Origin: Candidatus Bacteroides merdigallinarum
Lineage (GTDB): Bacteria; Bacteroidota; Bacteroidia; Bacteroidales; Bacteroidaceae
DNA: 41,006 bases
Direction of reading: 5' to 3'
Assembly (NCBI GenBank): GCA_019116285.1
Contig: DXBX01000066.1
Location: forward strand, 1-41,006
A model generated the notes under the pieces. The model was not told the origin of the DNA. It was given only the letters and a program-made list of their open reading frames with translations, and made no database searches. Positions 1 to 41,006 of this stretch are shown here, piece after piece (the stretch's first letter is position 1; the number at the start of each line of letters is the position of its first letter). The translations under genes and the position numbers were made by a program.

Positions 1-1
1 C

Positions 2-694
2 TCCACGGAAGACCCCTTGTGGATGACCAACTACGAGCTGATTTACAGCCACCCCGAACTGATGATAGCCTGGTATCCCATCTGCGGTAACCACGAGTAC
101 CGCGGCTCGACACAGGCCGTCATCGACTACAGCCGCGTCAGCCGCCGCTGGGAGATGCCCGCCCGCTACTACACCAAAACGTTCAACGAAGAGGGCACCA
201 CCGTGCGTATCGTCTTCATCGACACCACGCCCCTCATCGACAAGTACCGCGAGGAGAACGACAAGTATCCCGATGCCTGCCACCAGGACATCAACGCCCA
301 ACTGGAATGGCTGGACGCTACCTTGGCCGCAGCCAAGGAAGACTGGGTGGTCGTAGTGGGCCACCACCCCATCTACGCCGACACGGACAAGGACGACATC
401 GAGCGCCTCAACCTCCAACAGCGCGTAGACACCATCCTGCGCCGCCACCACGTGGACATGTACATCAACGGACATATCCACAACTTCCAGCACATCCGGG
501 CGAAGGGCAGCAAGATTGACTACATCACCAACTCCTCCGGCTCGCTCAGCCGCAAGGTAGCCCCCGTGGAGGGCACCGTGTTCTGCAGCCCTGAGCCGGG
601 CTTCTCCATCCTCTCCGCCAGCCCCGCGTCGCTGGAGCTGCGCATGGTGGACAAGCACGGGAAGGTGCTCCACACCGTGACACGCACCAAATAA
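2..694 (+). CDS. Calcineurin-like metallophosphoesterase, 5' end missing
   Basis: The reading frame is open from base 2, so the true start lies upstream of the window; about 230 C-terminal residues are present. Three metallophosphoesterase metal-ligand blocks are visible: GNHEYRG near the start, VVGHHPIY in the middle and NGHIHNFQH later. These match the GNHE, GHxP and GHxH blocks of the calcineurin-like superfamily and resemble purple acid phosphatases. The first block (GDxH/GDN) would lie outside the window. The enzyme is probably an exported phosphomonoesterase or phosphodiesterase; no signal peptide can be checked. It stops with TAA at 692-694 and faces the M64 peptidase gene across a hairpin. 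The family is clear from the motifs, but the substrate cannot be told. Confidence 0.85.
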   Translation, partial: STEDPLWMTNYELIYSHPELMIAWYPICGNHEYRGSTQAVIDYSRVSRRWEMPARYYTKTFNEEGTTVRIVFIDTTPLIDKYREENDKYPDACHQDINAQLEWLDATLAAAKEDWVVVVGHHPIYADTDKDDIERLNLQQRVDTILRRHHVDMYINGHIHNFQHIRAKGSKIDYITNSSGSLSRKVAPVEGTVFCSPEPGFSILSASPASLELRMVDKHGKVLHTVTRTK

Positions 695-736
695 GACGAT
701 ACGGCAAGACACTGATTATTGCTTCTTTTTCAAAAG

Positions 737-777
737 AATCCCCCGCCGCGCGGCTTCCTTGCCGCGGACGGGGGATT
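737..777. terminator. Hairpin between two convergent genes, likely bidirectional terminator
   Basis: A long GC-rich inverted repeat: left arm AATCCCCCG followed by CCGCG, right arm CCGCGG followed by CGGGGGATT. It lies midway between the stops of the metallophosphoesterase and the M64 peptidase. There is no good T-run on either side, so factor-independent termination is inferred from position and stem strength only. Confidence 0.55.
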
Positions 778-795
778 GCTATTTCCGGGACCTCA

Positions 796-2511
796 TCACC
801 GGCCCAACGGGCGGTCCAGCCGCACCGTACGCGGACGGCCGAACGGACGGCTCGGCGCGGCGGCACGGGTCTGCGTAGGCTTCACGTAGGTCTGCTGGTC
901 GAAGTCGATGAACTCCTCCAAGGTGGGCGTGCGGCCTTCGCCACGCTTGATGATGTTGTTATAGAGGGCGCGGCGCGACGGCGCGTTGAAGCCCATGGTA
1001 TTGCCGTTCATCATGCTCTCCTCAGTCGAGCGGTAGGCGCCGGACATATACGTGCAGGCTCCCTCGAAGATGCCCAGGCCTTGGTCGTCATAGCGCGGGT
1101 CGAAGAGGAAGGGGCTCCACAGCACGGCCTGCTCATCGTCCGTGAAGTCCACGTTCAACCACCAGCCGAAGTCCTCCTGCTGCTGCTGTGTCTGTGCAAT
1201 CTCGTCGTCGGGCATCAGGGGATTCTCCTCGTAGGAATACTCGTCGTGCAGTTTGCCGATGCCGTGGCCCACGGTCTCATGCACCAGCACGCGGCGGAAG
1301 TCCTCGCTCTCCAGGTTGCCGATGATGGGGAAGTAGGCGATGGAGAAGTTGCTGGGCGTGCCATCCGTGTACCAATAGTTATAATTTGTGCCCTTGTAGG
1401 CGTCAGAGTTCAGGATGACCACCACCTGCGTGTCGTCCAGGTCGATGCCTTCCACCTTTTGGGCGTATTGCTGCACAGTCTCATCATTACCGCCCACGCC
1501 GGTGCTCGTGCCGGTCTCCATCCAGCAGCCCAGGGCCGTCTCGCCGTAATTCTCCTCGCCGACGCCGAAGTTGCCGTTGGGCGACACCACCTGCACGCAG
1601 TAGATGTCGAAGTACTCCGCCATCTCGCTGATGGGGTGTTCCGTGAAGAGATGCTCCACCGCCTTGTCCATCACCTGCTCGTAATAGCCGCTCGTTATGT
1701 CAGTGTCGAGGAATCCGTCGCCCATTATCACCAGAGGGATGCCTTCGCCTGCCGTATGCTCCTGCAGGACAACGACCTTTCCGTCTTCCTCATAACTCTC
1801 GCTGGTGCCGCTTCCCTGGCCGGCCTGCACGATGGTGGCAGTGGCGAGGATGTAGTTGTTGGCATGGTCATTGTCAAACGGCTCTTTCACAAAGTAGAAC
1901 TGGGTCGTGCGGGACTGCTTGCCCTCGTTGGGCAAGACACGCAACTGGACGTTGTAGGTATCTTCGTCCGCGCGGGTGGCTGCCGCCTGTCGGTCCGTAA
2001 TCCAGTCTGCGCCCGAAGAGTAGACATTGAAGTTCGGATTGTCCGGGGTGCCCTGGTCTATGGTCGTGAAGAAGTTGATATCCAGGTTGCCTCCCTCGGC
2101 CGGCACATTATACGTTTCCTTCTCCACACGGATATATTCCTCTTGTATAATGGTAATCCGCAGAGGCGTCGAACCGGAGATGAGCGACAAGGTGGCGGTG
2201 CGGACATCGCCCGTATCATTAGGCTTGATTACACTCAGCTTCAGGGTATAGTCGCCGGCCCCGCCGCTGCTCGGCTCCACCTCCAGCCAATCTTGGCTGA
2301 CACTCGTAGTCCAGTTCTGGTCGGCGTGGAAGTCCAGCTCTTGGACAGCTCCCATTTGCGCCTCCAGCGGCACGTCTTCACCCTCCGGCCAATCGACCGA
2401 CATGACCGAAGAACCGCCCGAGCCTCCACCCGGCGTATCATCCGAACAAGCGTAGGTCATAAATAACAGTCCCAACAGCAGGGACCACAGCAGATAAGTC
2501 CTGTTTCTCAT
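796..2511 (-). CDS. BACON-domain M64-type metallopeptidase lipoprotein
   Basis: I start at the ATG at 2511 (571 residues); an in-frame TTG lies two codons upstream. The N-terminus is a lipoprotein signal ending in TYAC, so Cys22 is followed by SDD, an acidic stretch typical of surface-exported Bacteroides lipoproteins. Residues of about 55-125 form a BACON-like module (WTTSVSQDWLEVEP, then a strand ending ITIIQE), and a second similar module runs to about 235 (TATIVQAG). The C-terminal half carries the zinc motif HETVGHGIGKLHDEY starting at His411, as in family M64 (IgA-peptidase-like) enzymes of Bacteroidetes, with a downstream SMMNG segment. The protein ends in an Arg/Pro-rich tail. Probably a cell-surface protease acting on host or mucosal glycoproteins; the substrate is inference. 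Confidence 0.8.
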   Translation of the reverse strand: MRNRTYLLWSLLLGLLFMTYACSDDTPGGGSGGSSVMSVDWPEGEDVPLEAQMGAVQELDFHADQNWTTSVSQDWLEVEPSSGGAGDYTLKLSVIKPNDTGDVRTATLSLISGSTPLRITIIQEEYIRVEKETYNVPAEGGNLDINFFTTIDQGTPDNPNFNVYSSGADWITDRQAAATRADEDTYNVQLRVLPNEGKQSRTTQFYFVKEPFDNDHANNYILATATIVQAGQGSGTSESYEEDGKVVVLQEHTAGEGIPLVIMGDGFLDTDITSGYYEQVMDKAVEHLFTEHPISEMAEYFDIYCVQVVSPNGNFGVGEENYGETALGCWMETGTSTGVGGNDETVQQYAQKVEGIDLDDTQVVVILNSDAYKGTNYNYWYTDGTPSNFSIAYFPIIGNLESEDFRRVLVHETVGHGIGKLHDEYSYEENPLMPDDEIAQTQQQQEDFGWWLNVDFTDDEQAVLWSPFLFDPRYDDQGLGIFEGACTYMSGAYRSTEESMMNGNTMGFNAPSRRALYNNIIKRGEGRTPTLEEFIDFDQQTYVKPTQTRAAAPSRPFGRPRTVRLDRPLGR

Positions 2512-2539
2512 AAGCAAATATCATTTGGTAAGTAACCGC

Positions 2540-2547
2540 CAAAAATA
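2540..2547 (-). promoter_or_regulatory. -7 box for the M64 peptidase gene
   Basis: Minus strand reads TATTTTTG, a match to the Bacteroidetes TAnnTTTG box, about 29 nt before the ATG at 2511. No clear -33 TTTG was seen. Confidence 0.45.
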
Positions 2548-2663
2548 GGCATTCTCTGCGAATAACGGAAACTTCCGTCCCTAAAAATCGCCCGGACATC
2601 GGCGAAATCGGACAAAAAGGCGAAAAAACGGCCGTTCTTCTTCCGGTTACTAACGATTTACGC

Positions 2664-2671
2664 TATCTTTG
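2664..2671 (+). promoter_or_regulatory. -7 box for the acetyltransferase gene
   Basis: TATCTTTG, an exact TAnnTTTG match followed by GC, 26 nt before the ATG at 2697. The -33 element is not obvious. Confidence 0.55.
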
Positions 2672-2696
2672 CGCACGAATAGACAGAAAAAGGAAT

Positions 2697-3836
2697 ATGG
2701 CTGTAACAATCAAGAAAGTTTCCAACCGGCGAGACCTGAAACGCTTCATCCGTTTCAATTACGAACTGTACAAACACAATCCCTACTCAGTGCCCGACTT
2801 GTACGACGACATGCTGAACACGTTCAACAAGCAGAAGAACCCGGCGTTCGAGTTCTGCGAGGCCGACTATTTCCTGGCCTACAAGGACGGCAAGCTCGCA
2901 GGCCGCGTGGCCGCCATCATCAACCACAAAGCCAATGACACCTGGCAGAAGAAAGAAGTGCGCTTCGGCTGGATAGACTTCATCGACGACACAGAGGTGT
3001 CCGAAGCCCTGATACACACCGTGGAGCAATGGGGCAAGGAACGCGGCATGACGCACATCCAGGGTCCCCTGGGCTTCACCGACCTGGACGCCGAAGGCAT
3101 GCTGATAGAAGGCTTCGACCAGCTGGGCACCATGGCCACCATCTACAACTATCCCTACTATCCCGCCCATATCGAGCGCCTGGGCTTCCGGAAAGATGCC
3201 GACTGGGTGGAATACAAGATCTACATCCCCGATGCCATCCCGGAGAAGCACCAGCGCATCTCCGAACTGGTGCAGCGCAAGTACGGACTAAAGATTAAGA
3301 AATATACATCGAGCAAGAAGATAGCCCACGACTACGGCCAGGCCATCTTCCGCCTCATCAACGAGGCCTTCGCCCCGCTCTACGGCTATTCCGCCCTGTC
3401 GCAACGGCAGATAGACCACTACGTCAAGATGTACCTCCCCATCCTGGACCTGCGGATGATCACGCTCATCACCGACGCACAGGACCAGCTGGTAGGTGTA
3501 GGCATCTCCATGCCGTCGCTCTCCCGCGCCTTGCAGCAGTCCCACGGCCGTCTGCTACCCTTCGGCTGGTTCTATCTGCTGAAAGCCCTGTTCTTCAAGC
3601 GCCGCTCCCACATCCTGGACCTGATGCTGGTGGCCGTGAAGCCCGAGTACCAGAACAAGGGTGTCAACGCCCTGCTCTTCTCCGACCTCATCCCCGTCTA
3701 CCAGCAGCTGGGCTTCGAATACGCCGAGAGCAACGTGGAACTGGAACTGAACGGCAAGGTGCAGGCCCAATGGGATTACTTCAAGACCGAACAGCACAAA
3801 CGGCGCCGGGCATTCATTAAGGAAATTGAGAATTGA
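2697..3836 (+). CDS. GNAT-like N-acetyltransferase family protein
   Basis: 379 residues, soluble, no signal peptide. The C-terminal half contains VAVKPEYQNKGVNALLF (about residues 312-328), which fits the acetyl-CoA-binding motif A of GNAT enzymes (V-x-P-x-x-Q-x-x-G). The N-terminal half (about 1-200) has the conserved aromatic-rich form FIRFNYELYKHNPYSVPDL found in a family widespread in Bacteroidales, so the protein is probably a two-domain GNAT. The acceptor substrate is unknown. The last codons (EIEN and TGA) lie inside the left arm of the palindromic element at 3824-4186, so the C-terminus has been set by that repeat. It has its own promoter box at 2664 and is convergent with the thioredoxin-like gene. 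Confidence 0.7.
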   Translation: MAVTIKKVSNRRDLKRFIRFNYELYKHNPYSVPDLYDDMLNTFNKQKNPAFEFCEADYFLAYKDGKLAGRVAAIINHKANDTWQKKEVRFGWIDFIDDTEVSEALIHTVEQWGKERGMTHIQGPLGFTDLDAEGMLIEGFDQLGTMATIYNYPYYPAHIERLGFRKDADWVEYKIYIPDAIPEKHQRISELVQRKYGLKIKKYTSSKKIAHDYGQAIFRLINEAFAPLYGYSALSQRQIDHYVKMYLPILDLRMITLITDAQDQLVGVGISMPSLSRALQQSHGRLLPFGWFYLLKALFFKRRSHILDLMLVAVKPEYQNKGVNALLFSDLIPVYQQLGFEYAESNVELELNGKVQAQWDYFKTEQHKRRRAFIKEIEN

Positions 3837-4186
3837 GAATTAGGGATTGAGAATTATACTTGGCGCGGGATAAATTTGTGCATTAAATAGGAATTTAGCG
3901 AACCCGTTGAAACGGAGGTAACTTATTTCTCCTCCTCCGGGGAGGAGGAGTACCCGAAGGGGGAGGTGGTAGCGGCCAATTTACTTATACACAGTTGTTT
4001 ATTCTAATAACTAAGCGTTAGTTGTTGCCGCTACCACCCCGGCCGTTGGCCACCCCTCCTCCCCGGAGGAGGGGAATTGAGTTACCGCAGACGTTTCATA
4101 TAAATTACCATTCAGGAATGCACAAAGTCATCCCGCCCCAAGTATAATTCCCAATTCTCAACTCTCAATTTTCAATTCTCAACTCC
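3824..4186. repeat. Long imperfect palindromic (MITE-like) intergenic element
   Basis: This stretch between two convergent genes is one large imperfect inverted repeat. The outer arms carry repeated AATTGAGA units, then GAATTATACTTGG, GCGGGAT and TTTGTGCATT on the left, and the same blocks reverse-complemented on the right (AATGCACAAAG, ATCCCGCC, CCAAGTATAATTC). Inside are two copies of a CCTCCTCCGGGGAGGAGG palindrome, paired GGTGGTAGCGGC/GCCGCTACCACC blocks, and a central AACTAA-GCG-TTAGTT palindrome at 4009-4023. It has no open frame of note. It is probably a dispersed, non-autonomous repeat that also works as a transcription-end structure. Confidence 0.75.
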
Positions 4187-5136
4187 CCAAATCCCACGTC
4201 CTTCCGCAGCACGCGCTTGTCCCCGTCCAGCAGATAGAGCGTCGGCATGGCCTTCAGGTCATAGAGGGAGCGGGTCTTGATGACCTCACGGTCCGTCCCC
4301 ACTACCCAGTCCGCCGGCATCTCGTCCAGCCGGGCCTGCCACACGGCGGGATTGCCTTCCGTATAGATGGCCAGCACGGTCATCCGACCATCGCGCACGG
4401 CCTCGGCCAAGCCGGCACTGGCCTTCATCTCCAGCAACGTCTCGTGGCAGTTCTCACACTCCGGGTCGTAGAAGAACAGAAGCAACTGCTTGGCGGCAGT
4501 CCCATAGAGCGTCCGCTTCTGTCCGTCGGGCAGGTAATAGGTGAAGTCCTGCGCCGGTTGTCCGGGATTGTTCTTGCCCGCCAGCTCCCGATAGAAACGC
4601 CAACGGTCGCGGAGGGCATTCTCCTTCGGGGCATGGGCCAACAGCCCGTCCAGGAAGCGCACATACAGCGCATCGTTCCGCAAGGGCGACATCGGGTCAT
4701 ACAAATACTTCTCCAGCAAGTCCGGGAACACCTTCTGCGCAGCGTTTGTCGCCATCAGGCTCCGGCAAAAGCCGTCCACCGCCCGGTCTGCCTCCTCCTC
4801 GTCGGGATGGGAGGCCACCAACGCCACGTAGTTCACCAAGCCCTGTTCCGTCACCTCGGCACGCTGCAAGAGGGCCGTGTCAGCAAAGTCATACCGATCC
4901 CAATAATGCGAAAGTAAATAGCTGCGGCGCTCGTCGGGATCCGTCATCACTTCCGGTATATCGGGAAAGGGGAAAGACTCTCCGCCATCCTGCGTCCCCT
5001 GTCGGGACACCTCCGCCCGTTCCGCCCGAGCCTCCGCTGTTCCCTGCCCGGCAGGACGTCCGGCACAAGCCGTCATAGCCACTCCCAAGAACCACATCGC
5101 GGCAAAGGTCATACTTCTGTAAAGATTCTGTTTCAT
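4165..5136 (-). CDS. Thioredoxin-like lipoprotein with DUF5106-type N-terminal region
   Basis: Started at the ATG at 5136 (323 residues), because the upstream in-frame extension crosses the promoter. The signal peptide ends in VAMTAC, giving a lipid-modified Cys24. Residues of about 45-190 are a helical region of the DUF5106 type that often precedes thioredoxin folds in Bacteroidetes. The C-terminal thioredoxin-like domain has a CENC redox pair (Cys227, Cys230) after FFYDPE and a probable cis-proline in AMPTLYLLDG. The protein probably sits on the periplasmic face of a membrane and reduces or isomerises disulfides. The last residues (ELRIEN and TGA) are encoded by the right arm of the neighbouring palindromic element. 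Partner proteins are unknown. Confidence 0.75.
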   Translation of the reverse strand: MKQNLYRSMTFAAMWFLGVAMTACAGRPAGQGTAEARAERAEVSRQGTQDGGESFPFPDIPEVMTDPDERRSYLLSHYWDRYDFADTALLQRAEVTEQGLVNYVALVASHPDEEEADRAVDGFCRSLMATNAAQKVFPDLLEKYLYDPMSPLRNDALYVRFLDGLLAHAPKENALRDRWRFYRELAGKNNPGQPAQDFTYYLPDGQKRTLYGTAAKQLLLFFYDPECENCHETLLEMKASAGLAEAVRDGRMTVLAIYTEGNPAVWQARLDEMPADWVVGTDREVIKTRSLYDLKAMPTLYLLDGDKRVLRKDVGFGELRIEN

Positions 5137-5163
5137 TCCATGTAAGTTTACTGATAAGACGAA

Positions 5164-5193
5164 CAAATATAGTGATTATCCGGCACATAGCAA
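5164..5193 (-). promoter_or_regulatory. Promoter of the thioredoxin-like lipoprotein gene
   Basis: On the minus strand a TTG (5191-5193) is followed after 19 nt by TATATTTG (5164-5171), a full Bacteroidetes -33/-7 pair, 27 nt before the ATG at 5136. Confidence 0.6.
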
Positions 5194-5210
5194 CAACTTT
5201 CCACTCCCAA

Positions 5211-5243
5211 TTTTGTGCAATCGGAGAAAGTTCGCTACTTTTG
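5211..5243 (+). promoter_or_regulatory. Promoter of the first Rpn-family nuclease gene
   Basis: TTTTG at 5211-5215, a 20-nt gap and TACTTTTG at 5236-5243 make a full -33/-7 pair about 60 nt before the ATG at 5304. It is divergent from the promoter at 5164-5193. Confidence 0.65.
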
Positions 5244-5303
5244 CAAAAATAACCGGCCACACGCTGTGGCATATCATTGTGTAACAACCAGAAACGGCAG
5301 CTT

Positions 5304-6164
5304 ATGAAAGACAATTTAATCCGATTCGATTGGGCCATGAAGCGTTTGCTTCGGGACAAAAGCAACTACATCGTACTGGAAGGTTTCTTGTCCACCCTCC
5401 TGGGTGAGGACCTGCGCATCGTCCGATTCCTGGAAAGCGAAGGCAACCAGGAGGACGCCACCGACAAATTCAACCGCGCCGACATGCTGGTCGAAGACAG
5501 TAAAGGCCGCCTGCTCATCATCGAAGTGCAGAACAATCAACCATACGATTATTTCCACCGAGTACTCAAAGGAGTGCCAAGGTCTCGACCCCGTTATACC
5601 AATTTAGGCAAAGAGATTGACCAAATCAGCATGATTTATTCCATCAACATTATCTTTTTTCACCTAGGATTTGGCAAAGACTACATCTACCATGGCAAGA
5701 CAGAATTCCGTGGTCTACACGACTCAGAAGATATTCTGACATTATTTGGCAACCAACACGATTTGTTTTTCTACAGAAACACCTATGACATCCCCACCGA
5801 ATATTATTTACTTCGCACTGAATATTTCGACAAAACCCCTAACACTCCCTTAGATGAATGGCTCCGATTCTTGAGAACTACAGAAATAGACAAAACAGCC
5901 ACGGCTAAAGGGCTTCCCGAAGCCCGCGAACGCCTCCGCGTGGACTCCCTTTCCCCGGACGAAAAACGTGCTTACATCCGCGACATGGAGGCCCTAAGTT
6001 ACCAACGGAGCGTCTTCAAATCCGCCTGGATAGAAGGATGGGCAGAAGGGTACAAAGAAAGCTATTCCCAAGAAGTGGCCAAACGTATGAAGGCGATGGG
6101 GCTTCCCATGGAAACCATCATCCAATGCACCCGGCTGACAGCGGAAGATATCAACCAATTATAA
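5304..6164 (+). CDS. Rpn/PDDEXK_2 family nuclease (transposase-like)
   Basis: Started at ATG 5304 (286 residues); the upstream in-frame ATG at 5277 is less likely because the family begins with this RFDWAMKRLLRD-type segment. The core DMLVEDSKGRLLIIEVQ (about residues 60-77) fits the D...ExQ catalytic core of PD-(D/E)XK nucleases in the Rpn family (recombination-promoting nucleases, also linked to antiphage defence). The C-terminus has a hinge (EGWAEGYKE) and the small helical domain AKRMKAMGLPMETIIQCTRLTAEDI, also seen in the second copy at 32234-33094. Bacteroides genomes carry many such copies, often AT-rich and single-gene. Whether this one is active cannot be judged. Confidence 0.8.
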   Translation: MKDNLIRFDWAMKRLLRDKSNYIVLEGFLSTLLGEDLRIVRFLESEGNQEDATDKFNRADMLVEDSKGRLLIIEVQNNQPYDYFHRVLKGVPRSRPRYTNLGKEIDQISMIYSINIIFFHLGFGKDYIYHGKTEFRGLHDSEDILTLFGNQHDLFFYRNTYDIPTEYYLLRTEYFDKTPNTPLDEWLRFLRTTEIDKTATAKGLPEARERLRVDSLSPDEKRAYIRDMEALSYQRSVFKSAWIEGWAEGYKESYSQEVAKRMKAMGLPMETIIQCTRLTAEDINQL

Positions 6165-6220
6165 GACGCACTGCATCTCCCTCCTACACCCTACGTCATA
6201 GGGTCTATACCCCCGTACCT

Positions 6221-6263
6221 ACTGCATCAATAGTTGCAGCAGTACTGCAACAGTTGATGCAGT
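6221..6263. repeat. Strong hairpin downstream of the Rpn gene
   Basis: Near-perfect palindrome with arms of about 19 nt: ACTGCATCAA-TA-GTTGCAG pairs with CTGCAAC-AG-TTGATGCAGT around a CAGTA loop. It starts 57 nt after the stop. It could end transcription or protect the mRNA 3' end; there is no T-run. Confidence 0.6.
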
Positions 6264-6330
6264 ATTGCTGCAAAACTCCTTGCAGTAAGTAACCAATCAT
6301 ATTTAGTTATACTATAGGAACATGATACCG

Positions 6331-6395
6331 ACGTTGTAGGGGCGGGGCTTGCCCCCGCCCTGTGTAAGGGCGACCGCAAGGGTCGCCCCTACACG
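6331..6395. repeat. REP-like double hairpin element
   Basis: Outer arms GTAGGGGCG and CGCCCCTAC enclose two small hairpins, GGGGC-TT-GCCCC and GGGCGACC-GCAA-GGGTCGCCC. This GTAGGGGCG/CGCCCCTAC pattern is a common dispersed intergenic repeat in Bacteroides-type genomes (from memory). The rest of the 6165-6596 gap holds the hairpin at 6221 and the terminator at 6458, and no gene. Confidence 0.65.
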
Positions 6396-6457
6396 TTCCG
6401 CATTCGAACCCGAATATAGTTCATTTATTTTGTACACTTACTCATGTCCCCACGCTC

Positions 6458-6495
6458 AAAAAAATGGAGGATGCCCTTCACTGAAGACATCCTCC
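6458..6495 (-). terminator. Intrinsic terminator of the fimbrial operon
   Basis: On the minus strand an 8-bp stem (GGAGGATG/CATCCTCC, 6466-6495), with an inner TTC/GAA pair, is followed at once by a run of Ts (6458-6464). It lies about 100 nt past the stop of the last fimbrial gene and fits a factor-independent terminator very well. Confidence 0.8.
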
Positions 6496-6596
6496 GCAAA
6501 CAAAACAAACAAACGGTAGGAAGCAATCGCTTGCTTCCGAGCCCTTCCCTCTACACTTAGCGGGAAGGAGGAACCGCGCCTCACGGCGGGGTTATA

Positions 6597-9584
6597 TTAT
6601 TGCTGCCGGGTCAAAGGTATGACAACCCCATCACCCATGAGATTTTGCAACAGGCATGAATAACTGAATGCTGCATCATCTGTCACACGCATCCAGCGCA
6701 CTGTCACCGGATCCGTTTCATTCAAATTATATTCACCCCGCAATGCCAATTGATACTGTACTCTATTCAAACCGACTGCACTTCCGTCCATCAAGTCAAA
6801 CGTACCAATACGCGTTCCATCACTGGCACGTTCCAGGATAACGTAAGGAGAAGGTGTCTGGAAAGTTTCTTCCTCAGGCTGTAACTGAATAGTACCCTCC
6901 AGATCCGGATTGACAACATCTATGGACACCGGATTAAACCCGGCTTCATTTCCTGCACTCAGCACAAGTGTCTCGCTACTTGCCAAACGGTTCGTACGGA
7001 AATGGAATGTATGAGTTGTCTCTGAAGTTGTCAAGGCATACGTCCAGACACCTTCTTCACTCTCTGTCCATCCTTCATCCACAGGTGTCAAGTAACGGGT
7101 TTCCAGGTTGACATGGAACATTCGTCCCCGGGCGGCAACCGGGATATTGATTCGCAGATATACATCCTCCCCAACGCCATAAGGCACGTCAAAGCCACCT
7201 GCAATCCCACTGAAGTCATTACCGTCCAACGACATTTGCGGATTGAAATCCATCCGCCCCTTCGTGCTAACGGTAACGCTGGCCGAACGGAACGAATTCT
7301 CCTGTGAGTTCTGTCCTTCAAACCCTTGATTACTCGGATAGCCGGTTGTAGATTGAGCGGAGAGCACTACATAGCTGTCGAAGATCGGACTGACGCTTTC
7401 AAACGTCAACTCATTATCCGCCCCACTAGCTGTATATTCCGCATAGGTATTACCATACATATCCGTTTGAGCCACAGCTCCCGTCCACTCCGGCTTCAGA
7501 ACCGTTTCATCATAATAAACCCGGATTTCACTATCGACAGACCGCGCAGATTGTGTCTCCCTCCAATCCCAAGACGATACATTGGTATCATCATCATTGC
7601 TCAAAGTTCCCAAACGGAAAGGTATCGTTATTGTCTCACCGGTTACCGGATTCAGTTGGGACACTTCGTACGTGGTAAACTTATCATCACTCTCTACACC
7701 GGCCTGACCTAACATGATACGCCGCCTAGTACCCTGTGGCTGGAAAGCAAAATACAAGTCGCGATGCTTGAACAAGTCGTTTCCATTCCGCGGATCGTCT
7801 CCTTCCATATAGATATGAAACTCCTCTGCCACATTAATGTCCGGCAAGGAAGGATTTCCACCGGTTCCTCCCGCATTATCATATTGCGTCAGAATGGTAC
7901 GGAAATTCACACGATGTTCCCCCGTATGGGTAGCGGAATACACATATTTATAATTCCAATCCTTGGTTACGTTCGGAGAAGTAGTTGGATCTACCCACGC
8001 CACACTATTCCAGACCGGTACGGTGTAACTATTCTCCTCCATCACTACTTTAAGGTTTTCACCGCTTTGGGCATCAATCAGGTCGCAACCAAACTTGATG
8101 TCTATGGGGAACAATTCTTGCGGGAAATTATCGGGAATATGGAACAGCACGGTAATCACCTCACCATCCAGTCGCGGAATCTCGGAACTGACCCATACCG
8201 GTGTAAACTCAAAGAGCTTCGAAGTAATGACCTGTACGCGACGGTACAAAGGTCCGTCAGTCTCTTTGATTTGAAGCGTTCCATAACTCACCTTGTCCTG
8301 CGCCGGAGCATGCACACGAATGGTGACACTACCCTCGCCGGTCGTAGAATCCCAAGTGACATCTTCCGGTTTGATTTCAGTATCTGCCACATCATCATTG
8401 CTTATCCACGTGACATTCGGCTGAGTGTCCCCGTCATAATAAAAGCGTATCTCCTGCTCACCTGCCTCTTGGTAAATCACGGTAGTTTCCCCTTCGATAC
8501 GCAACGTCGTAGTGCCGTCCATCACCTCGGGAATTTCGTCGCTGATGGTAATCCATGGATTATTGGCAGGCGTAGCCGTCTTGGCCGCTTCGAAAGAAGT
8601 CACGCCATACGACTCGTTGATAGCTTGTATCGTAATCAGGTATTTGTGGTTACGGATAATCTCATAAGGTTCTTTCACCTCATTCACCAGCATAATTTTG
8701 TAGTACTTGGCTTCCTCGGGGCTTTGTGACGTTTTACGGATTTTCATAATGACATACACCTGGTCGTCCTCAGGATTGGCTGTCTCGAAGAGGTAACGCG
8801 GATCGCCGTCTTCTTCCGAAGCCTTACCCACATCTTCATCATCGCCCAGCTTGATGTTATATTCCTCGGGTACAGTCGTGACAAAGTCATAAGTATTTAA
8901 ATCGAAGTGAAAAGGCTCATCAAGAGCCGATGCATCAAAAGGAGCCACGGTGCCATAAGCATTTTGGTTGCAGACAGCCCAACCGTCTACTACTAAATTT
9001 ACCCCTTGCAGTATTTCATATTGCACCAAGGCTTGGTTGCGGTAAAGCGTAACATTACCTCCCTTTGCAAAATCCTCAGGGATTCCCTGGGGAAATTGTC
9101 CATAGCCCCAATACACCAAGTTTCCGGACGAGGAGACCAATGGGGCAATGACCTCGTTTTCATGCCGCCCGATGTTGTCCTGGTCGTTGAAGTTATCCAT
9201 ATTGACATTCGCCAGGAAATGCAACCTGCGAGTCGAAGCCGGAACCGTAGCCGTAAAGGTTCCCTCACCACCGTCGGTACCACTAACATTACTGGTCTGA
9301 ATATCGGCCAACACACGGCTTATCATATAGCCTTCCCGATTAAATGCCAGCAACCACAAAGTACTGATTTCTTCACCATTGATATCAACGGCGCGGGTTA
9401 ACTTCATAGCGGGGATATTGGTCCTCAACTTCAGATGCACCATACCATTCTCATCCACTGCGGCATGATTGGACGAGGCAATGTCTTCGTCCACACAAGC
9501 CTGTATGGTCAATAGCATCAACAGAACCGCCAACCCTTGGGCGGCTGCCCGCCAGATATGTTTTATGTTCTTATTCATCTTCAT
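6597..9584 (-). CDS. Large fimbrillin-like accessory or tip lipoprotein (DUF4906-like)
   Basis: 995 residues, last gene of the fimbrial operon. The signal peptide ends in TIQAC (Cys30), followed by VDED. After a first strand comes KLTRAVDING, with Arg64-Ala65 in the place where FimA/Mfa1-type subunits are cut by an Arg-specific protease, and then STLWLLAFNREG, the first core strand of the fimbrillin fold. The rest is a chain of beta-sandwich repeats (for example ITVLFHIPDNFPQEL and EDVYLRINIPVAARG), with no catalytic motif. By size and position it is likely a tip or shaft-decorating protein. DUF4906-type proteins at the ends of such operons are the nearest family I recall; this is a guess from organisation. 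Start: ATG 9584, 17 nt after the stop of the gene before it. Confidence 0.7.
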   Translation of the reverse strand: MKMNKNIKHIWRAAAQGLAVLLMLLTIQACVDEDIASSNHAAVDENGMVHLKLRTNIPAMKLTRAVDINGEEISTLWLLAFNREGYMISRVLADIQTSNVSGTDGGEGTFTATVPASTRRLHFLANVNMDNFNDQDNIGRHENEVIAPLVSSSGNLVYWGYGQFPQGIPEDFAKGGNVTLYRNQALVQYEILQGVNLVVDGWAVCNQNAYGTVAPFDASALDEPFHFDLNTYDFVTTVPEEYNIKLGDDEDVGKASEEDGDPRYLFETANPEDDQVYVIMKIRKTSQSPEEAKYYKIMLVNEVKEPYEIIRNHKYLITIQAINESYGVTSFEAAKTATPANNPWITISDEIPEVMDGTTTLRIEGETTVIYQEAGEQEIRFYYDGDTQPNVTWISNDDVADTEIKPEDVTWDSTTGEGSVTIRVHAPAQDKVSYGTLQIKETDGPLYRRVQVITSKLFEFTPVWVSSEIPRLDGEVITVLFHIPDNFPQELFPIDIKFGCDLIDAQSGENLKVVMEENSYTVPVWNSVAWVDPTTSPNVTKDWNYKYVYSATHTGEHRVNFRTILTQYDNAGGTGGNPSLPDINVAEEFHIYMEGDDPRNGNDLFKHRDLYFAFQPQGTRRRIMLGQAGVESDDKFTTYEVSQLNPVTGETITIPFRLGTLSNDDDTNVSSWDWRETQSARSVDSEIRVYYDETVLKPEWTGAVAQTDMYGNTYAEYTASGADNELTFESVSPIFDSYVVLSAQSTTGYPSNQGFEGQNSQENSFRSASVTVSTKGRMDFNPQMSLDGNDFSGIAGGFDVPYGVGEDVYLRINIPVAARGRMFHVNLETRYLTPVDEGWTESEEGVWTYALTTSETTHTFHFRTNRLASSETLVLSAGNEAGFNPVSIDVVNPDLEGTIQLQPEEETFQTPSPYVILERASDGTRIGTFDLMDGSAVGLNRVQYQLALRGEYNLNETDPVTVRWMRVTDDAAFSYSCLLQNLMGDGVVIPLTRQQ

Positions 9585-9601
9585 TGTTTCAAGTATTTAA
9601 G

Positions 9602-12196
9602 TTATTGGTTGGTGTCCTGAAGGAAGGCGTCGTTGGGTTTGACGTCACGAATGCAACGGATAAAAGTACCCTCGTTATTTCCCTCATCTACGAGCGCGTT
9701 ACCGTTACCGTTATTTGCTCCACTCCAACTCACATAATAATATCGTCCTCCTAATACTTCTTCCATCACTTGTTGCGTATTGGGATCATTTTGATATTTA
9801 ATGATTACTTTTATTTCCGCAGAGGTCGGCAAACGCCAATCATCTAAAACGAATACTTCACCATTTTTTTGATATGTTTCCACATAATATGCACAATGTT
9901 TACGTGCTTCTTCCCATCCACTAATTCCACTGGAATAAACAGCTCCCAATTGTGAAGCAAGCATAAAAGAAGGCGATACCAATTCATCATTTTCAGACGA
10001 ACTGACTGTAGCCAATTGGTAATTCCAATCTGAAACATTTTCCGTCATTGGATGAGCTATATTATATTCATTATTAGTTTGAGTTATCGTGACGAAATAC
10101 ATCATCGGATTACTATTTCCCGAGTTTCCGTCAGGCGTTGCTTCAAATGTCATAGAATAATTTTCATACGTACCTACTCTTCTTCGATAAGTATTTCTCC
10201 CAACAGTATATTGTTCCCAATCAGTCCAGATCCAATTTGGATCATCGTAATCAATCTCACTCTCACTATCATTAAAGCGATACATATAACAGCTATTGTT
10301 ATAGTAAACCTTTGAATAAAAAAAGTAATTATCTACTGGCAATGATATATCATCTATATTTCCAGATGTCAGTTCATAAGTTGAATTTCCCCATCTATTA
10401 TTTCTTCGACGTTGTGTTTCTGTTACACGTAATGTAGTTGGATTTGTGTAATAAGTTTTCCCCCAATACACGGCTCCCTCTGGTGAAACTCCCTCCGGGG
10501 TCAGAAAGTCATCCCGATACGAATAATACCCTTGTATCGGCTGAATATACTCCAACGGATACTGCTCCACTACCACATACTTAGACAGCCCCTGGGTATT
10601 GGTAACCTTTAACGTCATATAGCGTTTGGTCACATTGTTAGGATTGGGAGATTCCAAATGTATATGCCCCTCCGTACCTTCATCTGCCCTTACCGTTATG
10701 GCATGATACAATAGATTTTCTTGCCAATCTAGATATCCATATTGATTCTCAACCTGTATAAGTCGATCATAGTCATTCACCTCTTGACGCTCTCCATCTT
10801 TATTGATGAAAAACTTGGCAGGGATATAATCTTCATTATTTTGTTGCTCACCGGGATACGTGAAGTCAATGGAATCTTTCACCGCCTCATAAGCTGCCTG
10901 AGACCTAAATCCTACAAACTCCACACTCTGAATCGGCGATGAAGAATAGAATTCCAACCCGTCGTAACCGTCTGTATTACGCAGGTCAATGTGATATTCG
11001 TTCAATATCAGGTACTTTAAGCCTTCATCTTCACCCACACTCACTGCTTCTGTTTTCCAGTCCGCAATTTGGAACTTTACATCCGTCAGTTCCACCGGGT
11101 CATCTATCTTGGTAGAACCCAACATATCGGCCGTGGCAGTAATTTCGTAGCACGTGTTGCGCTGCAACACTTGTTCCATCATGTTGGGAATGATAGGAAT
11201 CTTATAGAAATTGTGCGACAATGTTTCTTCGCCCATTCGTCCCGGCATATCAATCAGAAGCATGGTTTCGTTCTCTACCAAGTCGTCCCAGCGATTCACA
11301 TAGGCATAAAACAAGACTGTGCTGCCCGCCCATGACTCATTTGCTCCTTTCTGATAGACAAAATGTTCGCTGAAAGCCTCCTCTATTCCTTCCGCAGCTA
11401 CCTCCGGAGTCGTTTGGAATCCACGCTGTTCTGGAATCAGCGGATTACCTTCTGCCACAGCGGGTGTAGCCGTAGCATAATTGGAGACCTGCACTTTCAG
11501 TATGCTGGGGTCGAACTGTGCATCCCATTCCGAAGTCAGGTTAATGGTCATCTTCACCTTGACGGCAGCCCGGTACATCTTTACCGGCAATTCGTAAATC
11601 TTACCATCTTCCGCTTCTACGGCCAACTGCTCATATGTGACATCCGTGTGACCATCCATCAGGAATGTTTTGCCTTCAAACTTCTGATTACCTGACCCTT
11701 CCGGCAGTGTCATGCCCTCCCAATAGACAATTTTCTCATCCTTGGCAACTACCGCTTTCAGGTCATCCAATGTTTTCACCTCGCTCAAATCAGCATCCCC
11801 CTCATAGTTGGCCAATACATAAACGGAATAGGTTTCTCCCGGTTCAAAGTGCTCCAGCCAGTCTGTACCGCTGTACACCATCACCACCCCGTCTGCCGGA
11901 TTTTCACTATGCACATATCCATCCTCTGTTCCCTCAGCGTTCTTCTTCAACGAGCCGTCCGCGGTAAAGATAAAAATATCCACCGTCTCTATCACATCTT
12001 CGCGCAACGTAGCCTCACTCTCCGCACGAGTGACGGCCAAGGTCTCCCCGCCGACTTGCAGGTTCAGGTGCAATCCCGGTCCCAATGGTTCGGATTGCTC
12101 CACAGGAAAATCATCCTTGATACACGAAGCCAGCATGACCAGCAATATGACACTTGCCGCCCGGCCCGCCTGTCTTAAAATTTGTTGTATGTTCAT
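9602..12196 (-). CDS. Fimbrillin-like accessory or tip protein with WRLPT (DUF1566-like) C-terminal domain
   Basis: Started at ATG 12196 (864 residues) because AAGGAGA lies 7 nt upstream; an in-frame GTG at 12250 would overlap the previous gene. The lipobox LASC gives Cys25, then IKDD. AVTRAESE holds Arg57-Ala58, a putative maturation site, followed by VETVDIFIFTADG, the first fimbrillin-type core strand. The C-terminal 110 residues (GWEEARKHCAYY, then DWRLPTSAEIKVI at about 795, then FIRCIRD at the end) look like the DUF1566/Fibrobacter-type domain with a C-type-lectin-like layout, which suggests a binding head. The segment at about 9840-10500 is clearly more AT-rich than its surroundings, which suggests exchange of the tip region. 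Ligand unknown. Confidence 0.7.
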   Translation of the reverse strand: MNIQQILRQAGRAASVILLVMLASCIKDDFPVEQSEPLGPGLHLNLQVGGETLAVTRAESEATLREDVIETVDIFIFTADGSLKKNAEGTEDGYVHSENPADGVVMVYSGTDWLEHFEPGETYSVYVLANYEGDADLSEVKTLDDLKAVVAKDEKIVYWEGMTLPEGSGNQKFEGKTFLMDGHTDVTYEQLAVEAEDGKIYELPVKMYRAAVKVKMTINLTSEWDAQFDPSILKVQVSNYATATPAVAEGNPLIPEQRGFQTTPEVAAEGIEEAFSEHFVYQKGANESWAGSTVLFYAYVNRWDDLVENETMLLIDMPGRMGEETLSHNFYKIPIIPNMMEQVLQRNTCYEITATADMLGSTKIDDPVELTDVKFQIADWKTEAVSVGEDEGLKYLILNEYHIDLRNTDGYDGLEFYSSSPIQSVEFVGFRSQAAYEAVKDSIDFTYPGEQQNNEDYIPAKFFINKDGERQEVNDYDRLIQVENQYGYLDWQENLLYHAITVRADEGTEGHIHLESPNPNNVTKRYMTLKVTNTQGLSKYVVVEQYPLEYIQPIQGYYSYRDDFLTPEGVSPEGAVYWGKTYYTNPTTLRVTETQRRRNNRWGNSTYELTSGNIDDISLPVDNYFFYSKVYYNNSCYMYRFNDSESEIDYDDPNWIWTDWEQYTVGRNTYRRRVGTYENYSMTFEATPDGNSGNSNPMMYFVTITQTNNEYNIAHPMTENVSDWNYQLATVSSSENDELVSPSFMLASQLGAVYSSGISGWEEARKHCAYYVETYQKNGEVFVLDDWRLPTSAEIKVIIKYQNDPNTQQVMEEVLGGRYYYVSWSGANNGNGNALVDEGNNEGTFIRCIRDVKPNDAFLQDTNQ

Positions 12197-12216
12197 GACT
12201 GTTTCTCCTTTCGTTG

Positions 12217-13695
12217 TTAAGGCTGTTCTTCTCCGCTTCCGCTCCCCCACAGGGCATCACCATCTTGGGTAGACACCTGCCGGATACGAATAGAAGTGCC
12301 GTCACCGTATGGTTGTGTATCGCTTGCATAAAACGTCTGCTTATTATTCGGAGCCGTACCGATAGTAACGTATAGTTCCGTCTCAAGGGGCTGTGTCAGG
12401 GTTCCGTCATACGGCTTAGTCGGGCGGACACGCAAGGTAACCGGTTCTGTCGTTCCACCCACTCCTTCATCCTCGCCCACGAACTCGAAATTCAGAGCAT
12501 CGGTCAAGTGTGCCTGCCAGCGCACGCCTCCAGGAGTTTCCATCCGCAAAGCGACTGTAAACTGCCGATCTGCACCGCCTGCACCTTCCACGTATTGGGT
12601 AGCATATATTTGTTCTCCATCCGCTACAGGCTTCACATTGGTCGCTTCCAACTGGAATTGCCCATTATCTGACAATTCATAATCATGCTTCACATCCGCC
12701 CAAGGTTGTACTTGGCAAGCGATGGCCAAACCGCCCGACTCCTTGATAAGGCATTTCACATTGTACTTGCAATTCGTCTGGGATATGGGAGGCAAATAAA
12801 TACGTACATCTTTCCGCTGCTCACCATTAATAGTATAAGTAATGAGCAGATAAGAAGCATCATTCACTTCAGTACTGACCCACTGGTTGTCCCACTGACT
12901 GCCACCCTCGGCATGCAACGTAACGGGTTTGCTGAAACACTGATCCTCCGTCCCGTAATCTCCGGTAAACTGTTCGTCTTCCGGCACAACCTGCGTTACT
13001 TCCCAAGGAGACGAAGTAATCAATTCCGCAGGAGTGGTCACATTGTCTCTTCCTGTGGTACTACTGCCTTCCCTGTCCGCAAAAAGCCCATAACGGGTAT
13101 ATTTATATAACTTCACGCTCTCCACGGTAGCCTCACAACTCGCCGACGACTTTGCAAAATAAACATTCAGCAACGAGAACGGGCGCACCAATGTAATCGG
13201 AACTACATCTACGTTATCACCTTGGGCACTAATGTTCTGAGAAACTGTTCCCGTCATCAGGTCGCCTGGATTACGGTCAATGTTTTCCGTCAGAAAGCCT
13301 GCAATCTTCAATTTATCCAGGCTGGTATTCTCAGTCAAATAATAACCATCGTTAGAGACACTGGCTCCTCCTTCATTCGCCACTACGTAGAACGTCAGCT
13401 CCCCACCTTCACTCAACCGGAAAGGGATGTAATAAGCCTGTCCGGTCGTCGTGAGATCCATATCTTCGTGGTAGCCCACACGCTCACCTGCTGTGTTGAA
13501 CACATATACCCGCAATTGCTTGAGGACACTAACATCGTCAAGCCCGGCCCGCGTGGAAGTGGCTTGCGGATCTATCAGCAAGCGCACATTATACCCCTCG
13601 TCCGTAGAAACGGAAGAAAAATCATCCGATGCGCAGGAAACGCATACAAGTCCCATAAAAGCCCATAACCATCCCATTACCTTATTCATAGCCAT
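12217..13695 (-). CDS. Fimbrillin-like accessory subunit lipoprotein
   Basis: 492 residues. An AGGAGG just upstream serves either ATG 13695 or ATG 13689; the start overlaps the end of the FimB/Mfa2-type gene by 14 nt, so the two are translationally coupled. The lipobox VSC gives Cys21, followed by ASDD. ATSTRAGLDD puts Arg49-Ala50 at the expected protease maturation site, then LKQLRVYVFNTAGERVG is the typical first core strand of the FimA/Mfa family. A second domain starts near residue 335 (QLEATNVKPV) and ends with VSTQDGDALWG. It is probably a minor shaft or tip-assembly subunit similar in role to FimC/Mfa3-type proteins; the exact match is not clear. Confidence 0.7.
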   Translation of the reverse strand: MAMNKVMGWLWAFMGLVCVSCASDDFSSVSTDEGYNVRLLIDPQATSTRAGLDDVSVLKQLRVYVFNTAGERVGYHEDMDLTTTGQAYYIPFRLSEGGELTFYVVANEGGASVSNDGYYLTENTSLDKLKIAGFLTENIDRNPGDLMTGTVSQNISAQGDNVDVVPITLVRPFSLLNVYFAKSSASCEATVESVKLYKYTRYGLFADREGSSTTGRDNVTTPAELITSSPWEVTQVVPEDEQFTGDYGTEDQCFSKPVTLHAEGGSQWDNQWVSTEVNDASYLLITYTINGEQRKDVRIYLPPISQTNCKYNVKCLIKESGGLAIACQVQPWADVKHDYELSDNGQFQLEATNVKPVADGEQIYATQYVEGAGGADRQFTVALRMETPGGVRWQAHLTDALNFEFVGEDEGVGGTTEPVTLRVRPTKPYDGTLTQPLETELYVTIGTAPNNKQTFYASDTQPYGDGTSIRIRQVSTQDGDALWGSGSGEEQP

Positions 13696-14641
13696 TTACC
13701 TCCTCTCTTCGTATCGTTCGTTCATCCAGTCCGGGCTGTACATCTTCATCCTCAAAAGGCACCACCGTGACACTGATTCCGTCTGTATTGAGACGTAGCA
13801 GAATGTCCACGGCCACTTCTTGGTGATCTTCTACCGACAGATTATTGTCGGCCAAGAATTGGCTGATGGACAGTGTGTAGAAAGTCTCATCAGTTTCCGG
13901 ATTTGTCAGATGCAAGGTAGCTGCACAATCATCGGTGAAACGCAGAGTGTGCGAAGCACTCACGTAGGCCGTCTCATCATCCGCGGCTACAGCCAGCGCA
14001 GGACGATAGGTTGTTTCCTCATCCAAAACCGTCATACCGAAATCATAATGTCCGGGCATATTCTCCAAACGTAAGCCCACGGGACAATCTCCCTCAGCGC
14101 GTGTGCCGGCAGGTACCACCACCTCCTGTCCGAACCCTTCCAAACGGACAGTCAAGTCAATGTGTGCACAATTGAAAAGACAAAGTTCCTGTTGGTCAAC
14201 ATAGGCATTGGTGATAGTGAATGTCTTGACCGCGTGATACAGTTCGTCGTTGGTATCCACATCCTGCCCGGCATGCCATTCCGGTGCCGCCATAAGGGCC
14301 TGATCCCGATGTTCTTCAACGACCGTACCACTGCTCTCATAGGCATTTCCCCAACATACAGCCTCGTAGGTGCCCGGCTCCAAGTCGTCCAGGCGGATGC
14401 CCTGCAAGGTCTGCAAGTCGGCCTGGTCCAATTCATACGACCGGATGAGTGCCCGGTTATCTGTGTTGTAAACATACAGATTGACCTTGGCCACCTTTTC
14501 GGGGAAAATATCTGTCGTGCCGTCGCCGTTGTATCGGAACAGCAAGGTGAAGCTGCGGCGGCAGTCACTTTGGTCTTCCATGATGCAGCCGGTGAACAGG
14601 CAAGCTATCATTACTAAGAAGAATATTGCATGTTTTTTCAT
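13682..14641 (-). CDS. FimB/Mfa2-type fimbrial anchor lipoprotein
   Basis: Started at ATG 14641 (MKKHAIFF...); an ATG at 14662 with AAGGGA upstream is a fair alternative. The signal peptide ends LFTGC and is followed by IMEDQSDC. The segment CRRSFTLLFRYNGDG, then KVAKVNLYVYNTDNRAL, matches the FimB/Mfa2 family, which caps the base of the fimbria and anchors it to the outer membrane. Unlike the other four fimbrillin-fold lipoproteins of the operon, it has no TRA or TKA cut site after the first strand; this fits an uncleaved anchor. A second beta-sandwich runs from about residue 150 (CLFNCAHIDLTVRLEGFG). It follows the fimbrillin gene after a strong hairpin and overlaps the next gene. Confidence 0.8.
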   Translation of the reverse strand: MKKHAIFFLVMIACLFTGCIMEDQSDCRRSFTLLFRYNGDGTTDIFPEKVAKVNLYVYNTDNRALIRSYELDQADLQTLQGIRLDDLEPGTYEAVCWGNAYESSGTVVEEHRDQALMAAPEWHAGQDVDTNDELYHAVKTFTITNAYVDQQELCLFNCAHIDLTVRLEGFGQEVVVPAGTRAEGDCPVGLRLENMPGHYDFGMTVLDEETTYRPALAVAADDETAYVSASHTLRFTDDCAATLHLTNPETDETFYTLSISQFLADNNLSVEDHQEVAVDILLRLNTDGISVTVVPFEDEDVQPGLDERTIRREEVNGYE

Positions 14642-14700
14642 CTCTGTATGTTTCTGGTTCATTAAATGTCCCTTTGCAAGGGGACTTGGTTAGTAAATCC

Positions 14701-14736
14701 TTCCGGACAAGCCGGCCAACCCGGCCTGTCCGGAAA
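14701..14736 (-). terminator. Hairpin between fimbrillin and anchor genes, probable partial terminator or mRNA-stability element
   Basis: TTCCGGACA followed by GCCGG pairs with CCGGC and TGTCCGGAA around a short loop, starting 16 nt past the fimbrillin stop on the minus strand. There is no T-run, so read-through is likely. A stem here would keep the major subunit mRNA more abundant than the anchor message. Confidence 0.55.
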
Positions 14737-14751
14737 GGGAATGCGGGTGGG

Positions 14752-16167
14752 TTATTCGCCCAGGCCCGGATAGATGGTCTTCTCGGTGAGCGGGAGTACC
14801 GTTACCTCAACTACCACGTTGTAGGACTGCGGGTTGTCCAAGTCAATGGTCATGTTGACCGGAGAAATGATTACGTCCATGTTGTAGATCTTACCGGCTT
14901 GCATCTGCAATTCTGTGGAGCCTTGTGCATCGCTATACAGTTTCGTGATGTTGGCAAAGAGATAACCGCCATCAGCAACTACCGGCAATTTGTAGTTAAG
15001 GTTTACGGAAGCCGTTGCAATAAACTCATTATCCGCAGCAGTCAGCTGACCACCACCTGTCAAAGAAGGAGTTGTAGTATAGCCCTCCACATCCTCGTCA
15101 AACTGGAAGTGGATGGTAGGATTGTTGGTGGAAGCCCACTTATCCAATCCTGTATTTTCGGGATCAGTTACATTAGCTTCTAAATCAAATGGTACAAATA
15201 CATTGAAAGCAATGCACTTTCCGCTGCCAATGTTCAGAGGTGTCTTGCCTTGGTCTTCCGTACCATAAGTCAGCAATTCGCCATAGGCAGAATTAGCGTA
15301 GCTTACGTATGCAGCATCGTCAGTCATATTGGCACTGCCCAGCATCCAAGTACCATTGGCGATGTTTTTCATATAAGTAGTGTTCTTGGACAAGGCATTT
15401 ACCGTACCTGCAAAGTCCGTGAACTCCGTAGCAATGTTGTTCAAATAGATGCCGTTCAATTTGGGCTTGAAGCTACTCCAAGTCAATGTGTACTTGTCAG
15501 CATCATCTGCAGGGCCGAAAGTCTTGGTACCAGATGTCTCTATCTTAATTGAATTGATTTGAATACGCGAGATAATCGGCTTCAACTGGATCTCAGCCGT
15601 ATAGTAGAAGTTGCCTTCATCACCTGCACTAGGTAATTTAACTTCCACATCGGCATCGGAAGGTTCCGGACTAAACGGAGTGATGGTCTTATCGCTACCA
15701 ACGTGAACGATGCCGCTCTTTGCAATATTCAAACCTTGTGCAATATACTGCGTCTTCAGTGTGCTGATGTCACCACCCACAGCCAGCGTTACGTCTTGGT
15801 TGGCAATAGCATGCACAGCCGTAACGTCTTTCAAGCCGATAAACTTGACACCTTCGGTAGTAAACAGGGCGTTCCATTCAGTGGTCTTACCCGACTTGTC
15901 ACCCGTGTACGAATACTTGACGATACCATTTGCATCCGTGAAAAACAAAGTCAGCTTGTTGATGTTGGTCACGGCAGCCGTTGCATCTTTATCAGGAGAC
16001 CATTTGTCACCAGGAGCCGTTGCCTTCGTGTCCGCACCGATTCCAGCAATAGACACCACCATCGTCTTATTGTTAGCGTCTCCACCAACAATAGCGTCCT
16101 CTTCATTACTACATGCTGCGAATGCCAATCCGGCGATTCCCAGCATCAAAAACTTGTTCATTTTCAT
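14752..16167 (-). CDS. Major fimbrillin (FimA/Mfa1-type structural subunit)
   Basis: 471 residues, start ATG 16167. The signal peptide MKMNKFLMLGIAGLAFAAC gives a lipidated Cys19, followed by SNEED. After strand MVVSIAGIG comes ADTKATAPG, with Lys48-Ala49 where related subunits have Arg-Ala, then INKLTLFFTDANGIVKYS, the typical core strand. The C-terminal beta-sandwich ends in NMTIDLDNPQSYNVVVEVTVLPL, a pattern widely seen in Bacteroidales fimbrillins. In the family, subunits reach the outer membrane as lipoproteins, are cut before the core domain and polymerise by strand exchange. This position (after DUF3868, before the anchor) and hairpins on both sides of the gene fit the major shaft subunit. 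Confidence 0.85.
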   Translation of the reverse strand: MKMNKFLMLGIAGLAFAACSNEEDAIVGGDANNKTMVVSIAGIGADTKATAPGDKWSPDKDATAAVTNINKLTLFFTDANGIVKYSYTGDKSGKTTEWNALFTTEGVKFIGLKDVTAVHAIANQDVTLAVGGDISTLKTQYIAQGLNIAKSGIVHVGSDKTITPFSPEPSDADVEVKLPSAGDEGNFYYTAEIQLKPIISRIQINSIKIETSGTKTFGPADDADKYTLTWSSFKPKLNGIYLNNIATEFTDFAGTVNALSKNTTYMKNIANGTWMLGSANMTDDAAYVSYANSAYGELLTYGTEDQGKTPLNIGSGKCIAFNVFVPFDLEANVTDPENTGLDKWASTNNPTIHFQFDEDVEGYTTTPSLTGGGQLTAADNEFIATASVNLNYKLPVVADGGYLFANITKLYSDAQGSTELQMQAGKIYNMDVIISPVNMTIDLDNPQSYNVVVEVTVLPLTEKTIYPGLGE

Positions 16168-16267
16168 ACTTCTAACAATTAAGTTAATAAAACAATCTAT
16201 TTAGTTAATCTCGTTGTCTTACGTTCTCTTTTGTCTTTGCCACGCCCGGGAAGTACGGAAAATGAGG

Positions 16268-16313
16268 CGTCCCCCTCCCCCACGACAAGGAGTGTCGCAG
16301 AGAGAGGGGGACG
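16268..16313. repeat. Cruciform-like hairpin in the fimbrillin leader
   Basis: CGTCCCCCTC (16268-16277) pairs with GAGGGGGACG (16304-16313), with an inner CGACA/TGTCG stem. It lies in the 255-nt gap between the DUF3868/OmpA gene and the fimbrillin gene. It may act as an attenuator, a processing site or a 5' stabiliser of the fimbrillin mRNA. I found no TAnnTTTG box for an internal promoter in this gap. Confidence 0.55.
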
Positions 16314-16422
16314 GAAAATAAATAGATGGATGAAAAAGAAAGTTTAGATTTCGTCGTTCTGTAGCCTTATTTTCCGTAAATCCCACGATGTCAAAGAGCT
16401 ATTTTTTATTCAGATAAAAGTC

Positions 16423-17883
16423 TTATTCGCCCAGGAGCTGCCGTGCTTCCTCCAACTTGCGCACATTCTCGGCGGCACCGGGATAGCCCTGCTCCGCAGC
16501 CTTTTGGAAGGCTTCGGCGGCCTCGTCCATGCGTCCGGCCTTGAACTGTGCCACGCCTATCAGGTTCTGCAAGGAGGCATCTCCGGCGGCCTTCGGCGTC
16601 AGCAGGCTGACCGCGGCGTCATACTCGCCCGCGTCTATCAGGGCCAGGGCATAGTTGGTCAGGGCCACGGTGTTGTCGGGATAGGTGTCCACGGCCACCT
16701 TCAGCGCGGCGCGGTAGTCCGGCGTGCCACGGCCGTAGCTGTCGGCCACCTTCTGTATCTCGGCCACGCTGAGCAGGTCGGGACGCGACTCCAGCAGCTT
16801 CTTGGCCTCGGCCAGGTCGAAGTGGCGGACATTATACTCGATGCGGTATTCGTTGCGGCGCAGGGGGCCGTACATCTCGTTGAGGACGCGCTGGTAGATC
16901 TCCGGCGGCACGAGGGCCTTGATGCGCTCCTCGCACTGGTCTTGGTCGCCCTCGCATTGGTCGATGATGCGCAACACCTCGTCCTGCTTCAGCAGGTTGG
17001 TGTATTGCTCCACCACGCGGCGCAGGCCTTCCCAGTCCTCGCCCCGTCCCTCGACGTGCCAGAGGCTGCGGTCCAAGTCGGGGTATCCCTCGGCGATATA
17101 GTCCGCCAGTGCCTTGGCGCGGCGTTCGGACAGTGCCCGGTTGTAGGCCACGGTGGCTTCGGGCGAGGCATAGCCGGTGATATAGATGCCGGTGATGGTG
17201 AGGTCTGTATTCTCGCGCACCACGTCGATGGAGGCGCACACCTTGTCCAGCTCGCTTTGGTTGTTCTTATACTTGGGCAGGATGCGGTGGCTGTCCTGGC
17301 GGTATTGCAGACGGGCGGTACGCACTTCAGCCCTGCGCTTCACCACCTCTTCCTTGGGCTGCTGCACGACGGCCATCTCATAGACAGGCTCCTCGTAGGG
17401 CAGGATGCCGCCGGTGGTGATCGTCTCGCGGCCTTCGCCACACTCGGCACAGCCGGTGACGTCGGCACGCAGCTCCAGCCGCCCGTTCAGCATCCAGGGC
17501 TCGTAGGGAGCGGTGGCCTCATAGTGCAGGATTTGGGATTCGCCGTTGTGGCGGCGCAGGCGGACCTGGTCTTGCGGGAGGTCCTTGTCCAGCGCGGCGC
17601 GGCGGCGCACCACCTTGCTGCGGATGCGGCCGTCCACATAGACGGGCTGCAGAGCCTGCTCCCGGGTGCCGTCGTCGGACACAATCACGGGCACCAGCTG
17701 CAGGGTGTGCTGGAGCTTCATGTCCAGGTTGTCCAGGCTGAGGTCCATGCGTACACGCACCTCTTCGCCGTCTTTCTCCACGCGGCGGTTGTCCACCTTC
17801 ACAGCCTCCAGATAGGCCGTCTGCGCAAAGGCCATCGGGGTCATCAGTAACCACAGAGCTATCGATACAACTATCTTCTTCAT
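16423..17883 (-). CDS. DUF3868 / OmpA-like / TPR protein of the fimbrial operon
   Basis: Started at ATG 17883 because AAGGAGGA lies 8 nt upstream; this gives 486 residues. A Sec signal peptide ends at AFAQ. Residues of about 20-150 form a DUF3868-type N-terminal domain (LEAVKVDNRRVEKDGEEVRVRMDL). An OmpA-like peptidoglycan-binding segment follows at about 210-330 (TITGIYITGYASPEATVAYN, then LSERRAKALADYI). The last 100 residues are TPR-like (YALALIDAGEYDAAVSLL, then FKAGRMDEAAEAFQKA). It probably sits in the periplasm and links the assembly machinery or the fimbrial base to the cell wall. The stop of the DUF3575 gene is 13 nt upstream of its start, so the pair is co-translated. Confidence 0.75.
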   Translation of the reverse strand: MKKIVVSIALWLLMTPMAFAQTAYLEAVKVDNRRVEKDGEEVRVRMDLSLDNLDMKLQHTLQLVPVIVSDDGTREQALQPVYVDGRIRSKVVRRRAALDKDLPQDQVRLRRHNGESQILHYEATAPYEPWMLNGRLELRADVTGCAECGEGRETITTGGILPYEEPVYEMAVVQQPKEEVVKRRAEVRTARLQYRQDSHRILPKYKNNQSELDKVCASIDVVRENTDLTITGIYITGYASPEATVAYNRALSERRAKALADYIAEGYPDLDRSLWHVEGRGEDWEGLRRVVEQYTNLLKQDEVLRIIDQCEGDQDQCEERIKALVPPEIYQRVLNEMYGPLRRNEYRIEYNVRHFDLAEAKKLLESRPDLLSVAEIQKVADSYGRGTPDYRAALKVAVDTYPDNTVALTNYALALIDAGEYDAAVSLLTPKAAGDASLQNLIGVAQFKAGRMDEAAEAFQKAAEQGYPGAAENVRKLEEARQLLGE

Positions 17884-17896
17884 AACCGGTTCCTCC

Positions 17897-18472
17897 TTAT
17901 TTAATGACATAGATGAGGGAGATGGCGGCTTTCGTCACCCCGAAGTAATTCTTCTCGCCGCTGCCCTGCCACTCGCCGCAGTGGGGACACTCGTAGCGGT
18001 CGTACCAGGCGCGCACGTAGCCCAGGCCGATGGCGGCCTCCAGGCTCCACCGCTTGCCCAGCAGCCACTGGTAGCCGTACACCAGGCCGCCGCCCACGTA
18101 CCAGCCTTCGTAGCGGTGCTCCTTCAGCCCCTCGTAGATGCCGAAAGGCAGGTCCAGGCCGCCCACATTGTACTGGCCGCCCAGCAGGTGCGCTCCCAGG
18201 AAGTGGCCGTTGAACGCCTCGCAGAACCAATAGCGGGCTTCGGGCTGGGCCATCCAGTGTTTCCACTTCTTGTTGTCGCTCCAGTCCCAGCCGTTGTAGT
18301 TGCCGGACAGGTCGAGCGTCCACTTCGGCGCCAGGCCGACTTCCGCACCCAGGTTGATGGTCGCCGTGGCGTCATACAACAGATTGGTCTTCACAGCCAC
18401 CTTCTGTGCCTGCAAAGACATCGTGCCGACGAACAGCATGAGAAAGAAAAGGATTCGCTTCATGTCTTTCAT
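17897..18472 (-). CDS. DUF3575 outer-membrane protein, first gene of the fimbrial operon
   Basis: 191 residues from ATG 18472 (ATG 18463 is an alternative three codons in). The signal peptide ends at SLQAQ, followed by KVAVKTNLLYDATATINLGAEVGL, the hallmark of DUF3575 proteins found next to FimA/Mfa1 clusters. Alternating hydrophobic strands rich in Trp, Tyr and Gly point to a small outer-membrane beta-barrel. An unusual ECPHCGEW segment near the C-terminus has a CxxC pair that could bind metal or form a disulfide. The gene is the first one downstream of the invertible segment, with about 46 nt between its start and the inner repeat. Its role in assembly is inferred from context only. Confidence 0.75.
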   Translation of the reverse strand: MKDMKRILFFLMLFVGTMSLQAQKVAVKTNLLYDATATINLGAEVGLAPKWTLDLSGNYNGWDWSDNKKWKHWMAQPEARYWFCEAFNGHFLGAHLLGGQYNVGGLDLPFGIYEGLKEHRYEGWYVGGGLVYGYQWLLGKRWSLEAAIGLGYVRAWYDRYECPHCGEWQGSGEKNYFGVTKAAISLIYVIK

Positions 18473-18518
18473 TCTTTAGAATATTAATTAAGCCTTCCGG
18501 CGTTTTTCCTGCATAAGA

Positions 18519-18541
18519 CCGTTACTTAGCAGGTAACGGCA
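18519..18541 (+). repeat. Inner inverted repeat of the invertible segment (recombination site)
   Basis: 23-bp site made of CCGTTAC, a 7-nt spacer TTAGCAG, and GTAACGG, then CA. Its exact reverse complement is at 18831-18853. The two 7-bp arms in inverted order around a 7-bp asymmetric spacer are the usual form of a tyrosine-recombinase crossover site. Confidence 0.9.
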
Positions 18542-18634
18542 AAGGGCTTCCCAGCCTTGTCGGAAGGGGGAAAACAGCCATCCGGAAGTTTTCGGACACG
18601 GATAAGGCGGCTGATACGGACAGGATTTGTCTCC

Positions 18635-18649
18635 GTGTTAATTTAACAC
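18635..18649. promoter_or_regulatory. Palindrome inside the invertible segment, possible operator
   Basis: GTGTTAA-T-TTAACAC is a perfect 7+1+7 palindrome, nested with a wider CCGTGTT/AACACGG pair. It could bind a dimeric regulator or form a stem in either orientation of the segment. Function unknown. Confidence 0.4.
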
Positions 18650-18784
18650 AACACGGACAGGGGACGTCTTGCCCTTCGGGATCGGCAAACGTCCGGGTGC
18701 GGCCTGACACAAGCGCCTCTACGCGGCTTCTTAGGCCGTTGTCTGAATATTTATCTAAGTTTTATCGAAAAAAAACGCTCTTTC

Positions 18785-18817
18785 TTGTCGATCGGATAAA
18801 TTTAATGCCTATCTTTG
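18785..18817 (+). promoter_or_regulatory. Invertible promoter, currently pointing toward the recombinase 3' end
   Basis: TATCTTTG at 18810-18817 is an exact Bacteroidetes -7 box followed by GC. A TTG at 18785-18787 lies 22 nt upstream, slightly more than the usual 19-21. The predicted start site (about 18824) is just inside the outer repeat, so a transcript would cross that repeat and run antisense into the recombinase gene. Confidence 0.65.
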
Positions 18818-18830
18818 CAGTCTGGACTTC

Positions 18831-18853
18831 TGCCGTTACCTGCTAAGTAACGG
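18831..18853 (-). repeat. Outer inverted repeat of the invertible segment (recombination site)
   Basis: Exact reverse complement of 18519-18541 over 23 bp; identity stops on both sides of the 23 bp. It ends 19 bp before the recombinase stop codon. Confidence 0.9.
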
Positions 18854-18872
18854 AAGGCCTCTTACCCTCCTC

Positions 18873-19784
18873 TTACTCAACAAAAACCACTGTCAGCAAT
18901 TCCCGGTTCATCCCGTCTATTTGTTCGTCCGTATGATGCCTGAAGTAGGTTTCGGTTACTTTCACCGAAGAATGCCCCATGGCATCGCGAATCAATTCAT
19001 GTTGGAAATTTTTGCTATTGGCCAAGGTCGCCCAGCTATGCCGCGCCGAATAGCTGCTCAAGCCTTCCGGCAGCCCGCAGCGCACTGCCAGGATATGCAG
19101 GAGACGGTTGAAGCGTCGTAATGATTTCTGATATTCACGATAACCCTCCGGCCCTTCCCGGCGGACAAAGGGGAAGAGGTAGGGCGCATCCGGATCTGCC
19201 GAACGGCAACGGGCCAGCAGGGTAGCCGCCCACGGCTCGAGGCGCACCCGGAGGCAGGTACCGGTCTTGCGGCGACGATAGGTCAGCACATCCTCTTGCA
19301 AGTCGCAGGGACGCAGGTAGGCCATATCGACAAAGGGGATACCCCGCAGGGCAAAAAGCAGCAGGAAGAGCCGGCGGGCCTCCTCCAGGCGGGGGTCGGA
19401 CTGCGGAATCCGGCTCAACCTATGCAGGGAAGGCTCGCCCAACGCACGCTTCCGCCCGGGACGGCTGCCCGTATAGACCCCGTGGAACAGGCGGGGCCGG
19501 CTGACGGCCAGTCCCGCGTCGACGCCCCGCTGATAGACGGCACGAAGCATGCGCAGGTAGGTGGACACCGTGTTCCACCGCAGCCGGCAACCCAGCAGAT
19601 AGGCCTGGTAGCCCAGCAACCAGCCGGACGTGAGGTCGGAAAAACGAAAAGACTGCTTGCCACAGTAGCCGCACAGGCGGCGCAGGGCCGAACGATAGAC
19701 ATGGGCCGTGCCGTAACGGCCATCCTGCTCCAGCTTCTCCACCAGGGCAGTCATAAAGACAATGAAATCTGTGTTCTTGTGCAT
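18873..19784 (-). CDS. Tyrosine recombinase, predicted invertase of the adjacent fimbrial switch
   Basis: Started at ATG 19784 (303 residues), because upstream in-frame codons lie in the palindromic repeat at 19817-19990. An N-terminal SAM-like DNA-binding domain covers about 1-100 (HVYRSALRRLCGYCG, then WNTVSTYLRMLRAVY). The catalytic domain has Arg in LFALRGIPFVDM, Lys in RRRKTG, YSARHSWAT (Tyr in place of the first His of HxxR, as I recall from other Bacteroides members), His in AMGHSSVKVTETY, and the nucleophile Tyr280. All catalytic positions are therefore filled. It is the same size and type as the local Tsr-like recombinases that flip capsule and surface-protein promoters in Bacteroides. 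Adjacency to the perfect inverted repeats makes it the best candidate for their inversion. Confidence 0.85.
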   Translation of the reverse strand: MHKNTDFIVFMTALVEKLEQDGRYGTAHVYRSALRRLCGYCGKQSFRFSDLTSGWLLGYQAYLLGCRLRWNTVSTYLRMLRAVYQRGVDAGLAVSRPRLFHGVYTGSRPGRKRALGEPSLHRLSRIPQSDPRLEEARRLFLLLFALRGIPFVDMAYLRPCDLQEDVLTYRRRKTGTCLRVRLEPWAATLLARCRSADPDAPYLFPFVRREGPEGYREYQKSLRRFNRLLHILAVRCGLPEGLSSYSARHSWATLANSKNFQHELIRDAMGHSSVKVTETYFRHHTDEQIDGMNRELLTVVFVE

Positions 19785-19816
19785 AAGTAGATAAAATGAT
19801 AATTTATCGGGTTGAT

Positions 19817-19990
19817 TGGAACGCAAATTCCGCAAATTACACAAATAATCTTTTAGACGCGGATTTTGCGGATAATGCGGATTTTTATGTCTTTTGTCAT
19901 ACAGAACCGTTATCCAAGAAAAAATTATCCGCTCAATCCGCCCAATCCGCGTCTAAAAAATTTGCGGGATTTGCGGAATTTGCGTTCCAT
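19817..19990. repeat. Long palindromic intergenic repeat with GCGGAT and GCAAATTCCGC units
   Basis: The left side (GGAACGCAAATTCCGCAAAT, then TTTTAGACGCGGAT) reappears reverse-complemented on the right (ATCCGCGTCTAAAA, then ATTTGCGGAATTTGCGTTCC) around an AT-rich centre. Arms are about 75 nt with a few mismatches. It is a dispersed-type palindrome between the recombinase and pdxB. The rest of the 19785-20215 gap holds the pdxB promoter and a possible minus-strand TACATTTG box at 20058-20065 for the recombinase, whose leader would then include this palindrome. Confidence 0.7.
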
Positions 19991-20057
19991 CTAATTTCCT
20001 ATTTATATAACATAAACAAACCATGAGCACTTACTCAGGTACCCTAATTTGTTCCCG

Positions 20058-20065
20058 CAAATGTA
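20058..20065 (-). promoter_or_regulatory. Possible -7 box for the recombinase gene
   Basis: Minus strand reads TACATTTG. It is the only TAnnTTTG match found upstream of the recombinase, some 275 nt before its ATG, and has no clear -33 partner. Confidence 0.3.
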
Positions 20066-20159
20066 AGATAAAAAAGGAAAGCCTGTCCTGAAAGCCCCTC
20101 CCGCGGCCCTGTTTTGAAAAAAATGGAAGAAGCCGGAACAAAATCCGCGCGAGAAAGCG

Positions 20160-20194
20160 TATCTTTGCACCCCCGGAAGCCACTGGGGCTTCCG
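20160..20194 (+). promoter_or_regulatory. pdxB promoter -7 box and leader hairpin
   Basis: TATCTTTG at 20160-20167 is followed by an 8-bp stem (CGGAAGCC/GGCTTCCG, 20174-20194) that would form at the very 5' end of the transcript, before the ATG at 20216. Confidence 0.55.
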
Positions 20195-20215
20195 TAAACG
20201 AAGGAAACCATTTGT

Positions 20216-21259
20216 ATGAAAGTCATTGTCGATAACAAAATCCCCTTCATCCGCGAAGCCATCGAGCACATCGCCGACGAAGTGGTCTATGCACCCGGCA
20301 ACGCATTCACGCCGGAACTTGTGAAGGATGCCGATGCGCTGATTATCCGCACCCGCACCCGCTGTGACCGCGCCCTGTTGGAGGGAAGCCACGTGCGCTT
20401 TATCGCCACCGCCACCATCGGCTTCGACCATATAGACACGGACTACTGCCGGGAGGCCGGCATCGAATGGGCCAACGCGCCGGGCTGCAACGCCCCCTCC
20501 GTGGCCCAATACCTGCACTCCGCCCTGCTCTTGCTGCAACAGAAGCGCGACAAACCCCTAACGGGCCTCACGATGGGCATCGTCGGCGTAGGTCACGTGG
20601 GCAGTCTGGTGGCCGAAGTGGCCGGCGACCTGGGCATGAAGGTCTTGCTGAACGACCCTCCCCGCGAGGAACAGGAAGGCCCCGGCCGCTACCATCCGCT
20701 CCACCACCTGGCCGAGGAATGCGACTTCATCAGTTTCCATGTACCCCTCATCCGCGAAGGCCATCACCGGACCTTCCACCTGGCGGACGAAGCCTTCTTC
20801 CGCTCGCTGCGCCGCCAGCCCGTCTTCATCAACACCTCGCGCGGCGAAGTGGCCGACACCCCGGCCCTGCTGCATGCGCTGGAGAGCGGACAAATCTCGG
20901 ATGCAGTCATCGACGTCTGGGAGAACGAACCGGACATCGACCGCACCCTGTTGCAGCAGGCCTTCATAGGCACGCCCCACATTGCCGGCTACTCCGCCGA
21001 CGGCAAGGCCAACGCCACCCGCATGGCCTTGACGGCCCTCTGCCGCTTCTTCGGACGGAAACCCGACTTCCACGTCGTGCCGCCCAAGCCGCTGAACCCC
21101 GTCATCACCGCCGCCAACGAGACGGAAGCTTACCTGCAGATGTATGACCCCCGCCGCGACAGCGATGCACTGAAGGCCCACCCGGAACAATTCGAGCAAC
21201 TCCGGGGGGACTATCCGCTGCGCAGAGAGAGGCAGGCGTATCTGTTCAGGCAGGGATAA
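20216..21259 (+). CDS. pdxB: Erythronate-4-phosphate dehydrogenase
   Basis: 347 residues, a usual length for the family. PdxB oxidises 4-phospho-D-erythronate, the second step of the deoxyxylulose-5-phosphate-dependent pathway to pyridoxal phosphate. The protein has the D-2-hydroxyacid dehydrogenase plan: MKVIVDNKIPFI start, substrate domain with ATATIGFDHID, the NAD-binding GVGHVGS loop (about residues 121-127), the catalytic Arg in NTSRGE (Arg209), Glu in VWENEP and His in GTPHIAGYS. The C-terminal DUF3410-type dimerisation part has PPKPLNP. It has its own promoter and appears monocistronic. Confidence 0.93.
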   Translation: MKVIVDNKIPFIREAIEHIADEVVYAPGNAFTPELVKDADALIIRTRTRCDRALLEGSHVRFIATATIGFDHIDTDYCREAGIEWANAPGCNAPSVAQYLHSALLLLQQKRDKPLTGLTMGIVGVGHVGSLVAEVAGDLGMKVLLNDPPREEQEGPGRYHPLHHLAEECDFISFHVPLIREGHHRTFHLADEAFFRSLRRQPVFINTSRGEVADTPALLHALESGQISDAVIDVWENEPDIDRTLLQQAFIGTPHIAGYSADGKANATRMALTALCRFFGRKPDFHVVPPKPLNPVITAANETEAYLQMYDPRRDSDALKAHPEQFEQLRGDYPLRRERQAYLFRQG

Positions 21260-21288
21260 AATGCAGAAGCAAAAAGGAAGCACAATTG

Positions 21289-21319
21289 TTGGGAAGTACG
21301 GAAAATAACCCTAACTTTG
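21289..21319 (+). promoter_or_regulatory. Promoter of the toxin-antitoxin pair
   Basis: TTG (21289-21291), 20 nt, then TAACTTTG (21312-21319): a full -33/-7 pair. It rules out the in-frame start at 21317, which would lie inside the -7 box. Confidence 0.65.
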
Positions 21320-21349
21320 CAGAGTGAATCTCCTAAACGACAGACGACT

Positions 21350-21628
21350 ATGACGACACTGGAACTGAAACATGCCCTTAACGAAGAATTGAAAGCCATC
21401 GAAAACAGCGATGAACTGATGAAGTCCGCTATCAGCCTGCTTCGCAAACTGCGAAAGGATGCCGAAACCTATGAGCAACGCCATGCCCGCCAACGGCAAG
21501 AGATGCTGGACGAACTACGCGAGGCATTCCGTTGGGTGGACGAGGTAAAGGCCGGAAAAATCAAGCCCAAACCTGCCAAAGAGGAATTGGAGGAAATAAA
21601 AAGAGAACTGGAAGAAGAAATGGCATGA
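21350..21628 (+). CDS. Predicted antitoxin of a RelE-type pair
   Basis: 92 residues from ATG 21350, chosen because the upstream in-frame ATG overlaps the promoter. The protein is highly charged and mostly helical: LELKHALNEELKAIENSDELM, then a long Lys/Glu-rich helix that ends in EEEMA. No helix-turn-helix or ribbon-helix-helix motif is obvious, so DNA binding cannot be claimed. The TGA stop overlaps the ATG of the next gene (ATGA), as is usual for antitoxin-toxin pairs. It is likely the partner that neutralises the RelE-like protein; family name unknown to me. Confidence 0.65.
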   Translation: MTTLELKHALNEELKAIENSDELMKSAISLLRKLRKDAETYEQRHARQRQEMLDELREAFRWVDEVKAGKIKPKPAKEELEEIKRELEEEMA

Positions 21629-21969
21629 TTGAAATAAAGCTTTCCCCGGTCTTTCGCAAAGACTTAAAACGTCTGGGCAAAAAATATCGTTCCCTTCCGG
21701 ATGAAGTCGGGCAATTGATTGATGAATTGGAAGCCAATCCTTACCTCGGCACCGACTTGGGTGACAATGTCCGTAAGATACGCCTCGGCATTACCAGCAA
21801 AGGCAAAGGGAAACGGGGTGGTGCTCGTGTCTTGACAGACACTGAAGCAGTTGTCAGCATTAATGAGGGTCACATTACCCTTTTAACTCTTTATGACAAG
21901 TCTGAGCGCGAAACGCTTACTGATACGGAAATCAAGGAATTGTTACGCTTGTCTCGCTATTACAAATAG
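21625..21969 (+). CDS. RelE/ParE-family toxin
   Basis: 114 residues. MIEIKLSPVFRKDLKRLGKKY is the usual start of RelE/ParE-type toxins, followed by KIRLGITSKGKGKRGGARVLTD, the basic core strand region, and ITLLTLYDKSERETLTDTEI near the C-terminus. The ATG overlaps the antitoxin stop, so translation is coupled. Family members cut mRNA in the ribosome or act on gyrase; which applies cannot be decided here. This subgroup with a GKGKRGGAR loop is common in Bacteroidetes chromosomes. Confidence 0.8.
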   Translation: MIEIKLSPVFRKDLKRLGKKYRSLPDEVGQLIDELEANPYLGTDLGDNVRKIRLGITSKGKGKRGGARVLTDTEAVVSINEGHITLLTLYDKSERETLTDTEIKELLRLSRYYK

Positions 21970-21989
21970 TTCCTTATTTATAAAAAACT

Positions 21990-22919
21990 CTACTGCACCG
22001 CCTTCGCCTTCCCAAAGAACCACGCTGACACCCCTGCCTTGTCCATCGCCCACGCCAGGCCGATGCTGCCCGCCACGCCCAACGCCACGGACACCAGCAA
22101 AAATAACATCCCCGTCGGCTCGAACCTGAAATAAGGAAGATAGAGTTTGGAAACGAACGTAAAGACAGGCGAGAACAACAGGACGGGCAACGTGTTCCGC
22201 CCGATGAAGCAAGCCCCCTGCACCATGCGCCGGGGTAACCACCGATAAGTGGCCGACAAGAAACAAAGACAGAAGAACGTGAGGACCACCCCGCCCAGGC
22301 ATCCTCTGTCCAAATTAACGGGAAACAGGCACAGCACCACCAAGGGCAGCAACGCCATCCCCGACGGACGGAACACCTCCGTAAAGCGGAATCCCGCCGC
22401 AGCCACCGCCCAGCCGGCCCCGAAGTACATCGCCGTGGGGAAAGACAGCAACCCACACAAGTCCAGCCCCCACAGTGCCAGTCCGAAGACTATCAGCCGG
22501 GGGAACATCCCGACACGCAAGGTGTGCACGATCACCGCCTGAAGCAACAGACAGAGCATCCACGTATGCAGGTACCAATACGGCCCCAGCGGATGCAGGA
22601 ATATCTTCTCCAGCAAGAGTGCAGGCGTCAGCCCGTCCAGATGCTCGCGCACGGGCAACAGGCTGCACATCACCGTATAGCCCGCCTCCATTATTAAATA
22701 AGGTATGAATATCCACCCCAGTTTCCGCAGGAGTGCTCCCCACGGCTTGCGGGGATTGGCCAGATAGCCCGAAATGAGCAGAAAGCCCGGCATGTGGAAT
22801 GTGTAGACCACCTGCTTGGCATACGGATAGCTGTCGCCGATGTACACCAGGTGAAAGGCCACCATCAGGAGGATGAGGACGCAACGCAGATAATCTATTT
22901 CGGGAATGCGGGCAGGCAT
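21990..22919 (-). CDS. Acyltransferase family 3 membrane protein
   Basis: Started at ATG 22919; a TTG two codons upstream is less likely. About 309 residues with around 10 hydrophobic segments. The N-terminal RIPEIDYLRCVLILLMVAFHLVYIG contains the conserved early Asp/Arg and His of the acyltransferase-3 family, followed by FHMPGFLLISGYL. Such inner-membrane enzymes move acetyl or other acyl groups onto surface glycans or lipids. The target cannot be predicted: there is no sugar-biosynthesis cluster around it. It is convergent with the toxin gene, 20 nt away, and is preceded by its own -7 box at 22941-22948. Confidence 0.8.
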   Translation of the reverse strand: MPARIPEIDYLRCVLILLMVAFHLVYIGDSYPYAKQVVYTFHMPGFLLISGYLANPRKPWGALLRKLGWIFIPYLIMEAGYTVMCSLLPVREHLDGLTPALLLEKIFLHPLGPYWYLHTWMLCLLLQAVIVHTLRVGMFPRLIVFGLALWGLDLCGLLSFPTAMYFGAGWAVAAAGFRFTEVFRPSGMALLPLVVLCLFPVNLDRGCLGGVVLTFFCLCFLSATYRWLPRRMVQGACFIGRNTLPVLLFSPVFTFVSKLYLPYFRFEPTGMLFLLVSVALGVAGSIGLAWAMDKAGVSAWFFGKAKAVQ

Positions 22920-22940
22920 GGGCAAATCTTTTTAACCCTG

Positions 22941-22948
22941 CAAAGGTA
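22941..22948 (-). promoter_or_regulatory. -7 box for the acyltransferase gene
   Basis: Minus strand reads TACCTTTG, 21 nt before ATG 22919. No clear -33 element. Confidence 0.5.
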
Positions 22949-23036
22949 GGACTTTTTAGGACATTATGAAAGTCCTGCTGCCATTCAAATCACCCATCAG
23001 CCTCATCCGCCTCCCAAGGATTCAAGCCCAAATCCG

Positions 23037-23564
23037 TCAGAAGAGGAACTGCAGCCCCAACTGGAAGCGGCGCACATTGGCATCCATGCCGAAGTCCGCG
23101 TGCTTTCCCAGCCAGGCGCCTTCCTTCTCCTCGTCATTGCTCCAGCCCAGGAAGAGATATTGGGCCATCAAGCGCAAATGGGGACACACAGCATAAGAAG
23201 CCCCCAGACTGAAACCGGCCTCCTGATACGTACACTGCCCTCCCTCCACATCGCTGGAGGCAAAGTTCAGCTTGCCCTCGACGAACATACGGAAGGCCGA
23301 ACCCGTCAGGAAACTGAAACGGGCAAAGGGCGTATAAGTCACGTAGGCATAATCGCCCGTCTCAAACCCCACCTTGAAGCCCGCCGCCCAACGGTCGTTG
23401 AACTGATAGCCCACGGCCGGGGTCAGCACCGCATAATTCTTGAAATGCGTGCTGGCATACGAGGCGACACCTTCCACAAAGATACCCCGCTCATCCTGCG
23501 CCTTAAGGGAAGTGGCGGACAACAGGCTCAAGGCAAGAGACAAAAATAAAAACCTGATTTTCAT
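23037..23564 (-). CDS. Small outer-membrane beta-barrel protein
   Basis: Started at ATG 23564 (175 residues). The signal peptide MKIRFLFLSLALSLLSATSLKAQ is cut before DERGIF. The rest is a run of short amphipathic strands (YASTHFKNYAVLTPAVGYQF, then WAAGFKVGFETGDYAYVTYTPFARFSF) ending in LGLQFLF, a terminal Phe as used for outer-membrane insertion. This fits an eight-stranded OmpX-like or Omp_b-brl-type barrel. No specific function is visible. It stands alone between the acyltransferase and the HipBST-like module; a TAATTTTG box (minus strand, 23641-23648) lies upstream. Confidence 0.75.
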   Translation of the reverse strand: MKIRFLFLSLALSLLSATSLKAQDERGIFVEGVASYASTHFKNYAVLTPAVGYQFNDRWAAGFKVGFETGDYAYVTYTPFARFSFLTGSAFRMFVEGKLNFASSDVEGGQCTYQEAGFSLGASYAVCPHLRLMAQYLFLGWSNDEEKEGAWLGKHADFGMDANVRRFQLGLQFLF

Positions 23565-23640
23565 AAGCACAACTATTAAATTAAAGAATAGACAGATACC
23601 AAGGGCAGAGATATACTTATCTTGCCTATTTTTATAATCA

Positions 23641-23648
23641 CAAAATTA
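23641..23648 (-). promoter_or_regulatory. -7 box for the beta-barrel gene
   Basis: Minus strand TAATTTTG, 77 nt upstream of the ATG at 23564. Confidence 0.4.
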
Positions 23649-23736
23649 GGAAAATACTGCATAGGTTACACGAAAATTTGTGTGCAAGCAGACATTTCTC
23701 CCCCTCCGGAAGTCCACCCCTATTCGCTTTCACATT

Positions 23737-23754
23737 TATACCCGAAAAGGTATA
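23737..23754. promoter_or_regulatory. Operator 1 of the hip-like module
   Basis: TATACC-CGAAAA-GGTATA, a perfect 6-bp inverted repeat around 6 nt, and the upstream-most of three related sites before the HipB-like gene. Confidence 0.65.
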
Positions 23755-23777
23755 TTCACGCCCTTTAAAGGAAAAAT

Positions 23778-23795
23778 TATACCCGAAGGGGTACA
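23778..23795. promoter_or_regulatory. Operator 2 of the hip-like module
   Basis: TATACC-CGAAGG-GGTACA, one mismatch from operator 1 in the arms. It covers the expected -33 region of the promoter at 23813. Confidence 0.65.
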
Positions 23796-23812
23796 ATGTA
23801 GATATATTTTCG

Positions 23813-23836
23813 TATATTTGCCCCCGAAAGGGTATA
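23813..23836 (+). promoter_or_regulatory. hip-like promoter and operator 3
   Basis: TATATTTG (23813-23820) is the -7 box. Directly after it, CCCGAAAGGGTATA (23823-23836) keeps the right half of operators 1 and 2 with a degenerate left half, over the likely transcription start. ATG follows at 23841, so the leader is very short. The layout predicts self-repression by the HipB-like protein. Confidence 0.6.
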
Positions 23837-23840
23837 ATTT

Positions 23841-24059
23841 ATGGAACAGACCAACCTATCCAAATTTGTAAAGGCCATGCGAAAGCGATACGGCCTGACA
23901 CAGGTAGACCTATCCGAGAAATCGGGCGTGGGACTGCGCTTCGTGCGCGAACTGGAGCAAGGCAAGCAGACGCTCCGTCTAGATAAAGTGAACCTGATAC
24001 TGAATTTGTTCGGAAAAGAAGTGGGAGCCGTGCCCATCAGCCGGGAGGAAGAATCATGA
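23841..24059 (+). CDS. HipB-like XRE-family DNA-binding antitoxin
   Basis: 72 residues, almost entirely one helix-turn-helix domain of the XRE/Cro type: LSKFVKAMRKRYGLTQVDLSEKSGVGLRFVRELEQGKQTLRL. This is the length of a minimal HipB. It probably binds the three TATACC-type palindromes just upstream and represses the module. Its TGA stop overlaps the ATG of the next gene (ATGA at 24056), so the three genes form a tightly coupled operon. In HipBST systems HipB contributes to repression, while the small HipS protein neutralises the kinase. Confidence 0.85.
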   Translation: MEQTNLSKFVKAMRKRYGLTQVDLSEKSGVGLRFVRELEQGKQTLRLDKVNLILNLFGKEVGAVPISREEES

Positions 24060-24385
24060 AACAAGCCACCGTATATGTACGCAACCACAAAGCCGGCGTG
24101 CTGACCGAAGACGCGGACGGCTATACATTTCAGTATGATATGGACTTCCTGCATTCAGTACATGCGGAAGCCGTCAGCTTGACATTGCCACTTCGTGAGG
24201 AACCCTTTCAAGCCAAAGAATTGTTCCCGTTCTTCGACGGATTAATCCCGGAAGGCTGGCTGCTCGACATCGCCGAACGAAACTGGAAAATCAATGCACG
24301 GGACCGCATGTCTCTCCTGTTGGCCTGCTGCAAGGATTGCATCGGTGCCGTAGGCGTGGAACCACTCCCGACTGTAACTGAATGA
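24056..24385 (+). CDS. HipS-like protein (HipA N-terminal subdomain)
   Basis: 109 residues that match only the N-terminal subdomain 1 of HipA: ATVYVRNHKAGVLTEDADGYTFQYD, then LPLREEPFQAKELFPFFDGLIPEGWLLDI and MSLLLACCKDCIGAVGV. The gene is complete, with its own start and stop, and is not a broken HipA: both junctions are ATGA overlaps. This is the split arrangement of HipBST modules, where HipS acts as the antitoxin of the HipT kinase. That role is assigned by comparison with the studied E. coli O127:H6 system. Confidence 0.82.
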   Translation: MKQATVYVRNHKAGVLTEDADGYTFQYDMDFLHSVHAEAVSLTLPLREEPFQAKELFPFFDGLIPEGWLLDIAERNWKINARDRMSLLLACCKDCIGAVGVEPLPTVTE

Positions 24386-25329
24386 CTATGGACAAATGCT
24401 TGTATTGTTACCAAGAACTGACCAACGGGGAAAAAGATTTCCACCCGGCATGTGCCAAGAGGATGTTCGGTGCCCCATACGCCCCTGAACTACCCTACAC
24501 GCGTGACAACCTGACCGAATTGGCCCGTCTAATCATCCGCAGCCAAACGACCCTGACCGGCGTACAAGCCAAACTGTCACTAGACATTCACCAAGAAGAC
24601 AGAAATGATCCCGGCCGCTTCACCATTGTCGGGTTATGGGGCAGATACATCCTAAAGCCCCAAACCGATCGTTTCCCCCACCTGCCTGAAGTCGAAGACC
24701 TAACCATGCATCTGGCGGAAGCAACGAAGATGAAGGTAGTACCCCATTGTCTTATCCGCTTTGCGGATGGCGAACTCTGCTACCTGACTCGCCGTATCGA
24801 CCGCACTGACCGAGGGGAAAAAATCCCCATGGAGGACATGTGCCAACTGACAGAACGACTAACCGAATACAAATACAAAGGCTCGTACGAGCAAATAGCC
24901 AAAACCATCCGAAAATATTCAGCCGCCCCTTTGCTGGACCTGGTCATTTTTTGGGAACAAGTCTTGTTCTCGTGGATGACCGGCAATGCGGACATGCACC
25001 TGAAGAATTTTTCCCTATACAGCCGGCAGAAAGGAGAATACCTCCTGACCCCGGCCTACGATTTGCTCTCCACCACTCTGGTCATGCCGGAAGACACCGA
25101 AGAACTGGCCCTGACCCTGAACGGCAAAAAAAGAAAGATCCACAAACCGGACTTCATACTCCCCATGCAGGCGTCAGGTTTAAGTGAAAAAGTCATAGAC
25201 AACCTTTTCCACAAATTCCTGCATGCCCGGAGCAAATGGGAAACCTGTATCGAACAATCATTCCTGCCGGAGGAAATGAAAGTTGCATACAAGGCCCTCT
25301 TAAAAGAAAGGTCAGAACAACTGTTATGA
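24382..25329 (+). CDS. HipT-like serine/threonine kinase toxin
   Basis: 315 residues, HipA C-terminal kinase without the N-subdomain. An N-terminal CLYCYQEL...FHPACAKRMFG segment (Cys6, Cys9, His21, Cys24) looks like a small zinc site. The Gly-rich loop reads TTLTGVQAKLSLDI: Thr57 and Thr59 stand where E. coli O127:H6 HipT has the autophosphorylated Ser57 and Ser59. Catalytic Asp204 is in GNADMHLKNFS and the metal-binding Asp227 in PAYDLLST, so the kinase core is complete. HipA/HipT proteins phosphorylate aminoacyl-tRNA synthetases and stop translation; the target here is not known. The ATG overlaps the hipS-like stop. Confidence 0.85.
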   Translation: MTMDKCLYCYQELTNGEKDFHPACAKRMFGAPYAPELPYTRDNLTELARLIIRSQTTLTGVQAKLSLDIHQEDRNDPGRFTIVGLWGRYILKPQTDRFPHLPEVEDLTMHLAEATKMKVVPHCLIRFADGELCYLTRRIDRTDRGEKIPMEDMCQLTERLTEYKYKGSYEQIAKTIRKYSAAPLLDLVIFWEQVLFSWMTGNADMHLKNFSLYSRQKGEYLLTPAYDLLSTTLVMPEDTEELALTLNGKKRKIHKPDFILPMQASGLSEKVIDNLFHKFLHARSKWETCIEQSFLPEEMKVAYKALLKERSEQLL

Positions 25330-25401
25330 ATCCCATAACATGGCCAGAGACAAAGCTTACCAGACAGGAATAAAATACCCCAAAGTCGCCCCTCCTCCCT
25401 A

Positions 25402-25464
25402 CCAAGTCCCTACCTGCTCCCTGTGTATAAACAAGGAGAAGGTAGGGAGCAGGTAGGGACTTGG
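25402..25464. repeat. Perfect 21-bp inverted repeat between hipT-like gene and purN
   Basis: The arm CCAAGTCCCTACC followed by TGCTCCCT (25402-25422) and its exact reverse complement (25444-25464) surround a 21-nt loop. It lies between two convergent genes and would form a strong stem in transcripts from either side, so a terminator or mRNA-end role is plausible. Confidence 0.7.
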
Positions 25465-25499
25465 AGGCACTTTGGGCCGGCCTTGGAGGCACTTTGGGC
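25460..25499. repeat. Two 18-bp direct repeats
   Basis: CTTGGAGGCACTTTGGGC occurs at 25460-25477 and 25482-25499, four bases apart. The first copy overlaps the right arm of the 21-bp inverted repeat. No coding function is apparent. Confidence 0.65.
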
Positions 25500-25531
25500 G
25501 GGCTTTCGCGAAACATTGGCGCAGCCTGCGC

Positions 25532-26104
25532 TTACAGAGCCTGCAAGAGTGATTCGATGACCTCCGGATAGTGGGCATACTCCAGCGCGTGGACGCGGGC
25601 AGCCAGGGTGTCCGGCGTGTCGTCCGGCAGGACGGGGCAGGTGTACTGGTGGATGACGGCGCCCTCGTCGTAGTGCTCGTTGGTGTAGTGGATGGTGATG
25701 CCGCTCTCCGACTCGCCGGCGGCGAGGACGGCCTCGTGGACGCGGTCGCCATACATGCCTTTGCCGCCGAACTTGGGCAGGAGGGAGGGATGGATGTTGA
25801 CCATGCGCTGCGGATAGGCGTGGAGGACATTGTCCGGTACGCGGGCAAGGAAACCCGCCAGGACTACGAAGTCGATGGCGTGCGCCTGCAAGGCCTGCAA
25901 GACGGGCTGTCCGTCCGCCCATTCCTCCTTATTAAAACAGAGGGCGGGGATGTCCAGTGCCCGGGCACGCTGCAAGACGTAGGCGGTCGGCCGGTTGGTC
26001 AGAATCAATGCCACACGGGCAGAACCTTTTTCACGGAAATAACGGGCGATATTCTCGGCATTCGTTCCGTTTCCTGAAGCTAAAATGGCGATGTTTTTTT
26101 CCAT
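25532..26104 (-). CDS. purN: Phosphoribosylglycinamide formyltransferase
   Basis: 190 residues, normal PurN length. It transfers a formyl group from 10-formyltetrahydrofolate to GAR, the third step of purine synthesis. The start MEKNIAILASGNGTNAENI carries the phosphate-binding SGxGTN loop. NIHPSLLPKFGGKGMYG (about residues 103-119) has the catalytic Asn and His, and HYTNEHYDEGAVIHQ has the catalytic Asp. The gene is divergent from acpP and appears to be alone. Start: ATG 26104. No TAnnTTTG box was found upstream. Confidence 0.93.
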   Translation of the reverse strand: MEKNIAILASGNGTNAENIARYFREKGSARVALILTNRPTAYVLQRARALDIPALCFNKEEWADGQPVLQALQAHAIDFVVLAGFLARVPDNVLHAYPQRMVNIHPSLLPKFGGKGMYGDRVHEAVLAAGESESGITIHYTNEHYDEGAVIHQYTCPVLPDDTPDTLAARVHALEYAHYPEVIESLLQAL

Positions 26105-26170
26105 AATACACGATATTTATGCACAGAATCATAAAAAATGTGCAAAATCCAGTACTTAATGTCCGAAAAA

Positions 26171-26202
26171 TTTGCACGGACAAAGAATTATTCATTCCTT
26201 TG
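26171..26202 (+). promoter_or_regulatory. Probable promoter of acpP-fabF-rnc
   Basis: TTTG (26171-26174), 20 nt, then TTCCTTTG (26195-26202). The second position of the -7 box is T and not A; spacing is ideal. The AT-rich leader to ATG 26254 is typical of strongly expressed Bacteroides genes. Confidence 0.5.
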
Positions 26203-26253
26203 CAGCGCAAAAATAAAGAAATAAACCTGATTATTAACTAAAAAATTAAAGTT

Positions 26254-26490
26254 ATGTCTGAAATTGCATCTAAAGTGAAAGCGATTATCGTTGATAAGTT
26301 AGGCGTTGAAGAATCCGAAGTTAAGAACGAGGCTAGCTTCACGAACGACCTGGGAGCCGATTCTCTGGACACTGTAGAACTCATCATGGAATTCGAGAAG
26401 GAATTCGGCATCTCCATCCCCGATGACCAGGCTGAGAAGATCGCTACCGTAGGCGATGCCATCAACTACATCGAAGAGCACTCTAAATAA
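26254..26490 (+). CDS. acpP: Acyl carrier protein
   Basis: 78 residues, acidic, helical. The DSL motif in [11 protein letters not shown] places the 4'-phosphopantetheine on Ser37. The protein carries the growing acyl chains in type II fatty-acid synthesis and also feeds lipid A and phospholipid synthesis. It is first in the conserved acpP-fabF-rnc operon; fabF follows after 21 nt. Codon choice is strongly biased, as expected for an abundant protein. Confidence 0.96.
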
Positions 26491-26511
26491 TCCCATCCAT
26501 CCGTTTATCAC

Positions 26512-27777
26512 ATGGAATTAAAAAGAGTCGTGGTAACAGGTCTTGGTGCCGTTACCCCCATTGGCAACACAGTCTCCGAGTTTTGGGAGAATCTGGTCAA
26601 CGGGGTTAGCGGGGCTGGACCTATTACTCATTTCGATGCTTCCCTTTTCAAGACACAGTTTGCATGCGAGGTGAAGAACTTCGATGCATCCCAATATATC
26701 GACCGCAAGGAAGCCCGCAAGATGGACCTGTACACGCAGTATGCCGTTGCGGTAGCCAAACAAGCTGTGGGCGATTCCGGTCTTGACGTAGAAAAGGAAG
26801 ATTTGAACCGTATCGGCGTCATCTTCGGTGCCGGTATCGGCGGTATCCGTACGTTCGAAGAGGAAGCCGGCAACTACGCGTTGACGGGCAAGGAAAGAGG
26901 TCCGCGCTTTAATCCGTTCTTCATCCCCAAGATGATTTCGGACATCGCAGCCGGCCAGATTTCCATCTTGTACGGATTCCATGGTCCCAACTACGCGACC
27001 TGCTCCGCATGCGCCACTTCGACGAATGCCATTGCGGACGCCTTCAACCTCATCCGCCTGGGCAAGGCCAATGCCATCGTCACCGGTGGTTCCGAGGCTG
27101 CCATCGCAGCCTGCGGCGTAGGCGGCTTCAATGCCATGCATGCCCTGTCCACGCGCAATGACTCTCCGGAGACAGCTTCCCGCCCGTTCAGTGCCAGCCG
27201 CGACGGCTTCATCATGGGCGAAGGCGGCGGTTGCATCATCCTGGAAGAACTGGAGCATGCCAAGGCCCGCGGCGCGAAGATCTATGCCGAGGTAGCCGGC
27301 GTGGGCATGTCGGCCGACGCTTATCACCTGACGGCCTCTCATCCGGAAGGCCTTGGTGCGAAACTGGTGATGCAGAATGCCCTGGAGGATGCAGAGATGA
27401 ATCCCGAGGACATCGACTACATCAACGTGCACGGCACGTCGACGCCCGTAGGCGACATTTCCGAGGCCAAGGCCATCAAGGAAGTGTTCGGGGAACATGC
27501 GTATAAACTGAACATCAGCTCCACGAAGTCCATGACCGGACATCTGCTGGGTGCAGCGGGTGCCGTGGAGGCCATTGCCAGCATCCTGGCCATCAAGAAC
27601 GGCATCGTGCCCCCCACCATCAACCACGAGGAGGGCGACAATGACGCCGAGATTGACTATGACCTGAACTTCACGTTCAACAAGGCCCAGGAGCGCGAAG
27701 TAAACGCCGCCTTGTCCAACACCTTCGGCTTCGGAGGCCACAACGCGTGCGTCATCTTCAAGAAATACGCTGAATAA
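26512..27777 (+). CDS. fabF: 3-oxoacyl-ACP synthase II (KAS II)
   Basis: 421 residues. Condenses malonyl-ACP with acyl-ACP to lengthen fatty acids. The thiolase-fold catalytic triad is intact: Cys167 in SACATS, His in [11 protein letters not shown], and His in [11 protein letters not shown], with the typical [10 protein letters not shown]-terminal loop. It starts with [14 protein letters not shown] as in other FabF proteins. It is located between acpP and rnc and is separated from rnc by only 4 nt, so all three are one transcript. Confidence 0.96.
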
Positions 27778-27781
27778 GGTC

Positions 27782-28615
27782 GTGTTACGCAATCAAATAG
27801 ACAAGATAAGGCTCCTGTTCCACAAGGACAGAGAGTCTTATTTTTGTTTTTACCGGATTCTGGGGTTCTTCCCCCGGCATATCCACTACTACAAGCAGGC
27901 CGTCCTGCACAAGTCCGTCTTCCTGCGCTCGGAAGAGGGCCGGCCGCTGAACAATGAACGGCTGGAGTTCCTGGGCGATGCCATCCTGGACGCAGTGGTG
28001 GCCGATGTGGTGTACCGGCATTTCGAGGGCCGGCGCGAAGGCTTCCTGACCAACACGCGCTCCAAGATTGTACAGCGGGAGACGCTGAACAAACTGGCCG
28101 TAGAGATAGGGCTGGACAAGCTGGTGAAGTACACCGTCCGCTCATCATCCCACAACAGCTACATGTATGGCAATGCTTTCGAGGCCTTCATCGGTGCGAT
28201 ATATATGGACCAAGGCTACGAGCGTTGCAAGCAATTCATTGAAAAGAAAATCCTGAAGGAGCATATTGACCTGGACAAAATGTCGCGCAAGGAGGTGAAC
28301 TTCAAGTCGAAGCTCATCGAATGGAGCCAGAAGTACAAATTCGCCGTGTCGTTCGAGCTCATCGAGCAGGTGGAGGACAAGGACCGCAGCCCCATGTTCC
28401 ACACCGAGGTGAAGGTGGAAGGGCTCTCCGCCGGCAAGGGTACGGGCTACTCCAAGAAGGAATCCCAACAGAACGCCGCCCGCATGGCGCTGAACAAAAT
28501 CAAGGGAGATGCCGAGTTCCGGCTGAAGATTGCCGAGGCAAAGGAGGCCAACCGCCCCCTCCCGACAGAAACCTCAGCCGAAGCAGACCCCCATCCGGCG
28601 TCCTTGGACGACTAA
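27782..28615 (+). CDS. rnc: Ribonuclease III
   Basis: 277 residues, with a GTG start at 27782 just after fabF; no nearer ATG keeps the conserved IRLLFHKDRESYF segment. Cuts double-stranded RNA in rRNA and mRNA maturation. The signature NERLEFLGDAILDAVVADVVY and the later FEAFIGAIYMDQGYE supply the acidic metal-binding residues. A double-stranded-RNA-binding domain follows (FKSKLIEWSQKYKF, then GYSKKESQQNAARMALNKI). The C-terminal tail (about 25 residues) is extended, and its last 42 nt overlap the 3' end of pfkA on the other strand. Confidence 0.93.
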   Translation: MLRNQIDKIRLLFHKDRESYFCFYRILGFFPRHIHYYKQAVLHKSVFLRSEEGRPLNNERLEFLGDAILDAVVADVVYRHFEGRREGFLTNTRSKIVQRETLNKLAVEIGLDKLVKYTVRSSSHNSYMYGNAFEAFIGAIYMDQGYERCKQFIEKKILKEHIDLDKMSRKEVNFKSKLIEWSQKYKFAVSFELIEQVEDKDRSPMFHTEVKVEGLSAGKGTGYSKKESQQNAARMALNKIKGDAEFRLKIAEAKEANRPLPTETSAEADPHPASLDD

Positions 28616-29584
28616 GTCGTGCTCTTCCGTCACCATCTTCATCTTGCCGGCCGTCTCCTCCAAGGGGATGGAAAGGACGTTGTTGCCCCGCAGGGCTATC
28701 ATACGGCCGAAGCGCCCGTTGGCTATCAGCTCCGTGGCATGGCCGCCCATACGGGTAGCCAGGTTGCGGTCGAAGGGCGTGGGCGAACCGCCACGCTGGA
28801 TATAACCTAAGACCGTCTCGCGGGTCTCGATGCCGGTTTCGTACTCCACTTCCTGGGCTATGTATTCGCCGGCGCGTTTCCGACCATCGGTGGGGATACC
28901 TTCAGCCACCACCACGATGGAATAGGGCTTGCCGCGCTTCAGGCGATCGAGGATGGCGGTGCCGATATTATGGATGTTATAAGATATTTCCGGCAGGAGG
29001 ATGACATCTCCCCCACCTGCCATGCCGGCATAGAGGGCTATCCATCCAGCCTTGTGTCCCATCACCTCGATGACCATCACACGCTTGTGGGCGCTGGCGG
29101 TGCAGTGCAGGCGGTCGATGGCGTCGGTGGCAATGCTGACGGCCGAGTCGAAGCCGAAGGAGAAGTCGGTGCCCCATATGTCATTGTCGATGGTCTTGGG
29201 CACGGACACAATGTTCAGGCCCATGGCCGACAGGCGGGCAGCCGTCTGGGTGGTGCCGTTGCCGCCGATGCAGACAATGCAGTCCAGTCCCATTTCCTTC
29301 ATGTTGCGCTCGATGAGGAGGGGTTTGTTGACACCGGACACCACACCGTTCTTCTTGAAAGGATTCTCTCGCGAAGTGCCCAGCATAGTGCCTCCGAGAT
29401 TGAGCAATCCCGAAAGCGAGTCGCGGGTAATGACCTCCGTGTCCTTGGTCAGCAGGCCCTGAAAGCCACTATGTATTCCTATCACCTCCATACCGTAATG
29501 GTTGATGGCTGTCTTGCACACGCCGCGAATGGTGGCATTGATGCCCGGGCAATCGCCTCCGGAAGTAAGTATGCCTATTCTCAT
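28574..29584 (-). CDS. pfkA: 6-phosphofructokinase
   Basis: 336 residues from ATG 29584; the upstream in-frame extension (MSIVIYQLA) is not conserved in the family. Phosphorylates fructose 6-phosphate in glycolysis. Motifs: ILTSGGDCPGINA at the start, GGNGTT with Gly110, PKTIDNDI with Lys130 and the catalytic Asp, EVMGHKAGWIA and GYIQRGGSPTPFDR. Gly at the position of E. coli Gly104 points to ATP as donor, while Lys at the position of E. coli Gly124 is the form seen in PPi enzymes and some ATP enzymes, so donor choice is likely but not certain ATP. It is convergent with rnc and overlaps it by 42 nt. Confidence 0.9.
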   Translation of the reverse strand: MRIGILTSGGDCPGINATIRGVCKTAINHYGMEVIGIHSGFQGLLTKDTEVITRDSLSGLLNLGGTMLGTSRENPFKKNGVVSGVNKPLLIERNMKEMGLDCIVCIGGNGTTQTAARLSAMGLNIVSVPKTIDNDIWGTDFSFGFDSAVSIATDAIDRLHCTASAHKRVMVIEVMGHKAGWIALYAGMAGGGDVILLPEISYNIHNIGTAILDRLKRGKPYSIVVVAEGIPTDGRKRAGEYIAQEVEYETGIETRETVLGYIQRGGSPTPFDRNLATRMGGHATELIANGRFGRMIALRGNNVLSIPLEETAGKMKMVTEEHDLVVQGRRMGVCFG

Positions 29585-29680
29585 AGCTAATTGATAAATG
29601 ACAATTGACAACAGTGTCCTAAACAGCGGTAAAGGTAAGAAAAAAGCGGGAAAAAAGATAAAGATACCAAGAATAAAGAT

Positions 29681-29688
29681 TACTTTTG
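29681..29688 (+). promoter_or_regulatory. -7 box of the GH3-EamA operon
   Basis: TACTTTTG, an exact TAnnTTTG match, 28 nt before the ATG at 29717. Confidence 0.55.
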
Positions 29689-29716
29689 CGTCGCCAAACA
29701 GATTTCACTAAGAACG

Positions 29717-31228
29717 ATGAACATCACGAAATTACTGAATAAGGCTTATTTTGCCCCGCGTTTGAAAGAAATCGAACAGTATGCCACCCGCTCCGGACAA
29801 CTGCAGGAGCAGGTGTTGCAACGCCTCCTCCACTTGGCGGCAGGCACGGAATGGGGCAAGAAATACGATTTTGCAAATCTGCATTCGTATGACGAATTCC
29901 GTCGGCGCCTACCTATACAGACCTACGAGGAAGTGAAGCCCTACGTGGCACGTATGCGCCAGGGAGAGCAGAACCTGGTCTGGCCGTCGGAAATCCGCTG
30001 GTTCGCCAAGTCATCGGGCACCACCAACGACAAGAGCAAGTTTATCCCCGTCAGCCGGGAATCCCTCAAAGATACGCACTACCGGGGCGGACAGGATGCC
30101 GTGGCCATCTACCTGGGTCAGAATCCCGAAAGCCGTTTCTTCTCCGGAAAAGGGCTGATATTGGGCGGCAGCCATGCCCCCAACCTGAACTCCAACCATA
30201 GCCTGGTGGGCGACCTCAGCGCCATCCTCATAGAAAACATCCCCTCGCTGGTCAACCTCATCCGCGTGCCGAGCAAACAGACGGCCCTGATGGGCGAATT
30301 CGAGGCGAAGATGGAGGCTATTGCGAGAGAGACCATCGGCGCGAACGTGACCAACCTGTCCGGCGTGCCTTCGTGGATGCTGGTGCTCATCAAGCATATC
30401 CTGGATAAAACGGGACGGCAGACGCTGGAAGAAGTGTGGCCCAACTTGGAAGTGTTCTTCCACGGCGGAGTGGCCTTCACACCCTATCGCGAACAGTACA
30501 AGCAGATTATCCGCAGCCCGAAGATGCACTATGTGGAGACGTACAACGCCTCCGAAGGCTATTTCGGCACGCAGAACGACCCGACCGATCCGGCCATGCT
30601 GCTGATGATAGACTATGGTATCTTCTTTGAATTTATCCCCCTGGAGGAAATCGACAAGGAGAACCCGCACGCCTATTGCCTGGAGGAAGTGGAACTGGGC
30701 AAGAACTACGCCATGGTCATCACCACCTCGGCGGGCCTGTGGCGCTACCTGATAGGCGATACGGTGAAGTTCACGAGCAAGCATCCGTACAAATTCGTCA
30801 TCACCGGCCGCACGAAGCACTTCATCAACGCTTTCGGCGAGGAGCTCATCGTGGACAATGCCGAGAAAGGTCTGGCACGCGCCTGCGCCGAAACGGGTGC
30901 GCAGGTATTGGAATACTCTGCCGCACCGGTCTTCATGGATGCCAACGCCAAATGCCGCCACCAGTGGCTGATAGAGTTTGCCAAGATGCCGGACGATGTA
31001 CAACGCTTTGCACGCATCCTGGACGACACGCTGAAGGAAATCAACTCCGATTACGAGGCGAAGCGTCAGAATGACCTGGCTTTGCAGCCGCTGGAAGTCA
31101 TCGTGGCACGCAAAGGATTGTTCCACGACTGGCTGGCACAGAAAGGCAAGCTGGGCGGGCAGCACAAGATTCCCCGGCTGAGCAACACGCGCGAGTATAT
31201 CGAAGAGATGCTGGCACTGAACAAATAA
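29717..31228 (+). CDS. GH3-family acyl-adenylating enzyme
   Basis: 503 residues, full length for bacterial GH3 proteins. GH3 enzymes belong to the ANL adenylate-forming superfamily and join acyl groups to amino acids in plants; the bacterial substrate is not known. Motif 1 is SSGTTNDKSKFIPVS (about residues 99-113), the adenylation loop. YNASEGYFGTQND and the C-terminal TGRTKHFINAFGEEL complete the ATP-binding and hinge regions. The next gene, an EamA exporter, starts 6 nt downstream, so both are in one operon and might make and move the same small product (inference). Confidence 0.88.
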   Translation: MNITKLLNKAYFAPRLKEIEQYATRSGQLQEQVLQRLLHLAAGTEWGKKYDFANLHSYDEFRRRLPIQTYEEVKPYVARMRQGEQNLVWPSEIRWFAKSSGTTNDKSKFIPVSRESLKDTHYRGGQDAVAIYLGQNPESRFFSGKGLILGGSHAPNLNSNHSLVGDLSAILIENIPSLVNLIRVPSKQTALMGEFEAKMEAIARETIGANVTNLSGVPSWMLVLIKHILDKTGRQTLEEVWPNLEVFFHGGVAFTPYREQYKQIIRSPKMHYVETYNASEGYFGTQNDPTDPAMLLMIDYGIFFEFIPLEEIDKENPHAYCLEEVELGKNYAMVITTSAGLWRYLIGDTVKFTSKHPYKFVITGRTKHFINAFGEELIVDNAEKGLARACAETGAQVLEYSAAPVFMDANAKCRHQWLIEFAKMPDDVQRFARILDDTLKEINSDYEAKRQNDLALQPLEVIVARKGLFHDWLAQKGKLGGQHKIPRLSNTREYIEEMLALNK

Positions 31229-31234
31229 ACCGCC

Positions 31235-32197
31235 ATGAGCCGCTTCAATTGGAAAGGACATGGTTCGATGTTGGCCGCCAACGCCATGTGGGGGCTGATG
31301 TCGCCTGTGGCGAAAATTGTCATGGCAGGCGGCCTCGTCAGTCCGTTGGTATTGACCGACCTGCGCATCTTCGGGGCGATGGTGCTCTTCTGGATGCTCT
31401 CTTTCTTCCAAAAGCCGGAGCATGTACACCACAAGGATATGGCCAAGCTGTTGGGCGCCTCGCTGCTGGCCATCGTGTTCAACCAAGGCTGCTTCATCTT
31501 CGGCGTAGGACTGACCTCGCCCGGCGACGCCAGTATCATCACAACCAGTATGCCCTTATGGGCCATGGTCTTGGCGGCTTTCTTCCTGAAAGAGCCTATC
31601 ACGGGCAAGAAGGTGCTGGGCATTGCACTCGGTGCAGGCGGCGCCCTGCTGCTCATCATGGGCAGCAACTCCACGGGGCAGGCCACGGCCAACGGCGACC
31701 ATCCGATATGGGGCGACCTGCTGGTGTTGACGGCGCAGTTGAGCTATGCCCTCTACATCGTGCTGTTCAAGAACTTCGTGCAGAAATACTCGTTGGTAAC
31801 CCTTATGAAGTGGATGTTCACCTACGCCTTTATCTGCACGCTGCCTTTCTCGTACAACGACCTGATGGCTACCGACTGGAGTGCCCTGACGCTCCCGGAC
31901 ATCGGCAGCATCGCCTACGTCGTGACCTGCGGTACCTTCCTGTGCTACATGCTTGTAGTGATAGGACAAAAGAGCCTGCGTCCCACCGTGGCGGGCATGT
32001 ACAACTACGTGCAGCCTGTGGTGGCGTGCATCGTCAGCATCTGTATAGGGCTGGATGCGTTCAACTTCACCAAGGGGCTGGCCATCGTGCTCATCTTCGG
32101 AGGCGTCTATCTGGTGACCATCAGCAAGAGCCGAAAACAGCTGGAAGCATACGAAAACAAGAAAATCAAGGCGGAAACGACCGAAATGTCCGAATAA
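31235..32197 (+). CDS. EamA-family (DMT) transporter
   Basis: 320 residues with about ten membrane helices arranged as two EamA repeats. The first starts at GSMLAANAMWGLMSPVAKIVMAG and includes TSPGDASIITTSMPLWAMVLAAFFLKEPITGKKVLG; the second has LTAQLSYALYIVLFKNFVQKYS and LRPTVAGMYNYVQPVVACIVS. This matches drug/metabolite transporters that export amino acids or other small metabolites. Substrate unknown. The gene follows the GH3 gene with a 6-nt gap, which suggests linked function. The charged C-terminus (ENKKIKAETTEMSE) is cytoplasmic. Confidence 0.88.
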   Translation: MSRFNWKGHGSMLAANAMWGLMSPVAKIVMAGGLVSPLVLTDLRIFGAMVLFWMLSFFQKPEHVHHKDMAKLLGASLLAIVFNQGCFIFGVGLTSPGDASIITTSMPLWAMVLAAFFLKEPITGKKVLGIALGAGGALLLIMGSNSTGQATANGDHPIWGDLLVLTAQLSYALYIVLFKNFVQKYSLVTLMKWMFTYAFICTLPFSYNDLMATDWSALTLPDIGSIAYVVTCGTFLCYMLVVIGQKSLRPTVAGMYNYVQPVVACIVSICIGLDAFNFTKGLAIVLIFGGVYLVTISKSRKQLEAYENKKIKAETTEMSE

Positions 32198-32201
32198 TCC
32201 C

Positions 32202-32209
32202 TATCTTTG
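32202..32209 (+). promoter_or_regulatory. -7 box of the second Rpn gene
   Basis: TATCTTTG directly after the EamA stop (TAA at 32195-32197) and 24 nt before ATG 32234. It also excludes the in-frame TTG at 32207 as the start. Confidence 0.55.
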
Positions 32210-32233
32210 CAGGGAGTAATAACCGTTTCAGCT

Positions 32234-33094
32234 ATGACAAAGTTCATCAACCCCTTTACCGATGTGGGCTTCAAGCGCATCTTCGGACAGGAAATCAACA
32301 AGGATTTACTGATAGATTTCCTCAACAGCCTCCTCGTGGGCGAGAGGCATATCCAGGAGATTCAATTTCTGGACAAAGAAGTCCTGGGCGAAACCGTTGC
32401 TGACCGTAACTGCATCTACGACATCTACTGCACAGACGAAAACGGTGAACAATTCATTGTGGAAATGCAAAACCGGCGGCAAGCCTACTTCCGCGAACGA
32501 GCCATCTATTACTTGGCACGAGCTATTTCCCGGCAAGGGGAACGGGGCCTCGCCTGGCAATTCAACCTGAAAGCCGTATATGGCATCTTCTTCATGAACT
32601 TCCAGTTAGAAGACATCAAGCCCAAGCTACGTACAGACATTTGTCTGGAAGACCGCGACACACACGAACTTTTTTCGGATAAGATGCGCTTTGTATTCCT
32701 TCAACTGCCTCTGTTTGACAAAGAAGAGAACGAATGCGAAAACGATTTTGAACGTTGGATATATGTACTAAAGAATATGGAAACACTGCAACGACTCCCT
32801 TTCAAAGCCCGCAACGCCGTCTTCCAAAAACTGGAAGAGATTGTGGATATTGCGTCCCTGAGCAAGGAAGACCGCATAAAGTATGACGAGAGCATCAAGG
32901 TTTATCGCGACAACCTGGTTACTGAACTTTATGCCGTTCAACAAGGTATACAGCAAGGCATACAACAAGGTATACAGCAAGGCATACAACAAGAGAAAGC
33001 AGATGTCGCCCGCCGCATGAAAGCCAAAGGCTATCCCGCAGCCGATATTGCCAGTATGACCGGCCTGCCCCTCGAAGTCATTGCTACTCTCTAA
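32234..33094 (+). CDS. Rpn/PDDEXK_2 family nuclease with Gln-Gly repeat hinge
   Basis: Started at ATG 32234 (286 residues), because the upstream extension lies in the promoter. [23 protein letters not shown] is the standard N-terminus of this family, and [20 protein letters not shown] supplies the D...E-x-Q nuclease core. Near residue 237 the hinge is a four-fold Gln-Gly-Ile-Gln type repeat encoded by two identical 24-bp units (32942-32989). The C-terminal domain [24 protein letters not shown] follows and resembles that of the gene at 5304-6164. Rpn proteins are linked to antiphage defence, and in E. coli short C-terminal products made inside the gene act as antitoxins; whether that holds here is open. 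cysS starts 26 nt downstream. Confidence 0.82.
32942..32989 (+). repeat. 24-bp tandem repeat inside the second Rpn gene
   Basis: Two identical 24-bp units, each made of CAAGGTATACAG and CAAGGCATACAA, in frame and coding for QGIQ four times. Copy number could change by slippage without a frameshift, changing hinge length. Confidence 0.85.
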
Positions 33095-33120
33095 CAGTAA
33101 GAACAAAGTACAACATCAAT

Positions 33121-34596
33121 ATGGAACATCAACTGACCATCTACAACACCCTGCACCGGCAGAAGGAAGTATTCAAGCCGCTGCACGCCCCCCATGTGGG
33201 AATGTATGTCTGCGGCCCCACCGTCTATGGCGACCCGCACTTGGGACATGCCCGTCCCGCCATCACCTTCGACCTACTGTTCCGCTATCTGAAGCACTTG
33301 GGTTACAAGGTACGCTACGTGCGCAACATCACCGACGTAGGCCACTTGGAGCACGATGCCGATGAAGGCGAGGACAAAATCGCCAAGAAAGCCCGCCTGG
33401 AACAGCTGGAGCCGATGGAGGTGGCCCAATACTACGCCAACCGCTATCATGATGCCATGCGTGCATTGAATGTCCTGCCGCCCAGCATCGAACCACAGGC
33501 CAGCGGACACATCATTGAGCAAATCGAGCTGGTGAAGGAAATCCTGAAGAACGGCTATGCCTACGAAAGTGAAGGTTCCGTCTACTTCGATGTGGCAAAG
33601 TATAACAAAGACCATCACTACGGCAAACTTTCCGGCCGCAACTTGGAGGACGTGCTGAACACCACCCGCGAACTGGACGGCCAGGAAGAGAAGCACAATC
33701 CTGCCGACTTCGCCCTCTGGAAAAAGGCGCAACCCGAACACATCATGCGCTGGCCGTCTCCTTGGAGCGACGGATTCCCCGGCTGGCACTGCGAATGCAC
33801 GGCCATGGGACGTAAATACCTGGGCGCACATTTCGACATCCATGGGGGCGGCATGGACCTCATCTTCCCGCACCACGAGTGTGAGATAGCCCAAAGCGTA
33901 GCCAGTCAGGGTGACGACATGGTGCACTACTGGATGCATAATAACATGATTACCATCAACGGACAGAAGATGGGCAAGTCGCTGGGGAACTTTATTACGC
34001 TGGAGCAATTCTTCACCGGACAGCACGAAAAGCTGACACAGGCCTACAGCCCCATGACCATCCGCTTCTTTATTCTCCAAGCACACTACCGCAGCACGGT
34101 AGACTTCAGTAACGAGGCATTGCAGGCTGCCGAGAAAGGGCTGACCCGACTGATGGATGCCATCCACGAGCTGGACAACCTAAAGCCGTCGCCCGCCTCA
34201 TCGGTGGACGTACACACGCTGGCTGCCAAATGCTACGAGGCCATGGACGACGACCTCAACTCGCCCATCGTCATCGCCCACCTGTTTGATGCCGCCAAGA
34301 TGGTGAACAACATCGCCGCCGGCAATGACACCATCACCGCCGAAGACTTGCAGGAGCTGAAGGAGACCTTCCACCTCTTCGCTTTCGACATTCTGGGCTT
34401 GCAGGCAGAACAGACATCCAACGCCGGGCGCGAAGAAGCCTTCGGTCACGTCGTAGACATGCTGCTGGAAGAACGCGCCAAAGCCAAAGCCAACAAGGAC
34501 TGGGCCACGAGCGACAAGATACGCAACGAACTGGCTGCCCTGGGCTTCGAGATCAAAGACGGAAAGGAAAGAACGGAATGGAAACTGAACAAGTAA
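33121..34596 (+). CDS. cysS: Cysteinyl-tRNA synthetase
   Basis: 491 residues, class I aminoacyl-tRNA synthetase that charges tRNA-Cys. The N-terminus has [19 protein letters not shown] with the HIGH-type HLGH and the first zinc-site Cys; GWHCECTAM and HHECEIA give the other zinc ligands. KMGKSLGN (about residue 283) is the KMSKS loop. The C-terminal helical and anticodon-binding parts end in [27 protein letters not shown]. The downstream thioesterase starts inside its last codons (19-nt overlap), so the two are translated together. Confidence 0.95.
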
Positions 34597-35042
34597 AAGC
34601 CTTCTTCCAGGCCGACCGTTTTGCCGCCAATGCGGGCATTGAGCTACTGGAGGTGCGCGAGGGCTATGCCAGGGCTTCCCTCGCCATAACGCCTGAGCAT
34701 CTCAATGCCGGCGGGCGTACGCAAGGCGGTGCCCTCTTCACCCTGGCAGACCTGACACTGGCGGCTGCGGCCAATTCGCACGGCACGTTAGCCTTCTCGC
34801 TCTCGTCTAACATCAACTTCCTGCGGGCCAGCGGGATCGGCGATACACTCACGGCCGAGGCACGCGAGCGCTACATCGGACGCACCACGGGCTGCTACCA
34901 AATAGACATCACCAACCAGGAGGGCAAGTTGGTGGCGACGTTCGAATCGAGCGTATTCCGCATGGGGGACAGACTGCCGTTTGCAGCCTCTACTACTTCA
35001 CCAACGACTTCAGCGGATAGCGGTTGCCCTTCACCCCGCTGA
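34578..35042 (+). CDS. PaaI-type hotdog-fold thioesterase
   Basis: 154 residues. The 4HBT/PaaI hotdog fold is shown by the conserved [28 protein letters not shown] (about residues 41-69), which carries the Asn, Gly and acidic residues of the active site, and by [22 protein letters not shown]. Hydrolyses acyl-CoA or acyl-ACP thioesters; substrate unknown. The domain ends near FRMGDRLPF; the last 20 residues (Ser/Thr/Pro-rich) look unlike the family and are encoded in a 50-nt region that overlaps the 3' end of the DUF3108 gene on the other strand. It overlaps the cysS end by 19 nt. Confidence 0.85.
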
Positions 35043-35823
35043 AGAAAGCCTTGGCAGAGCCGAAGCTGAGGTACATATCCAATCGGATGGGCAGATGGTT
35101 GTCATCATCTGAAATAAAGAAGGTGATGACTTCGTTCTCCTTCCCCTTCTCGTCATATTCCACAAAGGAGAAGACCAGACAGCGATAGGTGTGGTCGTCC
35201 TTGGCCTCCACGTTCTCTATGCCACGGTATATCAGGGTCTGCTGCTCCACGCGGCGGCCGGTGGCCATGGGGAAATGTATCTTGTCACCCACTTTGTAGT
35301 CAGCGGGATTCCAGGAGCGGGCTTGCCCCAGGATACTCAGCATATCGAAGATACAACGGCTGTCCTCATACTCCATCTCCTGCGTGGCACGGTCGGCCGG
35401 TTTGTACCACGTGCGGCGTTGCTTCACGTGGGAGACGCCGTCCCGGTAGGAGAACCAGGCTTCGTCCTTCGTGTGGCGCTTGCCCTCCTCGGCAGCCTTG
35501 CAGAAGTAGAGGGGCTCCAGGCGGTCGGTGACAAAGCAGGTCAGCGTGTCGCGCATCTTGAAGAAGAAGTCGGCGCGCTTGCTGGTCAATGACTTCAGGC
35601 GGAAGCAATAGCCGGGCTTGTTCTGATAGACGGCGGAGTCTGTCGTCAGCTCGGCCGTGCCCACTTTGATCCAAATGAACTTCCAGTTGAACATCAGCTG
35701 GTAGGACACGTGCTCGCCCGGCAGGAAAGCCGTATTCTTGGCCGTACACTGTGCCCAAGCCTGCGTGGTGCCTGCACAAGTGAATAACACGAACAAAAGC
35801 GCAACGGCGATGCGCTTGTTCAC
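34993..35823 (-). CDS. DUF3108 secreted protein
   Basis: I favour the GTG at 35823, which lies 4 nt after the stop of the upstream gene and gives a clean signal peptide (NKRIAVALLFVLFTCAGTTQAWAQ) and a 276-residue protein. The ATG at 35901 would add 26 residues that overlap the upstream gene. The mature part (GEHVSYQLMFNWKFIWIKVGTAEL, then DMLSILGQARS and [32 protein letters not shown]) is a typical DUF3108 beta-rich protein, periplasmic or outer-membrane associated; function unknown. It is in one operon with the large Ig-like lipoprotein. Its C-terminal codons overlap the PaaI-type thioesterase gene by 50 nt. Confidence 0.8.
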   Translation of the reverse strand: MNKRIAVALLFVLFTCAGTTQAWAQCTAKNTAFLPGEHVSYQLMFNWKFIWIKVGTAELTTDSAVYQNKPGYCFRLKSLTSKRADFFFKMRDTLTCFVTDRLEPLYFCKAAEEGKRHTKDEAWFSYRDGVSHVKQRRTWYKPADRATQEMEYEDSRCIFDMLSILGQARSWNPADYKVGDKIHFPMATGRRVEQQTLIYRGIENVEAKDDHTYRCLVFSFVEYDEKGKENEVITFFISDDDNHLPIRLDMYLSFGSAKAFFSGVKGNRYPLKSLVK

Positions 35824-35827
35824 TCTC

Positions 35828-37771
35828 TTAATAGCTGTAGCCCCGGCCACTGTTGCCCGAGCTACTACGGTTGTTCCGGTTCTTCCTCTTCTTGTCTTCA
35901 TCCGGTTTCTGCTTTTTCAGTTCGTCTGGTTTTTGTTTATCGCGCGGCCGGTCCTTGATGTTCCAGCTCTGCTGCAAGTCAAAGTTCGCTTTCAAGTCTA
36001 TCACCTGCCAGTAGTAATAGACCGACTCGGGCTGGCGCTTCTCGGCATAGTTGCCTGTGTCCCAGCGGCCGTTGCCATTGCTATCGTTGACGAGGCGGGC
36101 GCAGTACTTGCCGGGATTTAGGTAGTAGAAGTCGGCCCGGCCTTCGGTGACGGGCACGGTGCGCAACACCTTGTCCTGCGTATCCAGCAGTTCGACAAAG
36201 GCCACGGAGTCCGCCCCCGTGACATCGAAGAAGATCTGCCCGTAATCCTCCAGCCGCTTGGCCTTGAACTCCTTCTTCACCTTGTCTGTAAAGAGGCCGT
36301 AGAGACCGTGGATGGCCGTGGAATCAATCTCGAACACATAGCTCTCTCCCGGCACCCAGTCGGCAAAGAGGTTGTACTTCTTGATATCGGCTGTATCCCG
36401 CAGGAAGTCGAAGGGGATGTCGGTCCACAGGGTATCCACCTTCTGCTTCAAGTGGAAGGCGGCGGTATCGATGCGGGCCACCGGTTCGGTGAAGGTCAGC
36501 GTCAGGTAGTCATAGATATCCAACGACGCAGGGGCATAGACATCCATCGCCAGGAACTCCGTCTCGGGCAGGTCCTCCTCGCCTTTCTTGCGGCGTTTCT
36601 TGCGTTTCTTCTCCTTCTCTTCGCGCTCCTTGGCTTTCTCCTCCTCGGTCTTCGGTTTCACCTTCGACACCAGGTTGAGGGTGTCCGTGCGAGGCACCAG
36701 CCGGTCCAGCGTGTCGGTATAGAGATAGGTCAGCTCCATCTTCAGCGTGTCCTGCAGATAGATGAGCGAATCCTTGATCCAATAGTCCAGGGTATCTATG
36801 CGCCCCGTCGGCTTCTCTATGATGAAGGCATCCGTGGCATCGAAATTCAAGCCGCGCAGGCGGGGCAGGGTGTCATCGGGCGCGGTGAAGCAGAGGGAGA
36901 AGCGGTACGGCACGGGGCGTTCGCTCTTGGCCAGGCGGCGTGCACGGGTAAAAGTTTCCTTGAAGCCGAGCAGGATGACGTCGTCCGGCAGGTAGTGCGT
37001 GTACTGACGCGGGATGATGGTGTCATAGGTCACCGTATCTATCCACATCGTGTCCTGGCGCATCCGCTGCTCGCAGGTGGGGATGACCAGCGAATCGTTG
37101 TAGGCAATGTTCTCCGAGGGCTGGGAAAAGCGATAGTTCTGGTCGCCATCCGTCAGGCCGTAGATGCGGTAGCGGCCGGGCGCCACACCCCGGATGGAGA
37201 AACGTCCGCGGCTGTCGGTACGGCCCACGCGGTCGAAGGGCAAGGCGGTGAAAGCCGAGTCCTGAAGATTGGCATGCAGTCCCACCAGCATCCCCTTCAC
37301 CGGCTCCAGATCGGCGGCATTGAGCAGCGTGCCGGACACGACCATCGAGTCTATCCGGTCGCCCGTAGAGAACGTGAAGGCGAAGTCATACAGCGGATTG
37401 CCCTCGTTGTTGTCCTCGATGGCATCCGAGAAGTCTATCGTATAGGTCATGTCGGGCTTCAGCGTATCCACCAGGTTGACGATGATGCGCTTGCCGCTGG
37501 CCTTGATTTCCGGTTGCTCCACCTGCGGAGGCGAAATCACGACCTTCTCGCCGGGATTCTCCAGTTTGATGTATTCATCAAATTCAATCCGGATTTTGGA
37601 CTCGTCATAGTTCAGCGCGCCCGGCTGGGGCGTACTGCGCAGGAACACAGGCGGAGCCACGTCGATGGGTCCCCCCTCGATACGTCCCACACTGGCACAC
37701 GAGTAAAGCACGGCTGCCACCGCGACAGCTCCCCCCAAACGGCGAAAGAAATGTTTTATCGTTGTTATCAT
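35828..37771 (-). CDS. Large Ig-like (Big_5) lipoprotein
   Basis: Started at ATG 37771 (647 residues). The lipoprotein signal ends LYSC (Cys25). An N-terminal Big_5 Ig-like domain is at about 35-140 (APPVFLRSTPQPGALNYDESKIRIEFDEYI, then YTIDFSDAIED), followed by a carboxypeptidase-regulatory-like fold (TDSRGRFSIRGVAPGRYRIYGLTDGDQNYRF). A strongly charged Lys/Glu stretch (about 374-405) separates this from a C-terminal beta-rich half with a second such fold (PGKYCARLVNDSNGNGRWDTG). It ends in a basic, Ser/Gly-rich tail. This is a conserved Bacteroidetes cell-envelope lipoprotein with unknown role. Translation is coupled to the DUF3108 gene. Confidence 0.8.
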   Translation of the reverse strand: MITTIKHFFRRLGGAVAVAAVLYSCASVGRIEGGPIDVAPPVFLRSTPQPGALNYDESKIRIEFDEYIKLENPGEKVVISPPQVEQPEIKASGKRIIVNLVDTLKPDMTYTIDFSDAIEDNNEGNPLYDFAFTFSTGDRIDSMVVSGTLLNAADLEPVKGMLVGLHANLQDSAFTALPFDRVGRTDSRGRFSIRGVAPGRYRIYGLTDGDQNYRFSQPSENIAYNDSLVIPTCEQRMRQDTMWIDTVTYDTIIPRQYTHYLPDDVILLGFKETFTRARRLAKSERPVPYRFSLCFTAPDDTLPRLRGLNFDATDAFIIEKPTGRIDTLDYWIKDSLIYLQDTLKMELTYLYTDTLDRLVPRTDTLNLVSKVKPKTEEEKAKEREEKEKKRKKRRKKGEEDLPETEFLAMDVYAPASLDIYDYLTLTFTEPVARIDTAAFHLKQKVDTLWTDIPFDFLRDTADIKKYNLFADWVPGESYVFEIDSTAIHGLYGLFTDKVKKEFKAKRLEDYGQIFFDVTGADSVAFVELLDTQDKVLRTVPVTEGRADFYYLNPGKYCARLVNDSNGNGRWDTGNYAEKRQPESVYYYWQVIDLKANFDLQQSWNIKDRPRDKQKPDELKKQKPDEDKKRKNRNNRSSSGNSGRGYSY

Positions 37772-37795
37772 GCGATTCTTACAGTCTATCTGCCG

Positions 37796-37803
37796 CAAAA
37801 ATA
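37796..37803 (-). promoter_or_regulatory. -7 box of the Ig-like/DUF3108 operon
   Basis: Minus strand TATTTTTG, 25 nt before ATG 37771. Confidence 0.5.
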
Positions 37804-37895
37804 CACCTTCTCGCCCAATAAGGCGCATCGCTTTAGGTATTTTAACCCAAATCACCCCCAACGCCGGGACTATTCCCCGCCTTTGCACGGGGATA

Positions 37896-38005
37896 CCCAC
37901 GAGCACGAGCGTCGGTACCCGCGAGCACGAGCGTCGGCTCCCACGAACAAAAGCGTCGACTCTTACGAACAAAAGCATCGGCTCCTACGAACAAAAGCAT
38001 CGGCT
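37896..38005. repeat. Five tandem copies of a 22-bp repeat
   Basis: Units start at 37896, 37918, 37940, 37962 and 37984. Each follows the plan CCNACGARCAMRAGCRTCGRCT with a few changes; the first two have GAGCACGAGCG and the last three GAACAAAAGC. A truncated sixth unit begins at 38006. The unit is not a multiple of three, so it is not a protein repeat. It lies in the 489-nt gap between two divergent operons, about 130 nt upstream of the efflux promoter box. The gap also holds the two promoters and a leader hairpin (38150-38177), and no gene. Confidence 0.85.
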
Positions 38006-38136
38006 CCCAAGCAGAGAAACTCCAAACAGGATACTTTTCCGGACAGGAAGAACGGAACAAGCAACAAAGAACCTTTTTACATTCAAAACATAGTTAAAAA
38101 GGAAGAAGATACATTCTTTATATAGGAAGAAAAGCC

Positions 38137-38177
38137 TACCTTTGCCGCCGAAAACTGCGCAAGCTGTTTCAGTTTTC
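38137..38177 (+). promoter_or_regulatory. Promoter and leader hairpin of the RND efflux operon
   Basis: TACCTTTG (38137-38144) is the -7 box; the -33 element is unclear. Just downstream, GAAAACTG (38150-38157) pairs with CAGTTTTC (38170-38177), a stem at the start of a leader of about 110 nt before ATG 38261. Confidence 0.55.
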
Positions 38178-38260
38178 AGTCCTCCGCCTACCGACAGACA
38201 GGGAGAGTGACCGCCAACAATGACAACAAAAATAACACAGATAACAGAGAAAAAAGAAGT

Positions 38261-39436
38261 ATGAAGAGTAGATTAGTATTACTGGCATGTTGCCTGGCAC
38301 TGCTGAGCAGTTGCGGAAACGGCAACAACGGTGAGGCGAAAGCACCCGAGTACGCAGTGATCACGGCCCAGGCCACCACTGCACACCTGACAAACAGCTA
38401 CCCTGCCACCATCAAAGGTAAGCAGGATGTGGAAATCCGCCCGATGGTCAGCGGCTTCATCACGAAGCTGCACGTGGACGAAGGTTCCGTCGTGAAGAAA
38501 GGACAAGTATTGTTCACCATCGACCAGGTGCAATACCGCGCGGCCGTAGAGACGGCCAAAGCTACCGTGGCCACCGCCGAAGCTGCCCTGCAGACCCAAG
38601 AACTGACCACGCAGAACAACCGCGAACTGAACAAGCGCGGCATCGTCAGCGACTACCAGCTGAGCACGTCCGAAAACCAACTGGCACAGGCCAAGGCCAC
38701 ACTGGCACAGGCCAAGGCCTCGCTGGTGAACGCCGAGCGCAACCTGCAGTACACCGAAGTGACCAGCCCCAGCGACGGCATCGTGGGCCAGGTGCCCTAC
38801 CGTGTCGGCAGCCTCGTAAGCCCCTCGATGGCTACCCCGATGACCACCATCGCCGACAACTCGGAGATGTTCGCCTATTTCTCCATGACGGAGCGCCAGC
38901 TGCTGCAAATGATCCGCGAAGGCGGCTCGTACAAGGATATCCTGGCCAAGATGCCTGAAATCCAACTGCAACTCATCGACGGCAGCATCTATCCGGACAG
39001 CGGCCGCGTGGAGACCATCAGCGGTGTCATCGACCCGACGACGGGCTCCGTGAGCATGCGTGCCCTCTTCCCCAACGCGCACAACGTGTTGCGCAGCAAC
39101 TCGACGGGCAATGTCATCTTCCCCAACGTCCTGCCGGACGTCATCCTCGTGCCGCAATCGGCCACGACGGATATCCAGGATAAGAAGTTCGTTTACGTCG
39201 TGCAGGCAGACAACACGGTGAAGAACACCGAGATACAGGTCTACACCCTGAACGACGGACAGAACTACTACGTGACGGGCGGACTGAAAGCCGGTGACAA
39301 GATAGTGATAGAGGGCGTACAGGCCATCAAAGACGGACAGGCCATCACCCCCATCACTCCTGCCGAGAAGGAAGCCGCCTACAAGCAGGCACTGGAAGAC
39401 CAGAAGAACGGCAATATCCAGACAGCATTCCAATAA
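38261..39436 (+). CDS. RND efflux periplasmic adaptor (AcrA/MexA-type lipoprotein)
   Basis: 391 residues from ATG 38261, with AGAAG just upstream; an in-frame GTG at 38207 is less likely. The signal peptide ends LLSSC, so it is a lipoprotein. The membrane-fusion plan is clear: a half-lipoyl segment VEIRPMVSGFITKLHVDEGSVVKKGQVLF, a long alpha-hairpin rich in Ala (AAVETAKATVATAEAAL, then LAQAKATLAQAKASLVNAERNL), the second lipoyl half VTSPSDGIVGQVPYRVGSLV and a beta-barrel. It joins the inner-membrane pump to an outer-membrane TolC-like channel. It is followed by the RND permease after a 114-nt gap that contains a repeat. Confidence 0.93.
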   Translation: MKSRLVLLACCLALLSSCGNGNNGEAKAPEYAVITAQATTAHLTNSYPATIKGKQDVEIRPMVSGFITKLHVDEGSVVKKGQVLFTIDQVQYRAAVETAKATVATAEAALQTQELTTQNNRELNKRGIVSDYQLSTSENQLAQAKATLAQAKASLVNAERNLQYTEVTSPSDGIVGQVPYRVGSLVSPSMATPMTTIADNSEMFAYFSMTERQLLQMIREGGSYKDILAKMPEIQLQLIDGSIYPDSGRVETISGVIDPTTGSVSMRALFPNAHNVLRSNSTGNVIFPNVLPDVILVPQSATTDIQDKKFVYVVQADNTVKNTEIQVYTLNDGQNYYVTGGLKAGDKIVIEGVQAIKDGQAITPITPAEKEAAYKQALEDQKNGNIQTAFQ

Positions 39437-39451
39437 TAAATAAGTTAAATG

Positions 39452-39539
39452 ATGAATGAAGAATCGCCGCTCCGCGGCAAAATGAAGAATCCCGTTGGCA
39501 AACAGGACATTCTTCATTCTTCATTCTTAATTCTTCATT
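39452..39539. repeat. REP-like palindrome between adaptor and permease genes
   Basis: ATGAATGAAGAAT (39452-39464) and AATGAAGAAT (39481-39490) pair with the ATTCTTCATT series at 39509-39539; a small CGCCG-CTCC-GCGGC stem sits between. It is a dispersed-type element within an operon and could lower permease expression relative to the adaptor. Confidence 0.6.
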
Positions 39540-39550
39540 AAAAAAAGAGT

Positions 39551-41006
39551 ATGAACCTATCCAGATTTATTAATCGTCCGGTACTGTCTACGGTGATTTC
39601 TATCCTGCTGGTCATCCTGGGCTTCATCGGCCTGGCCACGCTGCCTGTCACCCAGTACCCGGACATCGCGCCTCCTACCATCAGTGTAAGCGCGACCTAT
39701 ACGGGCGCCAATGCCCAGACCGTGCTGAATGCGGTCGTCTCGCCGTTGGAAGACCAGATCAACGGTGTGGAAAACATGATGTACATGACCTCCGACGCCT
39801 CCAACAACGGCTCGGCCACCATTACCGTCTACTTCAACCAGGGCACCGACCCGGACATGGCGCAGGTGAACGTGCAAAACCGCGTGACCGCCGCCGAGGG
39901 CCTGCTGCCGCAGGAAGTGACGCAAATCGGCGTGACCACCCGTAAGCGCCAGTCGTCCATGCTGATGATCTTCACCATCTACGACATGGAGGACAAGTAC
40001 AACATCGAGTTCATTGAGAATTACGCCAGCATCAACATCATCCCGGAAATCAAACGTGTATCCGGTGTGGGTGATGCCTTCGTGATGGGTGCCGACTACT
40101 CCATGCGTATCTGGCTGAAGCCGGACGTGATGGCGCAGTACGGACTGATCCCCGCCGACATCAGCTCGGCCCTGTCTGAACAGAACATCGAGGCCGCCCC
40201 GGGACAATTCGGCGAGCGCAGCAACCAGACCTTCCAGTACACCATCCGCTACCGCGGACGTCTGCAGTCCACCGAGGAGTTCGAGAACATCGTCATCAAG
40301 TCCTTGGCCGACGGCGAGGTGCTGCGTCTGAAGGACGTAGCCGACATCGAGCTGGGACGTAACACCTACGGCTTCGACGCCACCGTGGACGGCCACAAGG
40401 GTGTCAGCTGTATCGTCTTCCAGATGGCCGGCACCAACGCCACGCAGACCATCGAAAACCTGGAGAAGGTATTGGACGATATGCAGAAGAACATGCCTGC
40501 CGGCATCGGCGTCAACATCGCCCAGAGCGCCAACGACTTCTTGTTCGCTTCTATCCACGAGGTAATCAAGACGTTGATCGAGGCCTTCATCCTGGTGTTC
40601 ATCGTGGTGTATATCTTCCTGCAGGACATGCGCTCCACGCTGATTCCCGCCATCGCCATCCCGGTAGCCTTGATCGCCACGTTCTTCGTACTGAAGATTA
40701 TCGGCTTCAGCATCAACCTGCTGACGCTGTCCGCCATGGTGCTGGCCATCGCGATTGTGGTCGATGACGCCATAGTCGTCGTCGAGGGCGTCCATGCGAA
40801 ACTCGACCAGGGCTACAAGTCGGCCCGTCTGGCAGCCATCGACGCCATGCACGAACTGGGCGGCGCACTGGTCAGCATCACGCTGGTCATGATGTCCGTG
40901 TTCATCCCCGTGAGCTTCATGGGCGGTACGGCCGGTACGTTCTACCAGCAGTTCGGTCTGACCATGGCCATCGCCATCTTCTTCTCCGCCGTCAACGCCT
41001 TGACGC
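39551..41006 (+). CDS. RND multidrug efflux permease (HAE1/AcrB type), 3' end missing
   Basis: The frame is open from ATG 39551 (AAAAAAGAGT just upstream) to the window end, so only the first 485 residues are present. The start MNLSRFINRPVLSTVISILLVILGFIG is the typical first membrane helix of AcrB-type pumps. The porter region follows (SPLEDQINGVENMMYMTS, DPDMAQVNVQNRV). Membrane helices return from about 340, and AIAIVVDDAIVVVEG contains the paired Asp405-Asp406 of the proton relay in helix 4. It exports hydrophobic compounds, bile salts or antibiotics with proton uptake, together with the adaptor upstream; substrate range is not predictable. Confidence 0.93.
   Translation, partial: MNLSRFINRPVLSTVISILLVILGFIGLATLPVTQYPDIAPPTISVSATYTGANAQTVLNAVVSPLEDQINGVENMMYMTSDASNNGSATITVYFNQGTDPDMAQVNVQNRVTAAEGLLPQEVTQIGVTTRKRQSSMLMIFTIYDMEDKYNIEFIENYASINIIPEIKRVSGVGDAFVMGADYSMRIWLKPDVMAQYGLIPADISSALSEQNIEAAPGQFGERSNQTFQYTIRYRGRLQSTEEFENIVIKSLADGEVLRLKDVADIELGRNTYGFDATVDGHKGVSCIVFQMAGTNATQTIENLEKVLDDMQKNMPAGIGVNIAQSANDFLFASIHEVIKTLIEAFILVFIVVYIFLQDMRSTLIPAIAIPVALIATFFVLKIIGFSINLLTLSAMVLAIAIVVDDAIVVVEGVHAKLDQGYKSARLAAIDAMHELGGALVSITLVMMSVFIPVSFMGGTAGTFYQQFGLTMAIAIFFSAVNALT

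What the first reader, a model, noticed from the sequence alone, without database searches (positions are those of the whole stretch)
18519..18853. Invertible promoter switch controlling a fimbrial operon, with its own tyrosine recombinase
A perfect 23-bp inverted repeat flanks 289 bp that contain a Bacteroides -7 box and no gene. Each repeat is built as a recombinase site (7-bp arms, 7-bp asymmetric spacer). The segment sits between a seven-gene fimbrial operon and a tyrosine recombinase gene that has all catalytic residues and ends 19 bp from the outer repeat. Invertible promoters next to such recombinases are known in Bacteroides for capsules and other surface structures; this specific switch for this operon is inferred from sequence. 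It predicts ON and OFF cells for the whole fimbria.
Basis: partly seen in the sequence, partly recalled or inferred. Interest (0 to 1): 0.93.

Follow-up and report, generated by a model that had tools for sequence, protein, structure and literature searches.

The report
Invertible promoter switch for gut fimbriae
Between a recombinase gene and a seven-gene fimbria (surface hair) operon of a gut Bacteroides-type bacterium lies a 335-base DNA segment with perfect inverted repeats at its ends; it is predicted to be flipped by that recombinase and so to turn the fimbria on or off, and here its promoter-like sequence points away from the operon, the likely OFF state, as in most relatives examined.

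Summary
The box points away from the operon, so the assembled state is OFF. Comparison carries the case. Of 86 related recombinase genes in one genus, 77 have a GTTAC-N7-GTAAC pair just downstream, and the 7-bp spacer matches between the two arms in 77 of 77 although 22 spacers occur. Of 89 distinct segments 83 are scored OFF and 6 ON; one ON segment aligns to 25 relatives, only on the opposite strand. In one relative's assembly (G088) the recombinase contig and the fimbrial contig both stop at the last base of a repeat arm and the segment is missing, the fork expected if both orientations were in the sample. The nearest recombinases form a fimbria-linked clade. The kind is known: Bacteroides tyrosine-recombinase promoter switches, such as that of the BT1927 S-layer gene. 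One correction: the first histidine of the HxxR motif is Tyr245, as in all 86 relatives. Inversion of this locus itself is not shown.

The parts
18519..18541 (+). Operon-side repeat arm, CCGTTAC-TTAGCAG-GTAACGG plus CA: two 7-bp recombinase half-sites around a 7-bp asymmetric spacer
18831..18853 (-). Recombinase-side repeat arm, perfect reverse complement of the other arm
18542..18830 (.). Invertible segment interior, 289 bp, with no gene recognised
18810..18817 (+). Bacteroides -7 box TATCTTTG, pointing to the recombinase and away from the fimbrial operon (OFF orientation)
18785..18787 (+). -33-like TTG, 22 bp upstream of the -7 box; orthologues L080, L083, L084 carry TTTCTTG 20 bp from their box (counted by eye on the print)
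18632..18657 (.). Palindrome/hairpin CCGTGTTA..AACACGG inside the segment, kept in part in L079, L080, L083, L084 (by eye); role unknown, perhaps a regulator site or an insulator
18873..19784 (-). Tyrosine recombinase, 303 aa, Phage_int_SAM_5 + Phage_integrase; R147 K173 Y245 R248 H271 Y280; same strand as the operon
17897..18472 (-). Operon gene 1, DUF3575 protein; ATG 46 bp from the repeat arm
16423..17910 (-). Operon gene 2, DUF3868 + OmpA domain protein
14752..16167 (-). Operon gene 3, 471 aa lipoprotein (AFAAC lipobox by eye), no Pfam match; candidate stalk pilin (inference)
13682..14662 (-). Operon gene 4, Mfa2 anchor pilin
12217..13695 (-). Operon gene 5, FimA/Mfa2-domain pilin lipoprotein
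9602..12250 (-). Operon gene 6, fimbrial tip adhesin FimD (NF052322, 428 bits against a cut-off of 170); listed frame starts at GTG 12250, the family scans used 9602-12205
6597..9584 (-). Operon gene 7, 995 aa lipoprotein, no Pfam or NCBIfam match; a homologue follows FimD in G088:C39
20058..20065 (-). Candidate -7 box TACATTTG of the recombinase gene

Best explanation
The 335-bp segment between the recombinase gene and the seven-gene type V fimbrial operon is likely a promoter switch: it carries one Bacteroides -7 box that points away from the operon in this assembly, and the adjacent tyrosine recombinase would invert it by binding the 7-bp arms and exchanging strands across the matching 7-bp spacers. 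After inversion the box would lie just inside the operon-side arm, about 80 bp from the first ATG, and would drive the DUF3575-DUF3868-pilin-Mfa2-FimA-FimD-gene 7 operon (ON). In the present orientation no promoter-like element points to the operon from that end of the segment or from the 46-bp leader (OFF), and the same box points into the 3' end of the recombinase gene, whose stop codon is 19 bp past the arm. Shown: arms, promoter-like box and its direction, gene order, uniqueness of the site in the held assembly, the same arrangement in related genomes with both directions represented, and an assembly fork in one relative. Inferred: that this copy inverts, that this recombinase does it, and that the box is the operon's main promoter.
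For: Perfect 23-bp repeat against at most 16 in 200 shuffles. Of 86 related recombinases 77 have a GTTAC-N7-GTAAC pair within 1.5 kb downstream, and 5 of the other 9 have a pair that encloses the recombinase gene; spacer equal between arms in 77 of 77, though two loci share a spacer only 16% of the time. A -7/-33 matrix trained on these segment ends gives 72 OFF, 4 ON, 1 unclear of 77, and 83 OFF, 6 ON of 89 distinct segments. Of segment pairs that align, 669 do so on the same strand and 26 on opposite strands; 25 of the 26 involve L116, which is scored ON and has no same-strand match. G088: two contigs end exactly at the arms' inner ends, no interior was found, and the closely similar G095 locus joins the same flanks through a segment scored ON; the G088 operon side matches all seven genes. 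Target type clusters on the recombinase tree: 5 changes against 25.5 shuffled, 0 of 500 as low; the window lies in a 9-row, all-fimbrial clade. [quoted passage not shown] thetaiotaomicron (passage of PMC12548429); one surveyed relative (in L126) sits on a BT1927-family gene.
Against: No read or second strain of this species was available, so inversion of this copy is unseen. The -33 spacing here is 22 bp and the matrix did not choose the TTG. A plain TAnnTTTG match left 39 of 77 segments unclear and called 27 OFF, 11 ON. 4 of 86 recombinases have no pair in the stretches scanned (L086, L097, L151, L154; L086 is the contig that ends at an arm), 15 of 77 pairs differ at an arm base, and one pattern-found pair in G030 has unequal spacers. 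The six ON calls include two weaker ones, L177 and L292, and only fragments of a recombinase matched beside L292. Segments of close relatives are not independent counts. The G088 fork is in a metagenome assembly and could come from two strains each fixed in one orientation.
Confidence: 0.9

Rival explanations
1. A switch that worked in ancestors but is now frozen in the OFF orientation in this species.
For: Only one orientation is assembled here; decayed cousins exist: L081 has an in-frame TAG in the recombinase and imperfect arms.
Against: The recombinase frame is open and carries all the residues invariant among the 86, and the arms are identical over 23 bp; the spacer TTAGCAG was seen at no other of the 77 loci, yet both arms share it.
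Confidence: 0.07
2. The segment inverts, but a recombinase elsewhere in the genome does it.
For: The assembly holds 18 Phage_int_SAM_5 matches; in B. fragilis one tyrosine recombinase inverts a local and a distant promoter (passages of PMC4747536), and a P. vulgatus promoter inverts although its neighbouring recombinase is broken (passage of PMC13114119).
Against: The next match of this recombinase in the genome by E-value is 33% identical, the site occurs only here, and target type follows the lineage of the adjacent recombinase.
Confidence: 0.08
3. No inversion: the repeat arms are transcription terminators or an old integration scar, and the box is an ordinary promoter of an antisense RNA.
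For: Each arm can fold as an RNA hairpin.
Against: Spacers are equal between arms in 77 of 77 loci, the arm is not followed by a T run here (at most 3 T of 8 on the antisense side, 4 of 8 on the operon side), and both orientations occur in relatives.
Confidence: 0.03

Closest known systems
BT1927-type S-layer promoter switches of Bacteroides thetaiotaomicron
   Same: Repeats of the same GTTAC-N7-GTAAC kind (consensus CCGTTACCTABVRAGTAAC in a passage of PMC12118408), a neighbouring site-specific integrase, promoter ON/OFF by inversion with locking by repeat mutation (passage of PMC12548429); a relative in this survey, in L126, sits directly on a BT1927-family gene.
   Different: Target is a type V fimbrial operon; the window's spacer departs from that consensus at two positions (compared by eye); the recombinase is 45% identical to the one at L126.
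Tyrosine recombinase (Tsr) loci of Bacteroides fragilis (Weinacht et al. 2004; seen only through a passage and the reference list of the review PMC12632263)
   Same: A phase-variable locus with an adherent/aggregative phenotype that encodes a product matching a fimbrial protein's N-terminal sequence, in a paper on tyrosine recombinases.
   Different: The review says that fimbriae could not be shown for it; the Tsr sequences and sites were not fetched, so homology to this pair is untested.
E. coli type 1 fimbriae switch (fimS with FimB/FimE)
   Same: An invertible promoter element of about 300 bp (314 bp in a passage of PMC8777976) just before a fimbrial operon; recombinase genes upstream (recalled).
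   Different: 9-bp repeats TTGGGGCCA there, 23-bp repeats here; a different fimbria; one adjacent recombinase gene here, two recombinases there. A functional parallel, not kin.
Fimbrillin genes near inverton groups in a defined gut community (PMC11892184)
   Same: Fimbrillin family genes enriched near inverton groups 137, 112 and 122, invertase genes near invertons (passages).
   Different: Group-level statistics; no locus like this one was in the passages seen.

Membership tests
Bacteroides tyrosine-recombinase invertible promoter (GTTAC-N7-GTAAC type) | Two inverted copies of GTTAC-N7-GTAAC with equal spacer | tested here: met
Bacteroides tyrosine-recombinase invertible promoter (GTTAC-N7-GTAAC type) | Bacteroides promoter elements inside the segment near one end | tested here: met
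   -7 box TATCTTTG, matrix score 14.9 against -5.6 at the other end (the matrix was trained on these segments); -33 weak
Bacteroides tyrosine-recombinase invertible promoter (GTTAC-N7-GTAAC type) | Adjacent tyrosine recombinase of the same family | tested here: met
Bacteroides tyrosine-recombinase invertible promoter (GTTAC-N7-GTAAC type) | Both orientations found in the family | tested here: met
   relatives only:
Bacteroides tyrosine-recombinase invertible promoter (GTTAC-N7-GTAAC type) | Both orientations found at this locus | not testable with these tools
   one assembly, no reads
Bacteroides tyrosine-recombinase invertible promoter (GTTAC-N7-GTAAC type) | Inversion depends on the adjacent recombinase | not testable with these tools
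   needs a deletion mutant
Catalytic tyrosine recombinase | Canonical R-K-H-R-H-Y set (recalled) | tested here: not met
   Tyr245 in place of the first His, in 86 of 86 family members; the other five positions carry the expected residue in the window
Type V (FimA/Mfa) fimbrial operon | Mfa2 anchor, FimA-type pilin and FimD tip adhesin genes | tested here: met
Type V (FimA/Mfa) fimbrial operon | Pilins made as lipoproteins | tested here: met
   lipobox cysteines in genes 3-7 read by eye from the printed N-termini
Type V (FimA/Mfa) fimbrial operon | Assembled fimbriae on cells | not testable with these tools
   needs microscopy
E. coli fim switch | TTGGGGCCA repeats | tested here: not met
   repeat sequence read; TTGGGGCCA
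Bacteroides fragilis Tsr loci | Homology of recombinase and sites to Tsr | not tested
   Tsr sequences not fetched

The most novel reading that the evidence does not exclude
The switch is a self-latching device: in OFF the very promoter that would drive the fimbria fires an antisense RNA into the 3' end of its own recombinase gene, holding recombinase low and OFF stable; in ON the antisense vanishes, recombinase rises and the cell soon flips back. The same layout (recombinase stop a median of 10 bp from the site, promoter aimed at it in OFF) recurs through a whole genus and would explain why 83 of 89 sequenced switches are OFF.
Probability: 0.25. Interest if true: 0.65.

Novelty: new member of a known kind. 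Interest (0 to 1): 0.42.

Why it matters
It says that a complete type V fimbria of a gut Bacteroides relative is likely a population gamble, present on some cells only, and it places the switch in a nine-member recombinase clade (the window included) in which every member stands before a fimbrial operon. The equal-spacer rule, the OFF excess in public genomes and the promoter aimed at the recombinase's 3' end are simple, testable regularities for a genus.

Tried and rejected
Rejected: chance repeat (shuffles); terminator (no T run after the arm here); dispersed copy of the site (only here within 3 mismatches). An Rfam scan of the window gave nothing. Private spacers per genome, to stop cross-talk between switches: not supported, since loci in one genome share a spacer in 23 of 104 pairs against 442 of 2822 between genomes. 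Universal antisense: weakened, since in 25 of 77 loci a T-rich stretch follows the arm on the antisense side and could stop that RNA (3 T of 8 in the window). Contig breaks at arms in B. fluxus (G108) were set aside because a closely similar segment at a second locus (about 95% by eye) could cause them; G079:C36 also starts at an arm end but no partner contig was found. The four IMG/VR copies L255-L258 have one and the same segment, so they add no orientation contrast. The first genome-contig scan with one protein found no relative; the second with an alignment did. One search's comparison of segments returned no pairs, most likely because of an unsupported scoring option, and was redone. Plain TAnnTTTG matching called 27 OFF, 11 ON and 39 unclear of 77; 10 of its 11 ON calls scored 6.5 or less and rest on poor matches, so a trained matrix replaced it. 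L081 was unclear and OFF. Papers were seen as passages found by term, not in full: PMC12118408, PMC4747536, PMC11892184, PMC10939037 (no passage found), PMC12632263, PMC12548429, PMC8777976, PMC10994844, PMC13114119. The orientational control of fimE, which prompted the latch idea, is recalled; the passages seen do not describe it.

Full report
What is there. The window is one whole contig (C50) of a 2.73-Mb, 93-contig assembly, 80.6% complete. At 18519-18541 and 18831-18853 lie two perfect 23-bp inverted repeats around 289 bp. It is the longest perfect inverted repeat with a 50-1000 bp gap in the window; 200 Markov-1 shuffles reached 16 bp at most. Each arm reads CCGTTAC-TTAGCAG-GTAACGG plus CA, two 7-bp half-sites around a 7-bp asymmetric spacer. 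Within 3 mismatches the 21-bp site occurs only here in the held assembly. The interior has no recognised gene and one TAnnTTTG box, TATCTTTG at 18810-18817 on the + strand. On the - strand lie the recombinase (18873-19784, stop 19 bp from the arm) and, beyond the segment, seven genes in the same direction: DUF3575, DUF3868/OmpA, a 471-aa lipoprotein, Mfa2 anchor, FimA-type pilin, FimD tip adhesin, and a 995-aa lipoprotein. Genes 3 to 7 start with lipobox signal peptides (by eye), as expected of type V pilins. The box points away from the operon: the assembled state is OFF.

The recombinase. Pfam finds Phage_int_SAM_5 and Phage_integrase. In an alignment of 86 relatives K173, R248, H271 and Y280 are invariant and R147 is Arg in 84; the first residue of the HxxR motif is Tyr245 in all 86.

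Survey. A protein search of 99 genomes of the genus found relatives (E <= 1e-20) in 82. I took 80 stretches: mostly from the top of that list, plus loci found by the site pattern; many other listed matches were not fetched. With the window they hold 86 recombinase matches of 600 bases or more. 77 of 86 have a pair of GTTAC-N7-GTAAC sites within 1.5 kb downstream. Of the other 9, five (L136, L138, L155, L156, L157) have a pair with equal spacers that encloses the recombinase gene itself, three (L086, L097, L154) show one site and L151 has a different repeat. The pairing allowed up to two mismatches, spacer included, yet the spacer was equal in 77 of 77, with 22 different spacers in all; random pairs of loci share a spacer in 16%. 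Whole 17-mers are identical in 62 of 77, the rest differing at arm bases. Recombinases that are nearly the same can carry different spacers, both arms changed together (L091 and L092). That is what strand exchange across a matching overlap demands. One exception appeared in a pattern search: a pair in G030 with spacers TTCGTAG and TTCATAG. That search found the longer pattern GTTACTTNNNAGGTAACGG in 67 of 158 genus genomes; for the reversed control pattern I saw a match in one genome (G096).

Orientation. A -7/-33 matrix trained on the segment ends called 72 OFF, 4 ON and 1 unclear of 77. After adding named-genome, viral-collection and further loci and dropping 12 duplicates (listed), 89 distinct segments gave 83 OFF and 6 ON; of the 45 before DUF3575/DUF3868 genes 40 are OFF and 5 ON. 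The ON ones are L082 (Bacteroides ndongoniae), L085 (MAG E17 bin5), L087 (Mediterranea massiliensis), L116 (genome G119), L177 (Bacteroides ilei) and L292 (G138, with only recombinase fragments); names come from records with the identical segment. L116 aligns with 25 other segments, always on the opposite strand; 669 other pairs align on the same strand and none on both. One further opposite pair is L082 (ON) with L175 (OFF), over 38 bp. For the window's own segment no inverted homologue was found.

An assembly fork. In genome G088 the recombinase contig C4 ends with the last base of its repeat arm, and contig C39, which holds the orthologous operon, ends with the last base of the other arm. 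Genome G095, with 99% and 97% identical flanks, joins the two through a segment scored ON; in G088 no part of that interior was found. With both orientations in the sequenced sample an assembler would stop at exactly these bases. Strain mixture could do the same, but that too means both orientations exist. The G088 operon side matches all seven window genes at 49-81% identity, gene 7 only in the part fetched.

Lineage. On a tree of 77 recombinases (quick method) the target type (DUF3575/DUF3868 downstream or not) needs 5 changes against 25.5 in shuffles, 0 of 500 as low; the window's recombinase lies in a 9-row clade, all fimbrial, and a 23-row clade with 22 fimbrial and one unassigned row. 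Two other DUF3575/DUF3868 loci in this genome (C18, C20) show neither an exact GTTAC-N7-GTAAC site nor a recombinase of this family in the stretches fetched, so the switch belongs to this operon.

How it would work. The recombinase binds the arms, exchanges strands across the spacer and inverts the segment. ON: the box lies just inside the operon-side arm and a transcript runs through the arm into DUF3575. OFF: no operon-directed element at that end and no TAnnTTTG in the 46-bp leader. Read-through from the recombinase gene, which runs the same way, could leak. In OFF the box aims at the 3' end of the recombinase gene; across 77 loci the stop codon is a median of 10 bp from the site and 68 lie within 60 bp. 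This permits antisense control of the recombinase, which could hold OFF stable; it is untested, and 25 of 77 loci have T-rich sequence after the arm that could end such an RNA. The OFF excess has other possible causes: selection, culture conditions, exclusivity among surface coats. Print agrees in part: BT1927 is expressed in about 1 in 1,000 cultured cells (passage of PMC12548429), but a P. vulgatus polysaccharide promoter was almost always ON in broth (passage of PMC13114119).

What is known. GTTAC-GTAAC repeats beside integrases are described for capsule, S-layer and OmpA-family loci (passages of PMC12118408); fimbrillin genes are enriched near invertons (passages of PMC11892184); a review names a phase-variable fimbria-like locus of B. 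fragilis, for which fimbriae could not be shown, and cites the 2004 Tsr paper, which I did not see. A relative in this survey sits on a BT1927-family gene (in L126, NF053619). So this is a new member of a known kind. The literature searches listed no paper that I recognised as about this operon's switch; most subscription papers are not held.

Noticed in passing
window 19817-19989: A long imperfect inverted repeat (outer arms 30 nt at 90%, inner arms 47 nt at 79%) lies between a candidate recombinase promoter (20058-20065) and its ATG, so the mRNA leader could form a hairpin of roughly 60 pairs; possibly a repeat element.
   Followed up: no
window 18632-18694: Two hairpins inside the invertible segment; the first (CCGTGTTA..AACACGG) is kept in part in four orthologous segments, with paired changes by eye.
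   Followed up: partly
L136, L138, L155, L156, L157: In five relatives the inverted site pair encloses the recombinase gene itself (one site 150-250 bp before it, one 30-370 bp after it, equal spacers), so the gene would invert with the segment. In G066 the site pair likewise brackets a recombinase match.
   Followed up: partly
L126, L099, L101, L106 and similar loci: A large sister clade of recombinases, mostly with a 264-270 bp interior, stands before large surface-type proteins (mostly about 850-1280 aa); the one checked in L126 is a BT1927-family S-layer protein, one in L091 has a collagen-like stretch.
   Followed up: partly
L103, L108, L111, L114, L117, L120, L121, L125, L128, L130: A second fimbria-like operon type with the same switch; in L103 two Mfa2-type proteins, DUF3575, an OmpA/PD40 protein and a Calx-beta protein of 818 aa.
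   Followed up: partly
L080 and L288 (Bacteroides fluxus, G108:C22 and C88): Two fimbrial loci in one genome carry closely similar invertible segments (about 95% by eye), as if exchanged between loci.
   Followed up: no
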